From Candidatus Aenigmarchaeota archaeon LH_S6 (GTDB lineage Archaea > Aenigmatarchaeota > Aenigmatarchaeia > QMZS01), in NCBI GenBank assembly GCA_023659935.1, contig JAGXOK010000006.1, positions 1 to 35,834 on the forward strand: a stretch of DNA of 35,834 bases, written 5' to 3'. The notes beneath the pieces were generated by a model. The model worked only from the letters and a program-made list of their open reading frames with translations, was not told where the DNA came from and did not search any database. The translations under genes were made by a program, and so were the position numbers. This document shows positions 1 to 35,834 of this stretch, in pieces (the stretch's first letter is position 1; every line of letters starts with the position of its first letter).

Positions 1-581
1 AAATTAGATAGATCTTGTTCAGCTCTTTTGAGTTGTTCTGCTCTTTTTTTAAAAAAATTTGCTTTTTCTCTATTTTTGCTTTCAAATTCAAATTCTTGTT
101 TTTTTGATAAAAATTTATTTTCCAATTCTGAATTTTTTTTGTTAAGTAAAAATGATTCTCCCTCCTTCTTATTTATTAATTCTTCTCTTTTTTCTCTTTT
201 AAGTTCTCTATCACAGGTTGGGCACTTCTCTTTACTCTCTTTTAGGTTTTTTATAGCATTATCCAAACCTTGTTTTTTCAATTTATTGTTAATTAAGGTT
301 TCTTTTAATTCCTCTATCTCTTTTTCCAACAAGCTAAATTTTTCTTCATCAAAAGTTTGTAAAAATAATTCTGCTTCTTTTTTCTCCCTAACCCTCTTCT
401 CTGATTCATTTATTTTTGAGTGTAGGGTGAACTCTTCTCTTTCTCTCTTTAATTCCTTTTTTTCAAGATTGTTAAAAACCGTTTCTTTATTTTTTAATTC
501 TTTTTCTACTTTCCCTACTCTTTTTTTTGGAGTTTCTTTTATTTCATTCTTAAAAACCGAAATTGTTGTCTTTAATTCAAT
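1..581 (-). CDS. rad50: Rad50, zinc-hook part (partial, continues off left edge)
   Basis: Translating the minus strand below the TAA at 582-584 in the same frame gives an uninterrupted, Lys/Glu-rich coiled coil with a C-P-T-C motif at 213-224. This is the zinc hook through which Rad50 dimerises, so the segment is the middle of the same Rad50 begun at 1349. The C-terminal ATPase lobe (signature and Walker B) must lie beyond position 1. No good start codon follows the stop, so this part is probably not an independent gene. Either the TAA is an error or recent mutation, or the gene is dead. The coiled-coil composition and reading frame look intact. Confidence 0.75.
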   Translation of the reverse strand, partial: MELKTTISVFKNEIKETPKKRVGKVEKELKNKETVFNNLEKKELKREREEFTLHSKINESEKRVREKKEAELFLQTFDEEKFSLLEKEIEELKETLINNKLKKQGLDNAIKNLKESKEKCPTCDRELKREKREELINKKEGESFLLNKKNSELENKFLSKKQEFEFESKNREKANFFKKRAEQLKRAEQDLSN

Positions 582-1349
582 TTATTTGTTTTTCTTTTCT
601 TCTATTTTAATTTTCTTTTCTTTCAAATTTTTTAATTTTTCCATATTTTCTTTTAACGTAGCGTCTAATTTTTTTATTTTATCCTTAGAAGAAGATATTT
701 CATCATTTAATTTACCTAAATAATCTTCCGCTTCTTTTTTGGTATTTTTTAGCTCATTTTCATCAAAACCTGAGAGGGTTTCTTCTTTTGCATTTTTTAA
801 ACTCTTAAATTTATTTGATATTGAAGTTGTTTTTATCCTCGCCAACTCAAATTTTGAAAGTTTTAACAATTGGTCTATATATTCTATCCTGTTCCCTGGA
901 GGAAGGGTCAAAAAATAATCTAGATGGTCTTGCTCAGCATAGATTGCTCTGGAGAATAATTCATAATCTATTTTTAAAATGTGTTCAACTGCCTCTGTAA
1001 CCTGTGCTTGGTTGATTGCTATTAATTTTTCATTTTCCCTCAATTCTGCGTTTGGGGGTCTATCCAAACAAATTTCCCTCCTTATTTCATACTTTTTTTT
1101 GTCTACTTCAAAATTTATTTTAATTTTTGCTGACTCTTCTCTAATAGGTTTATTCATTATCAAATCCGAAACCCTTATCTTCCTTTTATGTATTTTTGGT
1201 GTAGTCCCAAAAAATGCAAAGCAAATTGCATCAAGAATTGTGGATTTCCCAGAGCCAGAGATTCCTATAAATATATTATTCCTCTCCGTGAATTTCAGTT
1301 GGGTTTTTTTATGGGATTTGAAGTTTGATAGTTCGATTTCCTTGATCAT
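582..1349 (-). CDS. rad50: Rad50 ATPase N-terminal lobe (ends at in-frame TAA)
   Basis: This is the N-terminal part of Rad50, the SMC-like ATPase that works with Mre11 in double-strand-break end processing. The protein opens with an N-F-K-S-H stretch and a Walker A GISGSGKST near residues 29-37. A Q-loop-like AEQDHLDYF region follows, then the start of the coiled coil from about residue 170. Translation stops at TAA 582-584 inside the coiled coil after 255 residues, while full Rad50 is about 850-900. The same frame continues beyond with the zinc hook. The gene is divergent from alba, and a 19-bp palindrome sits about 40 bp upstream of the ATG. Confidence 0.85.
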   Translation of the reverse strand: MIKEIELSNFKSHKKTQLKFTERNNIFIGISGSGKSTILDAICFAFFGTTPKIHKRKIRVSDLIMNKPIREESAKIKINFEVDKKKYEIRREICLDRPPNAELRENEKLIAINQAQVTEAVEHILKIDYELFSRAIYAEQDHLDYFLTLPPGNRIEYIDQLLKLSKFELARIKTTSISNKFKSLKNAKEETLSGFDENELKNTKKEAEDYLGKLNDEISSSKDKIKKLDATLKENMEKLKNLKEKKIKIEEKKNK

Positions 1350-1380
1350 AATTGGAATAAATAGAAAACTAAATCAATAA

Positions 1381-1399
1381 ATTATAACAGTGTAATAAA
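1381..1399. promoter_or_regulatory. Palindromic motif, site 1 (rad50/alba intergenic)
   Basis: ATTATAACAGTGTAATAAA is a near-perfect palindrome (TTAtaACA-g-TGTaaTAA). It lies in the divergent rad50-alba spacer, with its centre about 41 bp upstream of the rad50 ATG and overlapping the AT-rich element expected to act as its TATA box. It matches sites near 3946, 6212, 7412, 7531 and 9422. An operator or origin-region protein-binding site is inferred. Confidence 0.5.
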
Positions 1400-1495
1400 A
1401 ACAATTTAAAGTTTTTTACGTATTTATAATTAGGCTAACAGCGACTAAAAGTAGTTCAACTACTCTAAATAGTTCCGTTGGTTAATAGGAAGAAA

Positions 1496-1765
1496 ATGGC
1501 AGATAACGAGATCTTGATAGGGAAAAAGCCTTTGATGAGTTACGTCCTCGCGGTTATAACTCAACTTTCAGAGGGCGGAGGTGAAGTAGTAATAAAAGCC
1601 AGAGGTAGAACAATCAGTACTGCAGTTGACATTGCGCAAATTGTTAAAAACAAATTTGCTAAGGATGCAAAGGTAGGTCAAGTGAAGATTGGTACAGACG
1701 AATTAGATGCAAAGGAAGGTGGAAAAATAAATGTTTCAACAATTGAGATACCTGTGAGTAAATAG
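1496..1765 (+). CDS. albA: DNA/RNA-binding protein Alba
   Basis: This 89-residue protein has the typical Alba length and fold. It has the opening I-G-K-K-P-x-M-x-Y, the K-A-R-G-R turn that lies on nucleic acid, and the I-x-T-A-V-D-x-A helix. Alba coats DNA and RNA in archaea and acts as a dimer; in many species acetylation of the first Lys of the pair lowers affinity. The ATG at 1496 is chosen because the protein then starts M-A-D-N-E like other Albas; a TTG 18 bp upstream would add residues without similarity. Highly expressed in most archaea. Confidence 0.93.
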   Translation: MADNEILIGKKPLMSYVLAVITQLSEGGGEVVIKARGRTISTAVDIAQIVKNKFAKDAKVGQVKIGTDELDAKEGGKINVSTIEIPVSK

Positions 1766-1796
1766 TTTTTATTTTTAATTTTTATTGATTTTTTGT

Positions 1797-2156
1797 ATGT
1801 TGACAGATAAATTGATTATTAGGTTATCGTTGGTTGTTATTATTCTTGGTTTAGTTGGGCTGTATTTAACAAGTATTTTTGTAGAGCCTGAGTTTGTTGA
1901 ATTATCTGAGATTAGTACAAAAAATGTTGGGGATGTTGTAAAAACCAGAGGCATAATCTCGAACTATTCTTTTTCAGAAAAATCTAAAACTTTGTTTTTA
2001 GATCTAGAAGAAAATGGAAAAAAACTAAGCGTTGTACTATTTAATTTTGATGAAAATCTGTTTGAGAGGGGAGATGAAGTTTCTGTAAAAGGAGAGGTTT
2101 CTGTTTATGAAGGGAAATTGGAGATTATTGCCAGAGATATTGAGAAGATTAAATAG
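1797..2156 (+). CDS. Membrane-anchored OB-fold protein
   Basis: A 119-residue protein from the ATG at 1797. Residues about 7-27 form a hydrophobic membrane anchor with a short positive N-terminus. The rest is beta-rich, with a pattern (G-D-V-V-K-T-R-G-I-I, then V-K-G-E-V-S-V-Y-E-G-K-L-E-I) typical of the tRNA_anti-like OB-fold family. The soluble part would face outside. Similar single-anchor OB-fold proteins occur in many archaea with no assigned role; nucleic-acid or ligand binding is only inferred from the fold. It follows alba by 31 bp and could be cotranscribed with it. Confidence 0.6.
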   Translation: MLTDKLIIRLSLVVIILGLVGLYLTSIFVEPEFVELSEISTKNVGDVVKTRGIISNYSFSEKSKTLFLDLEENGKKLSVVLFNFDENLFERGDEVSVKGEVSVYEGKLEIIARDIEKIK

Positions 2157-2164
2157 AATATAAA

Positions 2165-2257
2165 GTTTTCCTCTGCCACGCTGCGCTCTCACCTAATCGG
2201 TCGGGTAATTAACAGGAATTTAACGGTTGCACTTGCTCCGCCTAAATCTCAACTTAT
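2165..2257. other. GC-rich patch, candidate small RNA (strand unknown)
   Basis: Between the OB-fold gene and pyrG lies about 90 bp that is far richer in GC than its surroundings. It has two GC-dense cores (near 2173-2196 and 2220-2245) around an AT-rich centre. No reading frame makes sense here. Structured RNAs stand out this way in AT-rich thermophile genomes. I could not fold it into a tRNA and saw no clear C/D or H/ACA box set. It could also be a transcription-termination zone between converging genes. Confidence 0.25.
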
Positions 2258-2270
2258 ATATTTGTATATT

Positions 2271-3917
2271 TTATAAACAACTTCTCACAAAACCATAAAA
2301 CAAAGGTGACGGTTTTAGCGGATTTGATTTAAATTCTGGGTGTGATTGGGTTGCTACAAAGAATTTGTGTTTTGGGAGTTCCATAAATTCCATTAATTTT
2401 GTCCTGTCTTTTCTTAAGTGATAACCTGAAAATATTAACCCTTTCTCTTCCAGAATAGGTATAAACTCTGGATTTATTTCATACCTGTGCCTGTGCCTCT
2501 CAAAGATTTTGTTACTTTTAATCAAATCAAAGTTTTTATACAATTCATGAACTTTTAAATTCTCTTTTAAAATTGTTGGGTAACCCCCAAGTCTCATCGT
2601 TGCTCCATATCTGTTATTCTCTAACACTTGTTTTTGTTCTGGTAAAATAGCTATAACTGGATTTTTTGTATTTTCATCAATTTCTATTGAATTTGCATCT
2701 CCCAAACCACAAACATTTCTGGAAAATTCAATAACTGCCAGTTGCATTCCTAAACATAGACCCAAAAATGGGATTTTGTTTTCTCTTGCATATTTTACAG
2801 CAGAGATAATACCTTCAACTCCCCTGCTTCCAAAACCTCCTGGAACTATTATTCCATCATATTGGCTCAAGGTTTTTATTGAATTTAAATCCTCTTCAAA
2901 GTGTTGAGAATTTACCCATGTTAAATCAGGACTAACACCATTAGCCCAACATGCATATTTTATTGCCTCAATTACAGAAATATAAGAATCAGATAAAACA
3001 AAATCCCCAGTTGCAAAATATTTTCCAACAACTGCAATCTTGATTTTTCTTTTTATTGATTTTATTTTCCTGATAAGTTGCTTCCAATCCTCCAAATCTG
3101 TTTTTTTGGGACTTAAACCAAATTTTTTAAGAATTTTAGTGGCAAGGTCTCCTCTATCTAAATTCAAAGGCACCTCATAAATAGAATCTACATCAGGGAC
3201 AGAAATAACATTCTCATTGGGCATATTACAGAATATTGATAATTTTTTCTTCCTCTTTTCATCAAGAGGCCTTTCTGCTCTTGCAAGTATAAAATCAGCC
3301 TGAATACCTGCCGAGTTTAAAGACCTGGCTGCATATTGAGTTGGTTTTGTTTTCATCTCACCAATTTTTTCAGGGATGGGTAAATAGCTAACTAAAATAA
3401 ATAAAACATCCTTTGGTTTTTGTAACCTCATCATTCTGGCAGCTTCTAAAAATAAAAGATTTTGATACTCTCCTACTGTTCCACCAATCTCTATTAAAAC
3501 AAAATCAGCCTGGGTTTTTTGAGCTACTTTTTTTATTCGTAAAATTACCTCCTTGGGAATATCAGGCACCACCTCTACACATCTTCCCCTATATCCTAAA
3601 TTCCTTTCTCTTTCTATTACTGCCTGATAAACTCTGCCGGTAGTAATATAATTATCAGTTGACAAGTTCTCATCTAAAAATCTCTCATAATTTCCAACAT
3701 CCTGATCACATTCCGTGCCATCATCAGTTACAAAAATTTCCCCATGTTCAACAGGGTTCATCGTTCCTGCATCAACATTGACATAAGGATCAATTTTAAT
3801 TGCTGTAACTTTAAATCCTCTTGATTTTAAAATCCTGCCAATAGAAGCCACTGTAGTCCCCTTTCCAACAGAAGACATCACTCCACCAATCACAAAAATA
3901 TATTTTATCTGCATCAT
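2271..3917 (-). CDS. pyrG: CTP synthase
   Basis: CTP synthase makes CTP from UTP, ATP and glutamine in the cytosol. The 548-residue length is normal. The N-terminal synthetase domain starts with the P-loop region (I-F-V-I-G-G-V-M-S-S-V-G-K-G) and carries D-P-Y-V-N-V-D-A-G-T-M-N-P. The C-terminal class I glutamine amidotransferase domain has G-G-F-G-S-R-G, then the nucleophile Cys388 in G-L-C-L-G-M-Q, and a closing S-H-P-E-F with the His/Glu of the triad. ATG at 3917 is used; a second ATG follows directly. A palindromic site lies about 37 bp upstream. Confidence 0.97.
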   Translation of the reverse strand: MMQIKYIFVIGGVMSSVGKGTTVASIGRILKSRGFKVTAIKIDPYVNVDAGTMNPVEHGEIFVTDDGTECDQDVGNYERFLDENLSTDNYITTGRVYQAVIERERNLGYRGRCVEVVPDIPKEVILRIKKVAQKTQADFVLIEIGGTVGEYQNLLFLEAARMMRLQKPKDVLFILVSYLPIPEKIGEMKTKPTQYAARSLNSAGIQADFILARAERPLDEKRKKKLSIFCNMPNENVISVPDVDSIYEVPLNLDRGDLATKILKKFGLSPKKTDLEDWKQLIRKIKSIKRKIKIAVVGKYFATGDFVLSDSYISVIEAIKYACWANGVSPDLTWVNSQHFEEDLNSIKTLSQYDGIIVPGGFGSRGVEGIISAVKYARENKIPFLGLCLGMQLAVIEFSRNVCGLGDANSIEIDENTKNPVIAILPEQKQVLENNRYGATMRLGGYPTILKENLKVHELYKNFDLIKSNKIFERHRHRYEINPEFIPILEEKGLIFSGYHLRKDRTKLMEFMELPKHKFFVATQSHPEFKSNPLKPSPLFYGFVRSCL

Positions 3918-3945
3918 TAATATAAAATAATTTTTAATTAAGAAA

Positions 3946-3962
3946 GTATAACAGTGTTATAA
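3946..3962. promoter_or_regulatory. Palindromic motif, site 2 (pyrG promoter)
   Basis: GTATAACAGTGTTATAA is the most symmetrical copy of the family. Its centre is about 37 bp upstream of the pyrG ATG, almost the same spacing as site 1 to rad50. An operator overlapping the promoter is the simplest reading, but this is not proven. Confidence 0.5.
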
Positions 3963-4087
3963 AACCAAAATTTCGTTAGAGTTGAATATCCTAAATCAAT
4001 TATAAATTGTCAACTTTTACCGATATTGTCTTTATTCCCCCATATCTCTAAAAATTTTGATGGTCTAAAAATTGAAGTAAAATTATG

Positions 4088-4102
4088 TTGGACACCGTCC
4101 AA
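4088..4102. promoter_or_regulatory. Inverted repeat upstream of the HTH gene
   Basis: TTGGAC-ACC-GTCCAA is a perfect 6-bp inverted repeat with a 3-bp spacer, ending 19 bp before the ATG of the winged-helix gene. It is GC-rich within very AT-rich sequence. The position fits an autoregulatory operator for that small DNA-binding protein (inference). Confidence 0.4.
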
Positions 4103-4121
4103 TAATAAATAAAGTATATTT

Positions 4122-4421
4122 ATGGTGAAAGAAAAAAATAGAAAGAAAATAAAGAAAATTTTGTTGACTCTAGTAAAAACTCCAGAAGGGTTGTGGGTTA
4201 GAGAGATAGCAAGAGAGACAGGTATTGCTAAATCCACAGTCCATTATTATATAGATAAAGTTATAAACGAAATCATAGAAAATATTGGTGTAAAAGATAA
4301 GTCTGGTAGGTATTTTGGTGTAAGAATTATAAGATTAAAGCCTAAAATAAGAGATACTATTGAAAAGGAAGGTTTGAAAAAGGTATATAAATTCTTAAAA
4401 ATATCTAAAAATAGTACGTGA
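4122..4421 (+). CDS. Small winged-helix DNA-binding protein
   Basis: A 99-residue basic protein. Residues about 8-75 form a winged helix: L-L-T-L-V-K-T-P-E-G-L-W-V-R-E-I-A, then a recognition helix with G-I-A-K-S-T-V-H-Y-Y, then a wing and an amphipathic C-terminal helix. The type resembles MarR/ArsR-like archaeal regulators; no ligand site is visible. Its TGA stop lies inside the first unit of the 31-bp array, so gene and array are physically joined, and an inverted repeat sits just upstream. It is a good candidate for the protein that binds the array, or for a regulator of the ATPase at 5016. Confidence 0.7.
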   Translation: MVKEKNRKKIKKILLTLVKTPEGLWVREIARETGIAKSTVHYYIDKVINEIIENIGVKDKSGRYFGVRIIRLKPKIRDTIEKEGLKKVYKFLKISKNST

Positions 4422-4552
4422 ACTGGATGTGAATAGCGTGAAATTCACGTGAACTGGATGTGAACAGCGTGAACTTTAGGTGAACTTGGCGTGAATAGCG
4501 TGAACTTCAGGTGAACTGGATGTGAATAGCGTGAACTTCACGTGAACGTAAA
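4418..4552. repeat. 31-bp iteron array, block A (4 units plus a partial)
   Basis: Units start at 4418, 4449, 4480, 4511 and 4542 (partial), exactly 31 bp apart. The unit is GTGAACTGGAT + GTGAAYAGC + GTGAACTTCAS, giving three GTGAA cores at offsets 0, 11 and 20. Unit junctions form the perfect palindrome TTCACGTGAA or the variant TTCAGGTGAA. A 31-bp period is close to three helical turns, so all cores lie on about the same face. There are no spacers, so this is not a CRISPR. Confidence 0.95.
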
Positions 4553-4592
4553 GTCCAAAATTTCAGGGTTATAGTTAAAATAAAAGGGTCGT

Positions 4593-4752
4593 GTGAATCT
4601 AGCGTGAATAGCGTGAAATTCACGTGAATTGGATGTGAACAGAGTGAACTTCAGGTGAACTTGGCGTGAATAGCGTGAACTTCAGGTGAACTGGATGTGA
4701 ACAGCGTGAACTTCACGTGAACTCGATGTGAACAGCGTGAACTTCACGTGAA
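4593..4752. repeat. 31-bp iteron array, block B (5 units plus a partial)
   Basis: Units start at 4593, 4624, 4655, 4686 and 4717, with a final GTGAA at 4748, again exactly 31 bp apart and in the same orientation as block A. Unit variants differ mainly in the CTGGAT or CTTGGC segment and in TTCAC or TTCAG at the joint. A 40-bp non-repeat gap separates it from block A. Confidence 0.95.
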
Positions 4753-4892
4753 GTAAAAAGACGTTTTATATAATGGATTTTCCAAAAAAATAAATAAATA
4801 TTTTTTTGATTTGTTGTTTTGATATAAATTTGGTTTTTTATTTATATATAACTATATAATTATGTAGCCTGTAGATAACTATCAAAATATAA
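4753..4892. other. AT-rich 140-bp gap, possible duplex-unwinding element
   Basis: This stretch between blocks B and C is almost entirely A and T, with long A/T runs and TATATA tracts, and has no coding potential. Iterons flanking an extremely AT-rich block are the usual arrangement of replication origins, where it melts first. It could also hold the promoter of the ATPase gene. The role is inferred from position and composition only. Confidence 0.45.
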
Positions 4893-5001
4893 ATGAACTT
4901 CAGGTGAACTTGGCGTGAACAGCGTGAATTTCACGTGAACTGGATGTGAATAGCGTGAACTTCACGTGAACTGGATGTGAATAGCGTGAACTTCACGTGA
5001 A
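4893..5001. repeat. 31-bp iteron array, block C (3 units plus partials)
   Basis: Full units start at 4904, 4935 and 4966. A partial tail (4893-4903) precedes them and a last GTGAA lies at 4997-5001, 14 bp before the ATPase ATG. The last two full units are identical. Binding here would also cover the ATPase promoter, so autoregulation is likely if the ATPase or the upstream HTH protein binds the repeats. Confidence 0.95.
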
Positions 5002-5015
5002 CTAAAAAGATAAAG

Positions 5016-6077
5016 ATGGATGAGATAGAAAAATACCAAAAATGGTTGGATAAACAAAATCTTAGAAGAAACCCTTTTACTTTAGAGATAAATCCTTCGA
5101 TAATAGTTGGGTATAAAGAACAAATAACAAAATTGCTAAAAAATATTAACCAGCAGCAAAAAATAATTTTACTCACAGGAGCCACTGGAAGTGGAAAAAC
5201 AAGTATAGTTTCTTATTTAACTTTAACAAATAAAGATTACGTAATATTAAACAAACCACCAAGGGAAGTTTCAAAGTTATTAAATATTTCAAGTTATTTT
5301 ATCAAAGATCTACCTTTTTTAGCTAAGATTTTTGTGAGAAAACCAAAAAAAATAGATGATTTTCCTGATTTTTTAAATAAAATTATAAAAAAACCAAAAG
5401 TTTTGTTTATCGATGAATCTCACGAGGCAAGTATTGAGGTTTTGGAATGGCTTAGAATTATCTCTGACCAAGTACAAAACCTAACTATTGTATTCTCCGC
5501 TCTTCCTGTATTTAATGAAATTTTGAGTAAAAATCTGGAAACATTAAAAAAAAGGATCATAGAAACTGTTGAATTAGAGGCCTTAACAAAAGAAGAAGTA
5601 GAAAAATTGATAAGAAAGAGGATGGAAAGTGCTGGTGGAACTGATATAAAACCCTTCACTTACAATATAATAGAATATATTTATTCTAGAACCGGAGGAT
5701 TCCCAAGAGCTGTTGTAACATTATGTAATAATCTAATAAATCTTGGCGCTGAGAATGAGGCTGAGAGAGTAGATATGAACTTAATATCTAAAAAACCCCC
5801 AATAAAACGAGAAAAAAAGCTAAATATAGAAAATTTAAAGGATTTATCAAGTAAGCAAATAAAGATTATTAATACTCTTGCAGAATTCGAACCCCTCACA
5901 CCTAATAAACTTATAAACTATTTTCCAGATTATCCCTCAGAAAAACATGGGTTAAGAGCAATAAATAACCTACTAAGAAGGCTTGTAAAAGAGGGTTATA
6001 TTGAGAGGGAAAGAAAAGGAAAAAGTTATTATTATAAACTAAATCCTTCTACTAGAACAGTTTTGGTAAGATCTTAA
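5016..6077 (+). CDS. ORC/ExeA-like AAA+ ATPase with C-terminal winged helix
   Basis: A 353-residue protein. An N-P-F-T-L-E-I-N-P start leads to Walker A GATGSGKT at residues 55-62, Walker B V-L-F-I-D-E-S-H-E at 129-137, a sensor-1-like strand near 158-164 and a sensor-2 T-G-G-F-P-R-A-V at 226-233. Residues about 270-350 form a winged helix with an R-R-L-V-K-E-G-Y-I-E-R wing. This order (AAA+ then wHTH) is that of Orc1/Cdc6 and the TniB/ExeA group, but the protein is clearly different from the true Orc1/Cdc6 at 7682. Its gene begins 14 bp after the 31-bp repeats, so it may be an initiator, partition or regulatory ATPase acting on them. DNA binding is inferred. Confidence 0.75.
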   Translation: MDEIEKYQKWLDKQNLRRNPFTLEINPSIIVGYKEQITKLLKNINQQQKIILLTGATGSGKTSIVSYLTLTNKDYVILNKPPREVSKLLNISSYFIKDLPFLAKIFVRKPKKIDDFPDFLNKIIKKPKVLFIDESHEASIEVLEWLRIISDQVQNLTIVFSALPVFNEILSKNLETLKKRIIETVELEALTKEEVEKLIRKRMESAGGTDIKPFTYNIIEYIYSRTGGFPRAVVTLCNNLINLGAENEAERVDMNLISKKPPIKREKKLNIENLKDLSSKQIKIINTLAEFEPLTPNKLINYFPDYPSEKHGLRAINNLLRRLVKEGYIERERKGKSYYYKLNPSTRTVLVRS

Positions 6078-6211
6078 TTATATATAGAGTTGTTGTTTAT
6101 TATACCTTATCACAGAGTGCAGATAAGTCAAGTCAAACTTAAAAATACAGAGAATTTATCTTGCTTAGAACTATCAATCACCAAAAACACATCATTATGT
6201 AACAAGTTTAT

Positions 6212-6231
6212 AATTATAACGCTGTAATAAG
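6212..6231. promoter_or_regulatory. Palindromic motif, site 3
   Basis: AATTATAACGCTGTAATAAG matches the family with one change in the core (ACGCTGT for ACAGTGT). It lies in non-coding DNA just before the transposase remnant, with no intact gene start nearby, so here it is not an obvious promoter operator. Confidence 0.4.
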
Positions 6232-6255
6232 AGATTACTCAGACCCTTAGTTTTC

Positions 6256-6528
6256 TTGTGGAGATAAACTGTCTTTAATAATAAGTTCAAAAATGGTTCA
6301 AGAAAAACAAAAGTTAGATTAAGACAAAGATTTCTATGCAAGGATTGTAAAAAAACTTTTGTTTTAGAAGTTATCAAAGGAAAGAAAGCACAAACAGATA
6401 TAATAACCTTAACTATGGATTTATATTTCAAAACTTTTTCATTAAGAGATATTAGAGATACAATCAGCCAACATTTTAATATTAATTTATCCCATGAAAC
6501 AATTAGAAGGTGGATAAGCAGTTTATGA
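6256..6528 (+). pseudogene. Truncated, frameshifted transposase (zinc ribbon plus HTH)
   Basis: From about 6277 the frame reads F-K-N-G-S-R-K-T-K, then C-K-D-C-K-K-T-F and a helix-turn-helix ending S-H-E-T-I-R-R-W-I, and stops at TGA 6526-6528. That is the N-terminal zinc ribbon and HTH of a DDE transposase of the kind seen in archaeal insertion sequences. The first C-G-D-K of the ribbon sits in another frame at 6256, one base out of register, and the whole DDE catalytic domain is missing. It is a dead fragment of an old insertion. The rest of 6078-6598 holds only palindrome site 3 and AT-rich DNA. Confidence 0.65.
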
Positions 6529-6598
6529 ATAAAATGAATGAATAAAGTATATATCCTACTACTAAAATCCTTAAATATAAGTAATAAGTATATATATT

Positions 6599-6847
6599 AT
6601 GGTAGAAAAAGTTGATGAGATGGATAAAAAGATTACAACAAAAGAAATAGACATAGTTGAGAATATACAAGAACTTATAACAAAAAATCCAGATGTTGAA
6701 TTTCCAGAAAAAAAGTTGGAAGATTTAGTCATGAATAGTAAAAAGGGAAATATCTTAGAGATAACTATGAGTATAGGGTCTCCGATAAAGATAATTAATG
6801 TTGAAGTAGTAAATGAAGAATTTTTTGAAAAGAACCTTTTTATTTAA
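6599..6847 (+). CDS. Small acidic protein of unknown function
   Basis: An 82-residue protein, rich in Glu and Lys, with no membrane segment, Cys pair or motif I recognise. The N-terminal half looks helical (E-K-V-D-E-M-D-K-K) and the C-terminal half beta-like (I-L-E-I-T-M-S-I-G-S-P-I-K-I-I-N-V-E-V-V). TATATA-rich sequence lies directly upstream. The next gene starts 7 bp after its stop, so the two look like one unit. A small acidic gene before a larger basic one is the usual order of antitoxin and toxin, but nothing else supports that reading. Confidence 0.5.
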   Translation: MVEKVDEMDKKITTKEIDIVENIQELITKNPDVEFPEKKLEDLVMNSKKGNILEITMSIGSPIKIINVEVVNEEFFEKNLFI

Positions 6848-6854
6848 TTTTACT

Positions 6855-7331
6855 ATGGTTAGAGTTTATTATCCTTATCGTATTTTAGTAGATTATTTTT
6901 TTGTTAAACAATGGATAAGTGAAGGTAAGAGGTATGAAATATTTACTAGATTAATGAAAACTAAAGCTACTTCTTCAATACATAAGAAATCACATAATTT
7001 AATGTTAGATGAAGATTTTGATAAAATAGTAACCGACAAAAAACTAAACTCAAATATTTTAGGAGCTATGGTAAAAAGGATAGATATACCTCCGTCTTTA
7101 AAAGAAATAAAAGACCCTATAACTAAAACCATCTTATTTTCTATCAGATTGAGTTCTATAGCACCTTATGGTGTTTATATATTTACAAATGAGGAAACGA
7201 AAGAGAAATATGAAAATAATAGACACTATATAGGTATAAAATCTGTAGTAGCTGTACCTTTTCGGAAAGCCTTAAGAATTGTAGATAGTTTCCATAACTT
7301 ACTTATCGGAGAAAGAGATCTTTTTCGGTAA
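6855..7331 (+). CDS. Basic protein of unknown function
   Basis: The ATG at 6855 gives 158 residues; an upstream ATG at 6813 would overlap the previous gene by 35 bp, so the downstream start is preferred. The protein is basic, with R-V-Y-Y-P-Y-R-I-L-V-D-Y near the start and a C-terminal S-V-V-A-V-P-F-R-K-A-L-R-I-V-D. I do not recognise the family and see no catalytic motif. It lies 7 bp after the 82-residue gene and just upstream of the candidate oriC, with no other partner. A toxin or origin-linked role would be a guess. Confidence 0.5.
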   Translation: MVRVYYPYRILVDYFFVKQWISEGKRYEIFTRLMKTKATSSIHKKSHNLMLDEDFDKIVTDKKLNSNILGAMVKRIDIPPSLKEIKDPITKTILFSIRLSSIAPYGVYIFTNEETKEKYENNRHYIGIKSVVAVPFRKALRIVDSFHNLLIGERDLFR

Positions 7332-7352
7332 ATTTGGATAAATTCAACTTAT

Positions 7353-7525
7353 CAACCGCATTTGACAGTTTTATTTATCAACCGTAGATTAGACAGAAAG
7401 AAGTTTATAATTTTATAACATTGTAATAACTTAGGATGTTTTGAAGTTAAAGAAAACCAAAAATTTCTTTCAACCGAATGCGACACTTTTATCTATCAAC
7501 CTTAATTGCGACAGAAAGAAAAATA
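7353..7525. repeat. Two pairs of 26-bp direct repeats in the oriC spacer
   Basis: The shared pattern is TATCAACC followed by about 10 bp and then GACAG or GACAC, at 7353, 7379, 7471 and 7497. Within a pair the step is 26 bp, and between pairs 118 bp. Copies 2 and 4 also share the tail GACAGAAAGAA. They differ from the 31-bp GTGAA repeats and from the ORB site, so they are probably bound by a different protein or form part of the melting region. Confidence 0.7.
7412..7430. promoter_or_regulatory. Palindromic motif, site 4 (in oriC)
   Basis: TTTTATAACATTGTAATAA is the family palindrome with ACATTGT as its core. It follows the first pair of 26-bp repeats. Confidence 0.5.
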
Positions 7526-7530
7526 TTATA

Positions 7531-7549
7531 TTATTACATTGTTATAATG
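7531..7549. promoter_or_regulatory. Palindromic motif, site 5 (in oriC)
   Basis: TTATTACATTGTTATAATG follows the second pair of 26-bp repeats, 119 bp after site 4. A half site (ATTATAACATT) follows at 7567-7577, running into the ORB-like element. Confidence 0.5.
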
Positions 7550-7574
7550 TATGGAAATAAGATAATATTATAAC

Positions 7575-7598
7575 ATTCCAATGGAAACAAAGGGGAGT
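7575..7598 (+). promoter_or_regulatory. Origin recognition box (ORB)-like site
   Basis: The element reads TTCCAATGGAAAC followed by AAAGGGGAGT. This matches the euryarchaeal ORB pattern of a TTCCAnTGGAAAC palindrome followed by a G-rich tail, bound by Orc1/Cdc6. A further AACATTCCA half site lies at 7605-7613. The orc1/cdc6 start codon is 84 bp downstream. Confidence 0.65.
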
Positions 7599-7681
7599 CC
7601 CACTAACATTCCAAAATACATTTTCTAAAAGATATAATAAAAAACCAAAAACTATATATAATTTCCATACGAAATATAGGT

Positions 7682-8878
7682 ATGCAAAAGAAACTTAAAA
7701 AATATTTTTTGGAATACCTTAACAAACAAGGTTTTTTTATTAATAAAAATCTACTAACCCCTAATTATATACCAAATGAAATCTTACACAGAGATGAGCA
7801 AGTTTCAAATATTGCAAAGGTTCTAGCCCCAGCATTGAAAGTAGAGCAACCCTCAAATTTATTTATTTATGGGACAACAGGAACAGGAAAATCTGTTGCT
7901 ATAAAATATATTTTTAATGAATTAATAAGTACAAAAAACACAAATTTTAAACTCATTTATATAAACTGTAAATTAAAGAAAACATCAGATACAGAATATA
8001 GAATGTTGGCTTATATACTTAAAGAATTAAATTTTCCAGTTCCAGATACGGGATTGCCAACAGAAGCCCTATATAACAAATTGTTTGAGTTACTAGACAA
8101 TAAAAAACAAATTTTCCTACTTGCTTTGGATGAGTTAGACGCACTTGTTAAAAAAATAGGGGATGGGCTTTTGTATAATCTGACAAGGATAAACACAGAA
8201 TTAAATAAATCAAAAATTAGCATTATAGGAATATCCAACGATATTTCATTTACAGATTATTTAGACCCAAGAGTAAAAAGTTCATTATCTGAAGAGGAGA
8301 TAATTTTTCCTCCTTATAATGCAATGCAATTAAAAGATATTTTACAAGAGAGGGTAAGAATTGCATTAAAACCAGGAATTTGTTCTGAGGGGGTTATAAG
8401 TAAATGTGCAGCTATAGCAGCTCAAGACCAAGGAGATGCGAGAAGGGCTTTAGATTTATTAAGGGTTGCAACAGAAATTGCTGAAAGAAATGAAGATATA
8501 GAAATTACAGAAAATCATGTAACTATTGCAGAGCAGAAATTAGAATTAGATAGGGTTGTGGAGTTAGCGAAAGTTCAACCAAAGCATTCACAATTAACTC
8601 TTTATTCAATTTTAAAACTTTTTGAAAAAGGTACCGAGCAGATTTTGACAGGAGATGTTTATGAAATCTATTATTTACTTTGTAAAAGAAATGGGTATAG
8701 ATTTTTAACCCAAAGAAGGGTTTCTGATTTAATTTCTGAATTAGATATGCTTGGGCTGATTTCAACAAAAGTTGTTTCAAAAGGAAGATATGGGAGGACA
8801 AGAGAGATTAGAATAGCAATCGCAAAAAAACCTTTTGATGTTTTAAAATCATATTTTTCCAATTTGTTTGAAATATGA
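7682..8878 (+). CDS. cdc6: Origin-binding initiator Orc1/Cdc6
   Basis: A 398-residue protein of normal Orc1/Cdc6 length. It has Walker A GTTGTGKS at 64-71, Walker B L-L-A-L-D-E-L-D at 147-154, a sensor-1 I-I-G-I-S-N-D near 180-186, and sensor 2 with G-D-A-R-R-A-L-D-L-L-R. A C-terminal winged helix from about 310 ends with G-R-Y-G-R-T-R-E-I-R. It binds ORB elements and recruits MCM to start chromosome replication. The initiator-specific A-L-D-E-L-D variant is well kept. It directly follows the ORB-like site and overlaps the GINS gene by 4 bp (ATGA), so the two are translationally coupled. Confidence 0.95.
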   Translation: MQKKLKKYFLEYLNKQGFFINKNLLTPNYIPNEILHRDEQVSNIAKVLAPALKVEQPSNLFIYGTTGTGKSVAIKYIFNELISTKNTNFKLIYINCKLKKTSDTEYRMLAYILKELNFPVPDTGLPTEALYNKLFELLDNKKQIFLLALDELDALVKKIGDGLLYNLTRINTELNKSKISIIGISNDISFTDYLDPRVKSSLSEEEIIFPPYNAMQLKDILQERVRIALKPGICSEGVISKCAAIAAQDQGDARRALDLLRVATEIAERNEDIEITENHVTIAEQKLELDRVVELAKVQPKHSQLTLYSILKLFEKGTEQILTGDVYEIYYLLCKRNGYRFLTQRRVSDLISELDMLGLISTKVVSKGRYGRTREIRIAIAKKPFDVLKSYFSNLFEI

Positions 8879-9423
8879 CATTAACTTATGAAATAATTAG
8901 AGAAGTTAAACAAAAAGAAAAATCAGAAAAGTTGCAATACCTCCCAGAAAATTTTTTTGAAGATGTAGCGGAATATATCAAACTAAAAAAAGGAGCCATA
9001 GAAGAAACAGCTGCGAAAAATCTTGTCCAGAGCATCTTTGAATTAAGAAGAAAGAAAATTTTAAATATTGCTTCAGTCTCCTACAAAACAGAAAAAATAC
9101 CTGAAAACTTGGAGGAAAATGAAAAAAGATTATATCTAAATATAATCAAACTTTTGAGAGAAAATTTTGAAAGAAAAACAATTATATCTTCTGAAAATAA
9201 AGCTCCACAGAATAAAAAAGAAGTAAAAAAACCAGAAGAAATTCAGAACTTAGAGGATAAAAAAACAAGATTAACTAAAACAAAGGTCATGTTTTTAGCA
9301 GATATCCCTGAAATATTTTTACCCTCTGGCAACTCTTGTTCTTTTAAAAAAGGAGAAGAAAAAGAAATTGATTTGAAAGTTGCCAAAGTTTTAGAAGAAA
9401 AAGGATTTTGTAGATTAGTATGA
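8875..9423 (+). CDS. GINS complex subunit (Gins51/Gins15-like)
   Basis: This 182-residue protein starts at an ATG overlapping the orc1/cdc6 stop. It has the GINS layout: a helical A-domain (L-P-E-N-F-F-E-D-V-A-E-Y-I, then F-E-L-R-R-K-K-I-L-N-I-A-S), a Lys/Glu-rich linker around 105-130, and a small C-terminal B-domain (V-M-F-L-A-D-I-P-E-I-F to A-K-V-L-E-E-K-G-F-C). Archaeal GINS joins MCM and the Cdc45/RecJ-like protein in the replicative helicase. Coupling to orc1/cdc6 next to oriC supports the call. The A-then-B order points to the Gins51 type. Confidence 0.8.
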   Translation: MTLTYEIIREVKQKEKSEKLQYLPENFFEDVAEYIKLKKGAIEETAAKNLVQSIFELRRKKILNIASVSYKTEKIPENLEENEKRLYLNIIKLLRENFERKTIISSENKAPQNKKEVKKPEEIQNLEDKKTRLTKTKVMFLADIPEIFLPSGNSCSFKKGEEKEIDLKVAKVLEEKGFCRLV

Positions 9424-9440
9424 TTATAACAGTGTAATAA
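9422..9440. promoter_or_regulatory. Palindromic motif, site 6
   Basis: GATTATAACAGTGTAATAA overlaps the GINS stop codon and has the same ACAGTGT core as sites 1 and 2. It is not upstream of any gene start, so a pure promoter operator is an incomplete explanation. It is the last copy seen; none was found to the right. Confidence 0.45.
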
Positions 9441-9507
9441 TTAAAGTATGACTGGTTAAAAAGAGTCAAGTTGGGCTAGAAAGAAGAGATATAGATTATA
9501 CTTAACC

Positions 9508-9820
9508 AAAGTCAAGAAAACTACCGATTTAAATCGTGGAGATGAATTGCCCCTTAAATACTTTTAAAACATAATTAAATATGGACGGACATGTCCTGTA
9601 TTGTCTTCTGGGTATATCTTGGAAGACGGGGTTGCTGACCCTACAATAGTGAAATAAGGCGTCTGAAAAAGGTGACTCAGCCCTAAACTAAAGCGTGTTA
9701 GACCAAAACCTCTGCTACGGTAAGTTTTGTTAGCGACTTTAGAACCTCGTTAGCCTTCTGTATTCAAAACAGTGTTTTGGTTAAGGAAGCTCCTGAATTT
9801 ATTCAGGGAGAGGAAGTCAC
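9508..9820 (+). mobile_element. tnpB-less IS200/IS605-type element (copy A), omegaRNA-like
   Basis: The left end is AAAGTCAAGAAAACTACCG with a CTACCG...GGAG hairpin followed by AGATGAATTG. The right end is a CTCCTGAAT-TT-ATTCAGGGAG hairpin followed by AGGAAGTCAC, the usual IS200/IS605 right-end form. The roughly 230 bp between is GC-rich and structured, and no transposase or tnpB frame is present. Copy B (33601-33960, other strand) shares both ends and part of the interior. TnpB guide RNAs (omegaRNAs) are made from just such right ends, so a solo omegaRNA or MITE is inferred. The rest of 9441-9507 shows nothing. Confidence 0.6.
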
Positions 9821-9839
9821 AATCAGGGGTCAGACTTAT

Positions 9840-11459
9840 CTATTTCAAACTCAAATACTCTTTTCTCTTTTTCTGTTCAACATCTAACCGGCTTCCAAAT
9901 TTGTTTGCTTTAAATCTTCCTGTTTCAGGATCTCTTCTAAAAGTTATATTGAAATTCCTTAAAAAATCGTTTAAACCTTCATAAGTTTTGAGTATTTCTG
10001 CTTCTCCAATCTTTGTTGGTTTTCCTCTGAATAGCAAAACTCGGTTGGAAATCTGGTATAGAAGATGTAAATCATGGTCAACAATTACAGAACTTGCCTG
10101 TTTGTTTTTGATTATTCTGCCAAGAATTTTAACTAACTGCAATCTGTTTTCAATATCTAAAAAAGCAGAGGGCTCATCTAAAAGATACAAATTTGCTTCT
10201 TTTGATAAACAGAGAGCAATGGCAAGAGTCTGCAATTCTCCTCCAGACAAGTCTTCAACTCTTTTCTTGTATAAAGTTTCAAGATGAAAAGGATAAGCTA
10301 TCTGTTCTTTGAAATCTCTTGTTTTTGGAACAATTTCCTCAACCAAACCTGAAAAATCTGGATAGAGATATTGTGGTTTATAAGAAACTAACTGTTTTCC
10401 TGATATTGCTCCTTTATCTTGTTTTATTTTGTTGGCAAGAGTTTCTATAAAGGTTGTCTTACCAATTGCATTGGGTCCTATAACTCCTAAAATTTCATTT
10501 TTATAAATTTCTCCGCTTTTAACTTTTAATCTGAAGTCTCCCAGCCTTTTCTCCAAATTTGAGAAAGAAACTAATTCATCCACTTTTACTTCCTCTTGTA
10601 AACTAATATTAAATCTTATTCTCTCTCTTCTCAATCTAACATTTTCTGCTGGCAGATAACCTGTAAGATAAGAGTTTATCCCTCTTAAAGAAGGGTATAG
10701 AGTAGAGACCACCCCATACACTCCAGGAGAACCATATAATAGATAAACTTCATCAGCAAGGTAATCAAGAATGGCGAGATCATGCTCAACAATAATTACT
10801 TCCTTTCCTACTAATTTATTCCTTATCAAATTTGCTACTTTTAATCTGGAAACAACATCCAAATAAGAAGAGGGTTCATCCAACAAATACAAATTTGCAT
10901 CCTTTGATAGACATAGACCTATATTTAATATCTGTAACTCTCCCCCAGAATAACTATCTTTTTTCTTTATATTAAACTCCTTTATTATTGACTTATCTAT
11001 TTTTTCTACATCAACCTGCTCCAAAACCTGAGGCTTGTAAGAAATTGTTTTTTCTTCTTTTAAATAAACCTTTAAAATTGTTGGAAAGTTTTCAGGTATA
11101 ATTTTTATTTTTTTTGCGAGGATTTTTATTGCTGTTGATTTCCCTATTCCATTTCTTCCAACTAAGCCTATAACAATACCTTTTTTTGGAACTGGGAGGT
11201 TATATAGAGCAAATTTATTTTCTCCATATCTATAAACCAAATTTCCAATTTTTTCTGGAGTATTTACAATTTTTATTGCACTAAAAGGACATCTGTTTGC
11301 ACAGATACCACAACCAACACAGAGTTTCTCATTTATCTTTGCAGTTTTATCTATTATTATACATTTTTCTTTTAATTTATTTCTTGGGCAGATTTTTTCA
11401 CATAAGTTGCCACATTTCTCTGGATAACATTTTTTTTCATCAATAACTGCTAATCTCAT
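9840..11459 (-). CDS. abce1: ABCE1/RLI ribosome recycling ATPase
   Basis: A soluble twin-ABC protein that splits ribosomes after termination together with aRF1/Pelota. The N-terminal iron-sulfur domain shows C-x4-C-x3-C-x3-C-P followed by C-V-G-C-G-I-C-A-N-R-C-P. The first ABC domain has G-R-N-G-I-G-K-S-T and Y-S-G-G-E-L-Q; the second has G-P-N-A-I-G-K-T-T and L-S-G-G-E-L-Q. Both have L-L-D-E-P-S Walker B motifs and an E/D-H-D switch. At 539 residues it is about 50 shorter than most archaeal homologues, with the loss mostly after the first Walker A. The element at 9508-9820 ends 20 bp beyond its stop. Confidence 0.97.
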   Translation of the reverse strand: MRLAVIDEKKCYPEKCGNLCEKICPRNKLKEKCIIIDKTAKINEKLCVGCGICANRCPFSAIKIVNTPEKIGNLVYRYGENKFALYNLPVPKKGIVIGLVGRNGIGKSTAIKILAKKIKIIPENFPTILKVYLKEEKTISYKPQVLEQVDVEKIDKSIIKEFNIKKKDSYSGGELQILNIGLCLSKDANLYLLDEPSSYLDVVSRLKVANLIRNKLVGKEVIIVEHDLAILDYLADEVYLLYGSPGVYGVVSTLYPSLRGINSYLTGYLPAENVRLRRERIRFNISLQEEVKVDELVSFSNLEKRLGDFRLKVKSGEIYKNEILGVIGPNAIGKTTFIETLANKIKQDKGAISGKQLVSYKPQYLYPDFSGLVEEIVPKTRDFKEQIAYPFHLETLYKKRVEDLSGGELQTLAIALCLSKEANLYLLDEPSAFLDIENRLQLVKILGRIIKNKQASSVIVDHDLHLLYQISNRVLLFRGKPTKIGEAEILKTYEGLNDFLRNFNITFRRDPETGRFKANKFGSRLDVEQKKRKEYLSLK

Positions 11460-11477
11460 TATAGAAATATGATATTT

Positions 11478-11609
11478 TTAATGCATTGGAAACGACACCC
11501 AATTTAAAGTACTTGTAGATATAGTTAACAATATTACAAAAGCGATTATACAAGCTACTATAATTACAACCCAGATAAGTGGTAAAGATAAAACCTGCTC
11601 TTCAACCAT
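11478..11609 (-). CDS. 43-residue single-pass membrane protein
   Basis: An ATG at 11609 opens a 43-codon frame ending at TAA 11478-11480. It has a short acidic start (M-V-E-E-Q), one hydrophobic helix of about 22 residues (L-I-W-V-V-I-I-V-A-C-I-I-A-F-V-I-L-L) and a short polar tail. It fits exactly between tatD (3-bp gap) and abce1 (18-bp gap) on the same strand, which supports a real gene. Length and shape are like tiny archaeal membrane subunits such as SecE/Sec-beta, but I cannot match it to one. Confidence 0.5.
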   Translation of the reverse strand: MVEEQVLSLPLIWVVIIVACIIAFVILLTISTSTLNWVSFPMH

Positions 11610-11612
11610 AAA

Positions 11613-12359
11613 CTATAAATTATAAAAATTTACTGCATTTTCTGTTGTCCTCTTGTCAACTTCTTCAAAACTCAAATTTTTCAATTCTGCAATTTTTTCA
11701 ATAACCAATTTTACAGAATTTGGAGTGTTTCTTTTTCCAAATCCAAGCCAAGGTGAATCTGTCTCTGTCATCAATTTCCAAATCGGAATTTTTTTCACAA
11801 TTTTTTTAATATTTTTACTTCTAAAAATTGAGGTGTTTACTGAGACAAAATAGTTGTTTTTAATCACTTCTTGAATCAGATTTTTGTCTGAAAAAAAATG
11901 GAGAAGAATTTTTTTTGGTTTTTGTTCCACCAGAATTTTTAGGCAGTCTTTCTCAGCATCCCTTGAATGCACAACCAAAGGCAAATTCAATTTATTTGCA
12001 AGATTAATGTGTTTAACAAAAAGTTTTTTCTGCTCTTCTCTTAATTTTGAGTCTTTAGTCCAGTGATAATCTAGACCACACTCACCAATTCCAACCACCA
12101 TCTCTTTGTTTTTTTCTATCTTTTCTAAATATTTATTTATTTCCTCTTTGGAAAGAGCAGAAATGAATTCTGGATGAAAACCTAGGGTTAAGAAAACAAA
12201 ATCTTTATGTTTTTTAGCTAATTCCAGACTTTTATCAAAATCTTTTGGATGGGCGCAGCAGGTAATCACAGCCTTTAATTCTTTCCTACAATTCTTGATT
12301 ACCTCTTCTATATCTTTATCATAATCCTCTTGTTCCAGATGGCAATGAACATCTATCAT
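11613..12359 (-). CDS. tatD: TatD-family metal-dependent hydrolase (DNase)
   Basis: A 248-residue TIM-barrel amidohydrolase of the TatD type. The metal-binding D-V-H-C-H-L lies at residues 3-8. G-I-G-E-C-G-L-D-Y (acidic ligand) follows near 92-100, then V-V-H-S-R-D-A near 134-140, H-F-F-S and a closing T-E-T-D-S-P-W-L near 200. Family members are magnesium-dependent 3'-5' exonucleases or other phosphodiesterases. It lies 23 bp after cobA and 3 bp before the small membrane protein on the minus strand, so it is probably in one transcript with them. Confidence 0.93.
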   Translation of the reverse strand: MIDVHCHLEQEDYDKDIEEVIKNCRKELKAVITCCAHPKDFDKSLELAKKHKDFVFLTLGFHPEFISALSKEEINKYLEKIEKNKEMVVGIGECGLDYHWTKDSKLREEQKKLFVKHINLANKLNLPLVVHSRDAEKDCLKILVEQKPKKILLHFFSDKNLIQEVIKNNYFVSVNTSIFRSKNIKKIVKKIPIWKLMTETDSPWLGFGKRNTPNSVKLVIEKIAELKNLSFEEVDKRTTENAVNFYNL

Positions 12360-12382
12360 TAACTTATTTAAAAGTTCAATAA

Positions 12383-13018
12383 TTAAAAATCAAGTTTGGG
12401 AAAAGTTTTTTTCTCCTCATAGAAATAGTGCTTTTTTTCTTCTAGTTCAGTAACAAGATCAGCAATTTTAGTAATCCTTTCTGAAGCAAATCTTCCTGTT
12501 AAAATAAAATGGATGCTTTTTCTTCTCTCCAGCAAGGAAATAACTTCATCCTCATTTACAAGTTTGAATTTTATTGCATACAAAATTTCATCCAAAATTA
12601 TTAACTTGTATTTGTTCTCAAGTAAAAGTTTTTTTGCAAACTCCATTCCTTCCTTCGCTTTCTTTTTGTGCGTACCAAAAGAACTTTTTTTTAAACTTGA
12701 TGCTAATTTGTCTGCAACAACCCTATTTTTTATCCTCTTTCCTGAAAACAAATCCAAAGAAACAAATTTTATCCTCTTTCCTTTAATCCAACCACCAAGA
12801 GTTGCCTGAGTTGTAACCAAGAAGTAAGGAGGCCCAAATAAATATAAATCAATTAATTTATTGTTTTCAAAAAATTTGTGTTCTCCAGTTTTCCTACCCT
12901 TCATAAACTGCAGGATAGCAACTTTTTTTCTATAACCTGAAAATCTTATTGCATGGCCGAGTGCTGCTGTTGTTTTTCCTTCTCCATTCCCTGTGTAAAT
13001 GAGAATTTTTCCAAGCAT
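12383..13018 (-). CDS. cobA: Cob(I)alamin adenosyltransferase (CobA/BtuR family)
   Basis: A 211-residue P-loop protein with the family signature TGNGEGKT at 9-16, then A-A-L-G-H-A-I-R, I-L-Q-F-M-K-G-R, and I-I-L-D-E-I-L-Y-A as Walker B. F-I-L-T-G-R near the end is the usual L-T-G-R motif. CobA/CobO transfers the adenosyl group from ATP to the cobalt of corrinoids. No other B12 gene is seen here, so it may serve salvage. An insert at about residues 80-115 is longer than in bacterial CobA. It is first in the cobA-tatD-abce1 strand group, 25 bp after tRNA-Tyr. Confidence 0.9.
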   Translation of the reverse strand: MLGKILIYTGNGEGKTTAALGHAIRFSGYRKKVAILQFMKGRKTGEHKFFENNKLIDLYLFGPPYFLVTTQATLGGWIKGKRIKFVSLDLFSGKRIKNRVVADKLASSLKKSSFGTHKKKAKEGMEFAKKLLLENKYKLIILDEILYAIKFKLVNEDEVISLLERRKSIHFILTGRFASERITKIADLVTELEEKKHYFYEEKKTFPKLDF

Positions 13019-13043
13019 AATTAACTATGCTCTATTTTATAAA

Positions 13044-13247
13044 TCCCGCGAGCCAGATTTCCAATTTTAGTTTCTTTTGGCTTATTTGAACTGGCAACCG
13101 CTCGGTCTCTAAATTAGAACACCTGCGTTTGTGCAAAACCAAGATGTTAAGCGCTACAGCCGAGTGCTCTACCGTTACTCCGGCCCTTTATTTTCCTATC
13201 AACGCTTTTTAACGGAATAATAAAAGTGCCGATTGAGCCACCGCGGG
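13044..13247 (-). tRNA. tRNA-Tyr(GTA) with three introns
   Basis: Joining four exons gives a complete 73-nt cloverleaf: acceptor CCCGCGG with TCGCGGG and discriminator A, D-stem GCTC/GAGC, anticodon stem CTCGG/CCGAG with loop CTGTAGA, T-stem GCCAG/CTGGC with loop TTCAAAT. C1-G72 is the archaeal tRNA-Tyr identity pair. The introns are 57 nt in the D-loop (228-172 or shifted by up to 3 nt), 47 nt at the canonical 37/38 site (13153-13107) and 27 nt at the 3' side of the T-loop (13083-13057). Exact edges are ambiguous where short repeats flank the joints. Splicing by the archaeal bulge-helix-bulge endonuclease is inferred. Confidence 0.85.
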
Positions 13248-13307
13248 ATAATATAAGTTGTTTTTAATTTTTATTTGGATGTAAATTAATTTAATTTAAG
13301 CTTTTTA

Positions 13308-13700
13308 ATGGAATATAAGGAAATGCTAAACAAAGTATATGAAAAAGTAAAAAAAGGAGGAGCTAAAAGTAGAGTAAATATAATAAAGGTAAATATTTCG
13401 TTTAATGGAAACAAAACGATTATCTCAAATTTTGAGAAATTCTGCTCTTCTATCAGGAGGGATAAAAAGCATGTTGCAAAATTTTTGTACAGAGAACTGG
13501 CTACCTCTGGATCTGTTGAAGGAGGAAAACTGATTCTGCAGACAAGGTCTCCAATAATAGAAGACAAAATCCAAAAATATCTTAAGAATTTTGTTTATTG
13601 CCATGAATGCGGTAAACCAGACACAATTCTTCAAAAAGAGGATAGATTTTATGTTTTAAAATGTGAGGCTTGTGGAGCAAGGAGAAGAGTAAAATTATAA
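13308..13700 (+). CDS. aif2b: Translation initiation factor aIF2 beta subunit
   Basis: A 130-residue protein of normal length. The N-terminal helix is followed by the core domain (N-F-x3-C, then R-R-D-K-K-H-V-A-K-F-L-Y-R-E-L-A-T-S-G) and a C-terminal zinc ribbon, C-H-E-C near 98-101 and C-E-A-C near 116-119, ending G-A-R-R-R-V. It is the beta subunit of the aIF2 heterotrimer that brings Met-tRNAi to the small ribosomal subunit. The metallo-beta-lactamase gene starts 6 bp after its stop, suggesting one transcript. Confidence 0.96.
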   Translation: MEYKEMLNKVYEKVKKGGAKSRVNIIKVNISFNGNKTIISNFEKFCSSIRRDKKHVAKFLYRELATSGSVEGGKLILQTRSPIIEDKIQKYLKNFVYCHECGKPDTILQKEDRFYVLKCEACGARRRVKL

Positions 13701-13706
13701 ATAAAT

Positions 13707-14495
13707 ATGAAAATAACTTTTCTTGGAACTGGAGGGGGAAGATTTGTTGTTTTGAACCAGTTGAGGGCAACTGGCGGATTTCTCATAGAAAGTAAAAATC
13801 TGAATATGCATGTTGACCCAGGACCTGGAGCATTGGTTAGAGCAAAGGAATTTAAAAAGAATCTGATAAAACTGAATTCTGTTTTTGTTTCTCATCGTCA
13901 TCCTGACCATTATATTGATTTGGAAGTGGTAATAGAATCTATGACTGGAGGGGCAAAGAAAAAGAGAGGAATTTTAATTTCAAATGAAAGTGTTAGTAAA
14001 GGTTCTTGGGATGAGCCTGCTGTTCTTTCAAAGTTTCACCTCGATGTCCTTGAAGAGATTTACATTTTAAAACCAGATGAGGAGATTTCTTTTCTAAACA
14101 CAAAATTGAAAACAACAAAATGTGTTCATGCAAATGGAAAGAGTATGGGCTTTGTTCTTGAAGATGAAAAGAAGATTGGTTATACAGCGGACAGTGAGTA
14201 TTATAATGGGCAGGAAGACTACTTTAAAAAATGTGATTGCTTGATTATAAATTGTCTGAGACCAAGAAACGCAGAACCTTACGGGCATATGACTGCAGAC
14301 AAAGCAAAAATTTTGATTGAAAAAACAAAACCAAAATTGGCAATTTTACAACATTTTGGAATGAGAATGCTCTTTGGAGTTTCAGAGAGAGTGGCAAAAT
14401 GGATCGAACAGGAAACAGGAATAAAAACAGTTGCTGCCAGAGATGGGCAGGTTTTTGAATTGGATAGGGAAAATAAAAGTTTGGCAAATTTCTAA
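13707..14495 (+). CDS. Metallo-beta-lactamase-fold hydrolase
   Basis: A 262-residue MBL protein. The metal site shows S-H-R-H-P-D-H-Y near residues 62-69 (motif H-x-H-x-D-H), an N-x-K-S-M-G-F turn near 147, T-A-D-S-E for the bridging Asp, and L-Q-H-F-G-M-R-M for the last His. It opens with M-K-I-T-F-L-G-T-G-G-G. It resembles RNase Z-like and related archaeal phosphodiesterases, but lacks the long exosite arm of RNase Z, so tRNA 3' processing is possible but unproven. Cotranscription with aIF2-beta is likely. Confidence 0.85.
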   Translation: MKITFLGTGGGRFVVLNQLRATGGFLIESKNLNMHVDPGPGALVRAKEFKKNLIKLNSVFVSHRHPDHYIDLEVVIESMTGGAKKKRGILISNESVSKGSWDEPAVLSKFHLDVLEEIYILKPDEEISFLNTKLKTTKCVHANGKSMGFVLEDEKKIGYTADSEYYNGQEDYFKKCDCLIINCLRPRNAEPYGHMTADKAKILIEKTKPKLAILQHFGMRMLFGVSERVAKWIEQETGIKTVAARDGQVFELDRENKSLANF

Positions 14496-14551
14496 TCAGA
14501 ACTTACTTTTCAAAAAATAGATTAAGTTTATTTTCAATCCTGTAAAAAATT

Positions 14552-14905
14552 CTAGTAGTTTTCTTCTTTATCCTCTAAATTACGTTCATAGATCTCAACA
14601 CACAAATCTGAAATATCTTTTGCAACTTTTGTTCCTTCTTCACAATTATTTTCATTACAATTTCTTAAAAAATATTTTACTAATTCTTTACCTCTTTCAA
14701 ATCTGTAAATTCTGTATCCACTTAAAAGATTTGTTGCTACATCTAGAACCTCTCCTGCTAACTTATTTTCGTATGGGTAAGTCTTATATCTTTTCTGATT
14801 TGAGTAACATCTATTACAATGAGTTTCTAAAATAGTGCCCATTCTCACCAAATATTGTGTTTCTTCTTCAGTCTTCACTTTTGGTAGGTCACTTTCTTTT
14901 ACCAT
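14552..14905 (-). CDS. Hypothetical protein with two Cys pairs
   Basis: 117 residues, predicted soluble and mostly helical. There are two close Cys pairs, C-N-R-C near 33-36 and C-x4-C near 83-88, plus a single Cys near 103, so zinc binding is possible. Tyr and Glu are frequent. I recognise no family. It is convergent with the MBL gene and lies 100 bp upstream of nothing it obviously pairs with. A real gene is supported mainly by codon use like its neighbours and a clean ATG. Confidence 0.5.
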   Translation of the reverse strand: MVKESDLPKVKTEEETQYLVRMGTILETHCNRCYSNQKRYKTYPYENKLAGEVLDVATNLLSGYRIYRFERGKELVKYFLRNCNENNCEEGTKVAKDISDLCVEIYERNLEDKEENY

Positions 14906-15009
14906 AAAATAATAAATAAAACTTTAAATATTTCCATTATTTTAGAAGGAACAAAATTTTTTAATTTCTTGAGTAATTTTCTTTTGTTTATTGGACTTTG
15001 TAAAAATTA

Positions 15010-15306
15010 TCAGAAAATTCTGCTTTTTCCAAAAACTATATCAATTTTATATTCTTTATTCCAAATGAAAGTGTGGTCATCCACATAATTTTCTATTTTA
15101 TCTTCTTTTGTTTCATCAGATTGAGGGTAGTTATCTTTATCAAAATAGATAGGTCTACCAAATTCACAAACACTACTACTACGCTCTTCAAATCCTAAAT
15201 TTATAAGGAATTTTCTGAAATAACCAAAAAATTCTTGTCTTTTCTCCAGACAATAATAATTACGATTTTTAGATCTGTTCAACCCAAATAGTTTTAGCTT
15301 TCTCAT
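15010..15306 (-). CDS. Hypothetical protein directly after the structured RNA
   Basis: 98 residues, strongly basic at the N-terminus (M-R-K-L-K-L-F-G-L-N-R-S-K-N-R-N) and acidic in the middle (D-E-T-K-E-D-K-I-E-N). The end, E-Y-K-I-D-I-V-F-G, is beta-like. No known family is seen. Its ATG is about 25 nt beyond the 3' end of the minus-strand structured RNA, so it may be read through from that RNA's promoter. Confidence 0.45.
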   Translation of the reverse strand: MRKLKLFGLNRSKNRNYYCLEKRQEFFGYFRKFLINLGFEERSSSVCEFGRPIYFDKDNYPQSDETKEDKIENYVDDHTFIWNKEYKIDIVFGKSRIF

Positions 15307-15327
15307 AGTTGGTGAGGTTTTAAAAAA

Positions 15328-15666
15328 GGATGTGAGGTAGTAGTAATCTACCTTTTGTTTACCCTCCGAGCCTTCTACTGGTCACATTTATCAAAAAGGC
15401 TCGAGCTAAAAAGAACTCGATAACCTTTTTAAAAGGCTTCAGCCAAAAATCTTTTTGGCTCACTGGCAGGGATAAAGACATTTTTCTAAGCACCCAATGG
15501 CTTGCATCTCATTTTAGGGAAACCTATCTCCCAGTCTAAGATTGCTTTATTGATGAAAACAACCTTAGAGTTTTTCTCTTCCGGTTTCCTTAGTCCTCTC
15601 GGACTATTTCTAATCAATGGGTAGAATTTTCTCCTTTCAAAGGAAAGTCTTTCTCCACCTCACAAA
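15328..15666 (-). ncRNA. Large structured RNA, possibly RNase P RNA
   Basis: About 335 nt of GC-rich, non-coding sequence is closed by a terminal helix: GTGAGGT at 15663-15657 pairs with ACCTCAC at 15338-15332. Read on the minus strand, GGAGAAAGAC near the 5' end resembles RNase P conserved region I. ATGCAAGCCATTGGG in the middle resembles region IV. AGAAGGCTCGG near the 3' end is a weak match to region V. Several hairpins lie between, for example TAGTCC-GAGA-GGACTA. SRP RNA was considered, but its helix-8 motif is missing. That it is a structured RNA is fairly sure; the RNase P identity is tentative. Confidence 0.5.
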
Positions 15667-15806
15667 ATAATCAGGATTTATTAGTATATATCTTTTTCTG
15701 TGGGGAATTATATATAATTTAGTAAATACAATATTTATATGATATTTCAATAAAAGGACTAATTCTAAATAATCTTAATTTCTAATAATTGAATCTTACT
15801 ATAATT

Positions 15807-17486
15807 ATGTCATTTAATATATTTAATAAACCTATTAAAAATAAAACAGGGAAGTATACGATAGGAGTTAGTTCTGGTCTGTTTGGGATGGCAAAGCCAG
15901 AGGAGAAAATTTCTCTTATAGATTTATCCCAAAAAGGTTTTTACTCCGCATTAAAAGGGGTTAAGTTCACTCAAATTGACTTGGAAACCGCTACTGAACT
16001 AGATTCACCTGACATAGACAATAGACTAGAAAGAATTAGAGGTTTAGGGATAAGTTATGCATTTCATGGTGAAACCCCTGCGATGGGAGGCGCACAGATT
16101 GCCTTGACTTCTGCAATAGAAGACCAGTATAGAACAGGACATAAAAGATTTGTTAAAAATTTAGAAGGAAGTGGTAGATTAAAAGCTGTTTATTATTTGC
16201 AGCACTCCTGTGAAGGTCCTCCTGCAGAAACTCCATATATAAGACTTGGAGAAAGTATGCAACCAACTTCTGTAGTTGATATTTGGGGCAGGAGATTATA
16301 TATATTTTTAGATGAAAAAGATAAAGAATATTTGCAAGACTGGGCTATAGAGCAGGAAGAGATAACAACGGCCTTCAGAGTGGGTAGCCCTAAAGAATTA
16401 AGTAAAAATCCGAAATTTATGAAGGGTTTGGAGGAGGAGTGCAAGGCTGAGGTAGCTGAAAGATGGAAGAAGGAAGGAAAAGAAATAAAGAGTGGAGAGG
16501 ATGAGGTAAGATTTAAGGAGGAAGTAAAAAGGAAGGTGGATGAGAGAGCTCTTCCAAGAGCAATAGAAAGCGTAAAGAAAGATTTACTCGAGAGCTTGCA
16601 TCTATCCAATATGGTTTTTGGTGCAGAAAAAATTCCATATTTGATAATTGGAAAATGGATGTCTGACAAAAAGGATCCAATATGGGTAGGAATTGTAGGG
16701 AATAAAAAATTTGAGAGTGTTAAAGAAAATCCTCCGGATTGGGTTCCTGCTGTTGCAGCAAAATATATTTGGGGACATCTTAATCCTCTACCAAGTATGG
16801 AAAACAAATTTAAAGATCCTAAGAAAATTTTAGAGAAATATAATTTTGATTTGGTTATTGAAACTCCAATGGTTTCAAAAGGTATGGAAGAGGAATACAG
16901 ACTTGTGAAACCAAAACATTTTGCTATTTTATGCAAAAATTCAGGAACAAAACATTGTGGAGTTGTAATAGATTTTGAGCATTGTTTAGGGGCAGGCATA
17001 AACCCAGATAAAGAAATAGAAGAATTTTGTTCTGATGGTGGAAAATATGTTAAGGCTTTACATGTTGGATGGCCTACACCTTTACAACCTGCCCATGTCC
17101 CGCTTCCTCTGGGTTCAGAGCAACAGGAATGGTTATATAGATGGATGCTTGCTCTGAGAAAAAAGGGTTTTAATGAAAGGGAAAATAGGTATATAATTTT
17201 TGAGAGGGGCGGAGGTGTTGGAGGGGATCCAGTAGACCAGTCAACTCTTGCACTGAAAAAAATTGTTGAATTTTTAAGACAAGATAAAAACCCAGATGAA
17301 TTACCAAAAGAATTTTTTGGGATGGAGGATAAAATAATAAAAATGCAGGAAAGCGAGATCAGGGAACACGCTTTTGACCCTGTAAAAGGTTTACTTGCCG
17401 TTCCTGAAGAAAAGCATGGATTTTTGAGTAAGGCTGCAGTAGGAAAAGGAAAGGAAAAAGAATGGGAAACTGAGAAGTATAGATAA
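15807..17486 (+). CDS. TIM-barrel, AP endonuclease 2/sugar isomerase-like protein
   Basis: About 559 residues from the ATG at 15807; an earlier TTG at 15789 is in frame but less likely. The opening Y-T-I-G-V-S-S-G-L-F-G, later Y-A-F-H-G-E-T-P, F-D-L-V-I-E-T-P-M-V-S, then V-V-I-D-F-E-H-C-L-G-A and V-K-A-L-H-V-G look like successive strands of an AP-endonuclease-2-type barrel with acidic and His metal ligands. A Lys/Glu-rich helical insert (about 190-255) makes it much longer than the usual 280. Sugar isomerase or endonuclease activity cannot be told apart; the carbohydrate genes downstream favour a sugar role. Confidence 0.55.
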   Translation: MSFNIFNKPIKNKTGKYTIGVSSGLFGMAKPEEKISLIDLSQKGFYSALKGVKFTQIDLETATELDSPDIDNRLERIRGLGISYAFHGETPAMGGAQIALTSAIEDQYRTGHKRFVKNLEGSGRLKAVYYLQHSCEGPPAETPYIRLGESMQPTSVVDIWGRRLYIFLDEKDKEYLQDWAIEQEEITTAFRVGSPKELSKNPKFMKGLEEECKAEVAERWKKEGKEIKSGEDEVRFKEEVKRKVDERALPRAIESVKKDLLESLHLSNMVFGAEKIPYLIIGKWMSDKKDPIWVGIVGNKKFESVKENPPDWVPAVAAKYIWGHLNPLPSMENKFKDPKKILEKYNFDLVIETPMVSKGMEEEYRLVKPKHFAILCKNSGTKHCGVVIDFEHCLGAGINPDKEIEEFCSDGGKYVKALHVGWPTPLQPAHVPLPLGSEQQEWLYRWMLALRKKGFNERENRYIIFERGGGVGGDPVDQSTLALKKIVEFLRQDKNPDELPKEFFGMEDKIIKMQESEIREHAFDPVKGLLAVPEEKHGFLSKAAVGKGKEKEWETEKYR

Positions 17487-17587
17487 AATAAGTTGATATA
17501 ACTACAAAATAGTGTTATTTATATTTTATAATTATAGTATGTCCAGAAGAACGGGTTGATAAGAATTGGTATCTCAAAAAAGAAGGG

Positions 17588-17995
17588 TTGGATAAACTCG
17601 CTAAACTTATAGAGGATAGAAACTATCGAAGTGATAATGGAAATCCTTTATCTACACGAATACTAGAAACCCTTAAAGGAGAGTATAATACTTCTCATTT
17701 GACTTATACCGATTTAGATAAATATCTTGATCCAAGAAAACAGTGTTCAATTGGCTTAGAAGAAGAAGTAAATTATTTTAATAGTAGAAGAAAATTTTAT
17801 AGAGAAAGAAATAAAAGAAAGGAAGAAGCTGAAAGAGCATTCCAAGAGTCATTAAAAGAATTACCTATATGTGAAGCTTTATCCTATGCTACTGAACATT
17901 TCAAAGGTGACCCAGAATCTTTATTCAACGATCCTGACTTCATAGAGAGACTTATAGGTGTTAAATGTAAAGGTGGTAAACGAGTTAATGATTGA
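17588..17995 (+). CDS. Hypothetical charged helical protein
   Basis: From the TTG at 17588 the product is 135 residues: charged, soluble and mostly helical (E-E-E-V-N-Y-F-N-S-R-R-K-F-Y-R-E-R-N-K-R-K-E-E-A-E-R-A). No family is recognised. The frame stays open upstream to 17513 and reads protein-like from about 17540 (C-P-E-E-R-V-D-K-N-W-Y-L-K-K-E-G). No ATG or GTG exists in that frame, so the true start is unclear and a small upstream sequence change is possible. An AT-rich promoter-like TTTATATTTTATAA lies at 17518-17531. Confidence 0.5.
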   Translation: MDKLAKLIEDRNYRSDNGNPLSTRILETLKGEYNTSHLTYTDLDKYLDPRKQCSIGLEEEVNYFNSRRKFYRERNKRKEEAERAFQESLKELPICEALSYATEHFKGDPESLFNDPDFIERLIGVKCKGGKRVND

Positions 17996-18110
17996 TGAAG
18001 TTTAACTACCATATTTTAAGTAGCCCTTATCTATTTTAGATTCCTCAATAATTTTTCGGTCAATATAATTAGTTGAAGTTAAAAAATTAACAAAATATAA
18101 TAATATATTT

Positions 18111-18917
18111 ATGCTAAACTTTGAAAAAGTTGGGAAGGATAACAAATTTTATATCATTTTTACAGATTTGGATGGCACCTTGCTTGATAAAAATTATTCT
18201 TATAAAAAAGATTTACCTGTTTTAAAAATTTTGAGAAAGAAAAAAGTGCCAATAATTTTTTGCTCTGCAAAAACTAAAGCAGAACAGGAGGTTATCAGAA
18301 AAAATATGAAGATAAACCATCCATTTATTGTTGAAAATGGCTCAGCAATTTACTTTCCTAAAGGATATTTTAGTAAAAAAGTTGGTGAAATAAAAGGCAG
18401 GTATGAAATAATTGTTTTGGGTACTAAATCTGAAGAACTAAGAAAAGAAATTAAAAAACTCAAAAAGAAATACAAAATAAAAGGTTATCAAGATATGAGT
18501 GATAAAGAAGTTGCAGAGGTAACTGGTCTTGATTTAAAAAATGCAAAGTTAGCAAAGAAAAGAGAATTTGGGGAAACAATAATTGATGCAGATAAAAAAG
18601 CATTAGAAGAATTAAAAAAGAAATTTAATGTTGTGAAAGGTGGAAGATTCATACAAGTCTTTGGTTATAGGGCAGATAAGGGAAAAGCTGTTAAAATATT
18701 ATCTAACCTATATAAAGAATTTGAAAAGATAACAACAATAGGAATAGGAAACTCTCAAAATGATGAACCAATGCTCAAAGTTGTTGACATACCTGCAATA
18801 GTGAAAAATCCTGATGGAAACTGGGCTGATTTAAAAATTGATGGGATTTATAAAAGTAGGGAAGTTGGTCCTGAAGGATGGGTTAAGGTTGTGAAAAAAT
18901 TTGTTTTGGATAAATGA
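18111..18917 (+). CDS. mpgP: Mannosyl-3-phosphoglycerate phosphatase-like HAD hydrolase
   Basis: A 268-residue HAD phosphatase. The nucleophile motif F-T-D-L-D-G-T-L-L-D has D19 and D21, motif II is F-C-S-A-K-T, and the motif III/IV region reads G-I-G-N-S-Q-N-D-E-P-M-L. The cap contains G-Y-Q-D-M-S-D-K-E-V-A-E-V-T-G-L, and I-V-E-N-G-S-A-I-Y-F-P-K is typical of the MpgP branch of HAD-IIB. MpgP removes phosphate to give mannosylglycerate, a compatible solute of thermophiles. No partner synthase (MpgS) is in the window, so another phosphosugar is possible. The GH38 gene follows 43 bp later. Confidence 0.8.
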   Translation: MLNFEKVGKDNKFYIIFTDLDGTLLDKNYSYKKDLPVLKILRKKKVPIIFCSAKTKAEQEVIRKNMKINHPFIVENGSAIYFPKGYFSKKVGEIKGRYEIIVLGTKSEELRKEIKKLKKKYKIKGYQDMSDKEVAEVTGLDLKNAKLAKKREFGETIIDADKKALEELKKKFNVVKGGRFIQVFGYRADKGKAVKILSNLYKEFEKITTIGIGNSQNDEPMLKVVDIPAIVKNPDGNWADLKIDGIYKSREVGPEGWVKVVKKFVLDK

Positions 18918-18960
18918 GTTTGATGAGATTTTAAATTATAATAGTTATAATTAATAAATT

Positions 18961-21540
18961 ATGTCTAAACAAAAACTTAGTATAACTAAAAACAATGAAA
19001 ACTTAAAGATTTATTTAGTTCCCCATACACACTATGATGCAATATGGGTTTTCACAAAGGAAGATTATTTTTATATAAATATAGATTTGATTCTGAAAAA
19101 GGTTGTTGACCTGCTTGAGAAAAAGATAGACTACAAATTTCTTATAGAACAAACTTATCTTCTGGAAAAACTTGAAGAGAGATATCCTGAATTTTTCAAA
19201 AAAATTACAAAATATGTAAAAGAAAAAAGAATTGAAATTGCAGATGGGGAATACTTAATGGCTGATACAATGCTTCCACAGGGAGAAACATTGATCAGGG
19301 AAATAATGTTTGGCAAGCAATTTGTAAAAAAGAAGTTTGGTGTTGATGTTCCTGTAATGTGGCAGGCAGATAGTTTTGGTTTGAATGCACAACTTCCGCA
19401 GATATATAGAAAGAGTGGTTACAAATACCTTGCATTCAGGCGGGGATGCCCAGAGAAAAAACCTTCTGAATTTATATGGAAGGGTTTAGATGGAACAAGG
19501 ATCATATCTCATTTTATGCCCTTAGGTTACAGAGCGGGTCTAAATTTAAGTAAATTAGGAGAAAATTATATAAAAATGAAGAATGTATCTGCAACAGATA
19601 GAATACTCATGCCCTGTGGTAGTGGTGTTACAATGCCGCAGGAAGAAACAGTAGAAGTGGTTAAGAACTGGAACAAAAAGAATAAAACCAAGATAAAAAT
19701 TGCAACCCCCTCGGAATTTTTTAAGAGGGTTGAAAAATATGAAAAAAAACTAAAAATCAGAAAAGGTGAAATGTATTCTGGAAAATATTCTAAAATATTT
19801 CCTGATGTTGCATCAAGCAGGATATGGCTTAAAAAAAATTTAAGAAAATATGAAACTAAACTACTAGGTCTTGAGAAGTTTTGTACAATTAATTCTTTTA
19901 TAGATAGCTACTATCCAGAAGAATTAAGAGAATGCTGGAAAAAGGTATTATTTTTGGGTTTTCATGATGTCGTTCCTGGTACAGGAATGGATGAAGGATA
20001 TGAAGAAGCAAAGCAACATATAGGTTTCCTAAATACCAAAATTAAATATCTAATTCCATCTGTTTTGAAATCTATTGTTGAAAATGATTCAAATAATGAA
20101 ACTTTTGGAGATCTTGCAGTATTTAATCCTTTATCTTGGGAGGTAAGTAATTGGGTGGAAGTTAACTTGAAATTTAACAAAGGGCAGGTATTTAAAATAG
20201 AAGGAGTTAAGAATAGGGATGAAGTAAGAGAAGTTGAAGTTATAAGATTTGCAAGGTATGAGGATGAATCCTTAAAAAGAGTAAAAATAGGTTTTGTCGC
20301 AAATGTTCCTCCAACAGGATACAAAGTTTACAAAATTATAGAATCAATAACAAAAGTTGAAAAAAATTCATTTATAAAAATAATAGGAAACACGATTGAA
20401 AACAAATTTTTTAAACTCAGGTTTTCTTCAGATACAGGACTTATAGAAGTATTTAAAAATAACAAGAGGATATGTAAAGGAAATGAGTTAGTAGTTGAAG
20501 AAGAAAGTGGAGACCTCTATTATCATAGAGAAAGACTTGGAATTCCTTTAAAGACAGAGAGGGGAGAAGGAGTCAAATATGGTTCTTTTAAGGTAAATAA
20601 CTTCTGGATTGATAAATCTCCATTAAGGAGAGTTATAAATATAGAAAGCGATTACTATTCTTTAAGATGGCCTTATAGATTAACAGACAAAACAAACACA
20701 AAAATCTGGAGACAAAAGTTTATAAAATTTAAAAAGAAAATAATCATTTACAAAGATATTCCAAGAATAGACTTTATAACCTATGTTGAAAATAATCATC
20801 CAATGATAAGATTAAGGGTAAAATTTGATACAAACATTAAAAAAACAGAATATACATGTGAAACACAATTTGGGGCAATAAAAAGAAAAACTAATCTCTA
20901 TTATCTAAAGCCAAAAGGATGGGTAGAAGAACCTTCTGGAATATTCCCTTCTCTAAGATGGATCGATTATAGTGATAAAGAAGAGGGACTGACGCTTATA
21001 AATAGTGGGAACCCTGAAAATGAAGTAAGAGATAAAACAATATATTTGACTTTAATGCGGTCAGTTGAAATGCTTTCTTCTGATGGGGAATCTGGACCAG
21101 TAATCCCTGTCTCTTATGCAAGGGAAATCAAGAAATATAATTTTACATATTCTATATATCCTCATAAGAAAAACTGGAAAAAGGCAAACTCTTACAAACA
21201 GGGATATGAATTCAATTATAGCCTAATTGCCTTGCAGTTACAGAGAAAAAAGAAATACAAGAGGGAAAACTCATTTTTGAAAGTCTCTCCAGATAATGTT
21301 ATTGTAACTGCACTAAAAAAGAGTGAAGATGAAAAAGGAATAATAATCAGGTTTTATGAAGTACAGGGCAAAAAAACAGAAACTACTTTAACTTTGTTTA
21401 AAAAACCAGAAGAAGTGCAAGTAGTAAACTTAATAGAAGAAAAAGATAAAGAATTTGATAAAAAAATTGAAATTAAGGAAAACGAAATTAAGTTAAATAC
21501 TGCTCCTTTCGAGATTGTGAGTTTAAAAGTGAAATTATAA
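18961..21540 (+). CDS. GH38 alpha-mannosidase
   Basis: An 859-residue glycoside hydrolase of family 38, predicted cytosolic as no signal peptide is seen. The zinc-binding V-P-H-T-H-Y-D-A-I-W lies near 20-29 (His22 and Asp26). The catalytic nucleophile is Asp137 in W-Q-A-D-S-F-G. F-H-D-V-V-P-G-T-G near 335-343 is the second zinc His region. Beta domains follow, with R-W-P-Y-R-L and E-V-R-D-K-T. The typical H-x-H-x-D-x-x-W has Tyr and Ala substitutions but keeps the ligands. It trims alpha-mannosides, perhaps recycling glycan or mannose-based solutes with the MpgP-like enzyme upstream. Confidence 0.92.
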   Translation: MSKQKLSITKNNENLKIYLVPHTHYDAIWVFTKEDYFYINIDLILKKVVDLLEKKIDYKFLIEQTYLLEKLEERYPEFFKKITKYVKEKRIEIADGEYLMADTMLPQGETLIREIMFGKQFVKKKFGVDVPVMWQADSFGLNAQLPQIYRKSGYKYLAFRRGCPEKKPSEFIWKGLDGTRIISHFMPLGYRAGLNLSKLGENYIKMKNVSATDRILMPCGSGVTMPQEETVEVVKNWNKKNKTKIKIATPSEFFKRVEKYEKKLKIRKGEMYSGKYSKIFPDVASSRIWLKKNLRKYETKLLGLEKFCTINSFIDSYYPEELRECWKKVLFLGFHDVVPGTGMDEGYEEAKQHIGFLNTKIKYLIPSVLKSIVENDSNNETFGDLAVFNPLSWEVSNWVEVNLKFNKGQVFKIEGVKNRDEVREVEVIRFARYEDESLKRVKIGFVANVPPTGYKVYKIIESITKVEKNSFIKIIGNTIENKFFKLRFSSDTGLIEVFKNNKRICKGNELVVEEESGDLYYHRERLGIPLKTERGEGVKYGSFKVNNFWIDKSPLRRVINIESDYYSLRWPYRLTDKTNTKIWRQKFIKFKKKIIIYKDIPRIDFITYVENNHPMIRLRVKFDTNIKKTEYTCETQFGAIKRKTNLYYLKPKGWVEEPSGIFPSLRWIDYSDKEEGLTLINSGNPENEVRDKTIYLTLMRSVEMLSSDGESGPVIPVSYAREIKKYNFTYSIYPHKKNWKKANSYKQGYEFNYSLIALQLQRKKKYKRENSFLKVSPDNVIVTALKKSEDEKGIIIRFYEVQGKKTETTLTLFKKPEEVQVVNLIEEKDKEFDKKIEIKENEIKLNTAPFEIVSLKVKL

Positions 21541-21589
21541 TCGGTTTATTTTTAATTAACAGATAAAAACTTAAAATTAAATATTGTAT

Positions 21590-21761
21590 GGGCTCGTGGT
21601 CTAGACAGGATTTTTATAATCTTGGGATAGTTGGTTAGGACGTCGCGTTGACATCGCGGAGATCAGGAGTAAAGTTTTTAAAAAACTTTCCTGAATTCAA
21701 ATCTGGCAAATCAAAGATTTGTAACTTTCCGATTTGCCAATTGGAAATCTCCTCGAGCCCA
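21590..21761 (+). tRNA. tRNA-Val(GAC) with three introns, none in the anticodon loop
   Basis: Removing three segments leaves a 74-nt cloverleaf: acceptor GGGCTCG with CGAGCCC and discriminator A, D-stem GTC/GAC, anticodon stem TCGCG/CGCGG with loop TTGACAT, T-stem AGGAG/CTCCT, T-loop TTCAAAT. The introns are 26 nt in the D-loop (21605-21630, flanked by TAG repeats), 26 nt after T54 in the T-loop (21671-21696) and 46 nt inside the 3' strand of the T-stem (21705-21750, with an internal GGCAAATC/GATTTGCC helix). The anticodon loop is continuous at 21648-21654. Exact joints are inferred from restoring the cloverleaf. Confidence 0.85.
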
Positions 21762-21832
21762 TTTTGAAATATTTAAAATTCTACAAAGAAGTTTTTTATA
21801 GAAAATAGACAATTTCAATAAAAAATAAAAAA

Positions 21833-22078
21833 CTAAAGTTTCTTTACTAGTTTATCACAATCTTTAACTATTGAATCACAAGCGTTTTCTATTGCTTTTT
21901 TCAAGTTTTTTCCTTCAACAAGCAGTTGCATTTTTTCCAAAAAAGGGTGTTTGCTCCCATAAGCAGTCTTTTCTATTCCTTTCTCATTCCAGAGTCTATC
22001 AACCAACAAATTTAGTAAAGTTGAAGTCTCCTCTGTTTCCATAACTATTTTATCGTTTTTACTCTCAACAATTTTCAT
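21833..22078 (-). CDS. rpoL: RNA polymerase subunit L (Rpb11-like)
   Basis: An 81-residue protein from the ATG at 22078; longer upstream readings run into the divergent gene and are rejected. The pattern M-K-I-V-E-S, T-S-T-L-L-N-L-L-V-D-R-L-W, Y-G-S-K-H-P-F-L, then a helical tail with A-I-E-N-A-C-D-S-I, is that of archaeal RpoL. RpoL dimerises with RpoD as the alpha-like assembly platform of RNA polymerase. It is divergent from the L11-like gene with only 26 bp between the start codons. Confidence 0.85.
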   Translation of the reverse strand: MKIVESKNDKIVMETEETSTLLNLLVDRLWNEKGIEKTAYGSKHPFLEKMQLLVEGKNLKKAIENACDSIVKDCDKLVKKL

Positions 22079-22104
22079 ATAATAATTTAAAATTAAATAA
22101 TAAA

Positions 22105-22347
22105 ATGGGAACAATTGCAGCTCTTGTAAAAAAAGCAGCAAATCTGGAAAAACTCGCAAAAAAAGAAAAACAAGAAGAAATTGTCGGAGACATATCCCTA
22201 GAAAAAATAAAGGAAATTGCCAAAAACAGTGAAATTCCAGGGAATTCTGCTAATGCAAAAATCAGGCAAATAATAGGCTCCTGTATCTCATATAAAATTA
22301 CAATTGACGGAAAAGACCCTAGAGAATTTAAGAATTATCAGGAGTAG
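22105..22347 (+). CDS. rpl11: Ribosomal protein L11, C-terminal domain only
   Basis: The 80 residues align with the end of archaeal L11. M-G-T-I-A-A-L-V-K-K-A-A-N-L-E-K corresponds to the linker after the N-terminal domain. V-G-D-I-S-L-E-K-I-K-E-I-A-K and I-I-G-S-C-I-S-Y-K-I-T-I-D-G-K-D-P-R-E form the RNA-binding C-terminal domain that grips the GTPase-centre rRNA. The N-terminal domain (about 70-75 residues) is absent, and the upstream DNA is the divergent rpoL promoter and gene. It is therefore either a genuinely shortened L11 or one half of a split protein. It keeps a clean ATG and normal codon use. Confidence 0.7.
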   Translation: MGTIAALVKKAANLEKLAKKEKQEEIVGDISLEKIKEIAKNSEIPGNSANAKIRQIIGSCISYKITIDGKDPREFKNYQE

Positions 22348-22370
22348 AATAAAGGATAAGGAAGAGTCTA

Positions 22371-23615
22371 TTATACTTCAACTCTATCTCCTATTTTTGG
22401 AGCCAAAGTTTCAATATTTAATTTTTCTTTAATTTCCTCGGCGAACTTGATTGTGTTATCTCCATGAACACAAATAACTTTTTTTGGTGAAAGTCTTTTT
22501 ATTAAGTTGAATAATTCACTTCTACCAGCGTGAGCGCTAAAATCAAATTTCTGAATTTCTAAGTTAACCTTGAATTTAGTTTCTTCATTTTCAAAGTATC
22601 TTGTTTTAAGTAATTTTTCTCCAGGAGTTCCCTGAGCCTGATAACCTGTCATCAATAAACAAGTATTTTTCCTATTCCTACTATTTTTTAAATAATATAC
22701 TATTGGACCTCCGCTAAGCATTCCCGCTGTTGTAATAACAATTCCTCCCTCTCTAATAATTTTATCTCTCTGCCTCCTTGTTCTTACAAAGTTTACCCTC
22801 TTTAAAACTTTTTTTAAAGCATCTGAGTCTCTTATGTAATTTTTATGGTACAAAATTATATCCGCTGCTTTCTGACCCATTCCATCCAAATAAATTTCTT
22901 TTTTAATTCCATATGAATAAAGCATTAGTAACAACTCCTGAGCCCTACCAACTGCAAAAGTTGGAAGTAAAATGAGTCCATTTTCATATTCTTTAATTTT
23001 CTCTATAAATCTATTTTCTTCTATTTTTCTATCTAGATGCTCCCTCTCAGAGTAAGTTGACTCTGTAATCAAACAATCTATTTTAGGATATTTTATTTCC
23101 TTATAACCTAACAGATAGGTTGGTATTGTATTAATATCCCCTGTATATAAAATTCTCTTTGAGCCAGAAAGATAAACAGAAGCAGAACCTGGAATATGAC
23201 TTGCATCAAAAAGTTTAGCCTCTAAATTACCAACTCTAAAGAGTTGGTTGTAGACACAAGGTACAAAACTCTTATTCATTTTAGTGATATCATATTTTTG
23301 GTATTCTGAAAAACCCCTGTTAAGCCCAGCAACTTTTATATAATCCTCTAATAATAGATTCATCAAATCCAAGGTCGCAGGTGTAGCATACAAATTCGGG
23401 TTCTGCATTTTATAAGTTAAAGGAACCATCCCAGAATGGTCAAGATGTGCATGGGTAACAAAAATTCCAGCTAATTTTACTGTTGGAAGTGATGGAATCC
23501 GTATCCTTGGCTGCAACTCTACTCCATAGTCCAGAACAATATTTGTATTTTTATCCTTTACTAAAAAAGCTTCTCTTCCAATTTCTCTGCATCCTCCTAA
23601 AAAATCTATAATCAC
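22371..23615 (-). CDS. Beta-CASP ribonuclease (aCPSF2-like)
   Basis: A 414-residue metallo-beta-lactamase/beta-CASP nuclease. It has G-G-x-R-E-I-G-R at 7-14, the H-A-H-L-D-H zinc motif at 55-60, D-A-S-H-I-P-G-S-A near 148, Y-T-G-D-I-N for the bridging Asp, and beta-CASP motifs T-E-S-T-Y, P-T-F-A-V-G-R-A-Q-E and F-S-A-H-A-G-R. There is no N-terminal KH pair, so it fits aCPSF2 rather than aCPSF1/FttA. Such enzymes cut or trim RNA 3' or 5' ends. The GTG start overlaps the upstream gene's TGA (GTGA), so the two are translationally coupled. Confidence 0.88.
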   Translation of the reverse strand: MIIDFLGGCREIGREAFLVKDKNTNIVLDYGVELQPRIRIPSLPTVKLAGIFVTHAHLDHSGMVPLTYKMQNPNLYATPATLDLMNLLLEDYIKVAGLNRGFSEYQKYDITKMNKSFVPCVYNQLFRVGNLEAKLFDASHIPGSASVYLSGSKRILYTGDINTIPTYLLGYKEIKYPKIDCLITESTYSEREHLDRKIEENRFIEKIKEYENGLILLPTFAVGRAQELLLMLYSYGIKKEIYLDGMGQKAADIILYHKNYIRDSDALKKVLKRVNFVRTRRQRDKIIREGGIVITTAGMLSGGPIVYYLKNSRNRKNTCLLMTGYQAQGTPGEKLLKTRYFENEETKFKVNLEIQKFDFSAHAGRSELFNLIKRLSPKKVICVHGDNTIKFAEEIKEKLNIETLAPKIGDRVEV

Positions 23616-24469
23616 TTTTCTCCCTTAACAACTCTCTTTCTAGTTTTTGATTTGCCCCTCCCCCTCACAGATTTTCCTGTTTTCTTTGTTTTTCTAGATT
23701 TCTTTTCTCTGCCTGACTTGGAGACTTCTAGATAAAAAGAGCAAATCAAAAGAACAAGTAGAGGTACAATCAAAAAATAATTTAGAATAACTCCCACTAT
23801 CGGAATAAAACTCAACAAAGATGAAACATAGAACAAAATTGGTAATAAGATTAAATCCAAATAATATTTTTTTCCAAGAGTAAAACTTTGTGATACCGAA
23901 TTAAAAATAGATTTTCCCTCTATAACCCCTGGAAAAATAAAAATAAAAAAAGGTGCTATTAATAAAAAGATCATTAGATAGACTACAGAAAGAAATAAAG
24001 TGATTTTTAACGGATAAAATAAACTATAAAAAATTAATATCAGAGGAAGTGAAATTGCAACTATTATTAAGAGTACTAAGATACTTGCTAAAAAATAAGA
24101 AATCCCCCTCTCTCTAATTGTAGTAAAAAAGAGGCCTGTAGAAACTTTCTTTTTAATCCCCTTTAAACAAATCCCCCAAAATCCAGCCTCAAGGAATATT
24201 ATTATCTCAACTAATATTGTTATAATCGCTCCCAAAAATAAAAAGAAGAAACCAAGATTTTCCATATTTATAGAGTCTAAAGATTCTGGAGATTCAAAAT
24301 CTGTGGTTCCTTCACTTATTATGTAATGATTCAGTCCTTTTGTTGCACCTCCTGCTCCTACAAGCAAGAAAAGAATTATTATTATTAAAGCCATAGAAAT
24401 AATAACAGGTTTAAAGTTTGTCTTGTAAGCCTCCCAGGCCTTTTTAAAATGATTTAAAATTTTTAACAT
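23612..24469 (-). CDS. Polytopic membrane protein with a basic C-terminal tail
   Basis: 285 residues with about six hydrophobic segments: one near 22-40, a long one at 73-95, then several between 125 and 250. The last 35 residues are an extremely basic tail (K-S-R-K-T-K-K-T-G-K-S and more), probably cytosolic and nucleic-acid- or ribosome-facing. The membrane part resembles the archaeal DUF/glycerophosphodiester-phosphodiesterase-type membrane domain, without a known activity. Overlap with the beta-CASP nuclease gene suggests joint function, perhaps tethering RNA processing at the membrane (speculative). Confidence 0.6.
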   Translation of the reverse strand: MLKILNHFKKAWEAYKTNFKPVIISMALIIIILFLLVGAGGATKGLNHYIISEGTTDFESPESLDSINMENLGFFFLFLGAIITILVEIIIFLEAGFWGICLKGIKKKVSTGLFFTTIRERGISYFLASILVLLIIVAISLPLILIFYSLFYPLKITLFLSVVYLMIFLLIAPFFIFIFPGVIEGKSIFNSVSQSFTLGKKYYLDLILLPILFYVSSLLSFIPIVGVILNYFLIVPLLVLLICSFYLEVSKSGREKKSRKTKKTGKSVRGRGKSKTRKRVVKGEK

Positions 24470-24494
24470 AATATAATATCTAAAAAGTATATAT

Positions 24495-24586
24495 GAGCCT
24501 TTTTTATGAAGTAATTGACAAAAGGCTCAATCCAAAAACCTAATCAATTTCTTAATTTTGGCTCAAGCCTTTTTCTAAAAGGCTTG
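24495..24586. promoter_or_regulatory. Two perfect hairpins in the divergent spacer before S7
   Basis: GAGCCTTTT (24495-24503) pairs with AAAAGGCTC (24520-24528). CAAGCCTTTT (24564-24573) pairs with AAAAGGCTTG (24577-24586) around a 3-nt loop. Both lie between divergent starts at 24469 and 24610, so they would be in 5' leaders or promoters rather than terminators. A related AGCCTTTT/AAAAGG hairpin is found in tRNA-Thr intron 1 and in the structured RNA near 15.4 kb. The role is unknown. Confidence 0.4.
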
Positions 24587-24609
24587 TATATTTAAATTTT
24601 TATTAAATT

Positions 24610-25182
24610 ATGGAATTTAAACTGTTTGGAAAGTGGGTATTTAATATAGAAGTAAATGACCTGGGTCTGAAGAGTTATATTAATCTGGAACAGAGAATTC
24701 TACCAAAAACAGATGGAAGAACAAAAAATAAGCACATTATTGAAAAACTTATAACCCATCTGATGATACCTGGACACAGAGGAAAAAAACACAAACTCAC
24801 TTCTGGAAGGTGTACTGGAAAATACCAGACAATTTATAACATAGTTGAAAAATCCTTTGATATTATCGCTGAAAAAACAAAGAAAAATCCAATAGAAGTT
24901 TTTATCAGGGCAATAGAAAATTCTGCACCCTATGAATTAACGGTTTCCCAACAGGTTGGGGGAATTGTCGCAAGAAAACCTTCAATTTGCTCTCCAAAAA
25001 AGAGATTAGACCTTGCCTTGAGAAGACTTGTTCAGGGAAGTTATGCAAAAGCTTTTAATAAAAAGAAAAAAATGTATGAAGTTCTGGCAGAAGAATTTAT
25101 AAATGCGGGTAAAAATAGCACAGAAAGTAATGCTGTAGCAGAAAGACAGAGAAATGAAAAAGAGGCTGAAGGGGCAAGATAA
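24610..25182 (+). CDS. rps7: Ribosomal protein S7
   Basis: 190 residues of archaeal S7, which nucleates assembly of the small-subunit head. Recognisable parts are L-P-K-T-D-G-R-T, the V-E-K-S-F-D-I-I-A-E helix, I-E-V-F-I-R-A-I-E-N-S-A-P-Y-E, and the family stretch near residues 128-145 (R-L-D-L-A-L-R-R-L-V-Q-G). The C-terminal tail (N-A-V-A-E-R-Q-R-N-E-K-E-A-E-G-A) is typical in length. It is followed at 39 bp by L7Ae, an order common in archaea, where these two lie near the elongation-factor and RNA polymerase genes. Confidence 0.96.
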   Translation: MEFKLFGKWVFNIEVNDLGLKSYINLEQRILPKTDGRTKNKHIIEKLITHLMIPGHRGKKHKLTSGRCTGKYQTIYNIVEKSFDIIAEKTKKNPIEVFIRAIENSAPYELTVSQQVGGIVARKPSICSPKKRLDLALRRLVQGSYAKAFNKKKKMYEVLAEEFINAGKNSTESNAVAERQRNEKEAEGAR

Positions 25183-25221
25183 TTCTAAGAGTTGATGCTT
25201 AAATATTTTTAATCTTAAATT

Positions 25222-25557
25222 ATGACAGAAGATGTTAAGTCTTTATATGGACTTATAGAGAAAGTTGCAGAGAAAGGTAAGATAGCTAAAGGTGTAAATG
25301 AGGTTACAAAACAGGTTGAAAAGGGAGATGCCAAACTTGTGGTAAATGCTCAGGATGTTGACCCAAAAGAAATATTGATGCATATTCCAATTTTGTGCAA
25401 AGAAAAAGGGATTAAATTATTAGAAGTTCCTTCAAGATCAGAACTTGGAAAGTCAGCAAAATTATCTGTTAATTGTTCTAGTCTTGCAATTACTGATTTT
25501 GGAGGTTTGGATAAAGAAGCAGAGCAGATAACTACAAAACTAATAAAAGAAAATTAA
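25222..25557 (+). CDS. rpl7ae: Ribosomal protein L7Ae (K-turn binding)
   Basis: 111 residues with the L7Ae signature G-K-I-A-K-G-V-N-E-V-T-K-Q-V-E-K-G that grips kink-turn RNA, then A-K-L-V-V-N-A-Q-D-V-D-P-K-E and V-P-S-R-S-E-L-G. In archaea L7Ae is a large-subunit protein and also a core protein of C/D and H/ACA guide RNPs and of RNase P. Slightly short and normal otherwise. The 97 bp after it hold no gene. Confidence 0.96.
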   Translation: MTEDVKSLYGLIEKVAEKGKIAKGVNEVTKQVEKGDAKLVVNAQDVDPKEILMHIPILCKEKGIKLLEVPSRSELGKSAKLSVNCSSLAITDFGGLDKEAEQITTKLIKEN

Positions 25558-25654
25558 TAGTTGTTTATATTTATGAAATTATTCTACCTAAAGCCTGTTT
25601 TGGAATCTTTTAAGCACCACAAGCAATTAGATATAACAAGTTTCTATCTAATTT

Positions 25655-26467
25655 ATGAACCCTTATCTAAAGTTAATTAGGCCAAGCGTTTGCTTATTAT
25701 CTATTTTTGGATTAATTGTTGGTTTACTTTTGGTAGGTATTCCTTTTGAGTTATGGATTTTGCCGGTTTTAGGGATTTTTTTGTTTTCTGCTTCTGGTAA
25801 TACAATAAATGACTTCTTTGATTTTGAGATAGATAAAATAAACAAACCTGAAAGACCTCTTCCATCAGGGAAAATATCTAAAAAAATAACAATTGGTTTT
25901 TATTTAAGTCTTGCTTTAGTTGGTCTGGTAATATCATTTTTTGTCTCTCTGAATTTTTTTATTCTAGCTTTACTTAATTCAATTTTGATTTTTATGTATT
26001 CGAGAAAATTCAAAAAAACCTTACTTGGAAATCCTGTAGATAGCTGGCTCGCCTGCTCTGTTTTTTTGGCACCAGTTTTGATTTCTGGTGGTCTTACCGA
26101 ACTTCTAACATCAACTACAACAATTCTTGCAATAATCGCTTTTTTTGGAAATTATGGGAGAGAAATTCTCAAGGATGTTGAAGATATAAAAGGGGATAAA
26201 ATTATTAGAGCAAGAACTTTGCCAATTGTTTTTGGTGAATTTAAAGCAACAATCTTGGGGAAAATTTTGATGATTGTTGGCTCGGTTTTTTTGTTTCTCC
26301 CTTTCTTTTTTAAAGGGTTTGGATTAATTTATTTGGTTCTTGCTATTTTGTGTTTTTTTATTTGTCTAAGTATATTAACTGTTAGGGATGTAAAAGTTGC
26401 CCAAAAATTAATTAAAGTTGTTATGTTCCTAGTTATTTTTTCTTTTTTAACTTCTTTATTTTTTTAA
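25655..26467 (+). CDS. ubiA: Digeranylgeranylglyceryl phosphate synthase (UbiA family)
   Basis: A 270-residue membrane prenyltransferase with about eight hydrophobic helices. The first Asp-rich motif is N-D-F-F-D-F-E-I-D-K-I-N near 52-63, followed by R-P-L-P-S-G. The second is K-D-V-E-D-I-K-G-D near 174-182, with A-R-T-L-P-I after it. These place it in the branch that adds the second geranylgeranyl chain in archaeal ether-lipid synthesis. CarS, the next enzyme of the pathway, is encoded just after topA, which supports the role. Confidence 0.88.
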   Translation: MNPYLKLIRPSVCLLSIFGLIVGLLLVGIPFELWILPVLGIFLFSASGNTINDFFDFEIDKINKPERPLPSGKISKKITIGFYLSLALVGLVISFFVSLNFFILALLNSILIFMYSRKFKKTLLGNPVDSWLACSVFLAPVLISGGLTELLTSTTTILAIIAFFGNYGREILKDVEDIKGDKIIRARTLPIVFGEFKATILGKILMIVGSVFLFLPFFFKGFGLIYLVLAILCFFICLSILTVRDVKVAQKLIKVVMFLVIFSFLTSLFF

Positions 26468-26479
26468 AATAAAAATTGT

Positions 26480-28513
26480 ATGGTTCATTTAGTCCTTGCA
26501 GAGAAACCTACAGCGGCGAAAAAAATTGCGGAGTCTATTTTAGAAAAATATACTACAAAGAAAAAATATTCTACTAATTATTATGAATCCCCCTCTGGAA
26601 TTATTGTTACATCAGCGGCAGGTCACCTTTTCACTTTAAAAGATAAAATAAGAAAAAAGTACCCAAATTTTGATTTGGAGTGGCAACCAAGTTTCAAGAA
26701 AAATAAATTCACAAAAAATTTCTATCAACTCCTATCTTATTTAGGAAAGTTTTCTGAGGAAGTAACAATTGCGACAGATTTAGATGTTGAAGGAGAAGTT
26801 ATTGGATACAATATCTACCGTTTCCTCTGCAAAAAAGCAAAAGTCTCGAGAATGGAATTTTCCACCTTAACAAAAGATGAACTTCAAAAAGCGTTTCTGA
26901 AGAGAAAAAAAGGTTATAATCGTGGGCTTGCTGAATCTGGTTTAACCAGACATTATCTAGATTATTTCTACGGAGTTAATATTACCAAAGCATTAACAGC
27001 TTCCATAAAAACTGCTTCAAATAGATATTACTTGCTTTCTTCTGGCAGAGTCCAGGGGCCAACCTTAGCAATTCTTGCAAATAGAGAAAAAGAGATAGAA
27101 GAGTTTGTTCCTATTCCCTTTTGGCAATTAAATTTTCTAACTTCAAAATCAGAAGAAAAAGAATTTCCAGAACCTCTAACTTTTAATTATAGCATAAGTA
27201 AAATCTGGGAAAAAGAAAATGCTGAAAAAATATTTGGAGAGTGTAAAGACAAAAATGCTGTTGTTTCTGAAATAAAAACAAAAAAAATGCACCTTAATCC
27301 TCCTGTACCTTTCAACTTAACCAACCTACAATTAGAAGCCTATAAAGTTTTTGGTTTTAGTCCATCAAGAACACAGGCAATAGCACAGAGATTATACCTA
27401 CAAGGTTTGATTTCTTATCCAAGAACAAGTTCCCAAAAATTACCTTCCTCAATACACTATAAAAAAATTATTAAAAAATTAAGTAAAATTTTTGAGGTTG
27501 GAAAAAAATTGTTAAAAAAAGAATTAAAACCAATGGAAGGAAAAAAGAGTGACCCCGCACACCCTTCAATACATCCAACAGGAGAACTTCCAAAAAAACT
27601 CAAAGGTGAAGAAGAAAAAATTTATTCTCTAATCGTTCACAGATTCTTTTCTGTTTTCGGAGAGCCTGCAGAAAGGTTATCTGTAAAAATTTTTGCAAAT
27701 ATAGAAAAATATAATTTTTATTGTTCTGGTTCAAAAACAGTAAAAAAGAATTGGCTTGAATTTTATCCTTTTGCAAAAATAGAGGAAATTGAACTCCCAG
27801 ATTTAAAAGAGGAGGAAGTCTTGATTGTTGATAAATTAAATTTGTTGGAAAAAGAAACCAAGCCACCAAATAGATATACTCAGGCAAGTCTTGTAAGAGA
27901 ATTAGAGAAAAGAAATCTTGGTACAAAAAGTACAAGGGCTATGATTATTAAAACGTTGTATGATAGGAATTATTGTGAAGGACAAAAAATAAAAGTTACG
28001 AATTTAGGGGTAAGAATTGTAAAAACTTTAGATAAATATGCTCCAGAATTCTTGTCTGAAGACCTCACAGCAAAATTTGAGAAAGAGATGGAAGCGGTTG
28101 AGCAAGACAAAAAAAAGAGAGAAAAGGTTTTGGATGAAGCCAAGGAAATACTTGAAAAAACTTTTGGAAAATTTAAGGAAAAAGAGATTGGTAAATCCCT
28201 CTTAAGTTCTGTTGAAGAAACAAAAGAAAAACAAAACGTAGTAGGAGAATGTAAATGTGGTGGACAACTGAAATTTATAAAGATGTATAATGGCTCAAGA
28301 TTTGTTGGATGTTCTAACTACCCTAAATGTAAAAATGCCTTCCCTCTACCAAGAAATTGCGGAATAGAAAAAACAGGAAAAATCTGCAAGGATTGTGGCA
28401 CACCAATTTTAAAAATAATCAGGAAAGGCAGGAGACCTTTTAATATGTGCTTGGACCCAAAGTGTAAGAGTAAAGAAAACTGGAGGGAGAAAAAATCTAA
28501 AAAAGAGAAATAA
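26480..28513 (+). CDS. topA: DNA topoisomerase I (type IA)
   Basis: 677 residues. The TOPRIM domain starts V-L-A-E-K-P-T-A-A-K-K-I-A and contains D-L-D-V-E-G-E. The catalytic Tyr313 sits in L-I-S-Y-P-R-T-S-S. H-P-S-I-H-P-T-G near 363 is the usual topo I/III stretch. Two C-terminal zinc ribbons follow (C-K-C-G-G...C-S-N-Y-P-K-C from about 594, and C-K-D-C-G...C-L-D-P-K-C). It relaxes negative supercoils by single-strand passage. It has no helicase domain, so it is not reverse gyrase. It starts 12 bp after ubiA. Confidence 0.96.
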   Translation: MVHLVLAEKPTAAKKIAESILEKYTTKKKYSTNYYESPSGIIVTSAAGHLFTLKDKIRKKYPNFDLEWQPSFKKNKFTKNFYQLLSYLGKFSEEVTIATDLDVEGEVIGYNIYRFLCKKAKVSRMEFSTLTKDELQKAFLKRKKGYNRGLAESGLTRHYLDYFYGVNITKALTASIKTASNRYYLLSSGRVQGPTLAILANREKEIEEFVPIPFWQLNFLTSKSEEKEFPEPLTFNYSISKIWEKENAEKIFGECKDKNAVVSEIKTKKMHLNPPVPFNLTNLQLEAYKVFGFSPSRTQAIAQRLYLQGLISYPRTSSQKLPSSIHYKKIIKKLSKIFEVGKKLLKKELKPMEGKKSDPAHPSIHPTGELPKKLKGEEEKIYSLIVHRFFSVFGEPAERLSVKIFANIEKYNFYCSGSKTVKKNWLEFYPFAKIEEIELPDLKEEEVLIVDKLNLLEKETKPPNRYTQASLVRELEKRNLGTKSTRAMIIKTLYDRNYCEGQKIKVTNLGVRIVKTLDKYAPEFLSEDLTAKFEKEMEAVEQDKKKREKVLDEAKEILEKTFGKFKEKEIGKSLLSSVEETKEKQNVVGECKCGGQLKFIKMYNGSRFVGCSNYPKCKNAFPLPRNCGIEKTGKICKDCGTPILKIIRKGRRPFNMCLDPKCKSKENWREKKSKKEK

Positions 28514-28516
28514 TAA

Positions 28517-29038
28517 TTACCAAGGTTTGTTCTTTAATTTCAGTAGAAAAGCGCATATATTTGCAGAATAATGGATTAGAGGAGTAACTATTACAAGGAA
28601 AATTACCCAAGACAACTTTAAATCTATTATAATAGAAACAATAACTAAAGCCAAAATTAGAAAATCTAGTTGATCCAAAATAGGTGTTGGATCTCCTCTC
28701 TTAATTCTAAACCTCCTCTTAGTAAAGGAACCAACTATATCTCCTAAAATTGCTCCAGTGGTTAATAAGAAGATTGTCAAAAAATTGTGCTGAAAATGTA
28801 AAGCGTAGAATTGAGTTATAAAAGGCTGTAAATAAATAAGTAATAATCCTATAAAAATTCCGAAAAAAACACCCCCAAAGAGACCCTCTATTGTTTTTCC
28901 ATCTCCAAACAATCTAAATCCATCAACAAAATTCTTTCTGAAATCTATTGGATATTTTCCTTTTAATAAAACTGGGGAGAGGTTAGCACAATAAGCAGGA
29001 ATAATCAACCAAAAACTATTAATTATAATATCTAACAT
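28517..29038 (-). CDS. carS: CDP-archaeol synthase
   Basis: 173 residues with four or five membrane helices. D-G-x-R-L-F-G-D-G-K-T-I-E-G near 40-53, G-A-I-L-G-D-I-V-G-S-F-T-K-R-R near 96-110, and R-G-D-P-T-P-I-L-D-Q-L-D-F near 118-130 are the CarS signature, including the nucleotide-binding Asp pair. CarS activates the ether lipid with CTP, and so works after the UbiA-type enzyme and uses the product of the pyrG pathway. It converges with topA with a 3-bp gap. Confidence 0.92.
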   Translation of the reverse strand: MLDIIINSFWLIIPAYCANLSPVLLKGKYPIDFRKNFVDGFRLFGDGKTIEGLFGGVFFGIFIGLLLIYLQPFITQFYALHFQHNFLTIFLLTTGAILGDIVGSFTKRRFRIKRGDPTPILDQLDFLILALVIVSIIIDLKLSWVIFLVIVTPLIHYSANICAFLLKLKNKPW

Positions 29039-29139
29039 AATAATAAAAACTAAAATCCTATAAAATATTTCTATGATGGATATAAAGGTCCCTTGTTTTG
29101 TAGTTGTTGTGGAAAACCTTTAGATTGTATATTGAATGA

Positions 29140-29386
29140 TGGGCTCGGAGAGATTTCCCCTCTTCTGCACCAATTTCGGTGCAGTTCTTGTTTTTTCAGA
29201 GAAAAAACAGATGTTCTATCTTTGATAGAATAACCTTTTCCTGAGAAAAGTTGCATTGAACTCTCGATCTTCGCGAATTTCAGAGTTTAGATTACCACCA
29301 CTATTTAATTATTTTTCTTAAAGAAAGAAAAGCTCCTGTGAACGCGACGTTTGCTATTGAAATCTTAGCCACTGGACCACGAGCCC
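29140..29386 (-). tRNA. tRNA-Val(CAC) with three introns
   Basis: Joining four exons gives 73 nt: acceptor GGGCTCG/CGAGCCC with discriminator A, D-stem GTC/GAC, anticodon stem TCGCG/CGCGA with loop TTCACAT, T-stem GAGAG/CTCTC, T-loop TTCAAAT. The introns are 13 nt inside the D-stem (29362-29350), 60 nt at the canonical 37/38 site (29336-29277) and about 101 nt in the T-loop (29255-29155), the last with two strong internal hairpins (CTGCACC...GGTGCAG is one). The acceptor is identical to tRNA-Val(GAC). The 13-nt intron is close to the smallest known size; joints are inferred. Confidence 0.8.
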
Positions 29387-29557
29387 ATAATTAGTTTCCG
29401 CAATTTATTAACCATTTAATTTAACTGCTATGCTTTGGAAAAATATGTTAGTTTGATTTTTGCATTAAATAAAAGAGTTATAAAGGTGCATACCATTTTT
29501 TAAGCCTTTTTATCTATTCAATAAAAGCCTTAACTATTTAAAAGTTTAGTAAATATT

Positions 29558-30166
29558 ATGGAAGGTAAATTACTAAACACAGGGACAACGACAGTAGGAA
29601 TGGTTTGTAAAGAAGGTGTTTTACTTGCCTCTGAATCCAAAGCTTCTATGGGTAATATGGTAGTAAACAAGGATGTTCAGAAAGTTTTTAAGATAGATGA
29701 TAAAATTGGGATAACAATTGCAGGAATGGTAAGTGATGCACAGCAATTAATAAATATTTTGAAAGCTGAAATTTCACTTCACAAACTGGAGACGAATGAA
29801 GAAATGAATATTAGTGCTGTAGCACATTTGTTATCCCAGATTATGTACTCAAGAAGAATGTTCCCTTATTATACACAAATTATTATTGGTGGAATAGACT
29901 CAACCGGATCTTATATATTCTCGTTTGATCCAACAGGTTCCTGTATGAAAGAGAAGTATGTTTCTACAGGTTCAGGTTCTCCTTTTATTTATGGAGTTCT
30001 AGAAAAAGATTTTAGGGAAGGAATGACAATTGAGCAGGGAAAAAAGCTGATAAGAGAGGCTATAAAAAGTGCTACGCAGAGAGATATGGCTTCTGGAGGA
30101 GAAAAACTCTGGATTGTTGAGATTACAGAAAAAGGTTTTAAATTAGAAGAAGAAAAATTGAAATAA
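29558..30166 (+). CDS. psmB: 20S proteasome beta subunit
   Basis: 202 residues with a short propeptide: cleavage before Thr9 (N-T-G/T-T-T-V-G) exposes the catalytic Thr. With that Thr as 1, E17 and K33 are present as in Thermoplasma, and R-D-M-A-S-G-G gives D166 and S169. G-S-G-S-P-F-I-Y-G-V-L-E is also well kept. It forms the inner rings of the archaeal proteasome. No alpha subunit or PAN is in the window. The 170-bp upstream spacer holds an AT-rich promoter region. Confidence 0.96.
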   Translation: MEGKLLNTGTTTVGMVCKEGVLLASESKASMGNMVVNKDVQKVFKIDDKIGITIAGMVSDAQQLINILKAEISLHKLETNEEMNISAVAHLLSQIMYSRRMFPYYTQIIIGGIDSTGSYIFSFDPTGSCMKEKYVSTGSGSPFIYGVLEKDFREGMTIEQGKKLIREAIKSATQRDMASGGEKLWIVEITEKGFKLEEEKLK

Positions 30167-30257
30167 TTGTAGGCCCTAAAAAGAAAAAAGTGGAGATTAA
30201 CAAACTTCTCATTATTTTGGTTTTGTTACATAAGTGAGAAAGGAACTTGAAGTTATT

Positions 30258-30530
30258 TTAAATCTTTTTTAAAAACAGATAAATGTTTTTTCCAAATAGA
30301 TATAGTCCAAGGCTTAGAATTATAATCCCAAGAATTAGGATAAATAGCATCCCAAATTCAGGGAAGTCGCCAATATTTATCATACCAAAAAACCAGTATA
30401 TAGAACATACTGTGGGGTGAGATGGAATATTTACTAGACATCTTGTAAAAATAGTGCCTAAGCCTAAGATAATTAGAACTACTCCTGATATAATACTTAC
30501 GATTTTGTTTATTGTACTTTGCAAAGACAT
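30258..30530 (-). CDS. Small two-helix membrane protein
   Basis: 90 residues from the ATG at 30530; a GTG 9 bp upstream is also in frame. Two strong membrane helices (about 10-28 and 60-82) enclose a Cys/Pro-rich loop with three Cys that could form disulfides outside. It ends with a basic F-L-K-K-I. No family recognised. It is convergent with psmB and has no partner. Composition and clean frame support a real gene. Confidence 0.5.
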   Translation of the reverse strand: MSLQSTINKIVSIISGVVLIILGLGTIFTRCLVNIPSHPTVCSIYWFFGMINIGDFPEFGMLFILILGIIILSLGLYLFGKNIYLFLKKI

Positions 30531-30759
30531 AGGTAACACTTCTATAAAAATATTAAGATAAAAAACTTTAAATAGGCTTAAGTGATTCTATCTAACTATC
30601 TTTAAACTCAAAATTAACAACAGGGACTAAAATTTCTGAACTATACCCACTTTATTATTGTCTTCCTTGTTGTGTTATAGATTTGGCATAGTCTATTTAC
30701 TCTTTCTACTTTATTCAGGTAATTTGTTGCTATATTATGTCTGAAACCTGTTATATTAC

Positions 30760-30802
30760 GGGGATAACATCTCTTTTACCTGTATTCATAAAGATGTTAC
30801 CC
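30760..30802 (+). other. Hairpin in the leader before taw1
   Basis: GGGATAACATCT (30761-30772) pairs with AGATGTTACCC (30792-30802), 11 bp with a single bulged A and a 19-nt loop, ending 25 bp before the taw1 ATG. The remainder of 30531-30827 is AT-rich with short inverted pieces (CAGGT...ACCTG) and no gene. A leader structure or small RNA is possible; a protein-binding site is an alternative. Confidence 0.35.
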
Positions 30803-30827
30803 ATGTGCTTACAAATTACACATAATT

Positions 30828-31769
30828 ATGTTAAATGAAAAATTGAGAAAAGAATTAGAAAAAAAACACTATAAAATATTTAACCATTCAGGAGTACAGA
30901 TTTGTGAGTGGACAAAAAGAAGTCTAAGAGGGGAGGGTTTCTGCTACAAAGAAAAATTTTATGGGATTGACTGCCACAGATGTATGCAGTTTTCACCAAG
31001 TGTTGTTTTCTGCAACCTGAGATGTTTATTTTGCTGGTCTCCAAATGAACTTTTTAGGAACAAAATTCCAGAAGAAATTGACAAACCCGAGGAAATTGTA
31101 GAAAAACTAATTGAACAGAGGAAAAAATTACTTTCTGGGTTTGGAGGGAGTATCTCTGACAAAAAAAAGTTAAAAGAAGCTCTTGAGCCAAACCATTTTG
31201 CAATTTCATTATCAGGGGAGCCAACTCTTTATCCAAAAATTACAGAATTGATTGACTATCTAACAAATAAAGGTAGAACAGTTTTTTTGGTAACTAATGG
31301 AACAAGGCCAGATGTTTTGTCAAAGTTAAAACCAAAGAAAAATTTTCAGTTGTATATTTCTCTAAATGCCCCAAATGAAGAAAAATTTTTAGAAATATAT
31401 AGACCCCTAGGGGAAAATGCTTGGAATAAATTCAACGAAAGTTTGGAAATAATGCACAGTTTTAAAGGTAGAAGAATTTTAAGATTAACTTTAATTAAAG
31501 GTCTTAACAATTCCTCTGAAGATATAAAAGGATATCTAAAATTAATAAAAAAGGGGAACCCTGATTTTGTTGAAGTAAAAGCGTTTATGAGTTTGGGTTA
31601 CTCAAAAAAGAGATTGGGAGATGAAAAAATGCCTGATTTTGAAGAGGTAAAAAAGTTTGCTTTGGAAATTTCAAAAAAAAGTAATTACAAATTTGAAGAT
31701 AGGTCAGAGAATTCAAGAATTGTTTTGCTAAAGAATAAGGATTCTAAAGTTGTTAATAAATTTGAGTAA
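30828..31769 (+). CDS. taw1: 4-demethylwyosine synthase (Taw1/TYW1)
   Basis: A 313-residue radical-SAM enzyme. The SAM cluster is C-N-L-R-C-L-F-C at Cys62, Cys66 and Cys69. A second Cys set (Cys26, Cys39, Cys49, Cys52 region) fits the additional iron-sulfur cluster of Taw1. L-S-G-E-P-T-L-Y-P near 127-135 and V-T-N-G-T-R-P are also typical. It builds the tricyclic wyosine base at G37 of tRNA-Phe using pyruvate. It is archaeal and eukaryal only, another sign of an archaeal genome. Confidence 0.93.
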   Translation: MLNEKLRKELEKKHYKIFNHSGVQICEWTKRSLRGEGFCYKEKFYGIDCHRCMQFSPSVVFCNLRCLFCWSPNELFRNKIPEEIDKPEEIVEKLIEQRKKLLSGFGGSISDKKKLKEALEPNHFAISLSGEPTLYPKITELIDYLTNKGRTVFLVTNGTRPDVLSKLKPKKNFQLYISLNAPNEEKFLEIYRPLGENAWNKFNESLEIMHSFKGRRILRLTLIKGLNNSSEDIKGYLKLIKKGNPDFVEVKAFMSLGYSKKRLGDEKMPDFEEVKKFALEISKKSNYKFEDRSENSRIVLLKNKDSKVVNKFE

Positions 31770-31795
31770 ATTTTTATTAGACTTTAGATAAGAGT

Positions 31796-32086
31796 ATGAG
31801 ATTCTACGAATATGTTCACAGAGATTCATTTGTTCATAGATTAGACCCCAGAGCAAAATTAATTTGGTTAATTTGTTTTTCCTGTTTGGTGTTTCTAACA
31901 TCAAATCCATACATTATAACAGCAACCTTGATTTTTACTTTACTTATTGGTGTCATTGCAAAACTGCCAAAAAAGCAGGTATGGGACAGCACAAAGATTT
32001 TTGTTATTTTGATGCCAATTGTTTATAGTCAATTGATTCAAGAGCCTTCAGGGCAAAAAAGAAAATCACTTATCCAAAAAGGCTGA
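31796..32086 (+). pseudogene. ECF transporter T-component (CbiQ/EcfT), N-terminal fragment
   Basis: 96 residues beginning M-R-F-Y-E-Y-V-H-R-D-S-F-V-H-R-L-D-P-R-A-K-L, the classic EcfT/CbiQ start, with two or three membrane helices. The frame then ends after Q-K-R-K-S-L-I-Q-K-G. A complete EcfT has about 250 residues and two A-R-x coupling motifs, which are missing. The next 110 bp still read as hydrophobic pieces in shifting frames (ending ...V-Y-I-L-S-I-V-I-L at a TAA, 32201-32203), so the gene is decayed. No ATPase component lies in the window. Confidence 0.6.
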
Positions 32087-32203
32087 AATTTAAATTTAAG
32101 GCGAGTGTTTTGTTTTTTGATAGTTGGGGTTTCGGTTTTGTTGTTTGAGTCCAGGTATTTGAAAAAAGTTTTTGTTTATATCTTATCTATAGTTATCTTG
32201 TAA

Positions 32204-32762
32204 AAATTTAAGACTAAAGATCTAGTTGTAATTGCTCTATTCGGTGCATTAGCATTTGTATTAGCTTTTGTTCTTGGTTCTGCTGTTGTTGTTGCAACTG
32301 GTATACCTACAACTGGAGGAATATTAAATATTTTTATAACAGCAGTTGTTGTTTTTATTGGTATTAATATATTTTATGAAAAATTTGGTTCAGGTATGCT
32401 AATCTGCACAGTGCTTTCTATATTAGCAGTTCCAACAGTGATCCTTGGACCCCCCCCCTAGTTTATTAAAAGTAATAATTGGTGTTTTATTTGATTTTAC
32501 ATTTGATATTGCTTTATTTTCATTGAAGAAAATAAAATTTCGTTTCGCCATTTCAGGTTCTTTAGGTGTGATTGTGGCATTCTGTTTAATGTACCTTATG
32601 TTTATTTTACTAAACTTACCAGAAGCTGGAAAGATGCAAACGTTGTTAATACCCTTGACTTTTATATATGCCTTACTTGATGCTGCCGGAGGTCATACGG
32701 ATTTTTTAATATTTGACAAAAGACTAAAAAACAAGGCATTTATTAAACAGATGCAAAACTAA
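32204..32762 (+). pseudogene. ECF S-component-like membrane protein, frameshifted at a C9 tract
   Basis: From 32210 the frame reads K-T-K-D-L-V-V-I-A-L-F-G-A-L-A-F through several membrane helices to L-G-P-P-P, where TAG 32459-32461 stops it just after nine Cs (32450-32458). With eight Cs the reading passes straight into the second frame (S-L-L-K-V-I-I-G-V-L-F-D to the stop at 32762), giving about 185 residues and roughly five or six helices, right for an S-component. No ATG precedes the first part; AAA stands where the paralogue at 33433 has ATA. The substrate is unknown. It is either decayed, mis-sequenced or phase-variable. Confidence 0.6.
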
Positions 32763-33076
32763 ATAACAATTCCTTCTTTAACTGCTTCTCTAACAATTGT
32801 AACTTGTTTTCTTTTTTTCTCAAATTCTTCCGGGGTGTAGCAGAGGAAATCAACTGGATAATCCAAGTCCCAGTAATTATATAAAATAAGAGGTCTTCTT
32901 CTATGTTTCTGTTTTTTAAATTTAGAAGAGACTATTACAAGGTCAACATCACTGTACTCTCTGAATTTTCCGGTTACCCTTGAACCAAAAAATATTATTT
33001 TTTTTATTGGAAGTTCTCTTGAAACATTTTTTTTGAATTTTTCTAATTCACCAATTAAAGCTGTTTTTCTATCCAT
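32759..33076 (-). CDS. mntA: MNT-type nucleotidyltransferase (antitoxin of HEPN/MNT pair)
   Basis: 105 residues of the minimal nucleotidyltransferase fold: I-F-F-G-S-R-V-T-G (residues about 28-36) then Y-S-D-V-D-L-V-I-V for the two metal-binding Asp. Such proteins add AMP to a Tyr of their HEPN partner and silence it. Its start lies inside the end of the HEPN gene (22-bp overlap), the usual operon layout. It converges with the S-component, whose stop it overlaps by 4 bp. Confidence 0.88.
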   Translation of the reverse strand: MDRKTALIGELEKFKKNVSRELPIKKIIFFGSRVTGKFREYSDVDLVIVSSKFKKQKHRRRPLILYNYWDLDYPVDFLCYTPEEFEKKRKQVTIVREAVKEGIVI

Positions 33077-33429
33077 TTTAACACCTTCTCAGCATTCTCC
33101 AAATCATTTATAGCATCTTCCTCTGAGTACTCTTCAGCAGGTATTTTTTCACCTATATCAGGATACCTTGCCTCTGTGTAAACAGGATTAAGTTCCTTAC
33201 AAATTTCTATTAGAGAATTAGGTAGTTTTAATTTCTCTGCAAGAAAGAAAACATCATGAATCTTTATAAGTTTTCCAAATTTCTTAATGTAAAGGGATTT
33301 CAATGCTTTTTCAACAGACTGATGTGCAAGAAATGAGGCTACATAATAATCTCCTGAATTAAGTGAATGTTTTGCTGATTCCAAATCTCTTTTTGCCTGT
33401 TCCCACCAATTTTTGATTTCCTCTTCCAT
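33055..33429 (-). CDS. hepT: HEPN-domain protein (toxin of HEPN/MNT pair)
   Basis: 124 residues, all helical: W-W-E-Q-A-K-R-D-L-E-S-A-K-H, then Y-Y-V-A-S-F-L-A-H-Q-S-V-E-K-A-L-K-S-L-Y, typical of the HEPN family, and Y-T-E-A-R-Y-P-D near the end. The R-x4-6-H RNase motif of classic HepT toxins is not clearly present, so it may belong to the non-RNase HEPN branch or work differently. The pair lies between two copies of an S-component gene, as if inserted there. It also may act in stress or phage defence (family knowledge). Confidence 0.85.
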   Translation of the reverse strand: MEEEIKNWWEQAKRDLESAKHSLNSGDYYVASFLAHQSVEKALKSLYIKKFGKLIKIHDVFFLAEKLKLPNSLIEICKELNPVYTEARYPDIGEKIPAEEYSEEDAINDLENAEKVLKWIEKQL

Positions 33430-33432
33430 ATT

Positions 33433-33600
33433 ATATTTAAGACTAAAGACTTAGTAGTTTGTGCATTATTTGGTGCCTCAATGTTTATAATAGCTTTTGT
33501 TTTAGGGCAGGTATTGGTTGCTATTAGTGGAATTCCAATGAGTGGAGGGATAGTACATGTACTAATTGAAGCATTTATGTTGATAATTGGGGTAATGCTT
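33433..33600 (+). pseudogene. Second S-component fragment, cut by a mobile element
   Basis: The frame reads F-K-T-K-D-L-V-V-C-A-L-F-G-A-S-M-F-I-I-A-F-V-L-G, closely matching residues 2-55 of the gene at 32210 (both begin TTTAAGACTAAAGA). ATA stands at the expected start. Similarity stops at the IS200/IS605-type right end that begins at 33601. It is a paralogous or duplicated copy truncated by that element. Confidence 0.6.
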
Positions 33601-33960
33601 TTGACACTCTCCATGACTAAAATCAGGAGATTCTGAGATCGCACTCTGAACCCCTAAAGCCTGCTGACTTCTTTATGAACATAGCCTCAGTTCTGGGTGT
33701 GCCAAAACAACCCCTAGTTTAGACATATAGCCTAAACCTCGTTGGTCTTTTTCGTTGTATAAGCACCTTACCTCTATTTTAGGTGTTGCCAACGGTTTTA
33801 ACAGGTGTAGTGTTCTGAAGTTTTAACCTTTCTCCAGCACAGCTATAGAGAAAGAACTCTATAAATATATACAGAAAACTTTAACTATTCTTATCCTAAA
33901 CCCAATTCATCTACCCTTACTAAAGTCGGTAGCTTTCTTGGGACTTTATCTGTAAAAAAA
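33601..33960 (-). mobile_element. tnpB-less IS200/IS605-type element (copy B), omegaRNA-like
   Basis: Read on the minus strand, the left end (near 33955-33905) has AAAGTCCCAAGAAAG, a CTACCG...GGGTAG hairpin and AGATGAATTG, as in copy A. The right end (33633-33601) has a CTCCTGATTTTAGTCATGGAG hairpin, then AGTGTCAA. The interior (about 270 bp) is GC-richer than its surroundings and structured, with AATAGAGGTAAGGTG as in copy A, but has no open frame. It truncates the second S-component copy. A non-autonomous element or solo guide RNA is inferred. Confidence 0.6.
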
Positions 33961-34614
33961 TTATAAATTAGAAATTTTTCTTTTGAGCAAATAAATAAAG
34001 TTTTTTATTCCTTGTGTTATTGTAACTCCTTTTCGATATAGTGGAGAGTCTATTTTTATACAAGTATACTTTAATTTATTCCTGCCAAGTTCATAAACAA
34101 TTTCGGCTTCAATCTCGTACCTCTGTGCTTTTAAATTCAATTTCTTAAGGGCTTTTTTCGAAAATGCTTTATAACCACATTCTGTATCATACACTCTAGT
34201 TTTACAAATAATGTTTGTTAATAGAGTAAGCCAGAAATTTCCGAATTTTTTTATAAAAGGATATTTTTTTAATTTTCTTGCTCCTACAACCACTTCGTAT
34301 CCTTCTTTTATTTTTTCAATGAATTTTGGTATATCTTCGGGTTTATGCTGTAAATCATCATCTAAAGTTACAATTATATCGCCTCCTACTCTTAAAGCTT
34401 CTTTTATTCCTCTCCTCCTCGAATATCCCACACCTTTGTTTCCCCTATTATAAAAAACAACTGCCCCATCTTTCTCAGCAATTTTACCAATTTTTTTTGT
34501 AAAACTATCATCAATAACAATAACTTTATCGACATACTTAGAGGATTTTTTTATAACCGTTCCTACTGTTTTCTCTCCATTGTAACACGGAATTACTGCA
34601 ATAATTTTTAGCAT
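33961..34614 (-). CDS. Glycosyltransferase family 2 (dolichol-phosphate sugar synthase-like)
   Basis: 217 residues of a GT-A fold: I-A-V-I-P-C-Y-N-G-E-K-T-V at the start, V-I-D-D near 34-36, and the metal-binding T-L-D-D-D-L-Q-H near 83-90. D-T-E-C-G-Y-K-A-F follows, typical of dolichol-phosphate mannose/glucose synthase-like enzymes. No membrane anchor is seen, so it is probably peripheral. It would charge a lipid carrier with a sugar for protein glycosylation or surface polymers. Copy B of the mobile element lies directly after its stop. Confidence 0.88.
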   Translation of the reverse strand: MLKIIAVIPCYNGEKTVGTVIKKSSKYVDKVIVIDDSFTKKIGKIAEKDGAVVFYNRGNKGVGYSRRRGIKEALRVGGDIIVTLDDDLQHKPEDIPKFIEKIKEGYEVVVGARKLKKYPFIKKFGNFWLTLLTNIICKTRVYDTECGYKAFSKKALKKLNLKAQRYEIEAEIVYELGRNKLKYTCIKIDSPLYRKGVTITQGIKNFIYLLKRKISNL

Positions 34615-34671
34615 AAATAAAACTTCAAAAATAAACGCAAGTGGTTAATTAAAAATTTCCTAGTTTAATTA

Positions 34672-35208
34672 ATGGAAAAAATAATTAAAATTCCTAAAGG
34701 AATATCTGTTTCTGTGGAAGGATTTAAAGTAAAGGTTAGAGGGAAACTTGGAGAGTTGGAGAGAGACCTGTATAATAGAGGAATTGCAAATATATTGAAA
34801 ATTGAAAAATTAGAAGATGAAATAAAACTTTCCTCAATACTGGAAAACAAAAAAGGAAGGGCCCTATTAGGAACAGTAGCCGCACATATATTAAACCTTT
34901 TTAAGGGTGTTGAATCTGGGTATAAATACAAGTTAAAAATTGTTTATACTCACTTCCCCCTCTTAATAGAACAAAAAGGAAACGAAATTATTCTGTCAAA
35001 TTTTCTTGGACAAAAAGTAATTAAGAAAATGAATATTCCTGCAGGAGTAAAAATAGAAATAAAAAAGGATGAAATAGAGGTTTTTAGTCTAAACAAAGAA
35101 CTTGCAGGACAAAACGCAGCAAGAGTAGAAAGATTAACAAAACATTCTAAGATGGATAGAAGAAGGTTTCAGGATGGTATCTTTATTTTTGACAAGCCAA
35201 AAGATTAA
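34672..35208 (+). CDS. rpl6: Ribosomal protein L6
   Basis: 178 residues: two copies of the L6 fold. I-P-K-G-I-S-V-S-V-E-G-F-K-V-K-V-R-G-K-L-G-E-L opens the first, and G-V-E-S-G-Y-K-Y-K-L-K-I-V-Y-T-H-F-P joins the second, which ends with the near-C-terminal motif Q-N-A-A-R-V-E-R-L-T near 145-154. Present in the large subunit near the factor-binding site. It stands outside the usual S8-L6-L32e-L19e cluster, a sign of broken ribosomal operons here. Confidence 0.95.
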   Translation: MEKIIKIPKGISVSVEGFKVKVRGKLGELERDLYNRGIANILKIEKLEDEIKLSSILENKKGRALLGTVAAHILNLFKGVESGYKYKLKIVYTHFPLLIEQKGNEIILSNFLGQKVIKKMNIPAGVKIEIKKDEIEVFSLNKELAGQNAARVERLTKHSKMDRRRFQDGIFIFDKPKD

Positions 35209-35250
35209 TTTTCATTTTTTATTAAAGATGAAATTGCTGAAAGCAAAAAA

Positions 35251-35523
35251 TTAATCTCTCTTAGATTTCCTTGATTTTCCTGGTTGAGAAATCTTCCTGT
35301 GTCTCGCACAACTTAAACAAACATATAATCTCTTTGAAGGAAGCATCAATTTATTTTTGGACAATTCCTTTTTCATTGAGGGGTCTGATAAAGAAAATTT
35401 TCCTTTTTTCTCAAATGTTTTATATTTTGGAACTTTCTTCCCACAAAAAGAACATACTACCATTGGCTCATTTCCTCTCCCCTTTCCATGTTTGTGAATC
35501 CTCTTATAAGGCGCTTTCACCAT
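35251..35523 (-). CDS. rps26e: Ribosomal protein S26e
   Basis: 90 residues. H-K-H-G-K-G-R-G-N, then C-S-F-C-G-K-K-V-P-K-Y-K-T and L-Y-V-C-L-S-C-A-R-H form the S26e core with its four zinc-binding Cys (about 24, 27, 69 and 72). A basic tail ends the protein. S26e contacts mRNA at the exit channel in the small subunit. It is well known from TACK archaea and eukaryotes and patchy in others. Best alternative: another zinc-ribbon ribosomal protein such as L34e, whose motif order fits less well. Confidence 0.8.
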   Translation of the reverse strand: MVKAPYKRIHKHGKGRGNEPMVVCSFCGKKVPKYKTFEKKGKFSLSDPSMKKELSKNKLMLPSKRLYVCLSCARHRKISQPGKSRKSKRD

Positions 35524-35565
35524 AATTTAAAGAGAATTAAAAGAATTAACCCAGAATATAATTAT

Positions 35566-35725
35566 GCCTTGGTAGCTCAGTTGGTAGAGCAGCTGCCTCG
35601 TATGAGCCTTTTTATAAAAAGGGTTTGTAAGAAATAAATGTATTTTAGAGGGGAAAGCAGCAGGTCGCGAGTAAGTCTTTTAATCGCTAGATTATTAACT
35701 TTGTAATCAAATCTCGCCCAAGGCT
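35566..35725 (+). tRNA. tRNA-Thr(CGT) with two introns
   Basis: Joining three exons gives 73 nt: acceptor GCCTTGG/CCAAGGC with discriminator T, D-stem GCTC/GAGC, anticodon stem GCTGC/GCAGC with loop CTCGTAA, T-stem GCGAG/CTCGC, T-loop TTCAAAT. Intron 1 is 53 nt at the canonical 37/38 site (35603-35655), containing an AGCCTTTTT/AAAAAGGGTT hairpin. Intron 2 is 34 nt after T54 in the T-loop (35673-35706). Anticodon CGT (35599-35601) assigns threonine. Joints are inferred from the restored cloverleaf. Confidence 0.87.
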
Positions 35726-35756
35726 ATAAGATTAAAATATCTCCTTTTATAATTTA

Positions 35757-35834
35757 TTGACACTCTCCCCTCACTAAAGTCGGGAGATTCTGAGATCGCA
35801 CTCTGAACCACAAAAGCTTGCTGACTTCTTTATG
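35757..35834 (-). mobile_element. Right end of a third IS200/IS605-type element (partial)
   Basis: The last 78 bp are nearly identical to the right end of copy B (33601-33677), including TTGACACTCTCC, the CTCCC...GGGAG hairpin around GACTTTAGTGAG, and the downstream CTGAGATCGCACTCTGAAC. On the minus strand this is an element's 3' end. Whether it has an intact tnpB lies beyond the window. It may be the active parent of copies A and B. Confidence 0.6.

Follow-up and report, generated by a model that had tools for sequence, protein, structure and literature searches.

A tRNA-Val(GAC) gene of an Aenigmatarchaeota genome, interrupted once in the D-loop and twice in the T-arm

Nucleotides 21590–21761 of the window (the whole 35,834-nt stretch of DNA analysed here) comprise one complete 74-nt tRNA-Val(GAC) gene and three introns of 26, 26 and 46 nt. 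The gene is very probably functional and apparently single-copy, with EndA expected to cut each intron at a BHB motif, RtcB presumably rejoining the exons, and the first T-arm intron predicted to leave before the second. The contig carrying the gene is C60 of a metagenome-assembled genome (MAG; G000) of 729 kb in 63 contigs, which is approximately 71% complete and, judged from sequence, is that of an uncultured DPANN archaeon of the phylum Aenigmatarchaeota.

The gene is encoded on the plus strand and begins with exon 1 (21590–21604; tRNA positions 1–15), followed by intron D (21605–21630; 26 nt), which interrupts the D-loop at 15/16. Exon 2 (21631–21669; positions 16–53) is parsed as carrying an intact anticodon arm with the anticodon GAC. 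The next intron, T1 (21670–21695; 26 nt), lies at 53/54 and is separated from intron T2 (21702–21747; 46 nt; 59/60) by exon 3 (21696–21701), which by the parse and by comparison with relatives consists of the six T-loop bases TTCAAA (positions 54–59). Exon 4 (21748–21761; positions 60–73) is parsed as T60, the T-stem 3' strand CTCCT, the acceptor strand CGAGCCC and A73. The spliced tRNA features the acceptor stem GGGCTCG/CGAGCCC, a D-arm, the uninterrupted anticodon loop TTGACAT, the T-stem AGGAG/CTCCT, the T-loop TTCAAAT and A73. From the sequence alone, the D junction could fall anywhere from 12/13 to 15/16, the T1 junction at 53/54 or 54/55 and, because AAAT is repeated, the T2 junction from 56/57 to 60/61; the BHB register places them at 15/16, 53/54 and 59/60, respectively.

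The parse comes from a script that ranks possible tRNA body plans, introns included, by three things only: how well the stems pair, whether the invariant bases are present, and agreement with the BHB rule. The three-intron parse ranks first with a score of 44.4, followed by a runner-up at 34.1; as background, 40 pieces of 260 nt drawn at random from the window scored no higher than 20.8, and 38 of them yielded no parse. ARAGORN identifies the spliced 74-mer as tRNA-Val(gac), and exact excision of the introns gives a cloverleaf tRNA, as indicated by this call and by the contiguous exons of intron-lacking relatives. The unspliced gene is not detected by ARAGORN, even with introns allowed, nor by Rfam at its cut-off, with RF00005 giving 14 bits in the wrong register. 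Standard tRNA finders thus miss this gene, which biases the number of tRNAs counted in genomes of this kind. The top-ranked parse and the ARAGORN call confirm the identity, coordinates, intron count and intron sizes (26/26/46 nt) of the original prediction; its assignment of one intron to the D-loop and two to the T-arm is supported by the parse and the orthologues, and its uninterrupted anticodon loop is borne out. Its placement of one intron within the T-stem 3' strand is not supported: CTCCT is unbroken and base-pairs with AGGAG, and the best position for T2 is 59/60, a T-loop site. The exon bases described between the T-arm introns are likewise the six T-loop bases 54–59 only, with none of the additional stem bases that had been counted there.

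The Val(GAC) genes of relatives were retrieved by BLAST with the spliced sequence and then re-parsed. The sister MAG G005 (LH_S4) encodes all three introns as in G000. A single intron is present in G003 (53/54, 23 nt) and in G007 (59/60, 118 nt), and in both of these genomes exon 1 adjoins exon 2 directly. The G002 gene contains introns at 15/16 (17 nt) and 59/60 (15 nt), two sites that are also interrupted in the CAC isoacceptor of that genome; G010, which belongs to another genus, also contains introns at 15/16 (29 nt) and 59/60 (69 nt). Intron D is therefore present in G005, G002 and G010 and absent from G003 and G007, T1 is the only intron of G003 and is absent from G007, G002 and G010, and T2 is the only intron of G007 and is absent from G003. 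In G001, G004, G006 and G008 the introns are found at 23/24 and 59/60. More distant members of the class, such as G013, have no introns, and G014, G021 and G027 encode intronless Val genes of other anticodons. Because the orthologues carry different subsets of the introns, the exons are fixed without any structural assumption, up to the short-repeat ambiguity at the junctions. The mature 74-mer of G000 differs from that of G005 at no base, from G003 at one, G007 at two, G010 at nine and G004 at 12. The T-stem exhibits compensatory variation across the family (AGGAG/CTCCT, CCCGG/CCGGG, CCCAG/CTGGG and GCCGG/CCGGC). Between G000 and G005, three of the 172 gene positions differ, all of them intronic, and the 3' flank is strongly diverged.

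A second, intact tRNA-Val(GAC) gene, which the original prediction had named as evidence that would speak against the locus, was not found by BLAST with the spliced sequence in G000 (approximately 71% complete), G003 or G005. Since no other such gene was found in these three genomes, the gene described here is probably the sole decoder of GUU and GUC in G000.

All three introns exhibit a 4-bp central helix with four of four pairs, flanked by bulges of 3 nt in the register at which archaeal EndA cleaves. The central helix pairs the exon tetramer that precedes the 5' bulge with the intron tetramer that precedes the 3' bulge; the opposite arrangement, of the 5' end of the intron with the downstream exon, was rejected as it fits none of the introns. 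Intron D has the central helix GTCT/GGAT, the bulges AG|A and AG|T, the inner helix CAGGATT/AATCTTG and almost no outer helix (2 bp), and is of the HBh' form. T1 is also HBh', with the central helix CAGG/CCTG, the bulges AG|T and AA|T, the inner helix AAAGTTTTT/AAAAACTTT and an outer helix of 0 bp. T2, with the central helix TTCA/TGGA, the bulges AA|T and AA|T, the inner helix TGGCAAATC/GATTTGCCA and the 5-bp T-stem AGGAG/CTCCT as its outer helix, is the only strict hBHBh' motif with both an outer and an inner helix. The relaxed HBh' form is a recognised variant of the BHB motif (PMC4090602). The helix GGCAAATC/GATTTGCC, which had been cited in support of the introns, is real, though it is only an inner helix; what is diagnostic is the central helix of 4 bp by the junctions. 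Two random tetramers of the window give four of four pairs at a frequency of 0.027, and the bare count of such pairs is not independent evidence because the parser required at least three of four. The independent support, read from sequence comparison, is the change in tetramer identity with the host tRNA at a fixed site: the 53/54 introns of the Asp, Ile, Lys and Ser tRNAs of G000 contain tetramers that match the differing T-arm bases of each host.

Partition-function folding was carried out for every splicing intermediate. In the precursor with T1 present, the probability of the T-stem is 0.00 and that of the T1 helix is 1.00; the T-stem remains at 0.00 when T2 alone is removed, and rises to 0.76 when T1 is removed, making the T2 BHB possible. 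In these folds the bases at the 3' end of T1 pair with C48–G51 (CAGG/CCTG) and occupy the 5' strand of the T-stem, and the trend persists at 60 degrees. In silico, the T-stem is thus predicted to be unable to form before splicing owing to this pairing, which agrees with the original prediction on the outcome and assigns it to T1 rather than T2. Removal of both D and T1 gives a predicted fold that departs from the cloverleaf, so the fold-based argument for the order is only indicative. The central helix of intron D is weak in the ensemble (probability 0.11–0.19) and includes two G-U pairs.

The proposed course of splicing is as follows. In the unspliced transcript, C48–G51 would be paired with four bases from the 3' end of T1, which would hold the T-stem 5' strand. 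T1 is predicted to be cut out before T2 because its motif uses this strand and T2 needs the T-stem as its outer helix; its excision would free the strand, allowing AGGAG/CTCCT to form the outer helix of the canonical T2 BHB, and T2 would be cut next. Intron D would be cut on its own, with EndA acting at each BHB motif and RtcB presumably joining the exons. We infer that the transcript is cleaved in this order and ligated, and that the product is used in translation. The principle of ordered removal is not new, as archaeal introns so close together that one must leave before the BHB of the other can form have been described for tRNAscan-SE 2.0 (PMC8450103). It is also conceivable, and in our judgement unlikely, that the introns are removed independently in any order and that the competition between folds has no cellular effect. 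The central and inner helices of T2 can form locally with T1 present (in the MFE structure; probability 0.26), and half motifs are cut by EndAs of broad specificity (PMC6379350). Against this stand the T1 helix at 1.00 and the T2 outer helix at 0.00 until T1 is gone, the iterative archaeal intron pairs already described (PMC8450103) and the sequential processing of multi-intron pre-tRNAs in Cyanidioschyzon (PMC3978253).

The locus could instead be a decayed pseudogene broken by insertions, with another tRNA-Val reading GUU and GUC. The failure of standard tRNA finders to detect it and the room for another copy in an incomplete MAG are compatible with decay, which is nevertheless very improbable given that G000 and G005 agree at each of the 74 exon bases despite the diverged 3' flank, that the spliced sequence is a complete tRNA-Val and that the single GAC gene of close relatives is interrupted too, at different sites. 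An assembly or sequencing artefact is conceivable in a metagenome assembly fragmented into 63 contigs; yet all three introns recur in the separately assembled sister MAG, where the only three substitutions in the gene are intronic, which leaves this explanation with next to no probability. The inserts might also be self-splicing (group I/II-like) or some other RNA element within the tRNA, for which nothing speaks beyond their presence. Inserts of 26–46 nt are far too short to hold a catalytic RNA core, no Rfam family is found at cut-off in the window and every junction fits the BHB register, making an element of this kind extremely improbable.

Splicing by EndA and RtcB, the favoured account, was examined at the level of the enzymes. 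RtcB is encoded in G000 (C11:52877–54181, E = 2.3e-172). EndA was not found in this genome by a family search and a search with the sister protein, which its completeness of approximately 71% can explain. Eight further genomes of the genus were searched, and each contains exactly one EndA gene (PF01974); in six of these (G001–G006) PF02778 also occurs once per genome, within the same gene. The genus EndA, 221 aa long, comprises a single N-domain and a single C-domain, and neither a second subunit nor a three-unit protomer was found (PF01974 in the eight congeners; PF02778 in G001–G006). Compared with the alpha4 chain of M. jannaschii, the N-domain of the G005 EndA (L075) exhibits single-residue gaps only, and an insert of CSL/ASL size (11–18 aa, Lys-bearing) is not evident in the N-terminal half of the genus enzyme by alignment. 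Six extra residues rich in Lys/Arg (KLKRGPKT region) are found between the Tyr and His that we take to be catalytic from the known residues of M. jannaschii. The N. equitans alpha chain aligns over this region without a gap and the insertion is present across the class; from these alignments it does not appear to be peculiar to the intron-rich genus.

Only (alpha-beta)2 and epsilon2 EndAs are described as efficiently removing relaxed-BHB introns, in contrast to the alpha4 type (PMC6379350), and loop-bearing EndAs have been linked to intron diversity (PMC12397907). Points against the splicing account are that EndA was not found in G000, that the central helix of intron D is weak, and that D and T1 are HBh' introns, a class that alpha4-type EndA reportedly removes inefficiently (PMC6379350). 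On its gene content, the genus looks like an exception to the EndA-type rule, with a single alpha4-like EndA alongside the relaxed introns D and T1. As a tentative proposal, a single-gene alpha4-type EndA without CSL/ASL may splice HBh' introns, including two mutually exclusive T-arm BHBs that enforce an order, perhaps helped by the Lys/Arg-rich insertion. If true, this would break the rule that only (alpha-beta)2 or epsilon2 enzymes carrying CSL/ASL loops accept a broad range of substrates.

Non-canonical tRNA introns are the rule in G000, as read from the parses of its other tRNAs. Introns at 53/54 were identified in Asp, Lys and a tRNA with a TAT anticodon, introns at 59/60 in Asn, Ile(GAT) and Gly(GCC), and introns at 15/16 in Thr, with both 15/16 and 59/60 occupied in Ala and Arg(CCT). 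The Ser tRNA is interrupted in the D-loop and at 53/54, Glu at 21/22 and 37/38, Trp and Gly(CCC) at 37/38, and Val(TAC) at 56/57. The description of the gene in the original prediction as the reverse of the normal pattern is correct as to the intact anticodon loop and overstated for a genome full of introns at 15/16, 53/54 and 59/60; non-canonical intron positions are also well known in Crenarchaeota (PMC4090602, PMC8450103). Congeners share the hot spots 15/16, 53/54 and 59/60, and among the tRNAs seen only Val(GAC) has introns at all three. Double T-arm introns were found in 0 of 25 further tRNAs from four congeners (parse scores of at least 35; 279 of 290 tiles in one run), a count that is non-exhaustive because multi-intron tRNAs escape RF00005. 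The parser gave no parse for the loci L001, L006 and L018 and low scores for L007 and L017.

Some introns of G000 are shared between tRNAs, with 26 of 28 nt matching between Trp 37/38 and Thr 15/16 and 18 of 18 nt between the 59/60 introns of Ile and Arg(CCT); the three Val(GAC) introns gave no match of this kind. In Thermoproteales, similar introns across tRNAs have been read as intron transposition (PMC4090602, PMC4033280). The long introns of different tRNAs at L016, L017 and L036 have common motifs, e.g. GACCTTTT...GAAAAGGGTTGC and TTTTATTGGTTAAG, which suggests a family of intron sequences that may be spreading in the genus. The Trp intron that matches Thr 15/16 belongs to L005 (G000:C8, match 919–1107), a tRNA-Trp(CCA) gene; it is 118 nt long and, by analogy with other archaea, could carry a box C/D guide RNA. 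At the other extreme, the tRNA-Val introns at 15/16 and 59/60 of L025 and L047 (G002) are only 15–17 nt, and further tRNAs of the genus include 53/54 introns of 14–16 nt; both are near the lower size limit of BHB introns.

Multi-intron tRNAs are the subject of two key primary papers, Sugahara 2007 and Tocchini-Valentini 2009. Up to three introns per tRNA, the maximum reported, are found in Thermoproteales (PMC8450103, PMC4390854), as in the tRNA-Pro(UGG) of Pyrobaculum islandicum (25/26, 37/38 and 56/57) and the three-intron tRNA-Glu(UUC) of P. calidifontis, and the sites 53/54 and 59/60 are already listed (PMC4090602). Non-canonical introns at these two sites, three introns in a tRNA and sequential removal are therefore already published. 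G000 resembles Thermoproteales in its up to three short introns per tRNA, its BHB and HBh' motifs and the similar introns in its different tRNAs. It differs in its phylum, in a Val(GAC) gene that has an intron-free anticodon loop and a T-arm interrupted twice, and in the single-gene alpha4-like EndA of the genus in place of (alpha-beta)2. As in the close archaeal intron pairs (PMC8450103), one intron would leave before the second BHB forms; unlike for those pairs, folding makes the mechanism explicit here, with the T1 motif predicted to occupy the T-stem strand needed by T2. The tRNA-Ile(UAU) of the eukaryote Cyanidioschyzon merolae (PMC9602550) also has three introns, including D- and T-arm introns, but with one in each of the D-, anticodon and T-arms, whereas Val(GAC) has two in the T-arm. 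Like G000, ARMAN-2 (Micrarchaeum) belongs to the ultrasmall DPANN archaea and its tRNAs carry non-canonical introns (PMC4033280), but its EndA is epsilon2, with a three-unit epsilon protomer and an ARMAN-specific loop, in contrast to the single alpha-like unit of the genus. A search of the open-access literature found no paper on tRNA introns of Aenigmatarchaeota; an earlier archaeal tRNA with introns at both 53/54 and 59/60 is possible. The gene thus extends the rampant multi-intron tRNAs best known in Thermoproteales to Aenigmatarchaeota. The same tRNA with its introns alone or combined forms a natural series in which ordered splicing and intron gain and loss are directly testable, and the genus offers a test of the proposed co-evolution of EndA type and intron diversity.

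The assignment to this phylum follows from the neighbouring beta-CASP protein, whose identity is 98% to its counterpart in Candidatus Aenigmarchaeota archaeon LH_S4 and reaches 79% with that of Aenigmatarchaeota AUK047. A GH38 alpha-mannosidase gene (window 18961–21540, plus strand) lies directly upstream, and the locus is partly syntenic because a GH38 gene also precedes tRNA-Val(GAC) in G005 and G002. Further upstream, positions 15789–17486 of the plus strand contain a 565-aa ORF with no Pfam match at E 0.001. On the minus strand, at 32759–33429, a HEPN protein gene (PF05168) overlaps that of a nucleotidyltransferase (PF01909), forming a pair of the HEPN-MNT toxin-antitoxin type.
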